DNA from: Fimbriimonadaceae bacterium | GTDB lineage: Bacteria; Armatimonadota; Fimbriimonadia; Fimbriimonadales; Fimbriimonadaceae | DNA length: 64,000 nucleotides | Reading direction: 5' to 3' | NCBI GenBank assembly: GCA_022843485.1 | Contig: JALHNM010000005.1 | Location: 124,001-188,000, forward strand | Shown here: one piece after another, positions 1 through 64,000 of the stretch | Numbering within the stretch: position 1 is the first letter of the stretch | Layout: the number at the start of each line of letters is the position of its first letter | Made by a program: the position numbers and the translations under genes | The notes under the pieces: model-generated | What the model was told of the DNA's origin: nothing | Databases searched by the model: none | The model's input: only the letters and a program-made list of their open reading frames with translations

Positions 1-221
1 GGTTGGGCCTCGTTGACGGTGAGCGTGCGGCCGTCCATCTGGCTGTTGTTCTTGTCGGCGATCGCCGTGGCAAGGTCTTCGGCGTTGATATCGACGAAGC
101 CGAAGCCGCGGCCCTCGATGATGCGGGCGTTCGTCCCGCCGTAAGCGCTGAAGTGGTCTTGGAGCTGTCGCTGATCGACGGAATACGGCAGGTTGCCGAC
201 GTAAAGGGTTTTAGTTGCCAT
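1..221 (-). CDS. RNA-binding protein with RRM domain (3' end outside window)
   Basis: The reverse strand reads from an ATG at 219-221 into a canonical RNA recognition motif. RNP2 is LYVGNL at residues 5-10, and RNP1 is RGFGFVDI, about residues 36-43. Single-RRM proteins of this size bind single-stranded RNA and are often cold- or stress-related in bacteria, which is family knowledge. The reading frame is open to the window edge (73 complete codons), so the C-terminus is missing here. A weak GAGG lies about 9 nt upstream of the ATG. Confidence in the family is high; the RNA target cannot be seen. Confidence 0.88.
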   Translation of the reverse strand, partial: MATKTLYVGNLPYSVDQRQLQDHFSAYGGTNARIIEGRGFGFVDINAEDLATAIADKNNSQMDGRTLTVNEAQ

Positions 222-371
222 GTGTAGCCTCGGGAGGCGTTGTCCGGTTCGGTGCTAGAAGGCGCAACTTCGAACCAGCCCGAGGGGCAAGTCGTAGGTA
301 ACGTTTTCCAATGCAGTGAATCGAAGCAGTGCCAGTATAGTCCATTGGCCTCCGCAACGGACGCATCAGAC

Positions 372-587
372 CTATTTCGAGTCTGGAGGCTGTCGGGAGT
401 CCTTCCTCAGGCGGCATGGGCGCCCGGTGAACCCGCCCTGCTCCAGGAACGACCTCTCAAGCTGTCTCAGGAGCTTGTCGAGCAAGAAGTTGGTCTGGTT
501 CACAACGCAGACCATCGTGTTGGCGGCGTTCTTGGGGCCATTCTCTTCGACATAGGGCCTATGGGCATAATAAGCCATCCCAATCAA
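372..587 (-). pseudogene. Remnant of a four-helix-bundle suffix-domain protein
   Basis: The frame encodes a C-terminal piece with ANTMVCVVNQTNFLLDKLL followed by LERSFLEQGGFT. This resembles, from memory, the suffix domain of S23/Avd-like four-helix-bundle proteins (ANxLLxLxxQAxYLLDRQ ... EEGGFTER). The N-terminal helices are absent. The same frame continues upstream for some codons (GNLLIGMAYY...) but has no good start codon or ribosome site, and no other frame supplies the missing half. I read it as an N-terminally truncated, probably dead gene. The rest of the 222-783 gap shows no other convincing gene, and its base composition is visibly less GC-rich than its neighbours. Confidence 0.5.
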
Positions 588-783
588 CAGATTCCCTTTA
601 GCTGTCCATCTCGTCCATACCGCCGTGCCTCCAAGGCCGCCCCGGCAGTGCGGGGGCTGAGAGGGCGTGGCCAGGCTGATGTATCGTGCAGCCTGGTTCG
701 AGAAACGTATGGTGTTGGGCTGCTTTGAGCGGAATTGTTACGAAGGGACCGGGTCCTGGAGAGCATCGGCATGGTCACGCGTA

Positions 784-1524
784 CTAAGGCCGCGCGAGTC
801 CAGATTTAGCCAATCGTGCTCTTGAATTGCGGAGCCGCATCCAGCCGACAAAGCCTGCGGCCATTCGCCAAGCCAAGATGCCCAGATTCTGCAGTCTATC
901 TCCCAAGCTCGCATGTTCGGTTTTCTCGAAAACAGTGATGGTGTCAACAACGCGGGTTCGTCTTACGTTGGGCGAAGTGATCAGAAGCATGGCGGTCGCC
1001 AAGTGCGGGCCAAGGATCTGCCAAGAGTCATGAACAGCGATTCTGCCGCCGACCGCCACCTTGGGAAACCACAGGTCTAGATCCCTCTTGATGGCGCGAT
1101 AGCTGTGAGCTCCGTCGACAAAGAGGAAACCGACGCTGTGCGGTACATAGTCTAGCGAATCGGCAGATCGCTTCCTGATGGGAACCACCCAGTTCTGGAC
1201 GCCTGCCTCCTTAACGTTCTGAAGAAAGTCTGAGAAAGTGTCTGTCTCGCCATAGAGTCTCTGGTGCTCGTTTGAACCAACGTGAGGATCGATGGCGTAG
1301 ACCAATGCGCCGAATCCTTTCTCAGTGCCGGATGCCAAGCAAATGGTCGAACGCCCTTTCCAACTTCCTATCTCGACGATCCCACTGTCTTTGGGTACTG
1401 TCTTGGCCGCTTCGTGAAGGAAAGTACCCTCCCGTACCGTCAACCATCCATCTATGCTTCCAACCTGAGCGTGGAAGTCAAAATCACCTTCTTGCATACA
1501 CCTGCTCGGACCGCACCGAAACAT
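784..1524 (-). CDS. Class I SAM-dependent methyltransferase (Methyltransf_24-like)
   Basis: This 246-residue protein has SAM motif I as IVEIGSWKGRSTICLA (about residues 49-64), an acidic strand-2 end in VYAIDPH, and FLFVDGAHSYRAIKRDLDLW (about 133-152), with the VDGxHxY signature of the Methyltransf_24/CmcI-like group. These enzymes often act on sugars, glycolipids or small secondary metabolites; the substrate here is unknown. The start is ambiguous: the ATG at residue 1 and the ATG at residue 10 (MQEGDFDFHA) are both possible. It lies downstream of groL on the same strand but beyond a hairpin, so it may be transcribed separately. Codon usage looks less GC-biased than in the surrounding genes. 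Confidence 0.8.
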   Translation of the reverse strand: MFRCGPSRCMQEGDFDFHAQVGSIDGWLTVREGTFLHEAAKTVPKDSGIVEIGSWKGRSTICLASGTEKGFGALVYAIDPHVGSNEHQRLYGETDTFSDFLQNVKEAGVQNWVVPIRKRSADSLDYVPHSVGFLFVDGAHSYRAIKRDLDLWFPKVAVGGRIAVHDSWQILGPHLATAMLLITSPNVRRTRVVDTITVFEKTEHASLGDRLQNLGILAWRMAAGFVGWMRLRNSRARLAKSGLARP

Positions 1525-1546
1525 ACCAGGTGCTGGCGACGGGAGA

Positions 1547-1574
1547 CCCGGTCTGGCCGAGTAGGCAGACCGGG
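1547..1574 (-). terminator. Hairpin after groL
   Basis: Inverted repeat CCCGGTCTG (1547-1555) and CAGACCGGG (1566-1574) with a 10-nt loop, 20 nt past the groL stop codon on the reverse strand. No clear T-run follows, so it may be a weak or Rho-assisted terminator, or a processing site. Confidence 0.45.
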
Positions 1575-1593
1575 CTCGATTTCCAGAACTTCC

Positions 1594-3231
<1,638 letters not shown>

Positions 3232-3268
3232 TTACGTGTTTCCCCAGTGTGGTGTCGATGCCCGGAGC

Positions 3269-3301
3269 CTGGCAGTCTCCGAGCGTGTCTGCCAAATGAT
3301 A
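3269..3301 (-). promoter_or_regulatory. groL promoter -10 and proximal CIRCE-like operator
   Basis: Arms CTGGCAGTC (3269-3277) and GTCTGCCAA (3287-3295) flank a 9-nt spacer, the 9-N9-9 layout of the HrcA operator CIRCE (TTAGCACTC-N9-GAGTGCTAA), with TGGCA instead of TAGCA. A -10-like TATCAT (reverse strand, 3296-3301) directly abuts it, so transcription would start inside the operator. The same arrangement occurs at groS. Confidence 0.78.
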
Positions 3302-3321
3302 CCGGGGCCGGAGGGGAGTCC

Positions 3322-3348
3322 TTGGCACTCAGGCCTAGCGACTGCCAA
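3322..3348 (-). promoter_or_regulatory. groL distal CIRCE-like operator
   Basis: Arms TTGGCACTC (3322-3330) and GACTGCCAA (3340-3348) flank a 9-nt spacer. The arms pair with one mismatch. The site covers the expected -35 area of groL and overlaps the last codons and stop (3335-3337) of the FAD oxidoreductase gene. Confidence 0.78.
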
Positions 3349-4480
3349 CCAGCGCCAGTCTCTGGGCGGTCCTTTCTCCTAGTCCCATGCTGAGCGTCAT
3401 CCCCGCCCCGCTGACTCCGACCCGCACGTGGACCCCCGGCAGGGGCTCGGCCTCGTGGAGCGGCGCCCCGTCCGTGGTGCCGTAGACGCCGATCCAGCGC
3501 TGGGTGATGTGGAGCCGGTCGATCGGGAGGGCCACGCCGACCGCCTCGAGGGTGAGCCGGTAGGTCTCCTCCTCGGCGAACGGCGTGAGGTCGCGCCCGT
3601 ACTCGTGCGAGTCGCCGAGCGTGATCTCGCCGGTGCCGTGCTGGCTGACGAGGATGTGGATCCCCCGCTCGACCTGGCCGGGCCAGAGCTCCTCGTGGAG
3701 CGACTTGAGCTCAGCCAACGACGGGCAGACCTCGAAGTTGCGGTAGTGCCCGATCGTGAGGCCCGTGCAGAGCAGCACGCCGATCCGCCAGTCCGCCGGG
3801 TCCGGCTCCGCCCGCAGCATCTGGAGCTTCGTCCGGCTAAGCGGGGCGGCGGCGAAGTGCTCGGGCAACAGCGTCTCGTAGTCGTCGCCCGTACAGAGCA
3901 CCACCGTCTCTGCCTCGAACGTGTCCTCGCCGACCCGCACCCGGCCCGGGGCGACCTCGGTGGCGGCCCGGCCGAAATGGAACTCCACCCCGTACCGCTC
4001 CGAGAGGTACGCCGGCAGGGCGCCGAGGGTGAGCCGGGGATCGACGCAGACCTCTTGGCTCGAGGCCATGCCCCCGACCAGACCGTCGGTCTTGATCCCC
4101 TGGGCGCGCGCGGCGCACTCGGCCGGGCTCAGGAGGGCGGTGTCGCAGCCGTGGTCCTTCCCCGCTTCGTGGAACTCCGCGAGGACTTGCATCTCGAGCG
4201 GGTGGTGGGCCAGGTGGAGCGAGCCGCACGGGTTATGCCAGAGCCCGGCGTCGGTCAGGGTCTCCCGCCAAAGCCGGTTGCTCTCGAGGGCGAGGGTCCG
4301 GAGTTCGCCGAACGGCTGGCCGATCGTCCAGACCATCCCGAAGTTGCGCACAGACGCCCCTTGCGCCCGCAGGTTCCGCTCGACCACCCGGACGGAGAGA
4401 CCCCTCCGTGCGAAGGCGGCCGCGTGGCCCAGCCCGATGATCCCCGCCCCAACGATCACGACGTCCGTCTTCGTGCGCAT
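3335..4480 (-). CDS. FAD-dependent oxidoreductase, HpnW/TIGR03364 type
   Basis: This 381-residue DAO-fold protein has the dinucleotide-binding motif VVIVGAGIIGLGHAAAF near residues 8-24. It matches in character the TIGR03364 group of FAD oxidoreductases that occur next to phosphonatase-like hydrolases (TIGR03351). That pairing is exactly what is seen here, with the hydrolase divergently transcribed 45 bp away. Established knowledge suggests oxidative removal of the amino group from an aminophosphonate related to 2-aminoethylphosphonate; the exact substrate is inferred. The start ATG at 4480 gives a normal N-terminus. Its 3' end doubles as the distal groL operator, an unusual overlap of coding and regulatory sequence. 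Confidence 0.82.
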   Translation of the reverse strand: MRTKTDVVIVGAGIIGLGHAAAFARRGLSVRVVERNLRAQGASVRNFGMVWTIGQPFGELRTLALESNRLWRETLTDAGLWHNPCGSLHLAHHPLEMQVLAEFHEAGKDHGCDTALLSPAECAARAQGIKTDGLVGGMASSQEVCVDPRLTLGALPAYLSERYGVEFHFGRAATEVAPGRVRVGEDTFEAETVVLCTGDDYETLLPEHFAAAPLSRTKLQMLRAEPDPADWRIGVLLCTGLTIGHYRNFEVCPSLAELKSLHEELWPGQVERGIHILVSQHGTGEITLGDSHEYGRDLTPFAEEETYRLTLEAVGVALPIDRLHITQRWIGVYGTTDGAPLHEAEPLPGVHVRVGVSGAGMTLSMGLGERTAQRLALVGSR

Positions 4481-4511
4481 CCCTTTACATTCCCTTAACC
4501 TGTAACGAAGG

Positions 4512-4517
4512 TATGGT
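4512..4517 (+). promoter_or_regulatory. -10-like TATGGT, leaderless start
   Basis: TATGGT ends 8 nt before the GTG start of the phosphonatase-like gene, and there is no Shine-Dalgarno. This spacing implies a leaderless or nearly leaderless mRNA. Confidence 0.55.
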
Positions 4518-4525
4518 GCTTCGCA

Positions 4526-5197
4526 GTGGTCAAGCTGCTAGTTTGCGACATGGCGGGCACGACGGTCCGGGACGACGACTTCGTGGCGAACGCCCTGCTG
4601 GCTGCCTTCGCGGCCCACGGGGTCGAGGTGACGCGGGAGCAGACCCTGCCGGTCATGGGCGTCAAGAAGCCCGTCGCGGTGCGGATGCTGCTCGACGAGG
4701 CGGGGCACCCGGAGTTGGCCGACCCCGTCCATGCGCGGTTCGTGGACGAGATGGTGCGGTTCTACCGCGAGGACCCCAGCGTGGTCCCGATGCCGGGGGC
4801 GGAGGACGTCTTCCGGTGGTGCCGGGAGCGCGGGATCAAGGTCGGGCTGGACACTGGGTTCGACCGGCGTACGGCCCAGACCGTGCTCGACCGGTTCGGC
4901 TGGGGCCCGGGAGTGATCGACGCGAGCGTCACGAGCGACGAGGTCGCCCATGGGCGACCGGCTCCAGACATGGTGCTCCGGCTGATGGACCTGAACGGCG
5001 TCGTGGACCCTGTGACGGTAATCAAGGTCGGCGACTCGATCAGCGATATGGGCCAAGGAGTGGCCGCCGGGTGCCTCGAGACGGTCGGCGTCCGCAGCGG
5101 GGCGGCCACTGAGGCCGAGCTGCTCGAGGCAGGGGCGACGGTCATCGTCGACGGCATCGCCGACCTGCCAAGTTTCATCGAGAGCTTGGGGCGATAA
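4526..5197 (+). CDS. Phosphonatase-like HAD hydrolase (TIGR03351 type)
   Basis: This 223-residue HAD-superfamily enzyme has motif I CDMAGTTVRD at residues 7-16. The Asp-x-Ala-Gly-Thr form, rather than DxDGT, is typical of phosphonoacetaldehyde hydrolase relatives that cleave C-P bonds. The C-terminal Mg-binding motif is KVGDSISDM. It likely works with the divergent FAD oxidoreductase: deamination of an aminophosphonate to an aldehyde, then C-P cleavage to release phosphate. The GTG start at 4526 is preferred because TATGGT lies 8 nt upstream. The stop codon lies inside a perfect 40-bp palindrome. No phosphonate transporter is in the window. Confidence 0.85.
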   Translation: MVKLLVCDMAGTTVRDDDFVANALLAAFAAHGVEVTREQTLPVMGVKKPVAVRMLLDEAGHPELADPVHARFVDEMVRFYREDPSVVPMPGAEDVFRWCRERGIKVGLDTGFDRRTAQTVLDRFGWGPGVIDASVTSDEVAHGRPAPDMVLRLMDLNGVVDPVTVIKVGDSISDMGQGVAAGCLETVGVRSGAATEAELLEAGATVIVDGIADLPSFIESLGR

Positions 5198-5232
5198 GCC
5201 CTATAGGTCTTATAAGACCTATAGGGCTTATC
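5193..5232. terminator. Perfect 40-bp palindrome between convergent genes
   Basis: The left half GATAAGCCCTATAGGTCTTA (5193-5212) is the exact reverse complement of 5213-5232, with no loop. It overlaps the TAA of the phosphonatase-like gene and ends 6 bp before the groS stop. As RNA it would form a strong hairpin on either strand, so a bidirectional terminator role is likely. Its AT-rich TATAGG/CCTATA composition is very unlike the surrounding sequence, which suggests a mobile or dispersed repeat unit. Confidence 0.6.
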
Positions 5233-5238
5233 CCGCCC

Positions 5239-5529
5239 TCACTTCACGATCGCGTAGATCTGATCCTCGTCGAGGATCGTATAGTCCTCGCCTTCGAGGG
5301 TGACTTCGTTGCCGCCGTACTTGCTGAAGAGCACGCGGTCGCCGGCCTTCACGGCGAGCTTGTTGCGCTCCCCGTTCTCCAAGGTGCGGCCCTCGCCGAC
5401 GGCGACGACCTTGCCCTCGGTCGGCTTCTTCTTCGCGCTGTCCGGGAGGATGATCCCCCCCGCGGTCTTGTCCTCGGCTTCGATGAGCTGCACGACGACC
5501 TTGTCTCCGAGCGGTTTGATGTTCGCCAT
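5239..5529 (-). CDS. groS: Co-chaperonin GroES (Hsp10)
   Basis: This 96-residue protein begins [14 protein letters not shown] and contains the mobile-loop region around [18 protein letters not shown], which docks on GroEL, and the conserved [18 protein letters not shown] segment. The ATG at 5527-5529 gives the normal family length; the frame stays open far upstream, but that part is antisense to the pseudopilin gene. groS stands alone here, separated from groL by the phosphonate pair, yet has the same paired CIRCE-like operator layout, so the two loci are probably co-regulated. Confidence 0.97.
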
Positions 5530-5574
5530 GGTCTTGTTTGTCTTCTCCGAACGCTTGTGCCCGCCAAGCGCCGA

Positions 5575-5608
5575 CTGGCACTCTCGCGGACTGACTGCCA
5601 GGATTATG
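5575..5608 (-). promoter_or_regulatory. groS promoter -10 and proximal CIRCE-like operator
   Basis: Arms CTGGCACTC (5575-5583) and GACTGCCAG (5593-5601) flank a 9-nt spacer and pair with one mismatch. A -10-like CATAAT (reverse strand, 5603-5608) sits 1 bp from it, copying the groL layout. The operator lies 45 bp upstream of the start codon. Confidence 0.78.
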
Positions 5609-5638
5609 GAGCCCACGCCCCCGTCGGGGGAAGGGGGG

Positions 5639-5665
5639 TTGGCAGAAATGGGCCGAGAGTGCCAA
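5639..5665 (-). promoter_or_regulatory. groS distal CIRCE-like operator
   Basis: Arms TTGGCAGAA (5639-5647) and GAGTGCCAA (5657-5665) flank a 9-nt spacer; two arm positions do not pair. It is centred 64 bp upstream of the proximal operator. At groL the equivalent distance is 53 bp. Confidence 0.68.
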
Positions 5666-5717
5666 GCCGACCGGCCCGCCCTGGGCTCGAGGGTTGACGC
5701 AGGACCCCTCCCCACGG

Positions 5718-5723
5718 TACCTT
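5718..5723 (+). promoter_or_regulatory. -10-like TACCTT, leaderless start
   Basis: TACCTT ends 7 nt before the ATG of the pseudopilin gene, with no Shine-Dalgarno. It points away from the groS promoter region. Confidence 0.45.
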
Positions 5724-5730
5724 TCGGCCT

Positions 5731-6543
5731 ATGTGGGGCCGACGCGCGTTCACGCTCATCGAACTCCTGGTCGTGATCGCCATCATCGCGGTCCTTGCGG
5801 CGATCCTGTTCCCGGTCTTCGCCCAGGCCAAGGCCGCCGCGCTCCATACCCAGAACGTTAGCAACATCCGCCAACTCGCCCAGGCCGCCATCCTCTACTC
5901 GAACGACTACGAGGACACCTTCCCCCACCAAGCCTGGATCGGCAACGGCGGATTCCGCACCGAGGAGTACCACGTCCTCTTTCAACCCTACGTCAAGAAC
6001 TGGGGCATTATGTACGACCCCTTGAGGCGTAACCTGTGTAACCAATACCGGAACCGGTGGGGCGCGCAGGATCGCGAGCGTTGTATGGGCTATGGCGTGA
6101 ACACCGGTGTTCATGACATCGGTTCCGGCAACGAGTCCGGGCTGTTCATGGCCACTCGGTTCATCCCCCCGGACATCCGCATCATGTTCGGCCGGCAGCT
6201 CACGTTCTTCCCTTCTCCCTCCGAAATGGTGATGTTCCAGACCACCCAAGACGAGCCGATGTACACGACCGCCTTCCATTGGCAGCGGTACGTGCTCGAC
6301 GGGCGGGGTTCGAACCAAGCCAAGGCCAGGAACGACGGCAAGTGGGTCCGCGCGATGGTCGACGGCAGCGCGAAGTCCGTCCGGGTGGCGCGTTACCGAG
6401 CCCTCGCCTGGGACCATCTCATCATGCCCGTCGCCCGGCCGGACATCGAGAAGCACTGCTGGTCGCTCGAGGCCATGGGCGGGCCCGGCATCACCTGCGG
6501 CCAGTACATCGACCTCTTCATGCGCGACCGACGCCCCTACTAA
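5731..6543 (+). CDS. Prepilin-like protein with N-terminal methylation leader
   Basis: This 270-residue protein starts [15 protein letters not shown]. The short basic leader and [13 protein letters not shown] helix are the type IV pilin/type II secretion processing signal recognised by prepilin peptidase. The soluble part resembles the large pseudopilin-like family expanded in Armatimonadota and Planctomycetes (DUF1559/H-X9-DG-like). [10 protein letters not shown] segment near the C-terminus resembles the DG part of that signature. It probably sits at the inner membrane or cell surface; the partner machinery is not in the window. A related protein lies at 50447-51379. Confidence 0.85.
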
Positions 6544-6552
6544 CGCGGCGAC

Positions 6553-6578
6553 GCCGGGCATCCAAAGGGTGGCCCGGC
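6553..6578. terminator. Hairpin between convergent genes
   Basis: GCCGGGC (6553-6559) pairs with GCCCGGC (6572-6578), and the inner ATCC/GGGT extends the stem around an AAA loop. It lies between the convergent pseudopilin and secreted-protein genes. Confidence 0.5.
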
Positions 6579-6598
6579 ACCGTCCGCTCCGCTAGACC

Positions 6599-7660
6599 TT
6601 ACAGGGCCCGCCAGGACACGATCGACCGTCGGTCCGCCGACACGACGACCTCCCATCGTTGCACAGGCTGCGCTCGGGAATCGAGGATCTCGAACACGCC
6701 CAGGATGAGGCCCTGGTCGCCCTTGCTCAGATCGGTCAGCCGCCAGGAGGACGCTCCGGCCGCTTGGGCCCGGATCGCCGGGAGCAACCGCAGCAGGTCC
6801 GCTCGGCCGAGGGCCACGTTGTAGGTCGCGTCCGGCGCGAGTACCGTCCCGAACCGGGCAGCGTCGCCGTCGAGGTACGCACCGAGCGCAAGCCGCGCGA
6901 TCGGCTCGACCGACCGCCACAGGGCCCCATCCACCCGAGCCGGCACCTCGGGCCACATCTGGCGCCACTCCGACTGGAGCTGCGCCACGAACGGCCGGGC
7001 CGCGTAACGGGGCAGGAGCGACTCGAGTTGGCGACGCTGGGCCACCCCCTCTTCGTCCGCCTTCGCGGCCCCCTGGAGGTGCGTGAGAAGACCCCGGCGC
7101 ACGAGATCGCCCATCCCCGGCATCGGTGGCGTCACCTGGATCGTAACGTCCGAAGCCTGAACCTCGAGGCCGTTCGGGTCGTAGTCGACGAGCCCGGACG
7201 CGACCGTGTACAGGCCGGGCGTCTCGACGAGGTAGCTCGGCACCCCGTCCGAGTCGATCCGCTCGGCGAACGGCCGCACCGTCTGCTGCACTTGGCCAGG
7301 CAAGAACGGCTTGGGCTCGCAATGGGTGCACTTCGCCACCCAGGTCGAGGCGAGGAGGCTCTCGAACTCCTCCTCAGGCTCGGCCGCGCCCTTGATGAAG
7401 AGCAGGACGTGGTTGTCCTCCGGGCGCAGGCTGACGAATTCGGCGCTCGTCCCAGTGTTCCGGGTGAGCGTGAACCGGAAGAAGACCGGCTCGAACATGG
7501 GGACGGTGACGCTGGGGCCCCAAGGGCCGTCAGCTGTCGTGCTGACCTCGGTGGTCAGTTGGAATCCGCGGTCCGAGGTCTGGGCCCGCGCCGGGGAGGA
7601 CGCCAAGGCCAAGAGCGCGGCGCCGAGGACGACGAGGGTTCGCGTGGTGTGTCTGGTCAT
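6599..7660 (-). CDS. Secreted protein of unknown function
   Basis: This 353-residue protein has a clear Sec signal peptide (MTRHTTRTLVVLGAALLALASSPARAQ, cleavage near residue 27). No family is recognised. The first half looks like a beta-rich domain. The last about 110 residues (from VDGALWRSVEPIARLALGAYLDGDAARFG) have the helix pattern and C-terminal strand layout of NTF2/SnoaL-like folds, which is a guess. A CTHC pair near residues 112-115 could bind metal or form a disulfide. It lies 14 bp downstream of the metzincin gene and is probably the last gene of that secreted-protein operon. Confidence 0.75.
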   Translation of the reverse strand: MTRHTTRTLVVLGAALLALASSPARAQTSDRGFQLTTEVSTTADGPWGPSVTVPMFEPVFFRFTLTRNTGTSAEFVSLRPEDNHVLLFIKGAAEPEEEFESLLASTWVAKCTHCEPKPFLPGQVQQTVRPFAERIDSDGVPSYLVETPGLYTVASGLVDYDPNGLEVQASDVTIQVTPPMPGMGDLVRRGLLTHLQGAAKADEEGVAQRRQLESLLPRYAARPFVAQLQSEWRQMWPEVPARVDGALWRSVEPIARLALGAYLDGDAARFGTVLAPDATYNVALGRADLLRLLPAIRAQAAGASSWRLTDLSKGDQGLILGVFEILDSRAQPVQRWEVVVSADRRSIVSWRAL

Positions 7661-7674
7661 GGTTCTCTCCTGCG

Positions 7675-10293
7675 TTAGGGGTTCGTGATCACTCGGATGC
7701 GGTTGAGGGTCCGGGGGGTGAAGCGGTCGGTCGCTTCGAGGCCCTGGCCCCGAATCCCGGTCTGGAACATGAGGCCCCGGTCAGCGGAGGCGTCGGTCAC
7801 AATCCTGCGTAGGCCGCCTGCACCGGGCAAGACCTTGGCCTTCGGGTGCTGCCCTCCGAAGAGGTGCCCGATCTCGTGGGCAAGCGTAAACGCGGGCGAG
7901 ACCCCGTTCGCGACGTCCACCCGGAGTTCGAGGGCACGGATCGCTTCCTCGTACATGTTCAGCCCTTGTCCGTTCGCGCCGCCGACGACGAAGACCGCGT
8001 CGACGATGCCCAGAGTCTGCGATTCGCCGATCCGCCCCGCGCCGCCCGGGTCGTTGTCCTCGGACTCCTCGCCCTGGAACTGCTGAGCGATGTAGACGAG
8101 CCAGTACTCGGGGACGTTATGGTCGGCCACGTTGTCGAACCGCCAAGCCGCCGTCCGGGTGGCGTCCGGTGTGTTCCGAGTGAACGCCATGGCCTGGTTC
8201 GGGTTGTGCGGATCCTCTACGAACTGCACGAAGGCAGGCTTGAAGACCTGCTCGAGCAGGCTTCGGTCGCTCAGCGGGATCGCACCGTTCACCGCCGTGT
8301 CGTCGTCGACGAGCGTGTAGGGGATGCGGAGCCCGTTGACCTGGACGGTCTTGCCCATGTTCTGGAGCGCCGTGATCGACATCGCCGTCCCGCCCGCGAT
8401 CCGGACGGTCCCGCCGACGTACTTCGCCGCAAGCCCAGCTCCGAGGTCGGTGACGAGCTTGAGCTTGTCCTCGATCTTAACCACGTTGCCGACGATGAGC
8501 CCTGCGCCGGTGTTGTCGCGGAACTCGGCCGGAAGAGCCACGGCGCAGACGTCCGTGTCCGCCCCATAGACGACGCGCTGCCGGCCGTTGCCCTCTGCGG
8601 CAGCGAGGTCATGGGCGTCCGCTATGCGCATGACGCCGTTCTCGAACCGGCCCTTGCCCTGGTCGGGCTCGGCTCCGGCCGCGCGGTCGAGGTCTTCCCC
8701 ACCGTCGCGAAGCGCGTTACTCGTCGTGTACTCGCGCACCTTCTTCGAGTCGTCGTTGTCGATCGCGGTGATCTCACCGTTCGTTCGGTTGGCCGCAGTC
8801 ACCCGGCCCATGTTGTCGAGCTCGTACCAGACGTGCCGCCAGACCACGAGCGCGGGCGATCCGTAAATCGCGAACTGCGGGATCCGGCCCCCGGCGCCCT
8901 TCCCTTTCCCGACCGCTGGATCGACGACCTCGACGCCGTCCTCGTCGTCTCGGTTCCGGAGCACCTTCAGGAACGCCGGGTCGGCGTTGCTGACGATCTG
9001 GTAACTGTCCCCAGGCTGCATCCCGACCATGAACTCGACCTTGGCCGTCACGTCCGTGAGCTCGAGCGTGCCGATCTTGTCGGCGTTCTCGCCCTTGATC
9101 GTCCCGACCTTGTTCGTCGACCGGTTGTCCTCGTCGATGGTGAACGTCCGCCCCCCCGAGTTCTCGTAGGTACCGGCTGCCCCCTTGTCGTTCGGGTCGA
9201 CCTTGTCGTCGTCGGCGGTGATGTCGTCGATGTCGAACGACTTGAGCGAGAGCTTCACGGGCTCGACCGGCTTGACGTTGAGGGCGATCTGGAGCTCGAC
9301 GACGTCGTTGCGCTTAGCCGGGTCGACCTTCTTCGTCCCCGTGTCGCGCTGGGCGCCCGGGAACACAGCGAAGCCGGTCAAGCTCGTCGACCCCTGGTCC
9401 CAGTTCGGGTCCGCAGTCAGGGTGTCGTCGCGCAGGGCGCTGTTCTTCTTGCCGAGCCAAGACTGGCGTTGGACACCGAGGATCGTGGCGGACGCCTCGT
9501 CCTTGGCCGTGATCCGCCCGCCCGTCTGCTCGCCGGTATCGATCTCGAACGTGATCTTCGTGCCCTGCTGCTTAGAGCTCCGGCCGATGCCCTCCATGTA
9601 GACCGTCTTCGCCAGCGTCCCGGAGACCTCCTCGAAATCGGCCGGCACCAGGTTTTGGTCGAGGTCGACCTGGGTCTTCTTGCGTTCCTTCCAGAACTTC
9701 ACCGCGAGGTCGCCGTCGATCTTGAGCTTGCCCTGGCCGAAGCCGGCGAACTTGGGCTTGATGACGAGCCGCACCTTGGCCAGCTCGTTATCCCCCGCGA
9801 CGTCGTCGTCGGTGAGGTCGAACGTCTTGTCCCGGTCGTCGTTGTCGAGGTTGACCCACGTCTGCACCCCTTTCGTGAGGCGATCTTCGCGGGCCACCTG
9901 GGTCTCCTTCGAGTCGATGACGGGCGGGCGGAAGAGTTCGACCTCGACGCCCACGACCGTCACGTTGGTCTTGGCGACGTAGTTCTTCGGCGTCCCCTTC
10001 GTGGTCGTGGGGACGAACGTGACGGTGATCTCGACATCCTTGAGGTCGTCGCTCGACTTGAGCGCCTCCATCTTGACCGCTAGGCCGGTGTTCGGGGTGA
10101 ACTTCACCTTGTCCGGCTTGTTCGAGCTCCAGACGGCCGACCCCTTCGCCGAGGGCGGCACGAACCGGAGGTCGATGACCTGACCGACACCCAGGTCGCG
10201 GGCACCACGGATGGTCTGCGAGTTCTGGGCGAGCGCGCTCAAGGCGACAAGCGCCAGGAGCAGGCCCGCGCCGAGGCGGAGGTGACGGATCAC
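7675..10293 (-). CDS. Secreted metzincin-like zinc metalloprotease with large N-terminal region
   Basis: This 872-residue protein has a signal peptide (cleavage near ALSALA-QNSQ). A long beta-rich, Asp/Lys-rich region follows, starting with an Ig-like segment near residues 25-120. The C-terminus holds HEIGHLFGGQH at residues 806-816, matching the metzincin zinc site HExxHxxGxxH, with a likely Met-turn at M842 (RGLMFQTG). This predicts an active extracellular zinc peptidase. The start overlaps the PEP-CTERM gene stop by 4 bp, so the two are translationally coupled. The protease may process surface proteins or an exported matrix; the substrate is unknown. Confidence 0.82.
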   Translation of the reverse strand: MIRHLRLGAGLLLALVALSALAQNSQTIRGARDLGVGQVIDLRFVPPSAKGSAVWSSNKPDKVKFTPNTGLAVKMEALKSSDDLKDVEITVTFVPTTTKGTPKNYVAKTNVTVVGVEVELFRPPVIDSKETQVAREDRLTKGVQTWVNLDNDDRDKTFDLTDDDVAGDNELAKVRLVIKPKFAGFGQGKLKIDGDLAVKFWKERKKTQVDLDQNLVPADFEEVSGTLAKTVYMEGIGRSSKQQGTKITFEIDTGEQTGGRITAKDEASATILGVQRQSWLGKKNSALRDDTLTADPNWDQGSTSLTGFAVFPGAQRDTGTKKVDPAKRNDVVELQIALNVKPVEPVKLSLKSFDIDDITADDDKVDPNDKGAAGTYENSGGRTFTIDEDNRSTNKVGTIKGENADKIGTLELTDVTAKVEFMVGMQPGDSYQIVSNADPAFLKVLRNRDDEDGVEVVDPAVGKGKGAGGRIPQFAIYGSPALVVWRHVWYELDNMGRVTAANRTNGEITAIDNDDSKKVREYTTSNALRDGGEDLDRAAGAEPDQGKGRFENGVMRIADAHDLAAAEGNGRQRVVYGADTDVCAVALPAEFRDNTGAGLIVGNVVKIEDKLKLVTDLGAGLAAKYVGGTVRIAGGTAMSITALQNMGKTVQVNGLRIPYTLVDDDTAVNGAIPLSDRSLLEQVFKPAFVQFVEDPHNPNQAMAFTRNTPDATRTAAWRFDNVADHNVPEYWLVYIAQQFQGEESEDNDPGGAGRIGESQTLGIVDAVFVVGGANGQGLNMYEEAIRALELRVDVANGVSPAFTLAHEIGHLFGGQHPKAKVLPGAGGLRRIVTDASADRGLMFQTGIRGQGLEATDRFTPRTLNRIRVITNP

Positions 10294-10973
10294 GCCCGTC
10301 CTCCCGTCGCCCGGCGGCGAGAGGCGGCGAGCCCAAGCCCCGCCGCGAGGGCCGCGAGGAGCCCCGGCTCGGGGACAATCCCGAGCGAGAAGTCCGTCGT
10401 CTCACCCGCGTAGACGCTCACGTCCTCCCATTGGAACCCGAAGAAGTCGCTGCGGACGAAGCTGTTCCCGTTCCCGGTCGGGGTCCCGACCGCGGAGGTC
10501 CCCCCGGTCTGCTGCAGGAACGCCCGTCCCTGGCCCGAACCGACCGGGCGCAGGCCCAGCCAGTACTTCCCCGCGGCGAGCGTGAAGTCGGTCGCGACCA
10601 CGCCGAGGTAACCCTTGTAGGCCGCCGTGAGGTCGAAGGTGTCGGCCGTCCAGGTGCCCTTCGCACTCGTGCCGCTTTCGACCGTCACGAAGCCCGAGAA
10701 CTCCTTCTTGAGGATCAGCCAGTCGAACTCGGTGACCCGGGCGATGTCCGAGGCGAAGCGCCCGTAGACGCTCGTCACGGTGGTCTCCTTCGTCAGTTCG
10801 AAGTCGTCGACGGTCCAGGACCAGGGCACTTCGGTGTCCCGCTCGCTGGTCAGCCCGTTCACGAGGTTGGGGTCGCCTCCGTAGAACAAGGAACCGGCGA
10901 GGGCTCCCGCTTGGGCTGCCGTCCCGAGCGCGAAGAGCGCCCCCAGCGGCAGCAGGGTCTTTGTCGGGTTCAT
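10290..10973 (-). CDS. PEP-CTERM sorting-domain protein
   Basis: This is a secreted protein of about 227 residues. It has an N-terminal signal peptide (MNPTKTLLPLGALFALGTAAQAGA) and a C-terminal sorting signal VPEPGLLAALAAGLGLAAS followed by RRR. Such tails are handled by exosortase/EpsH systems in bacteria with exopolysaccharide. I chose the ATG at 10973 because GGAGAG lies just upstream; an in-frame ATG four codons earlier is less likely. It is the first gene of the cluster with the metzincin protease. The middle domain resembles other beta-sandwich PEP-CTERM proteins but has no named family. Exosortase itself is not in the window. Confidence 0.85.
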   Translation of the reverse strand: MNPTKTLLPLGALFALGTAAQAGALAGSLFYGGDPNLVNGLTSERDTEVPWSWTVDDFELTKETTVTSVYGRFASDIARVTEFDWLILKKEFSGFVTVESGTSAKGTWTADTFDLTAAYKGYLGVVATDFTLAAGKYWLGLRPVGSGQGRAFLQQTGGTSAVGTPTGNGNSFVRSDFFGFQWEDVSVYAGETTDFSLGIVPEPGLLAALAAGLGLAASRRRATGGRA

Positions 10974-11050
10974 AAGTCTCTCCACGCGTCAGGACGCTAT
11001 GGAGAGCTTGCAGCGGGGCTTGCGGAGTGTGACGGCCCGGTCGAGATTCC

Positions 11051-11359
11051 CTACCGAACGTAGTGGATCTTCGGGGCAGACATGTCGTCGAGGAGCATCA
11101 GCGACACGATGGGGAGCGGGCGGGCCTTGGCGATGTCCCGGGCTTCGTCGAATGTCACGTTCTGACTCGCCATCCCGCTGAGGTCGATCCACTCGGCGAA
11201 CCGGAACGCATGGCCCTGGGTCGAGAAGCAGGCCAAGCCGTGGACGCCCTCGTGGCAATAGCAGCCGTACTTACCCGACGGCTCGTGACGGAGCACGTAA
11301 AGCGAGTCCGGGATCGAATCCGCGATATCGAGGAACGGGCAGGAGAGCGTGTCAGTCAT
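11051..11359 (-). CDS. Small uncharacterised cytoplasmic protein
   Basis: This 102-residue protein has no signal peptide or membrane segment. It has a compact alpha/beta pattern (YVLRHEPSGKYGCYCHE, HAFRFAEWIDL, FDEARDIAKARP, VSLMLLDD). The order of strand, helix and strand is reminiscent of DUF3110-like or SseB-like small domains, but I do not recognise it with confidence. Four cysteines lie in the first half (C7, C33, C35, C45). AAGGA about 8-9 nt before the ATG supports the start. It stands between the secreted cluster and gcvT on the same strand. Confidence 0.65.
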   Translation of the reverse strand: MTDTLSCPFLDIADSIPDSLYVLRHEPSGKYGCYCHEGVHGLACFSTQGHAFRFAEWIDLSGMASQNVTFDEARDIAKARPLPIVSLMLLDDMSAPKIHYVR

Positions 11360-11492
11360 CGACGAGTCCTTGGAAATCTATCGGTCGGTCGGCAGGCCTT
11401 TTGAGTGCCACGACGAGAGAAAGGTTGCCGACGTCGGCCGGGTCAGCCGCCTCTGATACGAAGTTGGGACTATCGACCCTCTCGATGATCCT

Positions 11493-12581
11493 TCACCCGC
11501 GCTTGAAGAAGCGCTTGCCCACCACCTGCCCGGGCTCGGCCTTGCCCCGGAAATCGACTGTACACGGGGTCTCGACCTTAACGCCCGGATCGAGGAAAGC
11601 GAAGGCGACCCCGCAGTCGAGCAGCGGCGAGTAGACCCCGCTCGAGACCTCACCGACCGCGCGCCCATCGACCGAGACCTTCGAACCCGGCTGGGCCACC
11701 CGCTTCGACTCCAGTCGCACGCCTTGGAGCTTCGTCGGCGTCCCCCCTGCCCGAGCGGCGTTGATCGGCTCGGAACCGAGGAAGGCCTTCGTCTTGCTCA
11801 CGACCCAGCCGAGGCCGGCCGCGATCGGGGAAAGGTCGTCCGTGAGTTCGTGGCCGTAGAGCGGCAGGCCCGCCTCCACCCGCAAGGTGTCTCGCGAGCC
11901 CAGGCCGCACGGCTCGACCCCGGCGTCCAGAAGCGCCTGCCACAGCCGCCCCGCTTCGGCCGCTGGACACTGGAGCTCGAAGCCGTCCTCGCCCGTGTAG
12001 CCGCTCCGCGCCGCGTAGCACTCCACCCCAGCGACCTTCAGGTCGATCGTACCGAAGAACGGGAGCGCCTCCGCCTCAGCCGACCGGTCGCTCAGCGAGG
12101 CCACGATCCCCGCCGCCTTCGGGCCTTGCACGGCCACCATCGCCGTCTCAGCCGTGTAATCGGCCATCGTCACCCCCGCCGGCAGGAGCGTCCGGATATG
12201 CGCGACGTCCTTGGCGTGGTTGGCGGCGTTGACGACCATTCGGTACTCATCGGCCGAGTAGCGATAGACGATGATGTCGTCCACCGTCCCTCCCGTCGCG
12301 TTCGGCAGGAGCGAGTACTGCCCTTGATGGTCGCCGAGCTTCGCCACGTCGTTCGCCGTCGCGTGCTCGAGGAACGCGAGGGTGCCCTCGCCCGTGAACT
12401 TGAGCCGCGCCATGTGGCTGACGTCGAACATGCCCGCCCCTTCGCGGACCGCCCGCGACTCCGCGATGATGCCCTTGTACTGGACGGGCATCGAGTAGCC
12501 GGCGAACTCGACCATCCGTCCGCCGAGGGCACGGTGGGCGACGTCGAGAGGGGTCGTCTGGAGGGACTCGGTCAAGCTCAC
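11493..12581 (-). CDS. gcvT: Aminomethyltransferase, glycine cleavage T protein
   Basis: This 362-residue tetrahydrofolate-dependent T protein transfers the aminomethyl carbon from the H protein to THF in glycine breakdown. Family signatures seen are MVEFAGYSMPVQYKGI near the N-terminus, GMFDVSHMARLKFTG, and SGYTGEDGFELQCP in the middle, then the C-terminal barrel domain with GVYSPLLDCGVAFAFLDPG. Length is normal. The start is a GTG preceded by TATACT at only 6 nt, a leaderless arrangement, and no glycine riboswitch fits in that space. gcvH and gcvP are not in the window, so the system is dispersed in this genome. Confidence 0.96.
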   Translation of the reverse strand: MSLTESLQTTPLDVAHRALGGRMVEFAGYSMPVQYKGIIAESRAVREGAGMFDVSHMARLKFTGEGTLAFLEHATANDVAKLGDHQGQYSLLPNATGGTVDDIIVYRYSADEYRMVVNAANHAKDVAHIRTLLPAGVTMADYTAETAMVAVQGPKAAGIVASLSDRSAEAEALPFFGTIDLKVAGVECYAARSGYTGEDGFELQCPAAEAGRLWQALLDAGVEPCGLGSRDTLRVEAGLPLYGHELTDDLSPIAAGLGWVVSKTKAFLGSEPINAARAGGTPTKLQGVRLESKRVAQPGSKVSVDGRAVGEVSSGVYSPLLDCGVAFAFLDPGVKVETPCTVDFRGKAEPGQVVGKRFFKRG

Positions 12582-12587
12582 GGCCTC

Positions 12588-12593
12588 AGTATA
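12588..12593 (-). promoter_or_regulatory. -10-like TATACT of gcvT, leaderless start
   Basis: TATACT on the reverse strand ends 6 nt before the GTG start of gcvT, leaving no room for a Shine-Dalgarno. Confidence 0.6.
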
Positions 12594-12620
12594 GCGGCTT
12601 GCGTCCTCTCAGGGTTTCCA

Positions 12621-12634
12621 CAGTGAATTCACTG
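12621..12634. promoter_or_regulatory. 14-bp perfect palindrome, possible operator
   Basis: CAGTGAATTCACTG is a perfect palindrome about 40 bp upstream of the gcvT start, in a 265-bp gap between gcvT and the sigma-region-4-like gene. Its position near the gcvT -35 area suits a regulator site. The protein that would bind is unknown. The rest of the gap (12635-12846) shows no gene. Confidence 0.35.
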
Positions 12635-12846
12635 GGTTTTCTCGGCCGCCCTAAAGTTCGAGTTGGCGGAACCTAGCATGTTGACGAGAGCGCCCCATTC
12701 CCCCGTTTTTTCTTTAGGGGCGGATCGTTCTCGCTGTGTGTTCGTTCCAGGCCAGGGGTGGCCGCCGACCGGACCCGAAGGCCCTCGACGACCCCGGTGT
12801 CTTCGGCGGCGCCCTTGCGCCCCTTGACCGCCTTCCTTGTGAATCT

Positions 12847-13308
12847 ATGCCTTTGAAGCCCGATTTGTATAGACCCCGGGAGACGGGCGACCTCTCCCTC
12901 CTCGCCGACGCGATCCTCGCCCCCCTCGACCGAGACCCGGAGCGCCCCTGCTACCGAGAGGACAGCTTTCGGCGCAAGCTCCTGGAGGCCAACCGCCGGG
13001 CGATGGGCCTCCCCGCCCCGCCCTCCGGCCGAGAGGCCGACGCCCTTCTCGAGTCCGAATGGGCCGACATCGTCGCGGCCGCCGACCTGACCGAGGTCCA
13101 GACGGACGTGCTCTCGCTCCGGCTCGCCGGGTTCACTTTCGAGGAGATCGGTCAGCGACGCGGCCACACGAAGCAGGGCGCCCAGAACATCTTCTTCCAA
13201 GGCGCGAAGAAGCTCGCGCGAGCCTGGCACGGGTACCCCTACCGGGGCCTGGCCCAGGTCTACCGCGACGAGGTCCGACGCGGGAACCGGGTCCGACGCC
13301 CCCGGTGA
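12847..13308 (+). CDS. Sigma-70 region 4-like helix-turn-helix protein
   Basis: This protein is about 153 residues long. Residues 82-125 (TEVQTDVLSLRLAGFTFEEIGQ ... GAKKLARAW) match the pattern of a sigma-70 region 4 or LuxR-type helix-turn-helix, with the FTFEEIGQRRGHTKQGAQNI turn. No sigma region 2 is present, so it is not a complete sigma factor; it may be a DNA-binding regulator. The ATG at 12847 (MPLKPDLYRP) gives a sensible N-terminus; the frame extends upstream without a better start. It lies just before the zinc-ribbon/TPR genes on the same strand, with a 66-bp gap. Confidence 0.7.
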   Translation: MPLKPDLYRPRETGDLSLLADAILAPLDRDPERPCYREDSFRRKLLEANRRAMGLPAPPSGREADALLESEWADIVAAADLTEVQTDVLSLRLAGFTFEEIGQRRGHTKQGAQNIFFQGAKKLARAWHGYPYRGLAQVYRDEVRRGNRVRRPR

Positions 13309-13364
13309 ACGCCCCAGACTCGAACGAATCCGCCCCCTCCTGTCGTCTTCGAGTCGAGGCTAGG

Positions 13365-13370
13365 TAGACT
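13365..13370 (+). promoter_or_regulatory. -10-like TAGACT before the zinc-ribbon/TPR gene
   Basis: TAGACT ends 4 nt before the ATG at 13375. No ribosome-binding site is visible. Confidence 0.45.
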
Positions 13371-13374
13371 CAAG

Positions 13375-14655
13375 ATGGTGCACGAGGGGGCGAACACTCA
13401 GATCGAATGCCGGCACTGCGGCACGGGCCTCACTCTCGGTAGCAAGTTCTGCTGGGAGTGCGGCCGCCCTATTGCGCCTGAGGACGCCGAAAGAGCCCGC
13501 CGCGATCTTGAAGCGCAGGTGGCCGAGGGCCAACGGTTGCTCGGCGAGAACCGGGCCCAAGAGGCGGCGCTCATCGCCGACGCCGCCCTCCAGGCCGACC
13601 CCGACCACGTCCCCGCCCTCGCCCTGAAGGGGGACTCGTTGGAGCGACTCGGAGAGTTCGAAGGGGCGCTGGCCGTCTACGAGCGGATCGTCGACCTTAA
13701 GCCAGAGTCGCCTCTCGACCGGGCCCGGCTCGGCCAGATCCGGCGGGCGATCGACAACCCGTTGGTCGCGGAACCGGACGGCCAGGGCAGGCGCGCCTCG
13801 ATCGTCGCGCTCGCCGCTTCGCTCGTGCTCGTCGCTTCGACGGCCGCCGCCCTCCACTTCGCCTCCCGCCCGACCGCCGTCGCCCAGGCCCAGCCGGCGA
13901 CCGTGGTCGAGGAGGGGCCTTACCAGAAGGCCTTCGCGCCGCCCGTACCCACCGTCCAGACGCCGCGCGGCACCCCCGACCGATCCGCCGACGCCGACCA
14001 GGTCCAGGACGAGGCCGAAGAGCAAGCGGCAGATCCGGCCCCCGCCCGGCCGCGACGGGACACCGCCCCGCGCGAGAACGTGGTCCTTCGGGGGAACCCG
14101 GCCCCGCTCAACGGGGGCGGTCTCGGGTCCGGGGTCGACCCGAACGGCTTCCAACCGGTCGAGCCGGTCGTCGTCGTGCCGAGCCGACCGTCCCAGGCGA
14201 ACCCGGACGACGACCCACGGCCAGCCGCCGTCGTCACCGAGGCGAACGGCCCTGGGTCGAACCCCGAACGGCCGCCCGTCATCGACGTCCGACCGAGCCG
14301 GACCACGCCCGAGACCCGCGGGGGGTCCGTCAGCACCGATGAGGAGGAACCGTCCTCCACCGGGAACGAGGGCGAGGCCCTCGTCCGGACCGCCCGGCAA
14401 ATGGCGCTTCGGGGCGACTACGCGAGGGCCGCTCAGCTGTACGAGCGGGCGATCCGCCTCGGAGTGAGCCCGGCCAGCGCCAATCTCCGGCTCGCCCGAT
14501 GCTACGTTAGCCTGGGGCGGAGGGCCGATGCCGCCGCCGCCTACCGACGGGCCCTCGACGCCTACCTCCGGCTCAAAGACACGGGACAAGGCGACCCGAA
14601 AGTCATCGACGCCTGCATCGCCGAGGCCCGACAGGCCCTCCGAATGCTCGAATGA
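13375..14655 (+). CDS. Zinc-ribbon, single-pass membrane protein with TPR repeats
   Basis: This 426-residue protein has an N-terminal zinc ribbon with C12-C15 and C26-C29 (CRHC ... CWEC). A TPR-like helical region follows (about 40-120: AALIADAALQADPDHVPALAL). There is one membrane helix (about 141-162, SIVALAASLVLVASTAAALHF), then a long Pro/Asp-rich linker (about 165-335), and a C-terminal TPR unit (ALRGDYARAAQLYERAIRLGV). It therefore has scaffold modules on both sides of the membrane. The stop overlaps the start of the next TPR gene by 4 bp. The function is unknown; assembly of an envelope complex is a reasonable guess given the PilZ gene downstream. Confidence 0.8.
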   Translation: MVHEGANTQIECRHCGTGLTLGSKFCWECGRPIAPEDAERARRDLEAQVAEGQRLLGENRAQEAALIADAALQADPDHVPALALKGDSLERLGEFEGALAVYERIVDLKPESPLDRARLGQIRRAIDNPLVAEPDGQGRRASIVALAASLVLVASTAAALHFASRPTAVAQAQPATVVEEGPYQKAFAPPVPTVQTPRGTPDRSADADQVQDEAEEQAADPAPARPRRDTAPRENVVLRGNPAPLNGGGLGSGVDPNGFQPVEPVVVVPSRPSQANPDDDPRPAAVVTEANGPGSNPERPPVIDVRPSRTTPETRGGSVSTDEEEPSSTGNEGEALVRTARQMALRGDYARAAQLYERAIRLGVSPASANLRLARCYVSLGRRADAAAAYRRALDAYLRLKDTGQGDPKVIDACIAEARQALRMLE

Positions 14656-16175
14656 CCCTCGCACGGGCTGCCTGCGCTTGCCTGCTCGGTCTCCTTTCGG
14701 TCGGGGCCGCTGGGCAACCGTACGCGCTCGTCGTCCAGGAGAGCCTCTCGCCCCAGCCCGAGGCCGAGCTCGACCTGCCGATCGCCACGTACTTGGCGGC
14801 CGAGCTCGAGCGGGACGGCCGGGTCGTCCCAGTCGTCTGGTCGATGTCCGACCCCGTCTTCCGTCAGTGGGCCGCCGATGGGCTCGCCCCCTCCCGCCCC
14901 GTCGGCGGCGACCCGCGCGAGGCCCAGGGCCTGGCCCGGAAACTCAAGGTCCCCTACGTCATCGCCCTCCAGGCCGTGCGCCTTGGTCCCCGGCTGCGGT
15001 TGCGGATCGAAGTCAACGAGGGGGGCCGGACAACGTGGCACCAAGGCGATCGGGTGACCAGGCAGGACGTCGAGCGAGCCTTGGCGGCCGAAGGCGATGC
15101 GCCGCCGCTCGGGCCGGCGGGCGAGATGATCGTTTACGTCGACGGACGCCCAGACTGGGACGCCACGGCACGGGCGATCGCCCATAGCTGGGCCAAGCTC
15201 CTGGCCGAGGGGCCGCTGCGCCGGGAGTCCGCCCGGCCCCGCAGTCCGGACGGGACGACCGGGTCAGAGGCGCTCGCCCCGCCGTCCGACGTGCCCGAGG
15301 TGAGCGACCCGGCCCAGGAGGCCGAATCAGCCCTCGCCGCGGGGCGCCCGGCACGAGCAGTCCTCCTCCTGCGTGAGGCGGTCGACCGTGACCCGCGCAA
15401 CGGGGCTCTGCGGACACGGCTTGCCCAAGCCCTCGCCCTCGCCGGGTTCAACGACGAGGCGGTCGAGGAGGCTCGCCGGGCGGCCCGGGCGGGGGCCACG
15501 GGGCCCGAACCCTGGCTCCTGGCCGCCCAGGCCGCGCTTGACGGGGGCGACGGTGAGAGCGCTCGCCGTGACCTCAACGAGGCCCTCGCTCGGGGGGCCA
15601 CCCCCGGGCAAACCACCCCACTGCGGGTTCAAGCCCACCTGCTGAACGGTCAGATCGACGAGGCCCTCGCCCTCCTCGACGAAGGGCCCGCCGACGCGAC
15701 CCCCTACCCCCGGGCCCTGGCGCTCGCCCTCGCCGGCCGGGGGGACGCTCTCGCCGAGACCCTCCCACCCGGGACGGCCTTGGACGAGCGGAGCTACGTA
15801 CTCCTGGTCCGCTGCCTCGACCGGGCCCTCCTGAGGTGGCTGGACGACCTTCGATCAGTCCCCCCGGCCGTGCGACTCAACCCCGGACGACCGGAGACGG
15901 TCGCCCTGGCCGAGACCACCCGGGCCCGGTTCGAGAGCCTCAGCACGCTCGTGGACCGGACCGTGGCCCCCAGCCGGTACGAGGCCTCTCATGAGGGGCG
16001 CCGTTTGGCACACGTGATGCTGCTTCAATCGGCGTTGGACGCCGTCGAGTTCGCCCGCACCACCGACCCCGGATCCGCCGAGGAGAGCGCCGTGAGCCTC
16101 GGTCAGGCCCTGCAGCTCTTGCAGCAGGCCCGGGAGCGGTACCGCAGCGAGCAGACCGACGACGCCCCGCGCTGA
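14652..16175 (+). CDS. Secreted TPR-repeat protein
   Basis: This 507-residue protein has a signal peptide (MTLARAACACLLGLLSVGAAGQ). The N-terminal domain (about 25-180), with YALVVQESLSPQPEAELDLPIATYLAAELE, looks like a TolB-N/curli-CsgG-like nucleotide-independent fold, but this is uncertain. From about residue 215 there are several TPR units (AESALAAGRPARAVLLLREAVDRDP, LAQALALAGFNDEAVEEARRA, AAQAALDGGDGESARRDLNEAL). It is coupled to the upstream zinc-ribbon/TPR gene by an ATGA overlap, and the PilZ gene begins 6 bp after its stop. The three appear to form one operon with a shared envelope role. Confidence 0.75.
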   Translation: MTLARAACACLLGLLSVGAAGQPYALVVQESLSPQPEAELDLPIATYLAAELERDGRVVPVVWSMSDPVFRQWAADGLAPSRPVGGDPREAQGLARKLKVPYVIALQAVRLGPRLRLRIEVNEGGRTTWHQGDRVTRQDVERALAAEGDAPPLGPAGEMIVYVDGRPDWDATARAIAHSWAKLLAEGPLRRESARPRSPDGTTGSEALAPPSDVPEVSDPAQEAESALAAGRPARAVLLLREAVDRDPRNGALRTRLAQALALAGFNDEAVEEARRAARAGATGPEPWLLAAQAALDGGDGESARRDLNEALARGATPGQTTPLRVQAHLLNGQIDEALALLDEGPADATPYPRALALALAGRGDALAETLPPGTALDERSYVLLVRCLDRALLRWLDDLRSVPPAVRLNPGRPETVALAETTRARFESLSTLVDRTVAPSRYEASHEGRRLAHVMLLQSALDAVEFARTTDPGSAEESAVSLGQALQLLQQARERYRSEQTDDAPR

Positions 16176-16181
16176 GGCCGC

Positions 16182-16820
16182 ATGAACGAAGCCCTGTCCC
16201 TCGCCGGTCTCCTCATCGCCGTCTTCGGCGTGAGCTATGCCCTGGCCGCCGTCGCCCTGCGGCCTCGCGAGACGGCGGTCGCCTTCAACTTGGTGGCGGG
16301 CGAGGCCGTTCGGATCGTGACCCCGGACGGAAGCTACCGGTGCAGGGTCGTGTCGTTCGGAACCAAGGGTCTCGTGACCACGGCCCCGATCTTCCGGGAC
16401 CACTATGTACCGCTTCGGCCCGGGCTCGAGGTGTTCGTGCAGGCCCCCTGCCCGGAAGGGCTGGCCACCTTCCGGTCGACGATCCTGCGTCGCGACAAGG
16501 ACGAGCGCGAGTTCCTCCTCGCCGCCCCGACCCAGGTGCGGTATAGCGAGCGACGGTCGGAGCCCCGTAGCCGACGGGTCGAAGGGGAGTACGCGACGCT
16601 CAACGGCGAGTCGGCCCGTCTCGTCGACCTCTCTGCCCACGGGGCCAAGGTCGTCACGACCGCCGACGTCGCTCCTGGGGATCTGGTCACGGTCGAACTG
16701 CCGAAGGCCGCGGGAACAGCCGTCGGGTGGGCCCTCGAGACCCGACCGGCCAGCTTGAGGGATCGACGGGCGGTCGAAGTCCGGGTGCGCTTTGACGGAC
16801 CCCTCGGCGGGCTGCTCTAG
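16182..16820 (+). CDS. Membrane-anchored PilZ-domain protein (c-di-GMP binding)
   Basis: This 212-residue protein has an N-terminal membrane helix (about 4-25), a YcgR-N-like beta domain, and a C-terminal PilZ domain. Both c-di-GMP contacts are intact: RxxxR at R125-R129 (RRSEPR) and D/NxSxxG at D149-S151-G154 (DLSAHG). It should therefore bind cyclic di-GMP and pass the signal to surface functions such as motility or polysaccharide export. It follows two TPR proteins in an apparent operon, which suggests a second-messenger-controlled envelope assembly. Its stop overlaps the amidohydrolase stop by 4 bp on the opposite strand. Confidence 0.85.
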   Translation: MNEALSLAGLLIAVFGVSYALAAVALRPRETAVAFNLVAGEAVRIVTPDGSYRCRVVSFGTKGLVTTAPIFRDHYVPLRPGLEVFVQAPCPEGLATFRSTILRRDKDEREFLLAAPTQVRYSERRSEPRSRRVEGEYATLNGESARLVDLSAHGAKVVTTADVAPGDLVTVELPKAAGTAVGWALETRPASLRDRRAVEVRVRFDGPLGGLL

Positions 16821-18310
16821 ACCCGCTGGCCGCCGAGCCAGACCTCGGCGGGGCCGGCGGAGCCCGGTGCACCCGTGTAGACCTGGAAGTCGGCGAAGGC
16901 ACCGGGTGTGAGTTCGCCCATCGTCCCCCCGTCCCCGTTCGCCTCGGCACCGGCCGAGGTGTACAGGCGGACCGCGGAGGCGAGGTCGACGTTCTCAGCC
17001 GGGTCGAAGCCCTCCGGACGCGAGACGGCCGCCTTGATCCCCTCCCAAGGGTCGCCGGGCACGATCGGTCGGTCGCTCGAGAAGCTGAGCCGCAGACCCG
17101 CCGCAAGGACGCTCCGGACCCGCTTGATCCGCCGGGCGACTTCCGGCGGGAGTTGCTTGGCATAGGCATGGCCGAACCGCAGCAGGAACTCCGGCTGCAT
17201 GGTCACCCGGGCCCCCTGCCGGGACATCCGTTCGATCTGGGCGTCGCTCAGCACCATCGCATGCTCGATCCGGTGTCGAGTCGGATCGGCGGTCGCGTCG
17301 TAGGCGTCCATGACCAGGTCGGTCGAGCGATCGCCGATCGTGTGGATCGCGATCGCCCAGCCCGCCTCATCGCCCAGGCGCACCATCTCCTTGAGCCGTT
17401 CGGGGCTGTAGATGAGTTGCCCGTCGCCGTCCGTGGTCAGGTACTTCCCATAGATGGCGGCCGTGGCGGACCCGATCGCCCCGTCGGCGAAGATCTTGAG
17501 CCCGATCGGGCGGCAGCGCGAAGGGTCGGGGCCTTCCGTCAGATCGCGGAGCCGGCCGGGATCGATCCCCCTCGGCCCGAGCACGGTGCCCCACTGAAGG
17601 CAGGTACGCAGCCGGACCTTGCAGCCCCGCCGGGCGGCCTCGGCGTAGGCCAGCAACTCTCGTTCGAGGTCCCACCGCCCGGTCATCATGTCCGTGGCGC
17701 AGGTGATCCCGAGGCGGCTCATCGACTCCCCGGCGAGGAGGATCGCCTGGACCATATCGTCGAACGTCGGGGTCGGGGCCTGGGCCGAGACGTGTTCGTG
17801 CGCCCGCTCGAGGAGCACCCCGTTCGGCTCGCCCCCCTCGTCCCGGACGTAGGCGCCGCCGGTCGGGTCCGGCGTGTCGCGATTCACCCCCGCCGCGGCG
17901 AGGGCCGCGGAGTTAGCCACGCTCGCATGGCCGTTCGAATGCCGCAGGAGCGCAGGGCGGCCGGGGACGACCGAGTCGAGCTCCTGGCGCGTGAGGTGGC
18001 GAGCGTCCGGGAAGCGAGTCTGGTCGTAGTGGACGGCGAGGAGCCACCCCTCCGGCTGGGCGGCGTGACGGTCGCGGACGGCGTCGAGCACCTCCTCCCG
18101 GCTCCGGCAGGGGCCCAGGTGGAGCTTGAGGGCGTCGAGGCCGGTGGGAAGGATATGGCAGTGGGCGTCGACGAACCCAGGAAGCACGGTCGCCCCGGCA
18201 AGGTCGACCGTCGCCCCGACCGGGCCAGGCGACCCGAACCGGTCACCATCGACGACGAACTCAAACGGCCCGCCCTCCAACGTCCTCGCGTTCACGAATT
18301 CAGTCCGCAT
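16817..18310 (-). CDS. Amidohydrolase family protein (YtcJ-like)
   Basis: This 497-residue metal-dependent hydrolase has the metal motif GFVDAHCHILPTGL (about residues 46-59). The YtcJ-like pattern HSNGHASVANSAAL is near residue 124, LKIFADGAIGSATAA in the middle, AIHTIGDRS with the later His ligand, RIEHAMVLSD, and SSDRPIVPGDPWEGI near the C-terminus with the catalytic Asp. The substrate of this family is usually unknown (N-acyl amides or imides). It is the last gene of an overlapping five-gene run headed by the UbiA-type prenyltransferase; its start overlaps the amine oxidase end by 11 bp. Confidence 0.88.
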   Translation of the reverse strand: MRTEFVNARTLEGGPFEFVVDGDRFGSPGPVGATVDLAGATVLPGFVDAHCHILPTGLDALKLHLGPCRSREEVLDAVRDRHAAQPEGWLLAVHYDQTRFPDARHLTRQELDSVVPGRPALLRHSNGHASVANSAALAAAGVNRDTPDPTGGAYVRDEGGEPNGVLLERAHEHVSAQAPTPTFDDMVQAILLAGESMSRLGITCATDMMTGRWDLERELLAYAEAARRGCKVRLRTCLQWGTVLGPRGIDPGRLRDLTEGPDPSRCRPIGLKIFADGAIGSATAAIYGKYLTTDGDGQLIYSPERLKEMVRLGDEAGWAIAIHTIGDRSTDLVMDAYDATADPTRHRIEHAMVLSDAQIERMSRQGARVTMQPEFLLRFGHAYAKQLPPEVARRIKRVRSVLAAGLRLSFSSDRPIVPGDPWEGIKAAVSRPEGFDPAENVDLASAVRLYTSAGAEANGDGGTMGELTPGAFADFQVYTGAPGSAGPAEVWLGGQRV

Positions 18311-19583
18311 CCAGCACCTCTTTCGCCACCCTCTCGGCGCTCTCGAGGGCGCCTTCGACGAAGCCTAGCCAATCGGCGGTGTGCTCCCCCGCGAAATGGA
18401 CCCGTCCCCACTGCTCGCGCAACCAGGGGAGGGAGTCGAACACCGCCCCCGGGGTCAGCGCCGAGAACCCGCACTGGGCGAAGGGGTCGCTCACCCAGTC
18501 ATGGACGCGCCCGCCTCGAAAGGCCTCGACCGCCCCAGGCAAGGCCTCGGCGAGCGCGCGGAGCACAGTCTGCACCGCCGCCTCATGGTCGGAGGCGAAG
18601 GCCTCGGCTTGGCGTCCGACGACGTACGCCAGGAGCACGGGGGCACCGCCCCGCCCCCCGACCCAGACCTGCTGGAACGGCAAGTCCGCCATCAGCCCCC
18701 CGCTCGTCGCCGGGCTCTCCCAAAACCGGGCGTCGAACTCGAGCGCGACCTTCACGATCGGAGCCCTCCCCATCGCCTCGAGGGCACGGGCGCGCTCTTC
18801 CGGCCAGTCCGGTTCGAACTCGACACGCCGGAGCGGCCCCGGGGGCACCGCAACGACGACCCGGTCCGCCAAGGCCACCTCCTCGGGGAACCAGAGTTCG
18901 ACGTGGTCCTCTGACTGCTGGACGGCTTTGAGCACGCGGCCGAACTGGGGCTCGGCCCGCAGGCGTTCGGCCATCGCACGGCACAGCCCTTCCCCGCCCG
19001 TCGGGAACCGGTGGCTGCTCATCTCGGCGTTGGCCGCGGACCGGGCGAGGTACTGCCGCTGGCCGACGAGCCAGCCGAGGAGGCTGAGCCGGTCGGTGTC
19101 GTCCCCTTCGTCCGACCGGGTGACGGCCTCGAGCAACCACCGGCCCCGGCGCGTCGTGGCTTGGCGGTCGAAGAAGTCCGCGACGGTCGAGCGATCGAGG
19201 TCGGGCGGGTTGGCCCAGGAATGGTCGGCGAGTTGGCGGGCGAGCCGGTGGGCCTCCGCCCGGGCGTAGGCGGAGTCCTGCTCGGCGTCTGGCCACAGGT
19301 CGTCGTCCCGACAGACGTCGCCGTTGAACACGAGCTTTCCGGGCCGCGGGTCGCTCGGCTCAGGTTCGAGCCCGAACTCGCGCAGTAGCCCGAGAACGCG
19401 GCTGTGGTCCGAGTCGATCCACTCGCCGCCCGCTTCGTACCACCCGCCATCGGTGGCGACGGTGTGCAACCGGCCTCCCACCCGGTCGCGGGCTTCGAAG
19501 AGGGTGAGCTCGACCCCAGCTTCCTCGAGGAGCATCGCCGTCCGGAGGCCGGCGATTCCCAAGCCGACGATCGCGACCCTCAC
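18300..19583 (-). CDS. Flavin amine oxidase family protein
   Basis: This 427-residue FAD protein begins with GTG-encoded MRVAIVGLGIAGLRTAMLLE, a Rossmann GxGxxG fold. DRVGGRLHT follows at about residue 37, the second flavin-binding signature of monoamine oxidase/phytoene desaturase relatives. The C-terminal FAD contact is HFAGEHTADWLGFVEGALES. It probably oxidises an amine or desaturates a lipid-like substrate. The GTG at 19583 is preferred because the Rossmann strand starts at once and the codon overlaps the upstream gene stop by 4 bp; the longer frame upstream is antisense or shadow. Confidence 0.88.
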   Translation of the reverse strand: MRVAIVGLGIAGLRTAMLLEEAGVELTLFEARDRVGGRLHTVATDGGWYEAGGEWIDSDHSRVLGLLREFGLEPEPSDPRPGKLVFNGDVCRDDDLWPDAEQDSAYARAEAHRLARQLADHSWANPPDLDRSTVADFFDRQATTRRGRWLLEAVTRSDEGDDTDRLSLLGWLVGQRQYLARSAANAEMSSHRFPTGGEGLCRAMAERLRAEPQFGRVLKAVQQSEDHVELWFPEEVALADRVVVAVPPGPLRRVEFEPDWPEERARALEAMGRAPIVKVALEFDARFWESPATSGGLMADLPFQQVWVGGRGGAPVLLAYVVGRQAEAFASDHEAAVQTVLRALAEALPGAVEAFRGGRVHDWVSDPFAQCGFSALTPGAVFDSLPWLREQWGRVHFAGEHTADWLGFVEGALESAERVAKEVLDAD

Positions 19584-19849
19584 GCCCGGCCCTCCGGTTC
19601 TGCGGGGGGCTTGAGCCGCGCGACGTAGTCGCCCACGACCCCGACCGCGAACACCGCGACGAACCCGGCACGCCAGGCCATGGGCCACTCTTGGCGCATG
19701 CCCTCGAACAGCCCCGCCAGGGCGAGCGAGGCCGCCACCATGAACAGCGCGGTCGGTCCGCGATCCCGCAGCCGGATGAGCCACAGGAGTGCCAAGACGA
19801 GCGAAAAGCCGGCCGCATAGCCAAGCCAGGGGGTGAGCTGTTCGATCAC
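19580..19849 (-). CDS. Small integral membrane protein
   Basis: This protein is about 89 residues long with three predicted membrane helices (YAAGFSLVLALLWLI, ALFMVAASLALAGLFEGM, and AGFVAVFAVGVVGDYVA) and a basic/polar C-terminus. No family is recognised. I chose the GTG at 19849, which makes a 4-bp GTGA overlap with the aldo/keto reductase-like gene, as at the other junctions of this operon. The conserved-looking overlap supports it as a real gene despite its size. Confidence 0.7.
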   Translation of the reverse strand: MIEQLTPWLGYAAGFSLVLALLWLIRLRDRGPTALFMVAASLALAGLFEGMRQEWPMAWRAGFVAVFAVGVVGDYVARLKPPAEPEGRA

Positions 19850-20700
19850 TTCGCTGCCCCCGCGGCCCGCCTTGCCGCCTGACGCACCCAGACCCGCGGG
19901 TCGTTCTGCGCGACGTGCGCCCACGACGCGGGATCACGGTACCGAAGTGCCAGGCCCGACCAGTCCGTGTCGCCTCGCCCTTGGGCAAGGGCCGCCTCGA
20001 CTTCGGCCGGCGTCCTCACGCCGACGAGCACGCACCCGTCCGACCGGTTGGCTTCGAGGGCGTCCGGCACGAGCCGCTCCGATCCGTCCTCGAGCACGGT
20101 GAAAGGTAACCCCACACCCCAGTCCAGCGCCCCGAACGACACGAGCCCGACCCGCCTCTGCTGGGCGAGGGGGGCGAGGGTCGCGAACGCCTCCTGGCGC
20201 AGGGGGTTGCGGGGGAGCGCGAGCGCCACGAAGGCGTCGTGGAACTGCCAGAGCCCGAGCGCGGCCAAGGGCGGGCCCTCGCAGCTCAGTCCGACGTGGC
20301 GGACGAGCCCCTCTTCCCGGGCGGATTCTAGGGCCATGAGCGCCCCGTTGAGCTGGTACTCCTCGATCGCCCGCCGGACCCGAAGGAAGAAGAGGTCGAG
20401 GACAGGACGCCCGAGACTCGAAAGCAATCCGATGAGGTCGGCCGACACAAGGTCGGCGGCGTGGGAATCGTCCCGGGCCGCTTCGATCCCACGGCCGCCG
20501 AACGCGACCGTCCGGTTCTCGGCCCCGCGCAAGAGCGGTCCCCAGAGGCTCGGCCCTTGGGTCACGTCGAGCGGGGCGCCGGTCGCGACGGCCGCCTCGG
20601 CGAGCCGACCTCGCGCGGCTTCACCTCCGTCGTGGGGGGCCATCAGACCGAGCCATGTGGCCGGCCAAGGTTCGTTCGTGCGGCCGAAGACCGTACTCAC
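19846..20700 (-). CDS. Aldo/keto reductase-fold protein, catalytic residues apparently lost
   Basis: This 284-residue protein keeps the second half of the AKR TIM barrel: LDLFFLRVR, ALESAREEGLVRHVGLSCE, FVALALPRNPLRQEAF, and GLVSFGALDWGVGLPF. The usual catalytic pieces are not seen. The YG segment after the DT motif reads APLDVTQGPSLWG, no clear active-site Lys precedes the LDLFF strand, and the HxP after that strand is replaced by LRVRR. It could be a pseudoenzyme or have changed chemistry. It overlaps both neighbours by 4 bp in the UbiA operon. Confidence 0.65.
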   Translation of the reverse strand: MSTVFGRTNEPWPATWLGLMAPHDGGEAARGRLAEAAVATGAPLDVTQGPSLWGPLLRGAENRTVAFGGRGIEAARDDSHAADLVSADLIGLLSSLGRPVLDLFFLRVRRAIEEYQLNGALMALESAREEGLVRHVGLSCEGPPLAALGLWQFHDAFVALALPRNPLRQEAFATLAPLAQQRRVGLVSFGALDWGVGLPFTVLEDGSERLVPDALEANRSDGCVLVGVRTPAEVEAALAQGRGDTDWSGLALRYRDPASWAHVAQNDPRVWVRQAARRAAGAAK

Positions 20701-21590
20701 CGCGGCCTCGCGATCGCATCGACCAAGACGAACGCGAAGAACCCGAGCGAGACGAAGCCGTTCATCGTGAAGAAGGCAAGGTCGACTTTGCTGAGGTCGT
20801 CGGCCCGGACGAGGCTCTGTTCATAGGCGAGCATCGTCGCCGCCGCCAAGACCCCGACCCAGGCCAGTGGGCCCGCCCCGACCAGCGCGACCGCCGCGCC
20901 GAGGGCGACCACCGCGCCGACGTGGCAGAGCCGGCTCACCAGGAGCGCCCGGGCCCCGCCGATCGTCTGGGGGAGGGAGCGCAACCCGTGCTCCCTGTCG
21001 AAGGCCTCGTCTTGGAGGCTGTAGATCAGGTCGAACCCGGCCGTCCAGAGCGCGACGGCCAAGGTCAGGACGACCGGGGGCCAGGCGAGCGACCCCGTGG
21101 TCGCGATCCACGCGGCCGCCGGGGCGATCCCAAGGCTCAGCCCGAGGACGAAGTGGCACAGGGGCGTGAACCGCTTCGTCGTCGAGTAGGCGAGCGTGAC
21201 GCCGAGGGCGACGGGGCTCAAGGCTAACGCGAGCGGGTTCAGCATCCCCGCCGCAACGAAGAATAGGGCGCACGACCCGAAGAAGTAGAGGTTCGCCGTC
21301 CGAAGACTGAGGAGGCCGGCGGGCAGGGCCCTCACTCGGGTCCTCGGGTTCAGTGCGTCCACGTCTCGGTCGGCGATCCGGTTGAACGCCATGGCCGCGC
21401 TCCGGCAGGTCACCATCGCCACGACGATCCAGCCGAACGTCCAGGCCCCCGGCCAGCCCGTGCCCCCCGTCGCGAGCGATGCCCAGACCATTCCCGTCAG
21501 CGCGAACGGCAAGGCGAACACGCTGTGTTCGACCTTGATCATCTCCAGGAAGACCCGGAAGCCCCGCCACCCTTGCGCCGCGGTCGCCAT
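20697..21590 (-). CDS. UbiA-family prenyltransferase, probably menaquinone pathway (MqnP-like)
   Basis: This 297-residue polytopic membrane enzyme has both Asp-rich motifs of UbiA prenyltransferases: NRIADRDVDALNPRT (about 70-84) and DLIYSLQDEAFDREHGL (about 188-204), which bind the Mg-polyprenyl diphosphate. It attaches a polyprenyl chain to an aromatic acid. The sequence style fits the putative 4-hydroxybenzoate polyprenyltransferase group that includes MqnP of the futalosine route, but UbiA and MenA-like roles cannot be excluded. No other mqn or men gene is in the window. It leads an operon of five overlapping genes; TAGACT lies 9 nt before its ATG. Confidence 0.85.
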   Translation of the reverse strand: MATAAQGWRGFRVFLEMIKVEHSVFALPFALTGMVWASLATGGTGWPGAWTFGWIVVAMVTCRSAAMAFNRIADRDVDALNPRTRVRALPAGLLSLRTANLYFFGSCALFFVAAGMLNPLALALSPVALGVTLAYSTTKRFTPLCHFVLGLSLGIAPAAAWIATTGSLAWPPVVLTLAVALWTAGFDLIYSLQDEAFDREHGLRSLPQTIGGARALLVSRLCHVGAVVALGAAVALVGAGPLAWVGVLAAATMLAYEQSLVRADDLSKVDLAFFTMNGFVSLGFFAFVLVDAIARPR

Positions 21591-21599
21591 CGCTGACGG

Positions 21600-21605
21600 A
21601 GTCTA
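21600..21605 (-). promoter_or_regulatory. -10-like TAGACT of the UbiA operon
   Basis: TAGACT on the reverse strand ends 9 nt before the ATG at 21590, again with no Shine-Dalgarno. Confidence 0.5.
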
Positions 21606-21664
21606 CTGAAGCGCCGGTGCCGTCGGCGTCCGAGGGGCGTCCTAGCCCCGGTCGGAAGTCCCCG

Positions 21665-22051
21665 TCAGTCGATCGCGAGCCGTGTCCGGGCCAGCGTGAC
21701 CCCGTCCTGGACGACTTCGAGGGCGTAGACACCCGGGCTCGGCACCTGGATCTCCGGGTGGAACGGCGAGTAGAAGAAGGCGTAGTTCGGCCCGTAGTTG
21801 GACCGCCTCTCGAAGACGAACTCGATCCCGGCTCCCCAGAGCACGCGGCCGTCCTCGTCCACGAACCTCAGGTCGACCACGCGCACCCCGACCTCGTCCG
21901 GGTCGGCCTCGACCTCGATCGCCACCCAGAATGGTCGGAGCGGCCCCGGGAACCCGGCGAGACGCATCCCCCGGAACACGCCGATCAAGAGGGGTTCTCC
22001 CGACTCTAGGCGGGATGCGAACTCGCAGGCGAGAAGGAAGCCGACCGTCAC
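21665..22051 (-). CDS. Conserved-looking hypothetical protein
   Basis: This 128-residue soluble protein has an all-beta pattern: FWVAIEVEADPDEVG, VVDLRFVDEDGRVLW, IEFVFERR, and GVYALEVVQDGVTLARTRLAID. The alternating strands with a final GxYxLEVxxDG hairpin resemble small Ig-like or immunity-type sandwich domains with a short N-terminal helix. I do not recognise a named family. It starts with GTG, preceded by TATGCT at 8 nt (leaderless). It lies upstream of, but separate from, the UbiA operon. Confidence 0.65.
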   Translation of the reverse strand: MTVGFLLACEFASRLESGEPLLIGVFRGMRLAGFPGPLRPFWVAIEVEADPDEVGVRVVDLRFVDEDGRVLWGAGIEFVFERRSNYGPNYAFFYSPFHPEIQVPSPGVYALEVVQDGVTLARTRLAID

Positions 22052-22059
22052 GAGGGTCT

Positions 22060-22065
22060 AGCATA
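22060..22065 (-). promoter_or_regulatory. -10-like TATGCT, leaderless start
   Basis: TATGCT on the reverse strand ends 8 nt before the GTG at 22051. Confidence 0.45.
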
Positions 22066-22123
22066 GCCTCTCCCACCTGTGGTTTTCCGCAAGCTAAAGG
22101 GTGCCGCCTCGACTCCGGCCCGG

Positions 22124-22129
22124 TACACT
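22124..22129 (+). promoter_or_regulatory. -10-like TACACT, leaderless start
   Basis: TACACT ends 6 nt before the GTG at 22136. This spacing decides the start chosen for the small zinc-finger protein. Confidence 0.5.
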
Positions 22130-22135
22130 CGGGGC

Positions 22136-22351
22136 GTGCGCCGCCTGAACTCCTCCGGAATCGAGCGCTCCCGACTCGCCTGGGCCTTGACGCAGCCCCG
22201 CCTCGTCCAGACGGCCCGGGCCGAAGACTCCTGCCTTCTTTGCCGGGCCGGGCAGGTCAACGAAGCGGCGCTCTGTCCCGTCTGCCAAACCATGCTGAGC
22301 GACGAGGAGTCTCGGCTCGCCGAGCGTTGGATGAACGGCGTAGGCCCCTAG
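22136..22351 (+). CDS. Small zinc-ribbon protein
   Basis: This protein is about 71 residues long with two CxxC pairs, CLLC and CPVC (DSCLLCRAGQVNEAALCPVC), a compact zinc ribbon. A basic helical N-terminus precedes it. No other domain is present. The GTG at 22136 is chosen because a TACACT hexamer lies 6 nt upstream; an ATG 19 codons earlier is possible. The next gene begins 1 bp after its stop, so the two are probably cotranscribed. The function is unknown. Confidence 0.65.
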   Translation: MRRLNSSGIERSRLAWALTQPRLVQTARAEDSCLLCRAGQVNEAALCPVCQTMLSDEESRLAERWMNGVGP

Positions 22352-22352
22352 C

Positions 22353-23192
22353 GTGGGCGGCTGGTTGATCTTCGGGGCCCTCGTCGTCGCGCTGGTCGGA
22401 ATCCTGGCTTGGCGGGTGCTGGCGGGCCGAAGGGAGGCGGGCTACTCAGCGGTCGTCGAGTACTGGGTCTACGTCACCGGGGAGCAACTGCCGAAGACGG
22501 AGGCGCTCATGGACCGGATGATCAGCTCGAACCCTCACAACCGGCCGGGCCGGCCCTGTATCGGGGCGCGGGAGGGCATGCTCTTTAGCGACGTCCGACT
22601 TCACATCGCGATGGCCAAGCGGGCCAAGAACCCAGAGGCGTTCCGGCCAGACCTCTTCGAGGACGGCGTCGAACCATCCGCCGAGACCTTGGCCTCGTTC
22701 GCGGAGTGCCCGAGCCTGGTCGTGGTCCGATTTTCGAGCGCGGTGCGGCTCAAGGACCGACGCCACCTCCAGTTCATCCCCCACATGGCCGACGCCGTCG
22801 CCGACCTGGCCGGTGGGCGGGCGGTCTACGACCGCGTTTCGGGGAACCTGTGGACGGCCGAACAGTTCACGGCCGCCCTCGCCGCGAACTCGAACGCCGA
22901 CCGGCCCGACTTCCACTTGCGCGTCCGGTGGGAGCGGCAGGACGATGGGTTCGTGGCCCTGACGGCCGGGCTGCGGAAGACGGGCCGACGTGAGGCCGTG
23001 ACCACCCTGCAGAGCGCCGACCATGAGACCCTCGCCGTCGGGCTCCTGCTTCGGGCCGCCCAAACCCTCTACCGCGACCTGGACGCGGGGTGGCCACTCG
23101 AGTTCGAAGAGGCAGGGGACGGGTTCGTCCTTGAGGACGCCGGACGGTCAGGCTCCCGAACCCAAGTGCGGTTGCTGCGGCGCGCGGGCTGA
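22353..23192 (+). CDS. Membrane-anchored hypothetical protein
   Basis: This 279-residue protein has one N-terminal membrane helix (GGWLIFGALVVALVGILAWRVL) and a soluble alpha/beta remainder that is cytoplasmic if the N-terminus is out. Recognisable pieces are a strand-helix pattern with PSLVVVRFSSAVRLKDRRHLQFIPHMADAVA and a C-terminal helix before a beta hairpin. The order hints at a domain that measures or binds a small molecule, but no family is recognised. It starts with GTG directly after the zinc-ribbon gene. It ends 1 bp before the stop of the convergent DapA-like gene. Confidence 0.65.
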   Translation: MGGWLIFGALVVALVGILAWRVLAGRREAGYSAVVEYWVYVTGEQLPKTEALMDRMISSNPHNRPGRPCIGAREGMLFSDVRLHIAMAKRAKNPEAFRPDLFEDGVEPSAETLASFAECPSLVVVRFSSAVRLKDRRHLQFIPHMADAVADLAGGRAVYDRVSGNLWTAEQFTAALAANSNADRPDFHLRVRWERQDDGFVALTAGLRKTGRREAVTTLQSADHETLAVGLLLRAAQTLYRDLDAGWPLEFEEAGDGFVLEDAGRSGSRTQVRLLRRAG

Positions 23193-23193
23193 C

Positions 23194-23955
23194 TCACAGC
23201 AGTGCGCTCACAGCGGCCAAGAGTTCACGGCCACGTGGGTCGAGCGAGTGGACGGGGCCCCGGGGAGGGCCGATATCGAGGCCCTGCTCCTCGCAGAACG
23301 CTTTCGCGACCCGGACCGACCGTCCGTGGGCGAAGAGGGCCTTGACCTTGATCTGCGCCGTTCCCCACCCAACCACGAGCGCCCGGGCTGCCTGGGCACC
23401 GAAGACCCCTAGGGGGGACACGACCTCGCCCCCGAACTCGCCCTCCTCCGAGGTCGCGCCCCGGGAAAGGGCCACGGCCCCGAACCCGACCGCGTCGAGA
23501 GACCGGACGGCCAACCCGAGCCCTGCCTCGCCGCCTTCGTCGATCCGCTCCGTACCCAAGAAGCCCGCCGCCAAGTTCCCGTGCCTGCGCAGGCCCCTGG
23601 CGGCCGATCTCACTTCGTCGGGCGAAAAGGGCCCGTACGGAGGCATGGAGAAGACGGCGCCTCGGGCACCGTGCCGCTCCGCGTGTTGGCAGAGGTCGAT
23701 CATGGCCGAGGTCGTCGAGGCGGTCACGTGGACGAAGACGGGGAGGCCGTGGGCCTCGCGCACGGCCCATTCGACCAGCGTCTTCCGCTCGCTGTGGGCC
23801 AGGGCCCACCACTCCCCCGCGTCGGAGGTCACGACGAATCCCGCGGCGCCTCGATCCCGGTGGAAGCGGACAAGCCGGGCGAACCGGATCTCGCTCACCG
23901 AGGACGTATCGTCGGTATACGGGCTAGCGAGTGGGACGATGAGCCTTTCGAACAC
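23194..23955 (-). CDS. DapA/NAL-superfamily TIM-barrel protein lacking the Schiff-base lysine
   Basis: This 253-residue protein starts with GTG (MFERLIVPLASPYTDD), the usual opening of dihydrodipicolinate synthase relatives. The early barrel is conserved (VRFHRDRGAAGFVVTSDAGEWWALAHSERKTLVEWAVRE, then PVFVHVTASTTSAMIDLCQHAERHGARGAVFSMPPYGPFS). The YNxP tyrosine segment and the strand carrying the catalytic lysine are replaced: after PPYGPFSPDEVRSAARGL the chain reads NLAAGFLGTERI with no Lys. It is therefore probably not a classic aldolase/lyase. It is shorter than DapA (about 290). It sits 23 bp downstream of a methyltransferase gene. Confidence 0.7.
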   Translation of the reverse strand: MFERLIVPLASPYTDDTSSVSEIRFARLVRFHRDRGAAGFVVTSDAGEWWALAHSERKTLVEWAVREAHGLPVFVHVTASTTSAMIDLCQHAERHGARGAVFSMPPYGPFSPDEVRSAARGLRRHGNLAAGFLGTERIDEGGEAGLGLAVRSLDAVGFGAVALSRGATSEEGEFGGEVVSPLGVFGAQAARALVVGWGTAQIKVKALFAHGRSVRVAKAFCEEQGLDIGPPRGPVHSLDPRGRELLAAVSALL

Positions 23956-23978
23956 GAGTGCCTTTGAACCCCTTGGGC

Positions 23979-24746
23979 TTAGGGACGGACGACGGGGCCC
24001 GGGAGCCGCTCTGCGAGCACCGTGAGCTCGGGAAGGTGGAAGGTGTCGGGCTCGGGCCGCAAGAGGTCTCGAAGCGTGCCCGTCGCCCCTTGGATCGCTT
24101 CGCGCACCTTCTCCTGCGTCTCGGCCGGGACGGACATGCGCTCGAGCCATTCCGTAAGGCCGATCCGCTTGAGCCGGGTCTCCGAGAGGAGGGTCTTGAA
24201 ACCAGCCCCATCCAGGAGTCTGGCCCAGGTCGAGACCGGCAGATCGCGCACGTGAGAGGGGTCGCGCGCCCGCTCGATCGCGTCGAGGGCCTCGTCCGCC
24301 TCTGGGTCCTCCGATCCGACGGTGTCCACGACGAGCAACCGGCCCCCGGGCGTCAGGACCCGGTGCGCCTCGGCGAGGAACCGAGGGACGTCCGGGAAGT
24401 GGTGCGGGGCGAGCCGGCAGGTGACGACATTGAAGTGCCCGTCGGGGAACGGGAGGGCCTGGGCGTCGCCGAGTTGCGTCAGGACGTGCGCGAACCCCCG
24501 CCGCAGCGCTTCGGCCTGGGTGACCTCGAGCATTTCCGGCGTCAAGTCGAGCGCGACGACCTCGGCCGCCTCCGGGGCGACTGCGTAGGCCACGTGCCCG
24601 GCGCCCGTCGCCAGATCCAGCACCCGCCCAAGTCCGGGCCCGAGGAGAACCGCAAGGGCTCGTAACGATTCGGCGTCCGAATGCACGTCGCTGGTGAGGT
24701 ACCGACTCGCGGCTGGCCCGAACTGGTCGCGAGGGTCGGCGGTCAC
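23979..24746 (-). CDS. SAM-dependent methyltransferase (UbiE/Methyltransf_11 type)
   Basis: This 255-residue class I methyltransferase has motif I as RVLDLATGAGHVAYAVA (about 41-57), an acidic end of strand 2 (VALDLTPEML), motif II region GDAQALPFPDGHFNVVTCRLAPHHF, and VLTPGGRLLVVDTV. The HHF after strand 4 is typical of UbiE/COQ5 and related enzymes, but the substrate is open. Its start overlaps the upstream gene by 4 bp. No quinone gene is adjacent, so I do not assign ubiE/menG. Confidence 0.85.
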   Translation of the reverse strand: MTADPRDQFGPAASRYLTSDVHSDAESLRALAVLLGPGLGRVLDLATGAGHVAYAVAPEAAEVVALDLTPEMLEVTQAEALRRGFAHVLTQLGDAQALPFPDGHFNVVTCRLAPHHFPDVPRFLAEAHRVLTPGGRLLVVDTVGSEDPEADEALDAIERARDPSHVRDLPVSTWARLLDGAGFKTLLSETRLKRIGLTEWLERMSVPAETQEKVREAIQGATGTLRDLLRPEPDTFHLPELTVLAERLPGPVVRP

Positions 24747-25999
24747 GCCCGCCCCACGGGGACGTACACGGTCTTCGCGATGATCCGGTCGCCGATCCGC
24801 GCCTCGACCTTCACCGGGAACGTCCCGACCGTGTCCTTAGGAACGATGATCTCGACCGGGATACGGGCCGAGCCGCGGGAGTGGTAGATCGTGAGGGGGA
24901 CGTCCGAACCGCGGGAGACGGTCCACTCCTCGGGGACGGAGATCGAGAACCGACCGTTGACGCGCTTCATCCCGTTGGAGCGCACCACAACGTGCCCCTT
25001 GACGATCCGGGCTTCGGGGCTCGGGGGCAGTTCTCGCGGGAGGTCGATCTTGAAGTCCACCAGTTCGGCGACCTGAAAGCTTGAGCGCAATACAGTCAGG
25101 CTCCCGTCTGGCTGGCGCAGGCTCGTCCGAAGGACGCGGTACCCGGGTCGGGTGTCGGGTCGGATCCGCGATGCGTAGTCGAACGCCGCACGCCCCTTCG
25201 AGTTCCACGTCGGGAACGGCTGTGTCCCGGCCGCCATCGCGTCGCGTCCGGACCCTTCGACCCGGTACTCGAGCTGTTCGAACTCGACGGCCCCGGCCCG
25301 CTCGAACGCGTAGCGAACCTTGAACTCGTCCTCGACCGGGACGTCACGGACGAGCGTCTCGGGACGCCAGCGGAACCCGGTGGGCAACGCCTGTCCCATA
25401 TCGGTCTGGAGCGAGACGAACGCGAGCGGACGGGGCATGAAGGCGGGCCCGAGGTCCGACCCCATTGGCACCGCGTCCACCCGCAACCCCAACCGGCGCC
25501 CGGCGGCGGGGGCAAGCGGCACTGCCGGCCGGAACGCCCCCTCAAGGACCCACCCGTCGTCGCCCTTCGCACCCGAGAGAGTGACGCTCGACGCGGGGAC
25601 CGCCGCTTCGAGCCAGACCGGACCGTTGGGCTGTGTCCCGTCGAGCCGGCGCACGGACAGCGAAGGGGCCCCGTCCCGGAACGAGACTCGGAACTCAAGG
25701 TTGTCCGAGCCGACCAGCCAGCCGTCCGCCGCCTCGTCTAGGGAGAGGACGACGTCCTCCCCGTCCTTGGCGCGCGCCGACCAGTAGACGACCTCCGGCT
25801 CCCACTGGAACCCGGACTCGGCCCCCCCATCGGCGGAGAGCCGGTCCCATTCCTCGTCGTCGAGCCTGCCATCGAGCGTCGGCGTGATCGCGAGCCGGAC
25901 GGTCTGGGCAACCGAGAACGGCCGGCTAAGGAGCGAGGCGGCGGGGGTGGGCTGCGGCGCGAGCTGGGCCCCGACTAGGGCGAGCACGACGGTCGTCAT
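24743..25999 (-). CDS. Secreted sugar-binding-fold (CBM9-like) protein, NPCBM-like C-terminus
   Basis: This 418-residue protein has a short signal peptide (MTTVVLALVGAQLAPQPTPAASLL). The next part, VRLAITPTLDGRLDDEEWDRLSADGGA followed by VYWSARAKDGEDVVLSLDE, has the opening of CBM9/DOMON-like domains (xxIDGxLDExxW), which bind sugars or haem. The last about 100 residues resemble an alpha-galactosidase NEW3-like beta sandwich (FSISVPEEWTVSRGSDVPLTIYHSRG ... FPVKVEARIGDR). I chose the ATG at 25999 as the signal peptide begins there; the longer frame upstream is antisense to the phosphoesterase. A binding or structural envelope role is likely. Confidence 0.68.
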   Translation of the reverse strand: MTTVVLALVGAQLAPQPTPAASLLSRPFSVAQTVRLAITPTLDGRLDDEEWDRLSADGGAESGFQWEPEVVYWSARAKDGEDVVLSLDEAADGWLVGSDNLEFRVSFRDGAPSLSVRRLDGTQPNGPVWLEAAVPASSVTLSGAKGDDGWVLEGAFRPAVPLAPAAGRRLGLRVDAVPMGSDLGPAFMPRPLAFVSLQTDMGQALPTGFRWRPETLVRDVPVEDEFKVRYAFERAGAVEFEQLEYRVEGSGRDAMAAGTQPFPTWNSKGRAAFDYASRIRPDTRPGYRVLRTSLRQPDGSLTVLRSSFQVAELVDFKIDLPRELPPSPEARIVKGHVVVRSNGMKRVNGRFSISVPEEWTVSRGSDVPLTIYHSRGSARIPVEIIVPKDTVGTFPVKVEARIGDRIIAKTVYVPVGRA

Positions 26000-26067
26000 A
26001 CCGTTAGAGACTCTCGACCGCGGGCGGACGATTCCCGACCCAGTCCCGGTCGGGGCCCCCCATCGCC

Positions 26068-27015
26068 TCAGACGTCCTTGCCCGCCGGGTTCCAACCCCA
26101 TTCGACGAACTCGTGCGTCCATCGGCCGTCCGGATAGAGGTCGAGCACAACGTACCCTGGCGGGAACTCTCGGTTCCGCCCGAGCCACCAGGCGCCGCTC
26201 ACCGCCCCATTGCAGAGGTACGCGACCCCGTTGTACTCGTACCGGTCGACCAGGTGGATGTGCCCGCTCACGCAGAGCTTGACCTGCGGGTTCTTGTCGA
26301 ACACCTTCTTCACGTCGTCGAAGTTCTTCGTCTGGAGGTTGCCTCCGACCACCCACTCCCCTTGCGCCGCGTTGTAGCCCCAGAGCATCGTGCACGGGGC
26401 GATGAGCGGGATGTGGCTGACGACCATCACCGGGGTGTCCTTCGGGGTGCCCTCGATCGTCGACTTCATCCAGTCGAACTGCTCCTCGTCGATGAACCCG
26501 TTGTAGCCGTCGGGGGTTTGCAGGACGGTGTCGAGCACGAGGATCCGCCATCCGCCCGCGTCGAGGCTCTGGTACGTTCGCTCGTAGCCGAAGAGGTCGC
26601 AGAACCACCGCTTCCCCCAGAGCGGCTCCTCGCCGGTCGTCCGGCTTGCTTGCTTGTTCCAGCCCCAGACGTCGTGGTTCCCCAACGTGTGGACGACCGG
26701 GCGGTCCCAGTTCTCCTTGAGGGCCGAGGTGAACACCTCCCACTGCCGTCGGGTGCGGTCCTCGCGGGCGGCGAAGGAGTCCATGATGAGATCGCCTCCG
26801 GTCACGAGCAAGTCGGCTCGAGGACTGAGGCCCGCGGCGTGCCGGAGGGCCTTGCCGAAGCCCCACGGTGCGTTCATTTCGGGCTGGGCGTGCATGTCCG
26901 TCATGTGGACGACCCGGAACGGCTTGGCCTCCTGGGCCAGGACGCCCCGAGGCAGTACGCCCGTCAAACCGGCCGCCGCCGCCGTCGCTAGTAGGTCGCG
27001 TCGAGAGAGGCTCAC
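26068..27015 (-). CDS. Tat-exported calcineurin-type metallophosphoesterase
   Basis: This 315-residue protein has a twin-arginine leader (MSLSRRDLLATAAAAGLTGVLPRGVLA) followed by the phosphoesterase motifs. These are MTDMHAQ (DxH), VTGGDLIMD (GDxx), TLGNHDVWG (GNH(D/E)), VVSHIPLI (VxxH) and SGHIHLVD (GHxH). All metal ligands are present, so it should be an active periplasmic or surface phosphatase/phosphodiesterase. It heads a four-gene run with the CBM9-like protein, the methyltransferase and the DapA-like gene. The start is a GTG with CACACT 6 nt upstream, near the leaderless pattern seen elsewhere. Confidence 0.88.
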   Translation of the reverse strand: MSLSRRDLLATAAAAGLTGVLPRGVLAQEAKPFRVVHMTDMHAQPEMNAPWGFGKALRHAAGLSPRADLLVTGGDLIMDSFAAREDRTRRQWEVFTSALKENWDRPVVHTLGNHDVWGWNKQASRTTGEEPLWGKRWFCDLFGYERTYQSLDAGGWRILVLDTVLQTPDGYNGFIDEEQFDWMKSTIEGTPKDTPVMVVSHIPLIAPCTMLWGYNAAQGEWVVGGNLQTKNFDDVKKVFDKNPQVKLCVSGHIHLVDRYEYNGVAYLCNGAVSGAWWLGRNREFPPGYVVLDLYPDGRWTHEFVEWGWNPAGKDV

Positions 27016-27085
27016 AGCGCTAGTGTGGCCGAGCGCACGTTAACGCAGGGTTATCCCCGGTCCCGGTGGGCTCGGCGGGCGCGTC

Positions 27086-27091
27086 TATCAT
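27086..27091 (+). promoter_or_regulatory. -10-like TATCAT upstream of a short leader ORF
   Basis: TATCAT is 38 nt upstream of an ATG that has a perfect GAGGAG ribosome site. This is one of the few units here with a conventional leader. No good -35 was found. Confidence 0.35.
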
Positions 27092-27129
27092 TTCGTACGT
27101 CCAGTGTGACTGGATCCTGAGGAGACTTG

Positions 27130-27186
27130 ATGAGCGCCACCACTCTTGTGACCCGCCGCGCCGCCCTCTCCGCCCGGCTCGCCTGA
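27130..27186 (+). CDS. 18-codon ORF with strong ribosome site, in frame with the RNHCP gene
   Basis: ATG (27130) with GAGGAG 5 nt upstream opens MSATTLVTRRAALSARLA and then a TGA (27184-27186). The next 19 codons, up to the GTG at 27244, are open in the same frame. It may be a leader peptide, the true N-terminus of the RNHCP protein interrupted by a nonsense change, or a read-through/recoding site. Basic, Ala-rich content gives no clear function. Confidence 0.4.
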   Translation: MSATTLVTRRAALSARLA

Positions 27187-27243
27187 GTCCGTTCAGGCCC
27201 CGCAGAAGGAGGCGCTTCCCTAGAGAAGCTGCCCGGCCCCGCC

Positions 27244-27756
27244 GTGCCTGACCTCGACCTCAGGATCCCATTGAAGAAGAGTCACAAGAACACCTCTCGC
27301 CGTCAATCGTCCGACCTCCCCGACCGCCGCGCCCGCAAGGCCGCGACCCGAGCCGCCCGTCAAGCCGGCCCGGGCGGGCCCTCTGCCGAGACCCTCTACC
27401 GCCGCCTCCAAGACCCCGGAGCCCGTCTCGACGGGTTCACCTGCGGGAACTGCGGCGTCGCCGTGCCCTGGGAAGGGGCCGGGTCGGCGCACCGCAACCA
27501 CTGCCCTCGATGCCTCTACAGCCGGCACCTCGACGACGAACCGGGGGACCGGGCCAGCGAGTGCCTCGCTCTCATGGAGCCGGTCGCCGTCTGGGTGCGC
27601 AAGGGCGGGGAGTGGGCGGTGATCCACCGGTGCCGCGAGTGCGGGGTCCTGAGCTCCAACCGCGTCGCCGCCGACGATAACGTCCCCCTGCTGGTCTCAC
27701 TCGCGATGCGCCCGATCGCCTCGCCGCCCTTCCCCCTGACTCATGAGGAACCCTAA
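27244..27756 (+). CDS. RNHCP-domain protein
   Basis: This is a 170-residue zinc-finger-like protein of the RNHCP family, named for the motif present here at residues 84-88 (AHRNHCPRCLYSRHLD). Other likely metal ligands are C67/C70 (CGNC), C87/C90 and C130/C133 (CREC). The basic N-terminal tail (residues 9-41, many Lys/Arg) suggests nucleic-acid binding. The function of the family is not established. The start at GTG 27244 is uncertain, since no ribosome site lies close to it and the frame is open to an in-frame TGA at 27184. A strong hairpin follows the stop. Confidence 0.82.
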   Translation: MPDLDLRIPLKKSHKNTSRRQSSDLPDRRARKAATRAARQAGPGGPSAETLYRRLQDPGARLDGFTCGNCGVAVPWEGAGSAHRNHCPRCLYSRHLDDEPGDRASECLALMEPVAVWVRKGGEWAVIHRCRECGVLSSNRVAADDNVPLLVSLAMRPIASPPFPLTHEEP

Positions 27757-27761
27757 AGGCT

Positions 27762-27792
27762 CGGGCCCCCGGAGACACGTTCCGGGGGCCCG
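27762..27792. terminator. 12-bp stem hairpin between convergent genes
   Basis: CGGGCCCCCGGA (27762-27773) pairs perfectly with TCCGGGGGCCCG (27781-27792) around a 7-nt loop, between the RNHCP gene and the convergent YHS lipoprotein gene. It could end transcription from both sides. Confidence 0.7.
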
Positions 27793-27814
27793 ACCTCGGC
27801 GTGTGGCCGCCGCC

Positions 27815-28162
27815 TTACTTCTTGGCGTAGAGCGCTGGGTTCTCCTTGAACTTGCCCGGGCACGCGGCGCAGCAGAAGTAGTACCGCTTCCCCTCGTGGT
27901 CGACGTGCTCCAGGGCGTCCTCGGGGTTCGCCATCCCCACCTTCATGACCGGGCACTCGACCTCGCCCTTAGCGTTGCGGTGGATCGTGACGTCGGTCGG
28001 CCAACCCGCGGCCTTGGCATCCGAGCCCGCGGGCGTCCCAGTCGCGGGGGCGGCGGGCTGAGACGGGGTCGCCTGGGCGTCGGCGGTGGGTTCGGGAGTC
28101 ACGGCGCAACCGACGAGCGTCAGGGCCGCGACGAGGGCCAGAAGAGTGGGCAGGACTCGCAT
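27815..28162 (-). CDS. Lipoprotein with YHS-type metal domain
   Basis: This 115-residue lipoprotein has a signal peptide with lipobox LVGC (Cys about residue 19), a Pro/Ala/Thr-rich linker, and then a YHS-like domain. That domain has ECPVMKVGMANPEDALEHVDHEGKRYYFCCAACPGKFKENPALY with Cys and Met/His metal candidates (CPVM, FCCAAC). YHS domains bind copper or other heavy metals, so a periplasmic or membrane-anchored metal-binding role is likely. A TACACT hexamer 11 nt before the ATG suggests a short leader. It is divergent from the aminotransferase gene. Confidence 0.85.
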   Translation of the reverse strand: MRVLPTLLALVAALTLVGCAVTPEPTADAQATPSQPAAPATGTPAGSDAKAAGWPTDVTIHRNAKGEVECPVMKVGMANPEDALEHVDHEGKRYYFCCAACPGKFKENPALYAKK

Positions 28163-28173
28163 AGGTTGACACG

Positions 28174-28179
28174 AGTGTA
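28174..28179 (-). promoter_or_regulatory. -10-like TACACT of the YHS lipoprotein gene
   Basis: TACACT on the reverse strand ends 11 nt before the ATG at 28162. The divergent aminotransferase promoter is about 45 bp away. Confidence 0.4.
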
Positions 28180-28221
28180 TCCTTTCCGTCGGCCCGGCCC
28201 CGGGGTCCCACGGGCCTCGTG

Positions 28222-28227
28222 TAAACT
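28222..28227 (+). promoter_or_regulatory. -10-like TAAACT of the aminotransferase gene
   Basis: TAAACT ends 6 nt before the ATG at 28234, with no Shine-Dalgarno. Confidence 0.55.
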
Positions 28228-28233
28228 CGCCGG

Positions 28234-29463
28234 ATGCCCAGGCTCTCCGACCGGGCCGTGAGGATGCCGGCGTCGCCGATCCGACGGCTGGCGCCCTACG
28301 CCGACGCCGCCAAGGCCAGAGGGGTGCGCATCTACCACCTCAACATCGGCCAGCCTGACGTCGAGAGCCCGCCCTCGTTCTGGGAGGCCGTCCGCAACCC
28401 CGAACTCCGGGTGCTCGAGTACAGCCACGCCGCCGGGATGCCCGCACTCCGCGAACGAGTGGCCGCCCACTACCGCTCGATCGGCATCGACGTGACCCCC
28501 GCCCAAGTCCTCGTCACGACCGCGGGGTCGGAGGCCGTGGCCTTCGCCATGATGGCGACCCTCAACCCCGGCGAGGAGGTGATCGTCCCCGAGCCGATGT
28601 ACGCGAACTACATCGGGTTCGCGGCCTACGGATCGGTGGAGGTCGTCCCCGTCACCACGCGGATCGAGGACGACTTCGCCCTTCCGGGCGTCGAAGAGTT
28701 CGAGCGCCGAATCACCCCCCGAACCAGGGCCATCGTCGTCTGCAACCCCGGGAACCCGACCGGCGTGGTCTACTCCGACGCCCAGCTCGAAGAGCTCCGC
28801 GACCTCGCGCCCCACCACGACCTCGTCCTCATCGCCGACGAGGTCTACCGAGACTTCAACTTCACCGACGCCCCGATCCGGTCTGTCCTCCAGCTCGAGG
28901 GCCTTGACGAGCACGCCGTCATGTGCGACTCGGTCTCGAAGCGCTTCAGCCTGTGCGGGGCCCGGATCGGGTTCCTCGTCACACGGAACGCGGCGCTGAT
29001 GGACGCCGCCGTCCGGTTCGGCCAGGCCCGGCTCTGCCCGCCCACGCTCGAACAGATCGGGGTGCTCGCGGCCATGGAGACCCCCCAGTCCTACTTCGTC
29101 GAGGTGCGCGAGGAGTACCGCGCCCGGCGCGACCTCCTGGCCCGTCGGCTTCGCGCCATGCCAGGAGTCGTCTGTCCGAACATCCAAGGAGCCTTCTACG
29201 CGACCGTCCGGCTCCCGATCGACGACGCCGACCGGTTCTGCCAGTGGCTGCTCGAGTCGTTCGAGCGGGATGGCGAGACCGTCATGCTCGCCCCGGCGAC
29301 CGGGTTCTACCAGACCCCTGGTCTCGGACTCGACGAGGTCCGTATCGCCTACGTTCTTGGCCAGGACAAGCTCGACCGCTCCATGGACCTCCTCGAGTCC
29401 GCCCTTGCGGCCTACCCGGGGCGGACGGGCGCAGGCGCCCTCCCGGTGACGCCCCATGCCTGA
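28234..29463 (+). CDS. Class I/II pyridoxal-phosphate aminotransferase (AspC-like)
   Basis: This 409-residue fold-type I aminotransferase has YHLNIGQPDVESP at the N-terminus, EYSHAAGMPALRERVAAHY, VTTAGSEAVAFAMMA (cofactor phosphate cup), VCNPGNPTGVVYS (substrate/PLP Asn) and IADEVYRDF. The PLP lysine lies in SVSKRFSLCGARIG. Probable substrates are aspartate, aromatic amino acids or a related amino acid with 2-oxoglutarate; this cannot be narrowed by sequence alone. The start ATG has TAAACT 6 nt upstream. The next gene on the strand, a lipoprotein, has its own promoter-like hexamer. Confidence 0.9.
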   Translation: MPRLSDRAVRMPASPIRRLAPYADAAKARGVRIYHLNIGQPDVESPPSFWEAVRNPELRVLEYSHAAGMPALRERVAAHYRSIGIDVTPAQVLVTTAGSEAVAFAMMATLNPGEEVIVPEPMYANYIGFAAYGSVEVVPVTTRIEDDFALPGVEEFERRITPRTRAIVVCNPGNPTGVVYSDAQLEELRDLAPHHDLVLIADEVYRDFNFTDAPIRSVLQLEGLDEHAVMCDSVSKRFSLCGARIGFLVTRNAALMDAAVRFGQARLCPPTLEQIGVLAAMETPQSYFVEVREEYRARRDLLARRLRAMPGVVCPNIQGAFYATVRLPIDDADRFCQWLLESFERDGETVMLAPATGFYQTPGLGLDEVRIAYVLGQDKLDRSMDLLESALAAYPGRTGAGALPVTPHA

Positions 29464-29491
29464 CCGTGCAACGGACAACCCGCAGGATCGG

Positions 29492-29497
29492 TATCAT
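29492..29497 (+). promoter_or_regulatory. -10-like TATCAT of the lipoprotein gene
   Basis: TATCAT ends 6 nt before the ATG at 29504. This decides the start, which coincides with the signal peptide. Confidence 0.55.
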
Positions 29498-29503
29498 GCT
29501 TAC

Positions 29504-29950
29504 ATGAACGTCCAAACCCTTGCCCTTGCCACCGCTCTCCTCCTCGTCGTCGGGTGCCAGAAGGCCGACCCGCTCGTCGGCGATTGGACCACCGACTTCG
29601 AAATCATGGGCGCGAAGGGCACGTCGGAGATGTCGTTGAAGGCCGATGGAACCTTCACCGGGGCCTCCAGCGTCTCGCTCGGGCAAGGCACCCTCAAGAC
29701 TACCGACACCGGGACCTGGAAGGTCGATGCGGAGGGCAAGCTGGACCTGACGCTCGTCGATACGAAGTGGACCGCGGTCGGGGCGGACGGCAAGCCGATG
29801 ACCCAGATGCAGAGCCTCCTCGACGGCCAGAAGAAGGCCGTGATGGACGGCTTCAACGCGGCCGCGCCCTCGAAACCGACCTGGAAGGGGAACGACGAGT
29901 TCACCTTCGCCATGGACGGCCAAACTTACGTCTACACCCGCAAGAAGTGA
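29504..29950 (+). CDS. Small lipoprotein, lipocalin-like pattern
   Basis: This 148-residue lipoprotein has the signal peptide MNVQTLALATALLLVVGC, with lipobox Cys at residue 18. The mature part begins with PLVGDWTTDFEIMG and shows alternating beta strands (SEMSLKADGTFTGAS, DTGTWKVDAEGKLDLTLVDTKW, NDEFTFAMDGQTYVYTRKK). The G-x-W after a short helix and the strand order are typical of small lipocalin-like or DUF-type binding proteins anchored on the membrane. The ATG at 29504 is supported by TATCAT at 6 nt. It ends 4 bp before the convergent VanW gene stop. Confidence 0.78.
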   Translation: MNVQTLALATALLLVVGCQKADPLVGDWTTDFEIMGAKGTSEMSLKADGTFTGASSVSLGQGTLKTTDTGTWKVDAEGKLDLTLVDTKWTAVGADGKPMTQMQSLLDGQKKAVMDGFNAAAPSKPTWKGNDEFTFAMDGQTYVYTRKK

Positions 29951-29954
29951 CCGG

Positions 29955-30689
29955 CTACCGCCGCTCGACGACCCGGTTCATCACCGGGTAGGAGTCGACG
30001 GAAACGAGTTCGCGGACCCCGTCTGCGAGTCGGTACGTCTCGACCTCGTAGCCCGGCTTGCCCGGGTTGCGCACCCGTTGTGAGGGGCCGGTCCCGACGA
30101 CGAACTCGGCCGGACTCCGGCGGTGGACGACGTTCTGGGCGATCTGGATCGAACGCCCCTCCCCCGCACCCCAGAGTTCGACGACCATCGCCTCGCCAAC
30201 CACCCGCGCCCGCACTCGGATCGGGAACCTGTATGGGTTCCGAACCTTCAGGTCTAGGTTCGGGTAGGCCACCGCCGCGTCCCGGCCCGGAGGCACATAG
30301 TTCGCGACGAAGTGGTGCGGGTGGCGCTCGACGACCTCGAACCCGCCCATGAGCGCGGCGTTGTAGAGCGTCGTGCTCGTCTGGCAGACCCCGCCCCCCC
30401 AGGTGCTGATCAACGTGCCGCCGAAGCTGACCGGGGCCCGGCGGTACCCCTGGTCGCGGCTCCAAGAGCCGACCGCCTCGTTGAAGCTCAGCACGCCCCC
30501 AGCCGGAACCCGAAGCCCGTCGAGCCGCCGCAGCGCGAGCTCCGCGTTGTGCCTCTGGTCGAGCAACCGCCCTTCCAGGGTGGTCGAGAACCGCCCGACG
30601 ACCCGCTCCGGCTGGGCCGACAACAAGAGCCCGGCCAGCCCCGCGACCCCCAACCCGGACCCCAATGCGGGGAGCCCCCAACCCCTCAC
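29955..30689 (-). CDS. VanW-family protein
   Basis: This protein has about 244 residues, with an N-terminal membrane helix (LPALGSGLGVAGLAGLLLSA) and a full VanW domain. The domain is recognised by VPAGGVLSFNEAVG, FGGTLISTWGGGVCQTSTTLYNAAL and ERHPHHFVANYVPPGRDAAVAYPNLDLKVRN. VanW occurs in vancomycin-resistance clusters but its biochemical role is unknown; the conserved Cys/Thr segment is intact. The GTG at 30689 is chosen because it overlaps the alpha-2-macroglobulin stop by 4 bp. It is the last gene of the carB-membrane protein-macroglobulin run. Confidence 0.86.
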   Translation of the reverse strand: MRGWGLPALGSGLGVAGLAGLLLSAQPERVVGRFSTTLEGRLLDQRHNAELALRRLDGLRVPAGGVLSFNEAVGSWSRDQGYRRAPVSFGGTLISTWGGGVCQTSTTLYNAALMGGFEVVERHPHHFVANYVPPGRDAAVAYPNLDLKVRNPYRFPIRVRARVVGEAMVVELWGAGEGRSIQIAQNVVHRRSPAEFVVGTGPSQRVRNPGKPGYEVETYRLADGVRELVSVDSYPVMNRVVERR

Positions 30690-33600
30690 CGAGCCCGCAC
30701 CTCCAAGACCGTCTGCCCCGTCCCGCTTCGGACGTCCGGCTGGTACATCTTCGAGACGACGGCCGGCATCGCCGCGCAGACCCCGGTCGCCTCGGCTCGC
30801 AGGGGGTACTCGATCACGTGGTCCTTGCCCGGGGGCAGGCTCTCGATGAAGAACGCCGCCTTGTCGTCCAGAAAGACCGACCGGCTCCACCAGTCGAACC
30901 ACGAGACACCGTCCGACGGGGTGTCAGCCCCGACGATCCGGCAGTGGCTCGGGATCGGGTCCTCGAGCAAGAGGTACGTCACGGGGCGGTCGCTTCGGAG
31001 GGTCAGGCGGACACGGAACACCTGCCCCGAGGTCGCCACCGAGATCGGGGCGTTCCCTCCGACCCTCCGGACGGTGCCGTCCTCCATCCGCGTCGGCGAA
31101 CTGGCGACGTACTCGCGACGAACCTGCAGCCAAGGGGCCGAGGATTCTGCGGCGGGGGCGTCTTCGGCGACGCTCTGGCGCAAGGTCGCCGTCGAGTAGA
31201 GCACGCCGCGCCCTTCGATCGTCGCCCGAACCGTGAACTCGCCCGCCGGAAGGTCTCGCAAGGGGATCCGTACCGGCTCCGGCGAGCGGAGTGCCCCCTC
31301 GCCCCGGAACTCGAACGTCCGGTCGGGTTGGCCGTCGATGCGCACCGTCACCGTCATGTCCGGTCGAAGCTCGCCGCTCGCGGCCAGATAGTCGGCGACG
31401 GCGAGCACGACCCGCGCGGTCTCGCGGGTGTTGACCCAGCGCCCTCGCGCCCGAACCCCCATAAGGCCCCGCAAGACCTTCGGGACCAAATCCGACTCCG
31501 GCTGCACCGCCTGTAAGGCCTGCAGCCCGAGCGCCGTCTCCTCGTTGCCATAGTCGCCCGGCCAGCTCGTCACCGAAGGCGTGTCGTCGGCGCGGCGGAG
31601 CAACTCCTGGAGCAGCCCGTCCCTCGCAGCCTGGCCGCCCAGGCCCTGCTGAACCTGGCGCTGGCGGGCCATCAGGGCGTAAGCCACCGCCCTCGTCGGC
31701 AGACCGTTGACGGCCGGTAACGAGTCAAGAGCGGCGACCGCGGGCTTCGACGGCCGCACGAGCAGCACGGCGTAAGCTAGCTCCACCCGGTCGAACGCGT
31801 CCCAAGCCTTCGGGTCGATCCGGGACGCCTGTGCCTTGGTGAGCCACTGCTCAGCCCAGTCGAGGGCCCGCTCGAGCATCGCCGGCCGGACGGCGACCCC
31901 GTTCTCTCGCGCCCGGACCAGACCCTCGATCGCGTACCCCGTCATCGCCGGCGAGGGCTCCCCGAACTCCCACCACCCCCAGCCTCCGTCGGGCCGTTGG
32001 GCAGCCCGGAGCCTCGCGAGCCCGGACTTGGTCACCTCCGGCATCTTCTCGCGCAGCCCGGGCACCTCAAGCCCCGTCCGATCGGCCAGGCGCTGGACCG
32101 CCAGGGCGGGCACGAACCGGCTCAACGTCTGCTCGACGCAACCGTACGGGTAGTCGATCAACCCAGGGAGGTCCTCGAGCAACCGCGCCACGAGCGTCGG
32201 GGCCAGGTTCACCACAAGCTCGCCGTCCACCGCCGACTGCAGCCGCTCGAACGTGTACGTGGCCCCCTCCGGCCCCTCCGAGGCGAACGAGGCGACCCGT
32301 TCGCGACCGCGCAGAAGGACGGGGAACGAGAGTTCGAGCCCGTCGCTCGGCCCCTCCGAAGAGACGGCGGTGAGCCGTAGCTTTGCGGTCCCGACGGCCT
32401 CGGCCAAGAGGGTCCACCCCACGTCGACGCTCCCCCGCGGCCCGACCGTGACCGACCGCTCGCCCTCGCCCTGGAGCCCGATGCCCTCCGAGCCAAGGCT
32501 CACCCGCACCGCGAGCGGCCGGTCGGTCGTGTTCGAGATCCGGGCGTTCACCGCTTGGCGATCCCCGACCGCCATGAACGGCGGCAGGCTCAGCCGGGCC
32601 ATGAGGTCGCGCTTGGCCACCACCCCGACCCGAGCCCGACCGATCCGCGTGTCCGTCGTGAACGCCGTCGCGGTCGCCCGCCACTCAGTCAGGTTGTCCG
32701 GCAACCGGACCTCTACCTTCGCCGTCCCGTCCGGGCCGGTGCGGACCGACGGCTGCCAGAAGGCGGTGTCTTCGAACCGGCTCCGCAACGGCACCTCGCC
32801 CGGCGTCTTCTCCTCGCCGTCCAGGTAGATCTCGGGGAACGAGTAACTCGTCGTCACGCTCGACCAACGGCGCGGGTAGAAGGCGCGGAGTGGGTCCGTC
32901 CGGTCTTCGGCGATCGAGTAGACGCCCTCGTCGACGACGCCCACCGCCACGTCCGCCGAGACGGGCTGGCCGGACGGCTCGGTGGTCTTGACGGTGTAGG
33001 TCACCGTCTCCCCCGGCGCCAGCACAGTCTTGTCCGGGACGAGTTCGACGGCGAGAGACCGACGCTCGAGATCGACCCGCAAAGTCCGCTCCGCTTGGGA
33101 GAACTGTTTCCCGCGCACGTAGGCGACCCCGACGATGACGTTCGGAGCGTAGTCGCTCAGGTCGTCGATCTGGATTTCGGTGACCCGGCCCGTGAGCGGT
33201 ACGACCCGCCGCCACACCACCCGGTCCGTCTCCACCGTGACCAGCGCCGACCCGCCGGGCCGGTCGGTCCTGATCAGCGCGAGCGCTTTCTCCGTCGGGG
33301 CATATGACTTCTTGTCGAGCACGATCTGGAGCGATGGCGTGCGCCCACCGAACTCGGCTTGGCCGTCGTACGCCCAGAGGCTGGCCTGGGCCCCGATTCG
33401 GCGACCTCCTGAATCGACCGTCGTGCACCTCGCCACGAAGTCGCCCGCCTCCTGGGCCTTGAGCTCGAGAGTCGCGGTCCCGTCCGGCCTGGTCCGAACC
33501 GCGGCCCGGCCCTCGGGGATGAACGCACTCTTCCCGCTCGACCACCGTTCGCGCCCGTACTCGACGACGACCTCGACCCCCGCCGCAGGCACGCCCCGGC

Positions 33601-35392
33601 GACTATCGTTGGCCGTCACCGTGAGCGGCACGGTCTCGCCCGGGCTCGCGACATACGCGTCGAAGCTGGCCCTGAGGTCGATGTCTCCCCGCCCCACGAT
33701 CGCTTGTCCCCGCCCGTCGAACTGTCGGCCAGACTGGTCGCTCACGGCGGCCGTCACCGAGTACGCCATGTCGGACGTCTCGAAGGCCGCGTCCCCGCCT
33801 CGCGCAGTCGGAACCAGAACGATGGCCTCGCCCAAGGCATCCGTCTCCGCCTCGATCGCGGTCACGTACTCCCCGTAGTCGCTGAAGTCGGTCGCACCCT
33901 CCGCGTCTTCCCACACGTCGTCGTCGGGACCCCACGGGTTCCAGAGCACGGCACGCGAGACCTCCGCCCGGACCGAAGCCCCGACGAGCGGCTCCCCGGT
34001 GAAGTACTCCGCCTTCACCCGGAACCGGGCCGTCTCGCCGCGGACGAAGAACCTGGACTCGGGGGTCACCGTGACGCGAAACTCGGGCTTGCGGTACGCA
34101 AGGACCGGGATCGAGAGCGAGCCGCTGGACTCGCCCGCCCGCACGACGACCGTGTACGTCCCCGGCAGCGCCGTCCGGTCGACCGTGAACTCGCCAGACA
34201 CCGTCCCCACCTCGCTCACGTCCATCGTGGACGTCTGGAGCGTCTCGCCGTCTGGGTCGGTCACCTCGAGCGTCGCCTGGCCCGCCGCCGGGAGCCGGTA
34301 GCCCGTGGGATCGGGGTCCCGGAGCACGCCTTTGAACTTGACCGTGTCGCCGGGCCGGTAGGCGGGACGGTCGGACTGAACCCAGACCATCGTCCGCCCC
34401 TGCTGCCCGCCCGAGCCCGCGTAGAACCAGCTGTACGCCTGGCTCCCCTTGGCCTTTGCGGCGACCACCGTCATGCCGTCCGCCCGTGCCCGGGCGGCTT
34501 CCAGCGTCCCATCGGCCCCGGTCGTCCCGAGTCGGCGCGAACCGCCCGCCCCGTGCTGGGCCACCTCGGCCCCCGCCACAGGGACGCCCGTCTCGAGGTC
34601 GGTCACGTACGCCAGGAGCCGGTCGTTCTCCGCCTTCGTCACGAGCGCGATCCGCGACACGATGAACCAGGAGAACCGCACCTCCTTCCCCGCCGTCACC
34701 CGGCAGAGGAACACGCCCTCGCCCGCGTTGGCCAGCGGGATCTCCTCGACGAACTGGCCCTCGATGTCCCGGCGGTTGATGGCGTGGTCGACGAAAGCGA
34801 CCTCCTTGACCCACCGTGTCTGGGGGACGTCCTTCGGGATCCGGTTCGAGACGATGTCCCCGAGCAGCCCCGCCACATCGCCCCGCTTTTCGATCTCCGC
34901 GTCCGAGACTCGGCGGATCGAGACGGAGATCGACTTCGCATCGGAGAGCCCTCTCGCCGTGATCGTCGGGGTCTCGCGGGGCAGGTAGACCCGCTCGTTG
35001 CCGTAGACCTCGAGGTCGGGCTGGCTCCGCTTCGTGGGGAGGGTGACCTCGGCTCGGCTGCCCTCGAGGATCGCGACCGGCAGGTCCGATACTGAGTGCG
35101 CCTTTGCGAAGACCGAGGCCCGGTACTGGCCAGCCGGGAGTCCGGTCAGCGCGAACCGCCCCCGCTCGTCCGTCCGCGTCGACCACGTCGAGCGGGCACC
35201 CTCGGGGAGCGGGAAGGTGGAGTAGAGGACGACTTCGGCGCCGGGGAGGGGCCGGTCGGGGCCGGGCATCGTCACCGTGCCCGCGATCCCACCGATCGGG
35301 ACTTCACGGGTCACGCCAAAGGCAAGGAGAGTGCCCACGAGCAGAAGCCCGAGGATCAGGCTCCCCAAACCGCCGGCCCGGAACGCGTTCAC
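30686..35392 (-). CDS. Bacterial alpha-2-macroglobulin family protein with thioester motif
   Basis: This is a very large (1568-residue) envelope protein. After an N-terminal membrane anchor (about 8-27) comes a carboxypeptidase-regulatory-like beta domain (about 32-110), MG domains, a bait-region/MG core, and an alpha-helical thioester domain. The motif is GCVEQ with C1085-Q1088 (CxEQ), so the internal thioester that traps proteases should form. YfhM-type proteins of this family protect the periplasm from host or rival proteases and are often paired with penicillin-binding protein PbpC. Here it is instead embedded between a multi-pass membrane protein and VanW, with 4-bp overlaps on both sides. 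No lipobox is seen. Confidence 0.93.
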   Translation of the reverse strand: MNAFRAGGLGSLILGLLLVGTLLAFGVTREVPIGGIAGTVTMPGPDRPLPGAEVVLYSTFPLPEGARSTWSTRTDERGRFALTGLPAGQYRASVFAKAHSVSDLPVAILEGSRAEVTLPTKRSQPDLEVYGNERVYLPRETPTITARGLSDAKSISVSIRRVSDAEIEKRGDVAGLLGDIVSNRIPKDVPQTRWVKEVAFVDHAINRRDIEGQFVEEIPLANAGEGVFLCRVTAGKEVRFSWFIVSRIALVTKAENDRLLAYVTDLETGVPVAGAEVAQHGAGGSRRLGTTGADGTLEAARARADGMTVVAAKAKGSQAYSWFYAGSGGQQGRTMVWVQSDRPAYRPGDTVKFKGVLRDPDPTGYRLPAAGQATLEVTDPDGETLQTSTMDVSEVGTVSGEFTVDRTALPGTYTVVVRAGESSGSLSIPVLAYRKPEFRVTVTPESRFFVRGETARFRVKAEYFTGEPLVGASVRAEVSRAVLWNPWGPDDDVWEDAEGATDFSDYGEYVTAIEAETDALGEAIVLVPTARGGDAAFETSDMAYSVTAAVSDQSGRQFDGRGQAIVGRGDIDLRASFDAYVASPGETVPLTVTANDSRRGVPAAGVEVVVEYGRERWSSGKSAFIPEGRAAVRTRPDGTATLELKAQEAGDFVARCTTVDSGGRRIGAQASLWAYDGQAEFGGRTPSLQIVLDKKSYAPTEKALALIRTDRPGGSALVTVETDRVVWRRVVPLTGRVTEIQIDDLSDYAPNVIVGVAYVRGKQFSQAERTLRVDLERRSLAVELVPDKTVLAPGETVTYTVKTTEPSGQPVSADVAVGVVDEGVYSIAEDRTDPLRAFYPRRWSSVTTSYSFPEIYLDGEEKTPGEVPLRSRFEDTAFWQPSVRTGPDGTAKVEVRLPDNLTEWRATATAFTTDTRIGRARVGVVAKRDLMARLSLPPFMAVGDRQAVNARISNTTDRPLAVRVSLGSEGIGLQGEGERSVTVGPRGSVDVGWTLLAEAVGTAKLRLTAVSSEGPSDGLELSFPVLLRGRERVASFASEGPEGATYTFERLQSAVDGELVVNLAPTLVARLLEDLPGLIDYPYGCVEQTLSRFVPALAVQRLADRTGLEVPGLREKMPEVTKSGLARLRAAQRPDGGWGWWEFGEPSPAMTGYAIEGLVRARENGVAVRPAMLERALDWAEQWLTKAQASRIDPKAWDAFDRVELAYAVLLVRPSKPAVAALDSLPAVNGLPTRAVAYALMARQRQVQQGLGGQAARDGLLQELLRRADDTPSVTSWPGDYGNEETALGLQALQAVQPESDLVPKVLRGLMGVRARGRWVNTRETARVVLAVADYLAASGELRPDMTVTVRIDGQPDRTFEFRGEGALRSPEPVRIPLRDLPAGEFTVRATIEGRGVLYSTATLRQSVAEDAPAAESSAPWLQVRREYVASSPTRMEDGTVRRVGGNAPISVATSGQVFRVRLTLRSDRPVTYLLLEDPIPSHCRIVGADTPSDGVSWFDWWSRSVFLDDKAAFFIESLPPGKDHVIEYPLRAEATGVCAAMPAVVSKMYQPDVRSGTGQTVLEVRAR

Positions 35393-36741
35393 GTCGCCAC
35401 CTTCCCTTCTGTCGGACGCCCGAGGCGGGCGGCTGCGACGGCCAACGCCGCGATGAGGAGGCCCGAGAAGAAGAGGACTTGAACCTTGCCGTCCCGCCCA
35501 AGCTCCATCGCCGGGAGGAGAAGGGGCGTCCCCGCCGCGACAAGGGCCATCCCGCCCACGCCGACCGCGGTGACCCCGCCGCGCGCGTGCCCGGTCAACA
35601 CCGCCACGACCGGGCCCATGCCGAGCCCGATAAACAGCCCGAGAGTGCCCTTGGCACCAAGGAACACGATCGAGGCGAGGACCGTCCCCGCAATCGCCAG
35701 GCCGCCCAAAGCGAGGCTGACGGGCCGGGCGCCCTTGGCGCGGACAGCCTCGACAGCCACCAAGACAAGGGCCAAGCCGAGCAGGAGCCCGATGAGAGCG
35801 TAGTGCTGCCCGATGTCGAACGCCCGAACCGAGTCCGGGTTCAACTCACGGAACAGCCGGAACCCCGCCAGCCCGAGCGCGGGCGTCACCGCCGCCAGCG
35901 CCAGCCGGTTCCCGCCCATCACCGCCGTCACCACGCCGCCCAGTGCGAGCAGGGCGATCCCAAACCCTTGCTTGAAGCTGAAAGCGAGGGTCGCGGCGCC
36001 CAGCCACGCCACCGCTGCGAGCGCGACGGTCAGCGAAGAGCTCTTCTGCGCCGGTGCCATGTAGGCGACGAGCGCACTGAGGGCCGCCCCGGCGATCGGA
36101 AGGACGGCCGCCTCGGCCATGAAGAAGAACCGGTACCCGAGCACCGAGGCCGCCCCCATGAACGCCGCGATGACGAACGTCGTGCCGATCCAAGCCTCGA
36201 ACGGCTTGGCGCGGTACGCCGCGGCCGCGATGAGCGTCACGGCCACCCCCGCGAAACCCAGGACGACCCCAGCCTGCGAAGCCGCGCCCCCCGGGCCCAG
36301 CGCGCCGAGCCCGCTCGCCGTCGCCCCGGCCAGGAGCAAGGCCGCCGCCCCCGGCGCAGTCGCTCCCCGGCCCAACCCGGCGACCACAGCCGCCCCCGCC
36401 GCGACCCCCGCGACCACGGAGAACAACAGGGCAGGGTTCGCGAACAGCCACCCCCAGCCGAAGGCGAGGAGCGAGGTCCCAATCCCGAGGGCAAGGCCCC
36501 GCTCGGCCAACCCTTCGCCGTTCGCCCAATCGAACAGTGCCACCGTCACCCCGGCCCCAGCGAGTGCGAGGCCAAGGCTCTGGACGACGGGTTCGCGCAC
36601 CAGGGCCGCCAACGCGATTCCGACGACCCCGAAGCCCGCGCCCCACGGCAGAAGGGCGGCCCGGGTCTTCGATTCAGGCGGGGAGAGCGCGACTAACGCC
36701 GCGCACGCAGCGGTCAAGAGCAAAACGATCCAAGCGGTCAT
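35389..36741 (-). CDS. Multi-pass membrane protein of unknown function
   Basis: This 450-residue protein is very rich in Ala, Gly, Leu and Val, with about 12-14 predicted membrane helices and short loops. The repeated AGxAxAAxVxG patterns, lack of charged clusters and absence of a recognisable transporter signature leave the family unknown; it looks like a large scaffold or permease. A few charged residues (such as MELGRDGKVQ) lie in loops near the C-terminus. It begins 21 bp after the carB stop and overlaps the macroglobulin start by 4 bp, so it is translationally coupled to it. Confidence 0.75.
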   Translation of the reverse strand: MTAWIVLLLTAACAALVALSPPESKTRAALLPWGAGFGVVGIALAALVREPVVQSLGLALAGAGVTVALFDWANGEGLAERGLALGIGTSLLAFGWGWLFANPALLFSVVAGVAAGAAVVAGLGRGATAPGAAALLLAGATASGLGALGPGGAASQAGVVLGFAGVAVTLIAAAAYRAKPFEAWIGTTFVIAAFMGAASVLGYRFFFMAEAAVLPIAGAALSALVAYMAPAQKSSSLTVALAAVAWLGAATLAFSFKQGFGIALLALGGVVTAVMGGNRLALAAVTPALGLAGFRLFRELNPDSVRAFDIGQHYALIGLLLGLALVLVAVEAVRAKGARPVSLALGGLAIAGTVLASIVFLGAKGTLGLFIGLGMGPVVAVLTGHARGGVTAVGVGGMALVAAGTPLLLPAMELGRDGKVQVLFFSGLLIAALAVAAARLGRPTEGKVAT

Positions 36742-36762
36742 CGGTCGATACCCGGCCCGCGG

Positions 36763-38352
36763 TCACTCCATCGCGACGACTGCCGCGGCGGGCCTACGTT
36801 CAAGGACGGTGGCCGCGTCGTCTTCGCTCTCAGCGGTGGCGTAAAAGTATGGGGTGAACGACTCGAACTCCCCCGCGCAGGTGTCGACCATCTTGTAGAC
36901 CGACCCCTCAGTAGCATCGCCATCCTGGCGGGGGTGTCCCGGGCTTCCGGCCCGGACGATCCCCTGGATCTTGCGCAGGAACCACGGGTCGACCCGGCTG
37001 ACTCGGTTGACCTCCTCGACGGACCAGCCCCGCCGCAACGCCTCGGCGAGGGCCCACAGCCGCTCGTCGGTCGGCTGCGCCAGCGCCGCCCGCAGGGCGT
37101 CCGACGCATCCCCGTTCGTCGAATCCTCGCCCTGCGGATGCCACGAGTCAAGGCCTTTGGCCTTGACCTCCAGGCCACGGACCGCCTTCAGCAGCGCGGC
37201 CTCGAACGTCCGGTCGATCGCCATCACCTCCCCCGTCGCCTTCATCTGCGTCGACAAACGCCGATCCCCGCCAGGGAACTTGTCGAAGGGCCAACGCGGG
37301 ATCTTCACCACAACGTAGTCGAGCGCAGGCTCGAAGCACGCCTTCGTGGTCTTCGTCACCGCATTCTCGATCTGTTCTAACGTCTTTCCCACCGCGATCT
37401 TCGCCGCCACCCGCGCGATCGGGTAACCGGTCGCCTTACTCGCGAGAGCCGAAGACCGTGAGACGCGCGGGTTCACCTCGATCACGTAATAGTCGAACGA
37501 GTCCGGGTTGACCGCGAGCTGCACGTTACACCCTCCCTCGATCTTGAGCGCTTCGATGATCCGCAAAGACGCGTTGCGCAACATGTGGTACTCGACGTCG
37601 CTCAACGTCTGCGACGGGGCCACGACGATCGAGTCGCCGGTGTGCACACCCATCGGGTCGAGGTTTTCCATGTTACAGACAGTAATGCAATTCCCTTTAC
37701 CGTCCCGCATCACCTCGTACTCGACCTCCTTCCAACCGAGAAGCGACCGCTCGAGCATGATCTGCGAGCGCATCGAGAGCTTAAGCCCTTTTCGCCCCGT
37801 CTCCCACAACTCCTCACGGCTATAGACCACGCCTCCACCCGTACCGCCTAACGTGTAAGCGGGACGGACGATGCAAGGATAAGGGACAACGTCGAGCAAC
37901 GCTTCCAACTCCGAATCGCTCTCGACGATCCAACTCTCCGGCACGGGCTGCTTGATCTCCCGCATAAGCGCCCGGAACAACTCACGATCCTCCGCCTTAC
38001 GGATCGCGTCCAACTGAGTGCCCAACAACCGCACCCCGTAACGCTCCAGTATCCCCTGCTCCGCCAACTGGGAGGCGAGGTTGAGGCCCGTTTGCCCCCC
38101 AAGGGTCGGAAGCAGCCCGTCCGGACGCTCCCGAGCGATCACGCGCTCGCAGAACTCCACGGTCAACGGCTCGATGTACACCCGATCCGCCGTCTCCTCG
38201 TCCGTCATGATCGTCGCCGGGTTCGAGTTCACGAGGACCACCTCGTACCCCTCCTCGCGAAGGCTCTTGCACGCCTGTGTCCCAGCGTAGTCGAACTCTG
38301 CCGCTTGACCGATCACGATCGGGCCACTCCCGATGACGAGGATCTTCTTCAT
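36763..38352 (-). CDS. carB: Carbamoyl-phosphate synthase large subunit, N-terminal half only
   Basis: This 529-residue protein matches the first ATP-grasp (carboxyphosphate) half of CarB. It has [54 protein letters not shown], the [23 protein letters not shown]-grasp end, and an oligomerization segment up to [21 protein letters not shown]. It then stops where the second synthetase domain (VLVLGSGPIRIGQGIEFDY) should begin. A full-length CarB is about 1070 residues. The second half is not encoded downstream or elsewhere in the window. Split CarB proteins are known in some archaea and Aquifex, so this may be a natural split or a truncation. Confidence 0.9.
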
Positions 38353-38363
38353 GCTTCGCCCCC

Positions 38364-38369
38364 ATTATG
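38364..38369 (-). promoter_or_regulatory. -10-like CATAAT of carB
   Basis: CATAAT on the reverse strand ends 11 nt before the ATG at 38352, leaving only a few nt of leader. Confidence 0.4.
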
Positions 38370-38478
38370 CCCCCGTCGCGAGAACAGACCCGAACGGAAA
38401 CGTGACGAGAATGTCTTGTCTTAACAATGCCTGGTGTACACTATTCTCGTCGTGCAAGCGACCAAGAGGTTAAACCTC

Positions 38479-39129
38479 ATGATTATCAGAACCATCATCA
38501 TCCTCATCGCCACTGCGGGCCTCGCCCTCGGGGCGCAAGCGGGCCAGCTCTTCTCAAGGGCTGAGCTCGACTCAGTCCTCATCGGCGGCGGGACGCTCGA
38601 CGATTTCGAGCGCTTCGACGTCGCCAACGGCCAGACCTTCTCCGAGCCCCTCACCCGGCTCGATTCGACCACCACGTTCGGCGGCCAGACCGGACTCGTC
38701 CAACCCGGGGCGGTCTACACCGGCTCCACCCGGCTCAATTGGCTCGGCGCCGGATACCAAGGCTTGCCCTCTAAGGCGATCACCTTCACCTCCGGCCGGA
38801 TCAGCGAGATCGTCTACGACTCGCCGGTCCAAGCCTTCGGGTTCGACCTGTTCACCCTCACAGACGCCCGGAGCCGGGTCTTGGTCGAGGTCGGCAACAA
38901 TACCACGCGCTTCGGGACGTTCGACGTCGATCTTTCCCCCACCGGGAAGGCGACGTTCTTCGGCTGGGTCGAGGCGCAGGGCATCACGCGAGTGACGCTC
39001 AAGAACTTCGACCACCCATGGAGCGTCGTCGCTGACGACCACCGGTACGGCGTCGTGCCAGAACCGGCCACCCTCCTCGCGCTCGCGAGCGCCGTCGTCG
39101 CCCTCGCCCACCGACGCCGCAAGGCCTGA
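38479..39129 (+). CDS. PEP-CTERM sorting-domain protein
   Basis: This protein has about 216 residues, with a signal peptide (MIIRTIIILIATAGLALGAQAGQ) and the C-terminal sorting signal VPEPATLLALASAVVALAHRRRKA. The mature part is beta-rich, with a central FGFDLFTLTDARSRVLVEVG segment typical of PEP-CTERM extracellular proteins. The ATG at 38479 is chosen because AAGAGG lies 8 nt upstream and the signal peptide begins there; an upstream in-frame start adds basic residues that do not fit. A -10-like TACACT is at about 38435. A perfect 15-bp terminator hairpin follows its stop, next to the capsid cassette. Confidence 0.86.
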   Translation: MIIRTIIILIATAGLALGAQAGQLFSRAELDSVLIGGGTLDDFERFDVANGQTFSEPLTRLDSTTTFGGQTGLVQPGAVYTGSTRLNWLGAGYQGLPSKAITFTSGRISEIVYDSPVQAFGFDLFTLTDARSRVLVEVGNNTTRFGTFDVDLSPTGKATFFGWVEAQGITRVTLKNFDHPWSVVADDHRYGVVPEPATLLALASAVVALAHRRRKA

Positions 39130-39133
39130 CCCG

Positions 39134-39168
39134 GGTCGGGGCCCCGCTCCACAAGCGGGGCCCCGACC
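39134..39168. terminator. 15-bp stem hairpin, downstream border of the capsid cassette
   Basis: GGTCGGGGCCCCGCT (39134-39148) pairs perfectly with AGCGGGGCCCCGACC (39154-39168) around a 5-nt loop. It sits between the convergent PEP-CTERM gene and the last capsid-cassette gene. Confidence 0.7.
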
Positions 39169-39169
39169 G

Positions 39170-39478
39170 TCACGCGAGGCCGAAGACGAGGAGCCGCGCG
39201 ACCGTCGACCCGCGAAACCGGGCCGGGACCACGCGTCGGACGGTCGAGGAGGTCCCGTTCCACTCCACCACGTCCCCAACGGCGGTCGCGTCGGTCGCCG
39301 CGACCAGACAGACCCAGAAGGGCGGCGCGACCCCGTCCAGCTCGGCCTGGGCCAGGAACGACCGGACGAACCCGCTCGAGATCGGGCTGAAGAGGCCCCG
39401 CCGAGGGGCCCCACCGACCGTGAACGACTCGCCGTGCCGGTTCACGAGCCCCTCCACCCGCCTCGCCACCGCGCTCAC
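39170..39478 (-). CDS. Phage head-closure or tail-joining-like protein
   Basis: This 102-residue protein has a beta-barrel pattern (FTVGGAPRRGLFSPI, FWVCLVAATDATAVGDVVEWNGTSSTVRRVVPARFRGSTVARLLVFG). In phage head-to-tail modules, small beta-barrel closure proteins follow the connector gene, and this gene fits by size and position (last of the cassette, 4-bp overlap with the connector-like gene). Sequence alone is not diagnostic. No cysteine pattern, signal peptide or membrane segment is seen. The terminator hairpin begins 2 bp after its stop. Confidence 0.55.
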   Translation of the reverse strand: MSAVARRVEGLVNRHGESFTVGGAPRRGLFSPISSGFVRSFLAQAELDGVAPPFWVCLVAATDATAVGDVVEWNGTSSTVRRVVPARFRGSTVARLLVFGLA

Positions 39479-39888
39479 GGGTCCTCCGGCTCCCGCTCAC
39501 CGCCGAACGAGACGCCCAGCGTGCCCCGAATCGTCTCGCCCGGCTTGAGGTACGGCGTCAACCGCGCGAGCCCCTGGCGCTTGAGGCCGAACGGGTCGTT
39601 CAGGTCGCGCCAGGCGGGCGAAAGCTCGAACCACCCGAACGAGAGCGACTCGCTCGCCCCCGGCTCGCGGGCGATCTCCGCCGTGATCTCCCCCGCGATC
39701 ACCTCAGTGGCCGCCAAGTTGAGGGTCGCGACGAGCTGCGTGTTCGGATCGTCGACGAAGCGCCGCTCGACCGAGTACTCGATCACCGGCACCAACTCTG
39801 CGATGAGGGTGGTGATCCGGGCGTCGTAAGCGGTGCCCGTGATCGCCGCCTTCTCCCGAACCCGGGTCACGGTGACCGTTATCGGCAT
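39475..39888 (-). CDS. Phage head-tail connector-like protein
   Basis: This protein is about 137 residues long. After a short N-terminal stretch (MPITVTVTRVREKAAITG), helices ITTLIAELVPVIEYSVERRFVD and TLNLAATEVIAGEITAEIARE form the bundle seen in gp6/DUF1320-like connectors, and the tail ends with LARLTPYLKPGETIRGTLGV. In Mu-like phages this position (after the capsid) is taken by J/gp36. The ATG at 39888 is chosen because the upstream frame extension is antisense-like. The 4-bp overlap with the next gene supports it as part of the cassette. Confidence 0.6.
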   Translation of the reverse strand: MPITVTVTRVREKAAITGTAYDARITTLIAELVPVIEYSVERRFVDDPNTQLVATLNLAATEVIAGEITAEIAREPGASESLSFGWFELSPAWRDLNDPFGLKRQGLARLTPYLKPGETIRGTLGVSFGGEREPEDP

Positions 39889-39940
39889 GGGCCCCCCATG
39901 ACAGGAAGGCCCGGGCCGCACGCCCGGGCCATCGCGCCCC

Positions 39941-40189
39941 TCATCGCCGGAACCGAACCACCCGCTTGAGCGCCCCGAGGAATGTCCGAAGCTCGGCCGC
40001 GACCGACCGCACCTCCTCGAGCAGCTTTCGCAAGTCCGTGCGACGGGGGTCCCGCAGAGTCTCGTCGAGCACGGTGGCGAGTTCGCCCAGCTCGGCCGCG
40101 AACCGCCGACCCGCAAGGTAGACCGCCCCGATCGCTCCGACCGCGCCGCCCAACCCCAGCGCCCCAAGCAGACTAGCTAAGCTTTCCAC
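39941..40189 (-). CDS. Small membrane protein within the capsid cassette
   Basis: This 82-residue protein has one or two Gly/Ala-rich N-terminal membrane helices (SLLGALGLGGAVGAIGAVYLAGRRF), then an amphipathic, charged helix (ELGELATVLDETLRDPRRTDLRKLLEEVRSVAAELRTFLGALKRVVRFRR). The architecture resembles a holin or small spanin-like membrane protein, but no family is assigned. It overlaps the 3' end of the capsid gene by 17 bp, and its position between capsid and connector is unusual for a holin. The start is GTG. Confidence 0.55.
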   Translation of the reverse strand: MESLASLLGALGLGGAVGAIGAVYLAGRRFAAELGELATVLDETLRDPRRTDLRKLLEEVRSVAAELRTFLGALKRVVRFRR

Positions 40190-41114
40190 CGTAAGCCGCC
40201 TGCCACAGCCCGTAGCCCACGTTGTAGCGCGCCCGCACGCCGTAGAGGTAACGATCCTGCATAAACGCCGCCTCGGAGCCGGTCTGCGATTCCAGGGCCG
40301 TGAACTCCACCGGCACGTCCGAGCGCTGCTGCAGGACGATGCCCTTGATCGCTCGCTTCGTGTCCAGGAGGAACCAGGCGTCCTGACCCGTGCCCGTGAC
40401 GTACGGCGAGACGACCAGTCGGAGCCGTCCGCTGAACGCGTTCATGTACGGCGAGGGCGAAGTCCCGGCGGACGTGGTCGCCTTGTAGACCACCACCGGA
40501 CTCTCGACGAGCTCGATCGCGTCCCACATGAGGTTCGGCCCGACGACAAGGGTGTCCGGCACGATGCCGAGCGGGATCCCGGCGTCGTCGCGGAACGCCA
40601 TCATGGCCGACATCGCCGTCGCCAGCGTCCCAGCCGCCAGTGCACTGGCCGTCGTGTTCGACACCGTGCCGCCCCCGGAAGCCGGGTGGCTTGCCGAGAA
40701 GAACGAGACCCCGTCGTACCCCGTCGCCGTCCCGCCTGCCAAGAGAGCCTGGACGACGATCTGGTGGCGGTGCTGACTGACGCGGTTCGCGAGGTCCCGC
40801 ACCCGCAGCCGGATGAGGTCGAGCTGGTCGTCCTCGACCGCCCGGCGGTCGACCGCGATCGTCGACTCGAACGTCTTGTCCTCGATCGTGACCGAGTACT
40901 CGCTCATGCCCTGAGGCCGGCGCTCGTCCACGAACTCCCGCATCGGCGGGGTCGCCCCGAGCCAGGCGTAGCGCTGAACCGGGAGCGTCGTGCTGATCAC
41001 CGTCGCGATCTGGTTGGCGATGCTGTCCTCGACCTGGCTCCGGTACGCCTGGTCGAACTCCGTCTTGAGCCCCGGCAGCAGCAGGTTCGGAATGTCACTC
41101 TTCGTCAATGCCAT
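40173..41114 (-). CDS. Mu gpT-like major capsid protein (HK97 fold)
   Basis: This 313-residue protein resembles the Mu-like major head subunit gpT. It has an N-terminal helix (FDQAYRSQVEDSIANQIATVI), the conserved RRPQGMSEYSVTIEDKTFESTIAVDRR, and DDQLDLIRLRVRDLANRVSQHRH. The gpT-typical GVSFFSASHPASGGG and a central DTLVVGPNLMWDAIELV strand follow, then FLLDTKRAIKGIVLQQRSDVPVEFTAL and RYLYGVRARYNVGYGLWQ. All segments of the HK97-type fold appear intact, so it could still assemble a shell. It follows the decoration-like gene by 27 bp. Confidence 0.85.
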   Translation of the reverse strand: MALTKSDIPNLLLPGLKTEFDQAYRSQVEDSIANQIATVISTTLPVQRYAWLGATPPMREFVDERRPQGMSEYSVTIEDKTFESTIAVDRRAVEDDQLDLIRLRVRDLANRVSQHRHQIVVQALLAGGTATGYDGVSFFSASHPASGGGTVSNTTASALAAGTLATAMSAMMAFRDDAGIPLGIVPDTLVVGPNLMWDAIELVESPVVVYKATTSAGTSPSPYMNAFSGRLRLVVSPYVTGTGQDAWFLLDTKRAIKGIVLQQRSDVPVEFTALESQTGSEAAFMQDRYLYGVRARYNVGYGLWQAAYGGKLS

Positions 41115-41141
41115 GTTCTTTGTCCTTGGGTCTCCGCGCGC

Positions 41142-41579
41142 CTAGACGCTGTAGTTGTCGATGCGGACCCGTACGCCCGCCTGGCCGGTCGAGGCCGTCT
41201 CCAGGGCCACGATCGTGCCGAGCTTGTACTGGTTCGTGAGACCGCCCGTGGCGACCTGGACCTCCCAGTCCGTCAGCCCCAGCACCTCCTTCCCGATGTC
41301 CGCTTGGGCGGGGGTAAAGCCGGTCGCCGCCTTGAGGACGAACGAGCCCGTCTTCGTCACGTTGACGGAGCGCGCCCCGGCCGACCCGGCCGAGTTGTCC
41401 ACCGACTCGCTCGCCACCCCGACGAACCGCAAGTTCGCCACGTCGTGCGCCATCGGGACGGCGAACCCCGCCGCGTTCACACCGACCGCCGCACCCTTGA
41501 AAATGCGGACATTGCTCATGCGATACGACACGACCAAACCCGGTCGCTCGTAAGTCTCGAATGCTTTGCTAAGTGCCAT
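41142..41579 (-). CDS. Capsid decoration-like protein (DUF2190-type)
   Basis: This 145-residue all-beta protein has MSNVRIFKGAAVGVNAAGFAVPMA, VGVASESVDNSAGSAGARSVNVTKTGSF and VGLTDWEVQVATGGLTNQYKLGTIVALETA. This is the pattern of head decoration/cement proteins such as those with DUF2190, which sit on the capsid surface. In phage clusters this gene often lies between the protease and capsid genes, as here. The start ATG at 41579 has GAGAG upstream. Assignment rests on pattern and neighbourhood, not on a signature motif. Confidence 0.6.
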   Translation of the reverse strand: MALSKAFETYERPGLVVSYRMSNVRIFKGAAVGVNAAGFAVPMAHDVANLRFVGVASESVDNSAGSAGARSVNVTKTGSFVLKAATGFTPAQADIGKEVLGLTDWEVQVATGGLTNQYKLGTIVALETASTGQAGVRVRIDNYSV

Positions 41580-41609
41580 GAGGTCTCTCGAGGGTTCCCA
41601 GACTCAGCG

Positions 41610-42530
41610 TCACGCCGAGGCCGGACCGGCCCCTCGACGCCGGGAGATCTCGCCCAGGCTCAGACCCGGGAAGTACCGCTCGTAGAATGCGGCCTCTTCT
41701 GGGCCCATAGGCTCGCCGAGGTCGCGTTCGGGGTCCGGGGCGCGCTCCGAGAAGAGCCCGTGGGCCGGTGCCCGATCGATCAGGCCCTGAACCAAGGCCG
41801 CCACCGGAGTCTCGGCCTCACCGAACCGGACGACGTCGTCGCAGGCGAGGAGGGTCTCTGCGAATGCGACCTGGGCAGGCACGAGCCGCCCGGCGCTCAC
41901 CGCGTTCGCCACCGCCGCCCGGACAAGGTCCCGCCGGATCGCGTCACGAACGGTCGGCAACGGCTGCGACCAACGGGTGACCCCCGACGCCGCCCCGAGC
42001 AGCCTCGCGCCCTTCACCCGAGGTGTGCGCACGAGGCTCACCTCGACGATCCGGTCAAGGTCCGACGTCACCCCGAGCGAGAGCGAGTACGCCCCCGACT
42101 GTTCGATGAGGTCGTTCGCCTCCTTCGAGAACGCGAGGATCCCGGTCAGTTCGTCCCCTTCCGCGACCACTTGCGTCAGGTAGCCGAGTTCGAGCGGGGA
42201 CTCCGCGTGCTCGATGAGCACCGGCACGGGAAGGTCGAACCCCTCCGCGAGTTTCGCGAGGTGGGCTGCTGTCACCGTCAGGCCCTTGTCCGGATAGGCC
42301 CCGGCGGCAAAGAGCTTCGCCCTGCGATCGATCCAGAGGCGAGGGTTTTCCAGGTAGGGCGGCGGCTCGATCTCGAGCTCGCCCAGCGACTCCAGCAGGC
42401 TGGCCCGCTCAGCGAGCGACCCCGGGCGCCGCACGCCCCGGTAGCCCGGACCGAGCTCCGCCGCCCGCCGCAACGCCAGCCGCGCCCGCTCGTCGTCCGG
42501 CGGGCCTTGGTGGAACTGTGTTTCGTCCAT
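41610..42530 (-). CDS. Mu gpI-like prohead protease
   Basis: This 306-residue protein contains the phage I-type protease core: KLFAAGAYPDKGLTVTAAHLAKL (about 72-94), VPVLIEHAESPLELGYL with candidate catalytic His108, and AYSLSLGVTSDLDRIVEVSLVRTPRV with candidate Ser165. The C-terminal third is helical and could act as the internal scaffold, as in Mu where I/Z share a gene. Such proteases trim capsid precursors during head assembly. It is the first gene of the cassette. The PEP-CTERM terminator hairpin lies just upstream, so its own promoter should lie within 42531-42600; none is obvious. Confidence 0.72.
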   Translation of the reverse strand: MDETQFHQGPPDDERARLALRRAAELGPGYRGVRRPGSLAERASLLESLGELEIEPPPYLENPRLWIDRRAKLFAAGAYPDKGLTVTAAHLAKLAEGFDLPVPVLIEHAESPLELGYLTQVVAEGDELTGILAFSKEANDLIEQSGAYSLSLGVTSDLDRIVEVSLVRTPRVKGARLLGAASGVTRWSQPLPTVRDAIRRDLVRAAVANAVSAGRLVPAQVAFAETLLACDDVVRFGEAETPVAALVQGLIDRAPAHGLFSERAPDPERDLGEPMGPEEAAFYERYFPGLSLGEISRRRGAGPASA

Positions 42531-42599
42531 CGACGAGAAACGGGAGCCCTAGCCCCGGCCCGTCAACAAGTCCCACCGGATCTCCCGGTCAAAAACGAG

Positions 42600-42633
42600 A
42601 AAGGCCCCCTCGGCACGAGGCCGAGGGGGCTTT
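42600..42633 (-). terminator. Intrinsic terminator of the PEP-CTERM gene
   Basis: On the reverse strand the stem CCGAGGGGGC/GCCCCCTCGG (42604-42613 with 42621-42630) has a 7-nt loop and flanking AAA/TTT, and a T-rich tract follows towards 42590. It ends the PEP-CTERM gene before the capsid cassette on the same strand. Confidence 0.75.
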
Positions 42634-42657
42634 CAAAGGACTTAAGCCGTGCGACGC

Positions 42658-43350
42658 TTACTTGCGGCGGCGGCGAGCAGCGACGGCAGCAAGGCCGGCG
42701 CCGAGGGCGAGCATCGTGGCCGGCTCCGGAACCGACTTGACCGCGTAGGCGGCGTTCGTGTTGACCGGGAAGCTGTTGCCGAGGCCGAAGCCGTTGGTCG
42801 GGTTGGCGCCAACGCTGTTGTTGCCGCCACCGTTGGCCGGGTTGGTGTTGCTGAGGATGAAGACCTGACCGTTGCCGGTGAAGTCCATCACAGCGGCCAT
42901 GCCAATCCAGACGCGACCGGCGCCCGTGTTGTGGTTCAGGCCCGAGAGGTCGACGCGGAACTGGCTGCCCGAGACGATCGTGCTGTAGCTGACTCGGCTG
43001 CCCGAGACGAGCTCAGTGGCGATCGTGCCGCCCGTGAGGTCGTTGCCCGAGTTACCGGCGCCCGCAGCCGAGCTCCAGTAGCTGACGCGCCAGCCGCGAA
43101 CGCGGTTGTTGAGCGTGCTGAAGATCGAAGCGTCGCTGAGCTCGAAGGCCATGGCGACGTCGGTCACGGTGCCGGCCGACACGAAGTCGTCGACGACGGT
43201 GCCGGTGAAGTCGGCGAAGTCACCGAAGACCTGGGCGACGCCGAACTCGGGGGTCTGGATGAGGCCCGAGGTGTTGTTGATCTGATCAAGGTTGGCGCTC
43301 GCAGCGGCGGCGGCAACGACGAACGACAGGGTAAGCAGGGTTCGCTTCAT
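42658..43350 (-). CDS. PEP-CTERM sorting-domain protein
   Basis: This 230-residue secreted protein has a signal peptide (MKRTLLTLSFVVAAAAASA), a beta-rich domain, an Asn/Gly-rich segment (NPANGGGNNSVGANPTNGFG), and the sorting tail VPEPATMLALGAGLAAVAARRRRK. The tail has the PEP motif, a hydrophobic helix and a basic end, as required by exosortase. AGGAAGG-like bases (GGAAGG, about 10 nt upstream) support the start. A -10-like TATAAC lies about 70-75 bp upstream on the reverse strand. It is the third such protein in the window. Confidence 0.88.
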   Translation of the reverse strand: MKRTLLTLSFVVAAAAASANLDQINNTSGLIQTPEFGVAQVFGDFADFTGTVVDDFVSAGTVTDVAMAFELSDASIFSTLNNRVRGWRVSYWSSAAGAGNSGNDLTGGTIATELVSGSRVSYSTIVSGSQFRVDLSGLNHNTGAGRVWIGMAAVMDFTGNGQVFILSNTNPANGGGNNSVGANPTNGFGLGNSFPVNTNAAYAVKSVPEPATMLALGAGLAAVAARRRRK

Positions 43351-43474
43351 TCTGATGTACCTTCCGAATCGATGTGCACGAAGGGCAACCGGCTATCACC
43401 GGAGCACCTGCGACGGCTCTGTTATACCGGCACTTCCCACCGATTGTGACGTCCGGGACTACAAACCCGCGAAA

Positions 43475-43492
43475 ATCGGTATAAATACCGAT
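43475..43492. promoter_or_regulatory. Palindrome in a divergent promoter region, possible operator
   Basis: ATCGGTAT-AA-ATACCGAT is an 8-2-8 palindrome in the 261-bp gap between the divergent PEP-CTERM gene (43350) and the large unknown gene (43612). It contains a TATAAAT-like core that could double as a -10 element for one direction. The rest of the gap shows no gene. Confidence 0.45.
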
Positions 43493-43611
43493 AGAGAGCG
43501 GCCCCCTCGTCCCAGAGCCGCCCCCGATGGCCCTAAACCAGCCGTCTGACCGGGTTCGAACGTGCCAAACTGAGGGTTCGCCTCACGCCCCCACTCTTTA
43601 GAGGACAGCCC

Positions 43612-45432
43612 TTGGCACGAAAGACCGAAACGAACCTCACGGACGCGTTCGCGCGCGACTTCGCCGACCGTTTGATCCTGTCGACCCTGACCGACCTCCA
43701 CGAGGTCGTCAAACCCAGCGAGATCTCCGACCGCCTCCAAGGCGAGGGCCTAGGACTCGCGACCGTCCGGTCCCTGCTCGCCTCAAACCCCAACCGATTC
43801 GCCTACAACGAGCGGCGCTGGATCCCGGCCGCACGCCTCGAGGCCGAAGGTAGGCCACTCCACGAGGCCGCCCGCATCAGCGTCGACCGCTTCGGCGCGC
43901 CCATGCCCCTGGGCCTCCTCGTCGACGAACTCAGCCGAAGCCGCGCCGCCGACCGGGAAGTCACCGAGAATGCCCTCCTGCGCATCGTCCTGGACGACCC
44001 GTTCCTTCTCCTCACGCTCGACGGTCACGTCGCCGGCTCCAACCTCGTGTTCGTCGCCCGGGACGAGACCCCCGAACGCGCCTACGCCCTCAACCACCTC
44101 AACCCCGACGAAGTCGCCGACGTCCAAGCGCGCCTGGGGGCGTTCGACTGGCGCCAGGCCGACGCCATCGTCCGGGCCATCGAAGCCGCCGCACCGGTCA
44201 GCGTCAAGGGCCTCGGCGCCGCCGCCTGGCTCGCCCTCAACCCCCAACGGCCCCAGGCAGTCCTCCTCTACGACTGGCGGGCCTTCAACGCAGAACTCCT
44301 CAGCATCCCGGGGTTCGTCTACCGAAACGACGGTGCTCTCCACCCCGAGGCCGAGATCAAGAAGTGGATCAGCGCCGCTGTTAAGCTCGCCGACACCGTC
44401 CAGCCCACGATCGAGGTCGAAGACGCGGCCCCGCTCGAGCTCAAGAAGGAGGACCACGAGGCGCTCATCGCCAAGGTCGTCGGCGCCGGTGAGACCGTCA
44501 CCGCCACCCGACTCCTCGAGACCCAGTTCGAGATCACTCCCGCCGTCAAGACCTTCCCGGACGACCTCCGGAACGTGATGACCGCCCTCAAGCACGACGC
44601 CCGCGTCTGGTGGGTCGGCGGTGACCGGTTCCGGACCCCAGGCAGCGCCCCCGATTTCATCACCGACGTCCCGGAGCCGTTCCTCTTCGTCCCCACGGAG
44701 CATCTTCAGGAAGACGGCGACCCCGTCGACGCCGAGCTCAACGACGACGGCCTCAGCACGTCGCTGCGCAAACTCATCGCCCACCCCCTGGCGACCGACG
44801 TCAACGACGAGGACGTCGTCCCCGCGCCCAAGAACCTGCCTGAGTCCATGCGGCTCGTGCTCAAGCCGATCCACCGCGAGCTCGGAACCTTCCCGCTCAG
44901 CCAGTTCCCGACCGGCTTCTTCAGCAACGAACCCGAGGTCCAAGAGCTCCTGCTCATCGACGCCGACGGTCGCCAACTCCAAGCCTGGCTCAACACCAAG
45001 GCAAGGCTCATCTTCGGGCTGCTCGATTGGTGGCTCGACCAGCCGGTCGAGTCGGGCGCGGTGTTCAGCCTCACGAAGACGGCCAAGCCGAACGTGCTCG
45101 AGTTCGCCTGGCTCGACCAGACCGACCCCGTCGTCTACATCAGCCACCAGCGGATGGAGGAACTGCGCGAGATCGCAGCCCGGTCAGAGGCCCTCTCGAC
45201 CTTCGACGTCCTCCGCGAAGTCATGGCCCACTGGCCGAAGGGCGCCGACTTCCTCACGATCCTGTGGGAGGTCAACGTCGTCCGACGCACCTCGCGCCGG
45301 CTCCTGTCGTCCCTGCTCAGCAGCTACGTCTGCTTCTACCAGCGATCCGGTTCGCCGGTCTGGCACTACGACGCCAAGAAGGTCGAGCAAGGGTTCGACA
45401 AGACCAAGAAGAAGTTCGTCGTCAAGCCCTAA
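43612..45432 (+). CDS. Large soluble protein of unknown function
   Basis: This 606-residue protein starts with TTG (AGAGGA lies 7 nt upstream). It has no signal peptide or membrane helix. The N-terminal 130 residues have short helical units with LTDLHEVVKPSEISDRLQGEGLGLATVRSLLASNPNRFAYNERRWIPA, a winged-helix-like pattern. A second similar unit follows (HEAARISVDRFGAPMPLGLLVDELSR). The middle and C-terminal parts are alpha/beta and acidic. This suggests a DNA- or RNA-binding regulator with tandem helix-turn-helix modules, but I recognise no family. Confidence 0.7.
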   Translation: MARKTETNLTDAFARDFADRLILSTLTDLHEVVKPSEISDRLQGEGLGLATVRSLLASNPNRFAYNERRWIPAARLEAEGRPLHEAARISVDRFGAPMPLGLLVDELSRSRAADREVTENALLRIVLDDPFLLLTLDGHVAGSNLVFVARDETPERAYALNHLNPDEVADVQARLGAFDWRQADAIVRAIEAAAPVSVKGLGAAAWLALNPQRPQAVLLYDWRAFNAELLSIPGFVYRNDGALHPEAEIKKWISAAVKLADTVQPTIEVEDAAPLELKKEDHEALIAKVVGAGETVTATRLLETQFEITPAVKTFPDDLRNVMTALKHDARVWWVGGDRFRTPGSAPDFITDVPEPFLFVPTEHLQEDGDPVDAELNDDGLSTSLRKLIAHPLATDVNDEDVVPAPKNLPESMRLVLKPIHRELGTFPLSQFPTGFFSNEPEVQELLLIDADGRQLQAWLNTKARLIFGLLDWWLDQPVESGAVFSLTKTAKPNVLEFAWLDQTDPVVYISHQRMEELREIAARSEALSTFDVLREVMAHWPKGADFLTILWEVNVVRRTSRRLLSSLLSSYVCFYQRSGSPVWHYDAKKVEQGFDKTKKKFVVKP

Positions 45433-45458
45433 CGCCCCCAACCAGCGAACCCCGGAGC

Positions 45459-45504
45459 GCGGCCTTCCCAGGCCGCACCCCGGTTCGCGGGCTTTCCAGC
45501 CCGC
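45459..45504. repeat. Two related intergenic hairpins in tandem
   Basis: GCGGCCT-TCCC-AGGCCGC (45459-45476) and GCGGGCT-TTCC-AGCCCGC (45487-45504) are 7-bp stems with 4-nt loops that differ by one compensated base pair. The compensatory change shows that structure is maintained. They lie between the convergent unknown gene and ppdK, and look like members of a small dispersed repeat family. Confidence 0.6.
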
Positions 45505-45609
45505 AGGCCGACGCAAGCTTAGGGATCCGGAAGCGCACCCCCGATCCCCGGGCACTCGCAACGGCCCTCGCCCCTCCCCCAAGTCCAAGGGAGAGGGGCG
45601 GGCCACCCC

Positions 45610-48303
45610 TTACTTGTCCAGAGTGACCTTAACGCGGTCTCGGATGGCAGCCTGAGCGGCCGAGAGGCGGGCGATGGGCACGCGGAACGGCGAGCAGCTC
45701 ACGTAGTCCAACCCGAGCTCGTGGCAGAAGTAGATCGATTCCGGGTCACCCCCGTGCTCGCCGCAGATCCCGCACTTCAGCCCCTCCCGACGCCCGCGAC
45801 CTTCCTTCACCGCGATCCGCATCAGCTGGCCCACGCCGTCGCGGTCGATCGTTTCGAACGGGTTCACCGGCAACACCTTGTCCTCGACGTACTTCTGAAG
45901 GAACTTCCCTTCCGCGTCGTCCCGGCTGAAGCCGAAGGTCATCTGCGTCAGGTCGTTCGTGCCGAAGCTGAAGAACTGGGCGTACTCCGCGATCTCGCCC
46001 GCGGTCAGAGCGGCCCGCGGGATCTCGATCATCGTGCCGAACAGGTACGGCACGTCCAGGCCCCGCTCCGACATGACCTCCTTCGCCACCCGCTCGAGCT
46101 GCACCTGCACCACCCGGAGCTCGTTCACGTGGCCCACGAGCGGGATCATGATCTCCGGCTGCACGTCGACCCCCTGGTCCTTGAGCTTGCAGGCCGCCTG
46201 CACGATCGCCCGGGTCTGCATCTCGACGATCCCAGGGAAGACCATCGACAAGCGCACGCCGCGAAGACCCATCATCGGGTTCGCCTCGCGCATGCCTTCG
46301 ACCGCCTTCATGATCCCCTCCCGCTCCTCTAGGATCGCGGCGAGCGCCTTGCCCTGGGTCATGTTGACCGCCAGCCGGAGTTCCGTGACCTCGCGCAACA
46401 GCTCGTCGAACGACGGGAGGAACTCGTGCAACGGCGGGTCGATGAGGCGCACCGTCACCGGCTTGCCGTTCATCACCCGGAAGATCCCCTCGAAGTCCGA
46501 TTGCTGAACGGCAAGGAGCTTCGCGAGCGCGGCCTCACGCTGGGCGTCGCTCTTGGCCAGGATCATGTCCCGCACGATCGGCAACCGGTCCGGCTCGAAG
46601 AACATGTGCTCCGTCCGGCACAGCCCGATCCCCTCGGCACCGAATTCGAGGGCCTGCTGCGCGTCCCGCGGGTTGTCGGCGTTCGTCCGCACCCTGAGCG
46701 ACCGGTACTCGTCGCACCAGGCCATGAGCGTCCCGAAGTGCCCGCTCACGTCCGGCGGGATCAGGGCGAGCTCGAGGTTGTAAACCCGGCCCGTCGACCC
46801 GTCGATCGTGATCAGGTCGCCCTCGTTCACCACGACGCCGTCCACCGAGAACTGCCGGTGGTGCTCGTCCACCTCGATCGCCTCGCACCCGGCCACGCAC
46901 GGGATCCCGAAGCCGCGGGCCACGACCGCCGCGTGGGAGGTCTTGCCCCCGCGCGCCGTCAGGATCCCCTGGGCCGCCAGCATCCCGTGCACATCGTCCG
47001 GGTTCGTCTCGTCGCGGACGAGGATGACCTTCTCGCCCCACTCGCCCCGCTTTTGGGCGGTGTCGGCGTCGAACACGGCCTTACCGACCGCGGCCCCCGG
47101 CGAGGCCGCCAAGCCCGTCGCCACGGCCGAGATGCCCCGGTCGCTGACATAGACGTCGTCGATCCGCGGGTGCAGCAACTGGTCGAGGTGGCTCGCCGTC
47201 ACGCGCTGGAGGGCGACCTCCTTCTCGATGAGGCTCTCCTGGACCATCTCCACCGCCATCCGCACCGCCGCCGGACCCGTCCGCTTGCCCACCCGGCACT
47301 GCAGCATGAACAGCCGCCCGCGCTCGATGGTGAACTCGAGGTCCATCATGTCCTTGTAGTGCCCCTCGAGCCGGTGGCAGATCGCGACGAACTCGTCGTA
47401 GACCGCCCGGTTCTGCTCGGCGAGCCGGCTGATCGGGACCGGCGTCCGGATCCCCGCCACGACGTCCTCGCCCTGGGCGTTCATCAGGTACTCGCCATAC
47501 AGGAGGTTCTCGCCCGTCGAGGGGTCGCGGGTGAAGGCCACGCCCGTCCCGCAGTCCCCGCCGAGGTTCCCGAACACCATCGCCTGGATGTTCACCGCCG
47601 TCCCGATCTCGTCCGGGATCTTCTCCGTCCGCCGGTAGACGATCGCGCGGTCGTTGTTCCAAGACCGGAACACCGCCTCCACCGCCAGCGTCAACTGCTG
47701 CCACGGGTCGGTCGGGAAGCTCTGGCCCGTCTCCTTGAGGACGAGGGCCAGGAAGTCCGCCACCAGGTGCTTGAGGTCCTCGGCCGAGAGCTCGGTGTCG
47801 AGCTTCACGCCCTTCTCCTTCTTCTTCTCGTCCAACAGCCGCTCGAACTTGCCCTTCGGCACGTCGAGAACAACATCGCTGAACATCGTCACGAACCGGC
47901 GGTAGGCGTCGTAGGCGAACCGGGCGTCCCCGCTCGTAGCGATCACGCCCTGGAGCGTCTCCTGGTTCAGCCCGAGGTTGAGGATCGTGTCCATCATCCC
48001 CGGCATCGAGAACTTCGCACCCGATCGCACCGAAACGAGCAGCGGGTTCGCGGGGTCACCGAACGTCTTGCCCAGGTCGCGCTCGATGTCGGCCATCGCA
48101 GCCCTCAGGTCGTCGACCAGCCCCTCAGGCAAGTGGCGCCCGCTGGCGTAGTAGTCGTTGCAGACCGCCGTCGTGACGGTGAAGCCGGGGGGGACCGGAA
48201 GGCCGATGTTGCTCATCTCGGCGAGGTTCGCCCCTTTGCCGCCGAGCAAATCCTTCATGCTGGCGTCGCCTTCGCGGAACAGGTAGACACGCTTGTCGCT
48301 CAT
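45610..48303 (-). CDS. ppdK: Pyruvate phosphate dikinase
   Basis: This 897-residue enzyme interconverts pyruvate, ATP and phosphate with phosphoenolpyruvate, AMP and diphosphate. The N-terminal ATP-grasp domain begins MSDKRVYLFREGDASMKDLLGGKGANLAEM. The swivelling phospho-His domain has GGKTSHAAVVARGFGIPCVAG, and the C-terminal PEP/pyruvate barrel has GLCRTEHMFFE, IGTMIEIPRAAL-type sequence, FGTNDLTQMTFGFSRDDAE and CGICGEHGGDPESI with the catalytic Cys. Length and start (GAGGA 5-6 nt upstream of ATG 48303) are normal. It suggests gluconeogenesis or reversible PPi-linked glycolysis. Confidence 0.97.
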   Translation of the reverse strand: MSDKRVYLFREGDASMKDLLGGKGANLAEMSNIGLPVPPGFTVTTAVCNDYYASGRHLPEGLVDDLRAAMADIERDLGKTFGDPANPLLVSVRSGAKFSMPGMMDTILNLGLNQETLQGVIATSGDARFAYDAYRRFVTMFSDVVLDVPKGKFERLLDEKKKEKGVKLDTELSAEDLKHLVADFLALVLKETGQSFPTDPWQQLTLAVEAVFRSWNNDRAIVYRRTEKIPDEIGTAVNIQAMVFGNLGGDCGTGVAFTRDPSTGENLLYGEYLMNAQGEDVVAGIRTPVPISRLAEQNRAVYDEFVAICHRLEGHYKDMMDLEFTIERGRLFMLQCRVGKRTGPAAVRMAVEMVQESLIEKEVALQRVTASHLDQLLHPRIDDVYVSDRGISAVATGLAASPGAAVGKAVFDADTAQKRGEWGEKVILVRDETNPDDVHGMLAAQGILTARGGKTSHAAVVARGFGIPCVAGCEAIEVDEHHRQFSVDGVVVNEGDLITIDGSTGRVYNLELALIPPDVSGHFGTLMAWCDEYRSLRVRTNADNPRDAQQALEFGAEGIGLCRTEHMFFEPDRLPIVRDMILAKSDAQREAALAKLLAVQQSDFEGIFRVMNGKPVTVRLIDPPLHEFLPSFDELLREVTELRLAVNMTQGKALAAILEEREGIMKAVEGMREANPMMGLRGVRLSMVFPGIVEMQTRAIVQAACKLKDQGVDVQPEIMIPLVGHVNELRVVQVQLERVAKEVMSERGLDVPYLFGTMIEIPRAALTAGEIAEYAQFFSFGTNDLTQMTFGFSRDDAEGKFLQKYVEDKVLPVNPFETIDRDGVGQLMRIAVKEGRGRREGLKCGICGEHGGDPESIYFCHELGLDYVSCSPFRVPIARLSAAQAAIRDRVKVTLDK

Positions 48304-48536
48304 CGTTGTCCTCGGAGCCAAGCCGTCCTTGCCGCCTAGCACCGTCGGTACGCGGGAAGTCGGATCGGTTACTGGTCCAGCATACTTGCCGCGCCGCCCC
48401 CGAACCGGGCCCGACCCGGAGCGCCGAACTCCCGCTCCGCACCACACCCGGAGCTCCAGCTCCGGACGCCCGACGCCTCGATAGAGAGGCCGTCACCCGA
48501 AACACCGACCCCGCTCCCCCGAGGTAAACCCGGCGG

Positions 48537-49616
48537 GTGTTCTTCTACCACCCGCGGATGACCGGGTACGAGTTCGGGCCGAAGCACCCCCTGCGGCCCG
48601 AACGCCTCCGAAGGACGATCGCACTGCTCGAACGGGTCGCCCCCAAAGTCGAGGCCCTCGACCCCGGCCTCGCCGACCTCGCCGACCTCCTCCGCGTCCA
48701 CGACGAGGGCTACGTCCGGGTCGTCGAGAGCCTCTCCTGCGGCGAGCGGGTCCCCCACTCCCTGCTCCAGGAGTCCGGGTTCCTCGGCGGCGACAACCCC
48801 CCGTTCCCCGGCATGTACGAAGCCGCCCTCGCCTATTGCGGGGGCGCGGTGCGGGCCGCCCGGCTCGTCCGCGACGGCGCCCCCCTCGCCTTCAACATCG
48901 CCGGCGGGCTCCACCACGCACGACGGAGCCAAGCAAGCGGGTTCTGCGTCTTCAACGACTGCGCCATCGCCCTCACCGTCCTGCGCGAGCGTTACGAACG
49001 GGTCGCCTACGTCGATATCGACCTCCACCACGGCGACGGCGTCCAGTGGCTGTTCTACGACGACCCCACCGTCCTCACGTGCAGCGTCCACGAGACGGGA
49101 CGCACCCTCTACCCCGGCACTGGGTTCGTCGAGGAGACCGGCGCGGAGGCCACCTCGCTCAACGTCCCCCTCGAACCCCACACCACCGGCGACACCTGGC
49201 TCTGGGCGTTCGAGCGCACCGTCCTCCCCGCCCTCGAGCGATACCAGCCCGGCGCGGTCGTCCTCCAAATGGGGACGGACGCCCACACCCTCGACCCCCT
49301 TGGCCACCTCGACCTCGTCGCCCAGGAGTGGCTCGAGGCCGTACGCCTCGTCCGAGACACCGGCCTCCCCATCGTCGCCCTCGGCGGCGGGGGCTACGAC
49401 ATGACGACCGTCCCGCGCATGTGGGTGGCCGCCGTCCTCACGCTCCTCCGGACCCCCTTCGACGACGACATCCCCTACGACCTTCCGCCCGAGTGGGGCC
49501 TCACCACCTTCTCGGACCGCGACCTCCCCTCGCCCCGCAACCGCCACCGGGCCGAGGCCGAGGTCACCGTCGCCGAAGTCGAACGCCTCGTCCTCGACCG
49601 ACTCCCCCGGCCCTGA
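48537..49616 (+). CDS. AcuC-type histone deacetylase family protein
   Basis: This 359-residue zinc deacetylase starts MFFYHPRMTGYEFGPKHPLRPERL, as in AcuC. It carries the catalytic pieces FNIAGGLHHARRSQASGFCVFNDCAIAL (two His), VAYVDIDLHHGDGVQ (Asp/His zinc ligands), VLQMGTDAHTLDPLGHLDL and VALGGGGYDMTT. In bacteria AcuC removes acetyl groups from enzymes such as acetyl-CoA synthetase, or the enzyme may act on acetylated polyamines. The start is a GTG with TAAACC 6 nt upstream. Its 5' neighbour ppdK is divergent, with a 233-bp gap (48304-48536) where I see no further gene. Confidence 0.9.
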   Translation: MFFYHPRMTGYEFGPKHPLRPERLRRTIALLERVAPKVEALDPGLADLADLLRVHDEGYVRVVESLSCGERVPHSLLQESGFLGGDNPPFPGMYEAALAYCGGAVRAARLVRDGAPLAFNIAGGLHHARRSQASGFCVFNDCAIALTVLRERYERVAYVDIDLHHGDGVQWLFYDDPTVLTCSVHETGRTLYPGTGFVEETGAEATSLNVPLEPHTTGDTWLWAFERTVLPALERYQPGAVVLQMGTDAHTLDPLGHLDLVAQEWLEAVRLVRDTGLPIVALGGGGYDMTTVPRMWVAAVLTLLRTPFDDDIPYDLPPEWGLTTFSDRDLPSPRNRHRAEAEVTVAEVERLVLDRLPRP

Positions 49617-49715
49617 CCGCCTGGAAGAACCCCGGTCTCCCCCTGTGAGGTCAAGACCGATCAGCGCTCACTCATGGGTGCGCCCGCCCACCGGCCGGGC
49701 GCAAAGGGACGACCC

Positions 49716-50117
49716 ATGAAAAAGACACTTTTCCTTTGCACCCTCGCCCTCGGGGGCACCGCCCTCGCCAGCGAGATCCCTGTCCAGGGTTGGTCGGCCC
49801 TCGGCGGGGGTCAAGACCTGATCGCGGGCCGTCTCAACGGCCAGGTCGGCTGGACCCTCACGGGCCGGGCCGCGGACGTCGGCGTCGTATTCGCCAACAC
49901 GGGCGCCCCGCTCTTCAACCGATCGATCGGCAGCTTCCGGCCCGGGTGGGACGGCCCCATCTTCGTCGAGCGCGTCGAACGCCTCTCGGACGGCCAGACC
50001 CGCGTCCGGCTCACCGTGTACAACGCCCAGCCGCTCTTCAACGGCGGCCGGGTGGAGCTCCGCCGCGGCAGCCTCAACGGCCCCGTTGCCGACAGCGACC
50101 CGATTCGGCTGCGCTGA
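49716..50117 (+). CDS. Small secreted hypothetical protein
   Basis: This 133-residue protein has a signal peptide (MKKTLFLCTLALGGTALA-SE). The mature part is one beta-rich domain (WTLTGRAADVGVVFANTGAPLFN, GPIFVERVERLSDGQTRVRLTVYNAQPLFNGGRVELRRGS). No family is known. The ATG at 49716 is chosen because the signal peptide starts there, with AAGGGA about 8 nt upstream. It is followed by a perfect 15-bp terminator hairpin. Confidence 0.7.
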   Translation: MKKTLFLCTLALGGTALASEIPVQGWSALGGGQDLIAGRLNGQVGWTLTGRAADVGVVFANTGAPLFNRSIGSFRPGWDGPIFVERVERLSDGQTRVRLTVYNAQPLFNGGRVELRRGSLNGPVADSDPIRLR

Positions 50118-50132
50118 CCCTGACAAACGAAA

Positions 50133-50168
50133 ACCGGCGGCCCGGGAGTCACCTCCCGGGCCGCCGGT
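50133..50168. terminator. 15-bp stem bidirectional hairpin
   Basis: ACCGGCGGCCCGGGA (50133-50147) pairs exactly with TCCCGGGCCGCCGGT (50154-50168) around a 6-nt loop, between two convergent genes. Confidence 0.72.
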
Positions 50169-50187
50169 CGACCGCTCGTCCCCGAGC

Positions 50188-50436
50188 CTAGTTCCCTTGG
50201 GCTCCCCGTGCCTGCTGCTCGGCGTTCAGACCAGGCTGACCGCCTTGGTTCTGTGCCGTCTGCGGGTCCGTCCGGCCCGCGCTCTCCAACCGGTACTTCT
50301 CCATGTCCGCCATGTCCTGAGGCGTGGCGCCGCCCGAGGGGGCGTTGAAGAAGTTCAGCGCGACGAAGACCAGCCCGGCGAGCGCCAGGACTCCGATCAC
50401 GGCGAGGACAGCGGGAGGGATCTCGATCTTGTTCAT
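50188..50436 (-). CDS. Small single-pass membrane protein
   Basis: This 82-residue protein has one membrane helix (VLAVIGVLALAGLVFVALNFF, about 10-30) and a polar Gln/Gly-rich tail (TDPQTAQNQGGQPGLNAEQQARGAQGN). No family is recognised. The start MNKIEIPPAV is the only one that places the helix normally. It lies 10 bp downstream of the pseudopilin gene on the same strand, so it may be its accessory factor. Similar small tail-rich membrane proteins near pilin-like genes are common in this type of genome, which is impression rather than proof. Confidence 0.68.
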   Translation of the reverse strand: MNKIEIPPAVLAVIGVLALAGLVFVALNFFNAPSGGATPQDMADMEKYRLESAGRTDPQTAQNQGGQPGLNAEQQARGAQGN

Positions 50437-50446
50437 GGCTCTGTCG

Positions 50447-51379
50447 TTAGCGGGTCTCGCCGGGAACCGTGCAGCCGACCCCACTGTCGGACGGCGTGAG
50501 GTTCCAGTCGGTGCACGCAACGCCGCGGGTCCACTCGGGGAAGTTCGCCCCGTTCACGTCCCACGTCGCGACACGGTTCTCGTACCCGTCGAACGGAGTC
50601 CCATTGTTGAAGCCGTCGCTCGTCTTGCCCGTGCCTTTCTTAAACACGGCTCGACCGTCGGCCATGCCCCACGCGGCGCCGTCGCCGTAGTCGTTCGAGA
50701 TGAACGCCCACGCCTTACAGATCTTGTTCGGGCGACAGTTGTTGTTGCCGGGGCTGGCGAGCGTGAAGTTGCGGGTGTTATCGAAGGTAGCGTTGGCGAC
50801 CCTCGGGCTGAACTCGCGAGCGGCCCAGTTGGCGCTCAGGAAGCACCGGTTCGGGTTCGGGTCGCTGCAGTTCAACATCCGCTGCTCACCGATCACGATC
50901 GTGTCCGAAGGCTGCGGGAAGTAGCCCATCGACGGCGTCGAGAACGAGTTCGCGCGGGCATAAGCGCCGCAGCCCTGGTAGCCGCGGAAGAAGTTGTTGG
51001 CGCCGCCGTAGCCGCGCCGGGCCAGCCCGTAGTTGGTCTGGTACTTCGGACCGCCGTCGGCGTTCGACTCGATGACCCCGAAGCTCTTGACGTACTGGTA
51101 CATCAGGATCTCCCAGCTCATCCCGTCGGAGACGTCGCCGCCGCGGGAGTGGGGGCCGCACCCGAGTCGGTACCGGGGCGAGGCCGTGTCGTCGTAGTCG
51201 CCCGCGTACATCTGCACGGCGAGCGCCAACTGCTTCATGTTGCTAATGGCCACCGTCTTCTTGGCCGCGGTCTTCGCCTGGGCAAAGACGGGGAACAAGA
51301 TGGCGGCGAGGATCGCGATGATCGCGATGACGACGAGGAGTTCGATGAGCGTAAAGCCCAATCGCCTTCGATTTGGCAT
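50447..51379 (-). CDS. Prepilin-like protein with N-terminal methylation leader
   Basis: This 310-residue protein begins [17 protein letters not shown], a prepilin cleavage site with the G before FTLIE, followed by the N-terminal helix [20 protein letters not shown]. The globular part has [21 protein letters not shown] and many Cys and aromatic residues; MADGRAVFK resembles the DG end of the H-X9-DG signature. It is related to the protein at 5731-6543. AGGTGA lies 7 nt before the ATG. The small membrane protein gene follows at once, and the GH13 gene ends 5 bp upstream of its start codon. Confidence 0.88.
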
Positions 51380-51384
51380 GTGTT

Positions 51385-53595
51385 TCACCTGAATGATGGG
51401 TAGGGGATGAGGTCGGGCGAGCTTTCGGCTCGCGTAGCGGCAAGGGCCCCTCGGCGGGGCGAGTTCGCCAGGGCGGGGGGGCCGTCGTGGCGGGTCGAAA
51501 CCGATGTGGAAAGGGGGGCGCGCTCGAGGACGGCGACGCCGAGGGCGGGCACACGGGCCACGACTTCCTCGCCGTCGACCCGGGCCGTGCCGCCGTTGAG
51601 GACGTCGTGGAGCACCGGGAGCGGCTGGCCTCGCCGTTTCGGCGGCCGTACCCCGTCCGGGACCTCGAACCTGACCTCCATCGCGCGCTCCGAGCGGTTG
51701 ACGACGACGATCGTGCTCTCGTTCCCCAAGACCCGGGCAAAGGCGAGCCAGCCCTCCCCGTCGTTGGCGTCCAGGAACAGCGGGTCGCCGGACTGCAGCG
51801 GCCGCGAGGCCCGGCGAGCCTGCCCCAGCCGTCGGTAGAGCGACAGGAACTCGTTGTCCGGCGTGGCCTTGTCCCAGCGCATCCCGCGCCGGTTCTGTGG
51901 GTCGGCCCCGCCCTCCATCCCAAGTTCGTCGCCGTAATAGACCACCGGCGCCCCGACCCAAGTGAACTGCACCATGGCCGCGAGCCGCGCGAGCCGCCCG
52001 TCCCCGCGACACTCCGTCAGGATCCGCGGCGTGTCGTGGCTGCCGAGCAGGTTCATCGCGTTGCGGGAGACCTGCGGTCCATAGGCGTCGTAGGTCTGCA
52101 TCAGCCGTCGCCAGAACGCGGTGGGCGTCAACCGGTCGCGGGCCACAAAGTCCAGGACCGCCCCGCGGAACAGGTAGTTCATCGTCGAGTCCCACTGGTC
52201 GCCCTTAAGCCACGGGCTCGAGTCCGTCCAGTTCTCGCCAAGGATCCACGTGTCCTCCCCGTGCGCTTTCACTCGCGGCCGGAACACCCGCCAGAAGTCC
52301 ATCGAGACCTCGTTCGCCACGTCGAGCCGCCACCCGTCGACCCCGACCGTCTCCGCCCAGAAGTCCACTACGCTCAGCATCGACTCGCGAGCCTCGGGGT
52401 TGTCCAGGTTGACCTTCGGCATCGACTCGAACCCGAACCAGGCCTCGTACGGCGGGTTCTGTCGGACGGCCACCGGCCACGACTTCACGAAGAACCAGTC
52501 GCGGAACTTCGACTGCCGCTGGTTGGCCAGGAGGTCGGCGAACGGCGGGTAGTCCACCGCGACGTGGTTGAAGACGCCGTCGAGCACGGTCCGCACCCCG
52601 TTCCGCCGCATCTCGGCCACGAGGTCCCTGAACTGATCGTTCGTACCGAGCCGCCGGTCGATGAGACGGTAGTCGCTGGTCTCGTAGCGGTGGTTCGAGG
52701 GCCCCTGGAACACCGGGTTGAAGTAGACGGCCCCCACTCCGAGGCCCGTGAGGTGACCGAGCCGCTGCCGCACCCCCGCCAGGTCGCCGCCGAACCAGCT
52801 AAACCAGGTCGGCTCGGCGGTCCAGGCCACCGTGCCGGCCGGGTCGTTGCTCGGGTCGCCGTTCGCGAAGCGGTCCGGGAAGATTTGGTAGAGAACCGAC
52901 CGCTCGACCCACGTCGGCGGCGTGAACGGCTTGAACGCCTTGGCGTCGATCCTGAACCGTCCCACCCCGCTCTCCTCGCCGAGCCCGTCCGGCCCGAACC
53001 ACCGTTCGGTCGGCCCGTCGTTGAGCTTGAACGCGTAGGTCAGGTCGGTCTTGCGGTCCCACGGCACCTCCGCCCGGTACGTGGCGTAGACCTCGTCCGC
53101 GCCCGAGAGCAGCACCGGGAGCCGTCCCCGGTTCGTGACGAGGACGACGCTCTGCACGTCCTCCGGCCGGGCCCGGAGCGTGAGGTGGAGCCGGCCCCGG
53201 TCGTAGTTCAACTTCGGGAGTTCCTGGGTGTGGCGAAGGGCGCTCGCCGTGATCCGCCCGTCCCCGAGCCGGGCGGGGGTGTCGTAGTCGGGTGGGGTGA
53301 CGACGATGACGGAGTTCACGTTCCCGGCCCCGTCCGCCTCGCTGAGCTTGGCCTTCGGGTCGGCGACCCAGGTCTCGCCGTCGAGCACGAACTTGTAGGC
53401 GTGCCGCCCGATCGGAAGGTCGAGCGTCGTCGACCACGTCCGCCCGTCCGCGCCCCGCGTCAGAGGCGAGGCGGTTCGGTTCCAGGCGTTGAACGTCCCC
53501 GCGACCGAGACCCGCTGGACGGAAGGCTCGGCGACGTAGCTGAACGTGTGGGGGACGTCGGAGAGGAAGGCAAGGGCAAGGAGGGCGAGAGTCAC
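51385..53595 (-). CDS. GH13 alpha-amylase family enzyme (neopullulanase/cyclomaltodextrinase type)
   Basis: This 736-residue secreted enzyme starts with a signal-like [18 protein letters not shown]48/AMPK-like beta domain follows ([21 protein letters not shown] ... [18 protein letters not shown]). Next come another beta domain and the GH13 barrel with conserved regions AVYFNPVF (I), [20 protein letters not shown] (nucleophile Asp), WILGENWTD (acid/base Glu) and [10 protein letters not shown] (transition-state Asp). All catalytic residues are present. It likely degrades maltodextrin or pullulan. Its start overlaps the LacI gene by 4 bp, so they share an operon, with the regulator first. Confidence 0.93.
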
Positions 53596-54611
53596 AACAG
53601 CCCCCCTACCCGCATCGACGAGCCCCGGACCTGGAGCACCGACGGGACGATCGTGCGCTTCGACCCCTCAGGCTCGCCTCCGGCGAGCAACGTCGTCAAC
53701 GTCTCCAGCGCCACTCCGACCAGCCGACGGATGTCGAGGCTGACCGACGACATCCCGACGTCGAGCATCTGGCAGAGCGGGCTGTCGTTGAAGCCCACGA
53801 GCCCGAGGTCTTGGGGGATCCGGCGGCCGTTCCGCCGAGCCGCGACCACGACCCCCATCGCCATGTAGTCGTCGAGCACCACGAGCGCCTCGGGGGCGTC
53901 GGGCAGGTTCAGGACCTCGCAGGCGACCTGCCGGGCCGCCTCGAGCCCGAAGTCGCAGTGCCACACCCGCGCCCGGCCTTCCCGTTGCCGCACGATCCGT
54001 TCGTAGCCCTCGATCCGGTCGTCGCACACGGTGATCCCGCGCGGCCCGGCGATGAACCCCACGTCCCGGTAGCCGCTCGCGAACAGGTGCTCCGTGGCGA
54101 TCTGGCCCGCGTAGACGTTGTCGTTGTCCACCGAGTAGACGTCGCTCCCCATCGGGTTGCCGATGAGCACGAACGGGAACTTGTCACGCTGGAGCCGGGC
54201 GAGCCGCTCGTCGTCCGCCGCCGACTCGACCAGGATCATCCCGTCGACCCGGCGCGTGCGCAAGAGCTCGTCGTAGACCTGCCACTGGCTCTCGCCTTGC
54301 GGGATCGTGTCGAGGCAGAGGTGGTAGGGTCCGGCGGCCAGGCCGTCCAGGATCTCGGAGATCAGGGCCGCGTAGAACGGGTCCCCGACGAGCCCACCCT
54401 CAGGCCGCTGGATCGCAAGACCGATGAGACCCGTCGACTGCGTCCGGAGCGACCGGGCCCGAACGTCTAGGCGGTAGTTGTGGCGCTCGATCGCCGCGAG
54501 GACCTTCTCGCGGATCTCCGGCTCGACCCGCTCGTCACCCGCCAACACGCGCGACACCGTGGCCTGCGAGACCTGGGCGTACTTCGCGATGTCCTGCTGG
54601 GTGACCCTCAT
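53592..54611 (-). CDS. LacI-family transcriptional regulator
   Basis: This 339-residue repressor has the N-terminal helix-turn-helix and hinge (MRVTQQDIAKYAQVSQATVSRVLAGDERVEPEIREKV), residues 1-39. A periplasmic-binding-protein-like ligand domain follows (GLIGLAIQRPEGG, FPFVLIGNPMG, VYSVDNDNVYAGQIATEHLF, VGFIAGPRG, LGLVGFNDSPLCQML). It is cotranscribed with the GH13 gene and likely controls it and the nearby GH31 gene. Ligand specificity (a malto-oligosaccharide) is inferred from neighbours. Palindromic sites for it may lie in the 54612-54808 gap. Confidence 0.93.
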   Translation of the reverse strand: MRVTQQDIAKYAQVSQATVSRVLAGDERVEPEIREKVLAAIERHNYRLDVRARSLRTQSTGLIGLAIQRPEGGLVGDPFYAALISEILDGLAAGPYHLCLDTIPQGESQWQVYDELLRTRRVDGMILVESAADDERLARLQRDKFPFVLIGNPMGSDVYSVDNDNVYAGQIATEHLFASGYRDVGFIAGPRGITVCDDRIEGYERIVRQREGRARVWHCDFGLEAARQVACEVLNLPDAPEALVVLDDYMAMGVVVAARRNGRRIPQDLGLVGFNDSPLCQMLDVGMSSVSLDIRRLVGVALETLTTLLAGGEPEGSKRTIVPSVLQVRGSSMRVGGLL

Positions 54612-54690
54612 CGGCTCCCTCGTCTACAGGCGCACCATCGTCGGCAGCCTGTAAATTCGTATTCACAGTATACAAGACCTGCGGCCGTTT

Positions 54691-54702
54691 GAGAATATTC
54701 TC
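54691..54702. promoter_or_regulatory. Candidate LacI-family operator
   Basis: GAGAATATTCTC is a perfect 12-bp palindrome in the AT-rich gap between the LacI gene start and the GH31 gene end. An adjacent AGTATAC stretch (54668-54674) and TATA-like sequences make this the probable promoter region of the regulator operon. The rest of 54612-54808 holds no gene. Confidence 0.45.
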
Positions 54703-54808
54703 GATGATACGCGCAATATACCGTAATTTTACTGGCAAGCCGGGTTTGCGGTGAACCTAACAATCCCGGCCGGCCGAGCGGCCTCACGAAAAGCGTAGGA
54801 CCTTTGGT

Positions 54809-57145
54809 CTAGACCACGACCTCGAAAAGCGTGAGGGGCTTGCCGGTGAAGGTCCGGGGCACCGGGTTGAGGGCGGCGGCCTGCCCGTTCACGACCACGG
54901 CCCGCGTGTCGTCCGTCAGCCAGAACCGTGGGGTCACCGCCCCGTACCCGTAGGCCTCGAGTGACCAATCGAGGTGCACGGTCGCCCCGTCGCTCGTCGC
55001 ACTGACTCGCACCGTGCTCCTTTCACCGCGCTGGTAGCCGAAGGTCAGGCCGTCGTCGGCGTGGTACACGGTCTCGGCCGACCCGGGCCCGACGGGCGGG
55101 AGCACGACGAGGAACGCTGGGTGCCGCAGGTCCACCGTCACCGTCCGCGGCAGATCGTGCTGGAGCGGCACGATCGACCCGGCCGCCACGTAGACCGGCG
55201 ACTCCCCGATCTCTGCCCGGACCTCGTGCGTGCCCGGCTCGTGCCACGCCCCGTCCTGGAGCCCGAACCACGGCGTCGTCCCCGGCAGCAGCACGTCGCG
55301 CAACGCCGTCCGCAACTTGAGGACCGGGGCCTGGAGGATGGCCGGGCCGACCAGGAACTCGTCCACCACTGTCTCGAGGCCATCGTCACCGTAGTGGTAG
55401 ATGAGCGGCCGCAGGATCGGGTCGCCCTCGGCCTCTTGCTGGACGAACAGCTGGTAGAGGTAGGGCAGGAACTGGTACCGCAGCCGGATCGAGTGGGCCA
55501 GCTTCTCGCGGGTGTCGGCCGGGTAGGCCCAGGGCTCTTCGTGCCGACTGTTGAGCGTCGCGTGGTTGCGGAAGAACGGGAACAGGAAGCTCGACTCCAT
55601 CCAACGGGTCATGAGTTCGTCCCCCGCGTCCCCGCCGAACCCCCCGATGTCCGGCCCCGCGAACGGGAGCCCGCTCAGCGACATCCCCAGCACCGTGGGG
55701 ATCGACGACCGGAGGTACCACTCGTTCGAGACGTTGTCACCCGTCCAGATCGCGCTGTACCGGCTCGAGCCGGTAAAGCCGCTCCGGCTGAGGACGAAGG
55801 GCCGTTCGTCCGGGAACGCCTCCAAGAAGCCCTGCCGGGTCGCCATCTGCATGCCGAGCGCGTACTGGTTCCGGTGGAGGGCGTGGGCGTCTTCACCCTC
55901 GAAGAACAGCATCCCGGCCGGGTCGACGGGGCCGGTGGAGGGGTCGTTCATGTCGACCCACGCCGCCCCGAACCCGGACTCGCGGAACTCCTTGACGTAC
56001 CCCGCCCACCAATCGTGCACCCGGGGGAGCGTGAAGTCCGGGAACACGGTCTCCCCTGGCCACACGAGGCCGATGTACTCGCGACCCTCCGGGTTCTGGC
56101 AGAAGACCCCGTTCGCGTGGCCGTCGTCGTACACCCGGTAGCCCGCCTCGAACTTGACCCCAGGGTCGATGATCGGCACGATCCGTCGGCCAGACTTCGC
56201 CAGCACCTCCGCCGTCGCCCGAACCCCCTTGGGGAACTGCTCACGGCTCGTCTCGAAGATCCGGAACCCGTCCATGTAGTCCAGATCGAGCCAGAGCCCG
56301 CAACAGGGGATCTCGTACTCGTCGAACTTCGCGTTGAGGTCGAGCAGGTCCGCGTCCCCGCCGTACCCCCAGCGCGACTGTTGGTATCCGAGCGCCCATA
56401 TCGGCGGGAGGGGGGTCATCCCGACCAACCGCTGGAGCTTGCGGGTCAACGCCGCGAGCGAGTCCGCAAAGATCACGATCACCCTCGGTTCGCCCTGCTC
56501 GGAGCCGACCACCAGCGCGGAAGCCGTCTGCTGCCACTCCATGAACACGCGGGTCTCGTCGTTGCCGGGGGTCGAGATGAAGCTCGTGCCCGGGTTCTGG
56601 ACGAGAACCCCGACCCAACCGGAACCCGTATCGATCGCGACGTAGGGGGTCGAGAAGTACGGGGGGTCGCTCGGCTCGTCCGTCCACTGCTTCCAATGAA
56701 AGTCGCTCCAGACGTCCGTGTTCCAGAACTTGGTACGGACCCCCGACAGCTCGAGCTTGTCGAAGAACTTCTGTCCCATGCCATAGAACTTCGCCGTTCG
56801 CGGGACGAGGAACTGGACGATGTGGCCCTCGCCGCTCAGCCCGAAGCCCTGACCGGGGACGGTCTGGAGCGTCTGGCCCGAAGCCGGGTCGTGAAGCGTC
56901 AGGTCGAACGCTCCCTCCACCTTGACTTCGCCCTCTCCACCCGGCTCCGGCATCAGGAGCGGCACAAGGCAAGGGTCCGGCCGCCATGTCTGCGGGTCGC
57001 GGGCGAGGATCTCGAACACCCCGCCCTCGAACCGCTGGACGGTCAGGTCGAAGGCGTGCCGCCCCGCTTGGGCCCGCCCCGAGACCGGGTCGCGGGACTC
57101 GACGAAGGTGAAGTTGGCGGGGTAGGGGTACTTCGAGAAGAACAT
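54809..57145 (-). CDS. Alpha-glucosidase, glycoside hydrolase family 31
   Basis: This 778-residue enzyme has the GH31 barrel: WALGYQQSRWGYGGDADLLD, GLWLDLDYMDGFRIFE, and GAAWVDMNDPSTGPVDP, where the nucleophile Asp sits in WxDMN but the usual following Glu is Asp. The acid/base part is FVLSRSGFTGSSRYSAIWTGDNVSNEWYLRSSI. Further motifs are LSGLPFAGPDIGGFGGDAGDELMTRWM and the C-terminal beta domains. No signal peptide is seen, so it may be cytosolic and act on imported oligosaccharides. It lies upstream (on its strand) of the LacI-GH13 operon and probably belongs to the same regulon. Confidence 0.94.
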   Translation of the reverse strand: MFFSKYPYPANFTFVESRDPVSGRAQAGRHAFDLTVQRFEGGVFEILARDPQTWRPDPCLVPLLMPEPGGEGEVKVEGAFDLTLHDPASGQTLQTVPGQGFGLSGEGHIVQFLVPRTAKFYGMGQKFFDKLELSGVRTKFWNTDVWSDFHWKQWTDEPSDPPYFSTPYVAIDTGSGWVGVLVQNPGTSFISTPGNDETRVFMEWQQTASALVVGSEQGEPRVIVIFADSLAALTRKLQRLVGMTPLPPIWALGYQQSRWGYGGDADLLDLNAKFDEYEIPCCGLWLDLDYMDGFRIFETSREQFPKGVRATAEVLAKSGRRIVPIIDPGVKFEAGYRVYDDGHANGVFCQNPEGREYIGLVWPGETVFPDFTLPRVHDWWAGYVKEFRESGFGAAWVDMNDPSTGPVDPAGMLFFEGEDAHALHRNQYALGMQMATRQGFLEAFPDERPFVLSRSGFTGSSRYSAIWTGDNVSNEWYLRSSIPTVLGMSLSGLPFAGPDIGGFGGDAGDELMTRWMESSFLFPFFRNHATLNSRHEEPWAYPADTREKLAHSIRLRYQFLPYLYQLFVQQEAEGDPILRPLIYHYGDDGLETVVDEFLVGPAILQAPVLKLRTALRDVLLPGTTPWFGLQDGAWHEPGTHEVRAEIGESPVYVAAGSIVPLQHDLPRTVTVDLRHPAFLVVLPPVGPGSAETVYHADDGLTFGYQRGERSTVRVSATSDGATVHLDWSLEAYGYGAVTPRFWLTDDTRAVVVNGQAAALNPVPRTFTGKPLTLFEVVV

Positions 57146-57195
57146 GGGACGACGGCGGCCATTGTCCCCCAGCCGTCGGCCCTTGGCCTGGGCCG

Positions 57196-58452
57196 CTAGA
57201 GCCGCCAGACCTGGGCAGCCGCTTCGGCCGCCGCTCCGAACTCCTCCGGAGTGCTCAAGAGGTCGGGCCCGAACCGGACCGCTCCCCCGCGTGCGTCCAC
57301 GTTGACCCCGTACTCGAGCATCCTCGCCGCAGCGGACGGGGCGTCGGGGTGCGGGACGAGCACGAACCCGCCGAACGCCTCCGGGTCGGCCGGACGATGG
57401 ACAGGCACACCCGCCCGGCCCAGCGCCTCCCGCAGGCCGGCCTGGAGTTCCAGCGCGTAATAGCGTGTCCGCGCCACCCCTACCCCGAGCGTGAAGTCCA
57501 GCCCGGCGCTGGCCTGGTACGAGGTGACCACCGCCGGCGTCGATTCGAGCCAGGCGTCGCCCCCCTCGGCAAGCTCGGCTCGGTCAGAGCGGCCGTAGCC
57601 GAACGTGTCGCGCTTGGCGAACCACCCCGTGTCGAGCGTGCGGAAGCGGCTCCCGTCGAGGTGCCCTGGATCCACGGCCAGGAACCCCGCGCCCGGCCCG
57701 CCCCTCAGGTACTTGTAGCACCCACCGACCGCGAAGTCGAAGCCGTGGTCGTCGAACCCCACCGGGATCACGCCAGCCGAGTGATAGGTATCGGCAAGGA
57801 CCACCGCCCCCGCCCGGTGAGCGCGCTCGACGAGTTCCGCGACCCCCGGGAGCACCTGCCCGGTCTGGAACATCACCTGGGACACGACGACGAGGTCAGT
57901 GCCGCTGAGGACGCGGTCAGCGACCGCAGTCCCGTCGAAGAGCTCCACTCCGTCCTCGACCCGGCTTGGCCCGACCCACTCGATCCGTGCCCGGCCCTGC
58001 TCCGCGTAGGTCTTCAGAATGAAGTCGGTGCTGTCGAACTCGCCCGTCGTCGTCACCACACGGAGCGGGCGGTCTTGGGGGAACGCGTTCAGCACGGCAC
58101 GCAGGCCCTGTCCCGCAGAGACCTTGGGGACGACCGCGTCCGGCCTCCGAACCCCGAGCAGGAGCGCGACCTTCGCCCGGAAGGCTGTCGCCTCGTCCAA
58201 CCACCCGCCCTCGCCCCAAGCCCCGTCCATCGTGAAGAACCAAAGGGCCAAGCACCGGGCGACGTCGTCCGCCGTTCGGTCGAGCGGCCGGCCCAACGAG
58301 TGGTTCGCGAGGTAGACCTCGCCCCGCTCCGCCTCGGCGGCCAGGGCGCGCGAGAAGAGCGGCCGGAGGTGCCGGTCAACGGCCGCCCGGTCGAGCGGCC
58401 GGTCGCCGAGCGCCGCGATCTGGGCTTCGAGGGTGAATGCGCCCTCCGTCAC
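57196..58452 (-). CDS. kynU: Kynureninase
   Basis: This 418-residue PLP enzyme of fold type I (aminotransferase class V) cleaves kynurenine to anthranilate and alanine. It has [10 protein letters not shown] at the N-terminus, [37 protein letters not shown], and [22 protein letters not shown], where the PLP lysine lies in CYKYL. The adjacent kynA gene confirms the tryptophan catabolic context. The GTG at 58452 overlaps the kynA stop by 4 bp. The intermediate arylformamidase (kynB) is not adjacent. Confidence 0.88.
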
Positions 58453-59291
58453 CGCCCGATCTCCGTGCGCACGTCCCAGAGCTCCGGGAAGAGTCGGATG
58501 TCGATGGCCTTCCGCAGGAACGGCACTCCCGAACTCCCGCCGGTCCCAGTCTTAAACCCGATGATCCGCTCGACCGTCTTCATGTGCCGGAACCGCCACA
58601 TGGCGAACTGCTCCTCGACGTCCACGAGCTTCTCGCACATCTCATAGGCGTCCCAAGCGTCGTGCGGGTGGTCGTAGACCTGCTTGAAGACGGCCACCAC
58701 CCCCGGGTGCCCCTCGTACGGCTCGGACCAGTCCCGGTCGGCCCGCTCCGGCGGGACCGGATAGCCCCGGCGGGCGAGGAGCCGGAGGAACTCGTCGTAA
58801 AGGCTCGGGGCCGCGAGCGTGGCCTCCAACTCGGCCAGCACCTCCGGCTTGTGGCGGAAGACCCGCGTCGACGAGGCGTCCTTGTTCCCAAGCAGGAACT
58901 CGACGAGCCGGTACTGGTGCGATTGGAACCCGCTCGCCGGGCCGAGCACGTGGCGGAACTCCATGTACTCGGTCGGCGTGAGCGTCGCGAGGACCGCCCA
59001 CTGCTCGAACAGCATCCGTTGCACGTGCTTCACCCGCGCGAGGATCTTGAAGGTCGGCTCGAGCGAGTCGGACTGGACGAAGCCGATCGCCGCCCGGAGT
59101 TCGTGGACGACCAGCTTGAGCCACAGCTCGGACGTTTGGTGCTGGACGATGAAGAGGGTCTCGTCGTGGTGCGGGGGGTCCGAGAGCGGCCGCTGGCACG
59201 AGAGGAGCTGATCCAGCATCAGGTAGCCGGAGTAGTCCAGCCGGTCCGCGAGGTCGGTGTGTATCGACCCTTCCATCGGCCGAGGGCCCAT
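58449..59291 (-). CDS. kynA: Tryptophan 2,3-dioxygenase
   Basis: This 280-residue haem enzyme opens the tryptophan indole ring to N-formylkynurenine. Signatures are [43 protein letters not shown] (active-site His and Arg region), [25 protein letters not shown], and [23 protein letters not shown] with the proximal haem His. Length is typical. The ATG has TAAGAT 7 nt upstream, a leaderless pattern. It heads the kynA-kynU pair. Confidence 0.95.
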
Positions 59292-59298
59292 GCGCTCG

Positions 59299-59304
59299 AT
59301 CTTA
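59299..59304 (-). promoter_or_regulatory. -10-like TAAGAT of kynA
   Basis: TAAGAT on the reverse strand ends 7 nt before the ATG at 59291. Confidence 0.5.
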
Positions 59305-59332
59305 CCGCCCCACCCTTGGCGGCCCGCGGATG

Positions 59333-59338
59333 TACAAT
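59333..59338 (+). promoter_or_regulatory. -10-like TACAAT of tRNA-Gln
   Basis: TACAAT lies 8 nt upstream of the mature tRNA 5' end, the normal distance for a bacterial tRNA promoter. The -35 is not clear. Confidence 0.5.
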
Positions 59339-59346
59339 CGGTCCGT

Positions 59347-59420
59347 TGGCGGATCGTCTAATGGTAGGACCACGGTTTTTGGTGCCGTTTGTCTAGGTTC
59401 GAATCCTAGTCCGCCAGCCA
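59347..59420 (+). tRNA. tRNA-Gln, anticodon UUG
   Basis: A complete cloverleaf. The acceptor TGGCGGA (59347-59353) pairs with TCCGCCA, then discriminator G and an encoded CCA (59418-59420). The anticodon stem ACGGT/GCCGT holds a 7-base loop TTTTGGT with TTG at positions 34-36. The T arm is CTAGG/CCTAG with TTCGAAT loop. The U1-A72 pair is typical of glutamine tRNAs. Confidence 0.95.
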
Positions 59421-59538
59421 GCCCGTTCCCTGGCATTTTCCCTGGTGAGAGTCGGGTTCCAACTAGCGTATCATGGGGAGGTCGGCGTGCGTCTAACGAC
59501 CGCCGGCGGAACTCTTCGCCCAGAGAGAGTCAGTGACC

Positions 59539-61164
59539 ATGAAGCACTCCCTTGCGCTCGCAGGCCTCGCCCTGCTCTCGTCCACCGCGTACGCCCAGAC
59601 GCTCAGCATCTCGCTCTTCGCGGGCGGCTTTACTCAGCCCGTCGGGATCTACCAGGATCCCACCAACCCGAACGTCCAGTTCGTCGTCCAACAGGGCGGA
59701 ACGATCAGGGTCGTCCAGAACGGCGTGGTCCTCCCGACCCCGTTCCTCACCAGGTCCGTGCTCACAGGGTCCGAGCGAGGGCTCCTCGGCCTCGCGTTCG
59801 CCCCCGATTACGCCACGAGTGGCCACTTCTACATCAATTACACTCGATCCGGGCCGTTCATGCAGCTCTCGCGCTACACCCGGTCCTCGAACCCACTCGT
59901 CGCTGACCCGGCTAGCGAGCTTCGAATCCTCCAGACGAGCCGGCCGTTTTCGAACCATAACGCGGGTGTCGTCGCCTTCGGCCCCGACAACCTTCTCTAC
60001 TTCCCCACCGGTGACGGGGGCAGCGGCAACGACCCCGGCAACCGATCCCAGACGGCGACGACACTCCTCGGCAAGATGCTCCGCATCGACCCGAGCGGCG
60101 ACGACTTCCCCGCCGACCCCGACCGCAACTACCGCATTCCCGCCGACAACCCGTTCGTCGATGGCCAACCGATCACGGCCCTTCCCGAAATCTGGTCGTT
60201 CGGCCTTCGGAACCCGTGGAAGATCAGCTTCGACGACCCCGCGCTCCTCGGCACCGGTGCCATGTTGATCGCCGACGTCGGCCAGGGCGCCTTCGAAGAG
60301 GTGAGCTACGAACCGGCCAACCGCGGCGGCAGGAACTACGGCTGGCGCGTGTTCGAGGGCTTCCAGAGCATCATCGGCGGCAACCTCGCCTACCAGCCGC
60401 ACCAGCCCCCGATCTTCGCCTACAACCGGAGCTTCGGCGCCTCCATCACTGGCGGCTTCGTCTACCGGGGCCTCCAACTCGGGCCCGAGTTTTTCGGCCG
60501 GTACTTCTTCGGTGACTTCGTGCTCGGGACGGTCTACTCGGTCGCCCTCACGATCGACCCTGTCACTGGGGAGGCGACGTCGAGCGACTTCCGGAACCAC
60601 ACCCCGGACTTCGGCGGCGTGCTCGGCAACGTCTCCTCGTTCGGAGTCGACCCCGAGGGCGAGATGTTCGTTGTGGACTACGGCGGATCGATCTACCGTA
60701 TGAACCGGCCGGACACGACTTGGCTCACGGGCACCGCTCGAGAGCAGGGCATCTTCACCGGGGGCCAGGTACGGTCGCTCGTCCTCTCGGACAACCGGAC
60801 GCTCGACGTCACCCCGTTCGGTGCCTTCGCCGACCCGAACCGGCCGACTCGGATCAACGTGAAGGGCCGGACGAACGTGGCGAACCGAACGACGCTCACT
60901 CTCGCGGTCCAGGCTCGGGTCAATCAGGCCGTCTCGGTGCCGACCCGCATCGAGCTGCGCAACTGGGCGACCAACCAGTTCGTCCAGGTCACGACCGGGA
61001 ACTTGACCGGCACGTTCACGACGCTCAACGCGACCGCCCCGGCCGCCGACTTCGTCTCGGCGAACGGCGAGATCGAGATGCGCGTGGCCACGACGTACAG
61101 CGGCCCGCTCGTCCAGTCTCGCTTCGGCATCTCCTACGACCGGGTGACCTTCAGCGTCCAGTAA
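59539..61164 (+). CDS. PQQ-dependent sugar dehydrogenase-like secreted protein (GSDH/Yli family)
   Basis: This is a protein of about 541 residues with a signal peptide (MKHSLALAGLALLSSTAYAQ). It has a six-bladed beta-propeller with family segments: GFTQPVGIYQDPTNPNVQFVVQQGGTIRVV, GLLGLAFAPDY (active-site region), NHNAGVVAFGPDNLLYFPTGDGGSGNDPGNRSQ, GKMLRIDP, EIWSFGLRNPWKISFD and NYGWRVFEG. These match soluble glucose dehydrogenase/Yli-type proteins that bind PQQ and calcium. A C-terminal beta domain (about 400-541) is extra. AGAGAG upstream supports the ATG at 59539. It probably oxidises periplasmic sugars or has a sugar-binding role. Confidence 0.88.
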   Translation: MKHSLALAGLALLSSTAYAQTLSISLFAGGFTQPVGIYQDPTNPNVQFVVQQGGTIRVVQNGVVLPTPFLTRSVLTGSERGLLGLAFAPDYATSGHFYINYTRSGPFMQLSRYTRSSNPLVADPASELRILQTSRPFSNHNAGVVAFGPDNLLYFPTGDGGSGNDPGNRSQTATTLLGKMLRIDPSGDDFPADPDRNYRIPADNPFVDGQPITALPEIWSFGLRNPWKISFDDPALLGTGAMLIADVGQGAFEEVSYEPANRGGRNYGWRVFEGFQSIIGGNLAYQPHQPPIFAYNRSFGASITGGFVYRGLQLGPEFFGRYFFGDFVLGTVYSVALTIDPVTGEATSSDFRNHTPDFGGVLGNVSSFGVDPEGEMFVVDYGGSIYRMNRPDTTWLTGTAREQGIFTGGQVRSLVLSDNRTLDVTPFGAFADPNRPTRINVKGRTNVANRTTLTLAVQARVNQAVSVPTRIELRNWATNQFVQVTTGNLTGTFTTLNATAPAADFVSANGEIEMRVATTYSGPLVQSRFGISYDRVTFSVQ

Positions 61165-61176
61165 GCGCACCCGCCT

Positions 61177-61206
61177 CCGGGCTCGGGGCCGTTCCCCCGA
61201 GCCCGG
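61177..61206. terminator. 12-bp stem hairpin after the dehydrogenase gene
   Basis: CCGGGCTCGGGG (61177-61188) pairs with CCCCGAGCCCGG (61195-61206) around a 6-nt loop, 13 nt past the stop and before the grpE promoter. Confidence 0.65.
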
Positions 61207-61227
61207 CCCCCCCCTTCGCCGGGTAGG

Positions 61228-61233
61228 TACCCT
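61228..61233 (+). promoter_or_regulatory. -10-like TACCCT before grpE
   Basis: TACCCT ends 10 nt before the GTG at 61244 (19 nt before the alternative ATG). No CIRCE-like operator was found near it, unlike groL and groS. Confidence 0.35.
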
Positions 61234-61243
61234 CCTCGCCGAA

Positions 61244-61825
61244 GTGGAACACATGGACACGACGACCGTGAACGAGGCCGACCCGTGCGACGCCTCCGGC
61301 CCGGCCGCCGAACAGGCCGTGGTCGAGAGCCCCGACGCCGCTGGGGGCCCGCCGAACGACCCGCGCGACGGCCAGATCGCCGCCCTCACCGCCGAGCGCG
61401 ACGCCCTTCGCGAGCAGCTCCTCAGAGTCATGGCCGAGGCCCAGAACGTCCAGAAGCGACTTCGGGCCCAGGCCGAGGAGGATCGAAAGTTCGCCGCCCT
61501 CCCGCTCGTCGAGCAGCTCGTCCCCGTCCTCGACAACCTCGACCGGAGCTTGGAGGCGGCCGAGGCCGGGGCGAGCCTAGAGAAGCTGCTCGAAGGCGTC
61601 CGAGGCGTCGAGCGTCAGCTTCGCAGGGCCCTGGAGGCGGTCTCCGTAGTCCGCGTCGCGTCTGTCGGCCACCCGTTCGACCCCGACGTGCACGAGGCCC
61701 TCGCCGAGCTCCCCACCCTCGACCACCCCGAGGACACCGTGACGGACGAGATCGAGGCCGGCTACACGATGCACGGCCGCGTGGTGCGACCGGCCCGGGT
61801 TCGGGTGGCCAAGAGGCCGTCGTGA
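61244..61825 (+). CDS. grpE: Nucleotide exchange factor GrpE
   Basis: This protein has 193 residues from the GTG (or 190 from the ATG at 61253). After a disordered acidic N-terminus comes the long coiled coil (AALTAERDALREQLLRVMAEAQNVQKRLRAQAEEDRKFAALPLVEQLVPVLDNLDRSLEAA). The C-terminal beta-wing has GHPFDPDVHEALAELPT and EIEAGYTMHGRVVRPARVRVA. It releases ADP from DnaK; dnaK and dnaJ are not next to it in the window. The stop overlaps the glmM GTG start by 3 bp, an unusual operon pairing. Confidence 0.95.
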   Translation: MEHMDTTTVNEADPCDASGPAAEQAVVESPDAAGGPPNDPRDGQIAALTAERDALREQLLRVMAEAQNVQKRLRAQAEEDRKFAALPLVEQLVPVLDNLDRSLEAAEAGASLEKLLEGVRGVERQLRRALEAVSVVRVASVGHPFDPDVHEALAELPTLDHPEDTVTDEIEAGYTMHGRVVRPARVRVAKRPS

Positions 61826-63201
61826 AGAGGCTCTTCGGGACGGACGGTGTGCGAGGGGTCGCGAACGAGACGCTGACCCCGGAGCTCGCGTTCCAGATCG
61901 GCCGTGCGGCGGCGATGTGGGCGCGAGGGCAGGGCTTGCCCCGCCGGGTCGCGATCGGGAGGGACACCCGCCGTAGCGGGCCCATGATCGGGGCCGCCCT
62001 GGCGAGCGGGGTCTGTTCCGCTGGGGCCGAGGCACTGGTGCTCGGCGTCGTGCCGACGGGGGCGGTCAGCGCGATCGTTCGAGGTGCCGAGTTCGCGCTC
62101 GGGGCGGTCGTCTCGGCGAGCCACAACCCGGCCCCGGACAACGGGATCAAGCTCATGGCGGCCGACGGTCGCAAACTCTCCACCGAGGCCGAACAGTGGG
62201 TCGAGGCGAACCTCGAGACCATCCCCGACCCCCGGCCGACGGGCGCCGAGGTCGGGCGGCTCGTCCAAGACCGAAGCGAGGTCACGGGCTACACGGACTG
62301 GCTCGCGTCCCTCGTGCCTGAGGGTCTGGAAGGCTTGACTGTAGCCGTCGACGCGGGCAACGGGGCCGCCTATGAGCTCGCGCCCGCCCTGTTCGAGCGG
62401 CTCGGGGCCCGGGTCGTCGCCGTCGGCACCGACCCGGACGGGATGAACATCAACGCCGAGGGCGGGGCCACCAAGCCCGACACGATCCAGCGGGTGACGC
62501 AAGAGACTGGGGCGACCATCGGGGTGGCGTTCGACGGGGACGCCGACCGGGCCGTCTTTAGCGACGCCCAAGGGCGGCTCATCAACGGCGACCGGACGAT
62601 GGCGATCTGGTGCGCCCATTGGCGCCGCCACGGCCGCCTCGACCCCGCCCTCGTCGTCGGCACGGTCATGACGAACGGCGGTTTCGAGCGGTACATGCGC
62701 GAGAGCGGGGTCGAAGTCGAGCGGACCGACGTCGGGGACAAGTACGTGAGCGCCCGGTTGACCGAGCGAGGCGGACGGATCGGCGGCGAACAGTCCGGCC
62801 ACATCATCTTCCCGGACCACCTGCCGACGGGCGACGGTCTGGTGACCGCGCTCGAAGTGCTGCGTGTACTCAAGCGGGACGGACGGACGGCGGAGGACTG
62901 CTTCGGCGACTACGAGTCGTGGCCCCAGCTCCTCGTCAACGTGGCGGTGGGGTCGAAGGAGGGTTGGCAAGAGCGGCCCGGCCTGGCGGGGGCCCTCTCC
63001 GAGGCCGAGTCCGCCCTCGCCGGGCGGGGGCGGCTCAACGTTCGGCCGAGCGGCACCCAACCGATGATGCGGGTCATGGTCGAGGCGGACGACGAGGCCC
63101 TACGAGACCGGGTCGCCGACTCGGTGGTTGCGGCGATGATCGGAGACTTAGGCGGCGAGGTCTACAGCCGCGTGGACCTGACCTATGCTCTGGGCGATTG
63201 A
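61822..63201 (+). CDS. glmM: Phosphoglucosamine mutase
   Basis: This 459-residue enzyme converts glucosamine-6-phosphate to glucosamine-1-phosphate for peptidoglycan precursors. It has the N-terminal KRLFGTDGVRGVANETLTPELAF, the phosphoserine loop VSASHNPAPDNGIKLM with active S100, the Mg site VAFDGDADRAVFSD, the sugar-binding GGRIGGEQSGHIIF, and the C-terminal phosphate-binding NVRPSGTQPMMRVMVEA. The GTG at 61822 is the start (normal N-terminus, overlap with grpE). The 3' end overlaps coaX by 17 bp. Confidence 0.97.
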   Translation: MKRLFGTDGVRGVANETLTPELAFQIGRAAAMWARGQGLPRRVAIGRDTRRSGPMIGAALASGVCSAGAEALVLGVVPTGAVSAIVRGAEFALGAVVSASHNPAPDNGIKLMAADGRKLSTEAEQWVEANLETIPDPRPTGAEVGRLVQDRSEVTGYTDWLASLVPEGLEGLTVAVDAGNGAAYELAPALFERLGARVVAVGTDPDGMNINAEGGATKPDTIQRVTQETGATIGVAFDGDADRAVFSDAQGRLINGDRTMAIWCAHWRRHGRLDPALVVGTVMTNGGFERYMRESGVEVERTDVGDKYVSARLTERGGRIGGEQSGHIIFPDHLPTGDGLVTALEVLRVLKRDGRTAEDCFGDYESWPQLLVNVAVGSKEGWQERPGLAGALSEAESALAGRGRLNVRPSGTQPMMRVMVEADDEALRDRVADSVVAAMIGDLGGEVYSRVDLTYALGD

Positions 63202-63952
63202 CGTCGGGAACACCCACACCGTAGTCGGGCGGCACGACGGGTCGTCTTGGCACGCGGTGTGGCGCCTAGAGACGGGGCGGGGCACCGAGGACGAGCTAGC
63301 GGCGACCCTCGCCCCGCTTTGCGGTATGGCCGGGCTCGAGTTCCGAGGCGAGGGGATGGTCATCGCCTCCGTCGTCCCGACGGCCGAAGAGTCCTGGCGA
63401 CGGCTCGCGGAGGAGTGGCTCCGGGTGCCCTATCGGTTTCTCCGGACCGGGTCACAAGTCGGCCTCGAGGTCACTTACGACCCACCGCACGCGGTGGGGG
63501 CGGACCGGATCGCGAACGCCCTGGCCGCCATCGCGGCCTACGGGACGCCGGTCATCGTCGTCGATTTCGGCACGGCGACCACCTTCGACACGATCGACGC
63601 GGAGGGCCGGTACCTGGGAGGAGCTATCATGCCGGGGATTCAGCTGTCCGTCGACGCGCTCTCACGGCACACCGCGAAGCTACCCACGATCGCGCTCCGA
63701 GCCCCAGAGAGGGCGATCGGACGAACGACGGTGGCGGCCCTCGAGTCGGGGGTCGTGCTCGGCTATGCCGGAGGGGTCGAGGCAGTGGCCAGCCGGATCA
63801 AGGGCGAACTCGGGGGCAGCGCACGTGTCATCGCGACGGGCGGGCTCGGGTCGGTCTTCCATGGCCTTTGCCCTGTGATCGAGGCTTACGACGCGAACCT
63901 GACGCTCGAAGGGCTCCGGCTCGCATGGCCCCTGCTGATGGCTCACTCGTAG
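63185..63952 (+). CDS. coaX: Type III pantothenate kinase
   Basis: This 255-residue kinase phosphorylates pantothenate, the first step of coenzyme A synthesis. The CoaX signatures are present: LWAIDVGNTHTVVG at 2-15 (phosphate loop), YDPPHAVGADRIANALAA, VVDFGTATTFDTID, GGAIMPGIQLSVDAL and VIATGGLGSVF. It begins inside the glmM gene (17-bp overlap), so grpE, glmM and coaX form one unit. No other CoA gene is in the window. Confidence 0.96.
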   Translation: MLWAIDVGNTHTVVGRHDGSSWHAVWRLETGRGTEDELAATLAPLCGMAGLEFRGEGMVIASVVPTAEESWRRLAEEWLRVPYRFLRTGSQVGLEVTYDPPHAVGADRIANALAAIAAYGTPVIVVDFGTATTFDTIDAEGRYLGGAIMPGIQLSVDALSRHTAKLPTIALRAPERAIGRTTVAALESGVVLGYAGGVEAVASRIKGELGGSARVIATGGLGSVFHGLCPVIEAYDANLTLEGLRLAWPLLMAHS

Positions 63953-64000
63953 GGCGGGCGGGCGCTCGCGCTCGCGAGGGCTCGGAGGGCATCGGCGAAC
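63943..64000 (-). CDS. Possible C-terminus of a convergent gene (partial)
   Basis: On the reverse strand a frame enters from the right edge and reads FADALRALASASARPPYE before a TGA at 63943-63945, overlapping the end of coaX by 10 bp. Convergent genes with touching stops are common here, so it may be real, but only 18 residues are visible and no family can be named. Confidence 0.3.
   Translation of the reverse strand, partial: FADALRALASASARPPYE

Follow-up and report, generated by a model that had tools for sequence, protein, structure and literature searches.

A phage head exapted for DNA packaging, inherited with its hosts and scattered over their genomes, probably exists in the Fimbriimonadia as a gene-transfer-agent-like viriform of Armatimonadota, and part of it is encoded in the DNA analysed here (the window, 64,000 nucleotides, G000:C5:124001-188000). 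The retained genes form a complete set for a DNA-filled icosahedral head, namely capsid, decoration protein, protease, portal, large terminase, adaptor and stopper. The home genome (G000) comprises 2.96 Mb in 20 contigs and is 98.8% complete.

The capsid cassette

Six intact open reading frames lie head to tail on the minus strand of the window at 39170-42530, in the order protease, decoration protein, capsid, small membrane protein, adaptor and stopper. The cassette and its borders are as follows:

42604..42630, minus strand: strong intrinsic terminator of the preceding gene, 5' border of the cassette
42562..42567, minus strand: GTTGAC box, -35-like, 31 nt before the protease start; the same box precedes the terminase
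41610..42530, minus strand: g1, prohead protease, Mu gpI-like (phrog_976, E 5e-8)
41142..41579, minus strand: g2, head decoration protein (phrog_1731, E 6e-19)
40173..41114, minus strand: g3, major capsid protein of the Mu gpT family (PF10124 gpT, E 2e-60)
39941..40189, minus strand: g4, small membrane protein with a conserved GGxxGA motif (homologs in 26 loci)
39475..39888, minus strand: g5, putative neck adaptor (AlphaFold model pLDDT 89.6; 40 homologs)
39170..39478, minus strand: g6, putative neck stopper or head-completion protein (model pLDDT 93.5; 35 loci)
39134..39168, no strand assigned: 14-bp GC stem-loop without a T run, read from the sequence, 3' border of the cassette

The first-pass annotation had read the block as intact, compact genes for a protease, a decoration protein, a gpT-like capsid, a small membrane protein, a connector and a closure protein, and the families and folds that we found agree with it. 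It had also described the block as bounded by terminators, which holds for the 5' side, where a strong terminator ends the upstream gene, but not for the 3' side, where the GC stem has no T run. Residues E107-H108, S151, E163 and S165 of the protease are invariant across 52 homologs, and the decoration protein keeps 43-77% identity among relatives. Neither g5 nor g6 has a significant family by sequence, and their roles were assigned via the predicted fold. The g5 model, built from 37 homologs, matches the adaptor of SPP1 (gp15) and HK97 (gp6), with a probability of 0.96 and an E-value of 0.15 for the top match, and the g6 model, built from 34 homologs, matches the chain of the lambda neck stopper, gpFII-type (probability 1.00, E 2e-3). 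At a guess, g4 could be a holin or a membrane anchor; neighbour relatives carry a second small membrane protein, whose gene is absent from the window.

The flanks consist of housekeeping genes, and no portal, terminase, integrase or tail gene was found among those read around the cassette. Nearly all named relatives of the window capsid belong to Armatimonadota, class Fimbriimonadia. One cassette (L075, JADZEW010000005.1) sits in a bin labelled Methanoregulaceae archaeon and is 93% identical in DNA to that of a Fimbriimonadaceae bin, probably through mis-binning. Elsewhere in the window, at 43612-45432 on the plus strand, a 606-aa protein with no Pfam family is encoded, which adjoins the capsid cassette in nine loci.

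Terminase, portal and layout across the phylum

The absence of packaging, integration and tail genes reported by the annotation holds for the flanks read, but the genome does encode a terminase and a portal: a large terminase and a Mu-type portal (PF06074, E 5e-75) are neighbours at G000:C4:149.8-152.3 kb. They form a two-gene cassette on another contig than the capsid, with a SurA-like gene on one side and other housekeeping genes around it. This terminase is the only intact large one in the home genome, and across 51 homologs from the phylum conservation of its Walker A, Walker B and nuclease aspartates is 96-100%. Beside the intact pair, at G000:C4:149081-149702, lie remnants of a second, damaged terminase-portal copy, with 56% identity in the portal C-terminus and 74% in the terminase N-terminus. 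One copy stays intact as its duplicate decays.

Capsid and portal go together across relatives. Both are found in 42 of 61 related genomes, the portal only in four, the capsid only in none and neither in 15 (p 5e-11; one capsid match of 23% identity is left out of this count). Each is mostly single copy, and the terminase, usually single too, has the same presence pattern. The four genomes with a portal and no capsid count against a host-inherited packaging head. Of 71 loci, 70 have an uninterrupted capsid frame; in the remaining one (L101) it is apparently split into two. The presence of the block in most relatives, together with the purifying selection described below, supports the domestication that the annotation had considered, and the single-copy portal and terminase elsewhere in the genome fit its further suggestion of a gene-transfer-agent module in several blocks.

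The capsid cassette is found by itself, apart from terminase and portal, in the window as in many genomes, as it would be if the shell had been domesticated for a use other than DNA, such as an encapsulin-like compartment. The co-retention of portal, terminase and neck proteins, with catalytic residues intact, makes such a shell very unlikely. Of the genes within 10 kb of 21 capsid loci and 15 portal loci, those of the module are the only ones to recur broadly, and in a wider set of about 80 module loci they are joined by some shared housekeeping neighbours. All eight module genes lie together in G015, the terminase follows about 1.4 kb past the end of the capsid block in G059, and in the complete genome of G041 capsid, portal and terminase occupy three distant sites. 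The three-locus layout belongs to one sister family; the set otherwise occupies two cassettes. In family f2, proteins of 157-199 aa and 680-717 aa with no Pfam family follow the capsid (L087:10994-13506, L089:12045-14674, L085:10897-13614) and are candidates for surface or receptor proteins.

Of 131 genomes sampled over the phylum, 60 have terminase homologs, and the strong homologs are mostly single. Families f21, f38 and f39 have a single cluster with the order terminase-portal-protease-decoration-capsid-adaptor-stopper, which we infer to be the ancestral form. A small-terminase-like gene stands in front of some of these outgroup clusters, and small coil-plus-membrane proteins are encoded 3' of the stopper. 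In two outgroup genera an endolysin follows the stopper, an Amidase_3 protein (E 1.5e-34) in G092 and an M15-type one (phrog_465, E 4e-12) in G130. In two genera of f21 an aquaporin-like gene is nested between terminase and portal (L347:10909-11682, L359:10664-11437), consistent with a gradual break-up of the cluster.

Inheritance, selection and promoter

The module seems to be inherited mostly vertically, as judged from trees and synteny, which we used because distance correlation alone is a weak test of vertical descent. Identities to the window for capsid and PPDK are 83 and 84% in G001, 79 and 81% in G008, and 79 and 79% in G025. A tree of capsid, terminase and portal has most clades in common with one of rpoC and PPDK, the placements of G019 and G009/G032 being different, and carB and PEP-CTERM genes adjoin the capsid cassette in both G000 and G008. 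Genomes without the module are scattered over the rpoC tree, which needs 8 changes, the same number as shuffles, and within the family the distances of terminase and portal do not follow those of rpoC; therefore some transfer between lineages may have taken place.

The head genes are under purifying selection, with dN/dS values of 0.03-0.2 for the capsid, 0.10-0.25 for the terminase and 0.03 for the portal. This bears on two possibilities that the annotation had raised. We found no complete Mu-like phage carrying these genes at another site, and the block, which might have been missing from relatives or in neutral decay, is present in most of them, with the capsid values just given. A Mu-like prophage decaying in dispersed pieces would also leave phage-derived genes at separate loci, and damaged duplicate fragments do lie nearby. 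The ancestry in that proposal, likewise made in the annotation, stands; its decay does not agree with orthologs that are intact across several families of an order, with dN/dS values far below 1 or with parts that are lost together, and we regard it as very unlikely. A functional Mu-like prophage, with contiguous head, tail, replication and integration genes, is at odds with the housekeeping flanks and with a portal and terminase on another contig.

The annotation had also proposed a satellite, and a phage satellite or other mobile element moving between genomes would be compatible with patchy presence and with a compact head-only gene set, which resembles that of some satellites. Such elements are integrating, mobile and compact, but here the genes are split over chromosomal loci and so cannot move together, no integrase or replication genes were seen adjoining the module in the flanks read, and tree congruence, synteny and housekeeping flanks point to mostly vertical inheritance. 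A satellite is for these reasons highly improbable.

Capsid and terminase cassettes may be under shared control, as suggested by a GTTGAC box that in many genera precedes the start of both protease and terminase by roughly 30-45 nt. Of the 42 terminase rows, 23 have the box (about 21 of 38 genomes once the four counted twice are merged), as against 11 of the 395 other ORFs at these loci (p 7e-19), a control rate lowered by the operon-internal ORFs among the controls; only the terminase comparison is like for like, because the protease rows used a window of 240 nt and the control ORFs one of 110 nt. The signature is mostly absent in family f2, and is present at two f8 terminases and at the small-terminase-like gene of G137. 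A palindrome, GTAGA(C/A)-N4-GTCTAC, often lies in the spacer between -35 and -10 of the capsid promoter (L016, L057, L064, L071, L074, L077, L081). A strict search for the composite promoter/operator recovered the capsid cassette in six genomes; ten other matches to the composite pattern, examined as candidates for a third co-regulated locus, looked like chance and were mostly inside coding sequence.

Tail, mode of action and known systems

None of the tail families PF10145, PF13550, PF04865 and PF05709 was found in the home genome, the only one searched for PF10145, and the PF13550 matches in relatives are part of ordinary prophages, several of them close to another, weaker portal. Across about 80 module loci no adjoining tail gene recurs, and none was recognised in the outgroup clusters or inspected flanks, where some genes have no known family. 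The four Pfam tail families, the neighbourhood analysis and the promoter search are suggestive of a module without a tail.

Two viral sources were considered and rejected. A recent viral origin does not agree with capsid relatives in IMG/VR of at most 47% identity and terminase relatives of about 30% at most (one single-sequence query). A prophage-like block in G038:C45 (L229-L230) encodes a related capsid, an amidase and large tail- or fibre-like proteins, with a portal and an unrelated terminase about 20-30 kb away, beyond housekeeping genes. We took it as a separate phage and not as an uncut ancestor that kept its tail, because its terminase is of a different family and its capsid is 38% identical.

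In an exapted packaging head, which we prefer, the cassettes would be switched on together from the shared GTTGAC promoter, probably in few cells. Protease and capsid would assemble a prohead on the portal, and the terminase would pack host DNA into it, since no replication or integration genes accompany the module. Adaptor and stopper would close the filled head. Its release would fall to the small membrane protein and to an endolysin, which some outgroups encode next to the cluster and which was not located in Fimbriimonadia, and the particle would act either as a gene transfer agent or as a container that protects DNA. Among the presumed steps of host DNA packaging, release and delivery, delivery to other cells is the weakest point, as no tail was recognised.

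A sub-case of this reading, distinct from an injecting gene transfer agent, is a tailless device whose DNA-filled heads would be released by lysis to provide protected extracellular DNA, which cells might acquire through natural competence, or would be kept as an intracellular DNA store. The contiguous outgroup clusters, with head and, in two genera, lysis genes and no recognisable tail, speak for it, as do the home genome, which has no tail family among those tested, and the lack of an extra shared gene near the module loci. However, the stopper, normally a tail-docking protein, is kept, tail proteins diverge fast and four Pfam families were tested, some cluster genes have no known family, and there could be a third locus. 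We consider such a device possible, at clearly less than an even chance. Equally tentative is the corresponding history, a widespread, anciently inherited tail-less packaging head whose ancestral terminase-to-stopper cluster with lysis genes would have been dismantled into promoter-joined cassettes and which would transfer or protect DNA with no phage tail involved.

If our preferred reading is right, a mostly uncultured phylum holds a further gene-transfer-agent-like group with a Mu-like head, dismantled yet kept. It would offer a case in which to test why cells retain such particles and to what extent a phage can dissolve into its host and, if tailless, would pose the testable question of how DNA leaves and enters cells. 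The module may also explain the 'incomplete prophage: portal; head; capsid' calls of prophage finders in Fimbriimonadales bins (PMC8597652). We found no published description of such a system in Armatimonadota in the open-licence literature.

Gene transfer agents are defined as viriforms whose caudoviricete-derived proteins form caudovirion-like particles with mostly random host DNA, fully endogenized and often at multiple loci, with more genes than one particle can hold, mostly inherited vertically while co-diversifying with their hosts, and delivering DNA to other cells; three groups with established genetics, independently exapted, are formally classified (PMC9662315). In the module, homology and fold indicate derivation from caudoviricete proteins. 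Endogenization is full and over multiple loci (cassettes on C5 and C4 of the home genome and three sites in G041), at distances that likely leave the genes too dispersed for one particle. Clades and synteny point to mostly vertical descent, against which stand patchy presence and within-family terminase and portal distances that depart from rpoC. Since the genomic part of the definition (PMC9662315) is matched in part, and as seen from genes alone, we call the module gene-transfer-agent-like and not a gene transfer agent.

With Mu-like phages (Mu, JBD30, FP_Mushu) the module shares the PF10124 capsid, the PF06074 Mu-type portal and the protease-decoration-capsid order, but it has no transposition, replication or recognised tail genes, and its capsid is about 31-36% identical to phage capsids among the matches listed. 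The last two capsid segments, 154-240 and 245-310 (window 40173-41114; L121, L123 and PDB 8rkc compared), follow each other the other way round in JBD30 and in several capsids of Mu-like viruses. In Faecalibacterium, FpGTA I packages host DNA and GTA-like heads without identifiable tails were seen (PMC12946183); it differs in its phylum, its single operon and the short-tail homologs it encodes. RcGTA of Rhodobacter (Rhodogtaviriformidae) is, like the module, exapted and spread over several loci (five in R. capsulatus), and it co-diversifies with its hosts (PMC9662315), as the module may also do. It has head and tail genes in one cluster, whereas the module is split and comprises only genes for the head, and the home genome has no member of PF13550, a tail family of the RcGTA type. 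The closest parallel for a terminase encoded away from the cluster is the Brachyspira agent (BhGTA/VSH-1, Brachygtaviriformidae), whose phage-like genes are inherited vertically, as those of the module mostly seem to be, and whose single-copy terminase gene likewise stands apart from the main structural cluster (PMC9662315). For BhGTA, both particles and gene transfer have been proven, whereas the Armatimonadota module is known from its genes, and the module differs in its phylum, in its Mu gpT-like head with no recognised tail and in having its cassettes at two or three loci.
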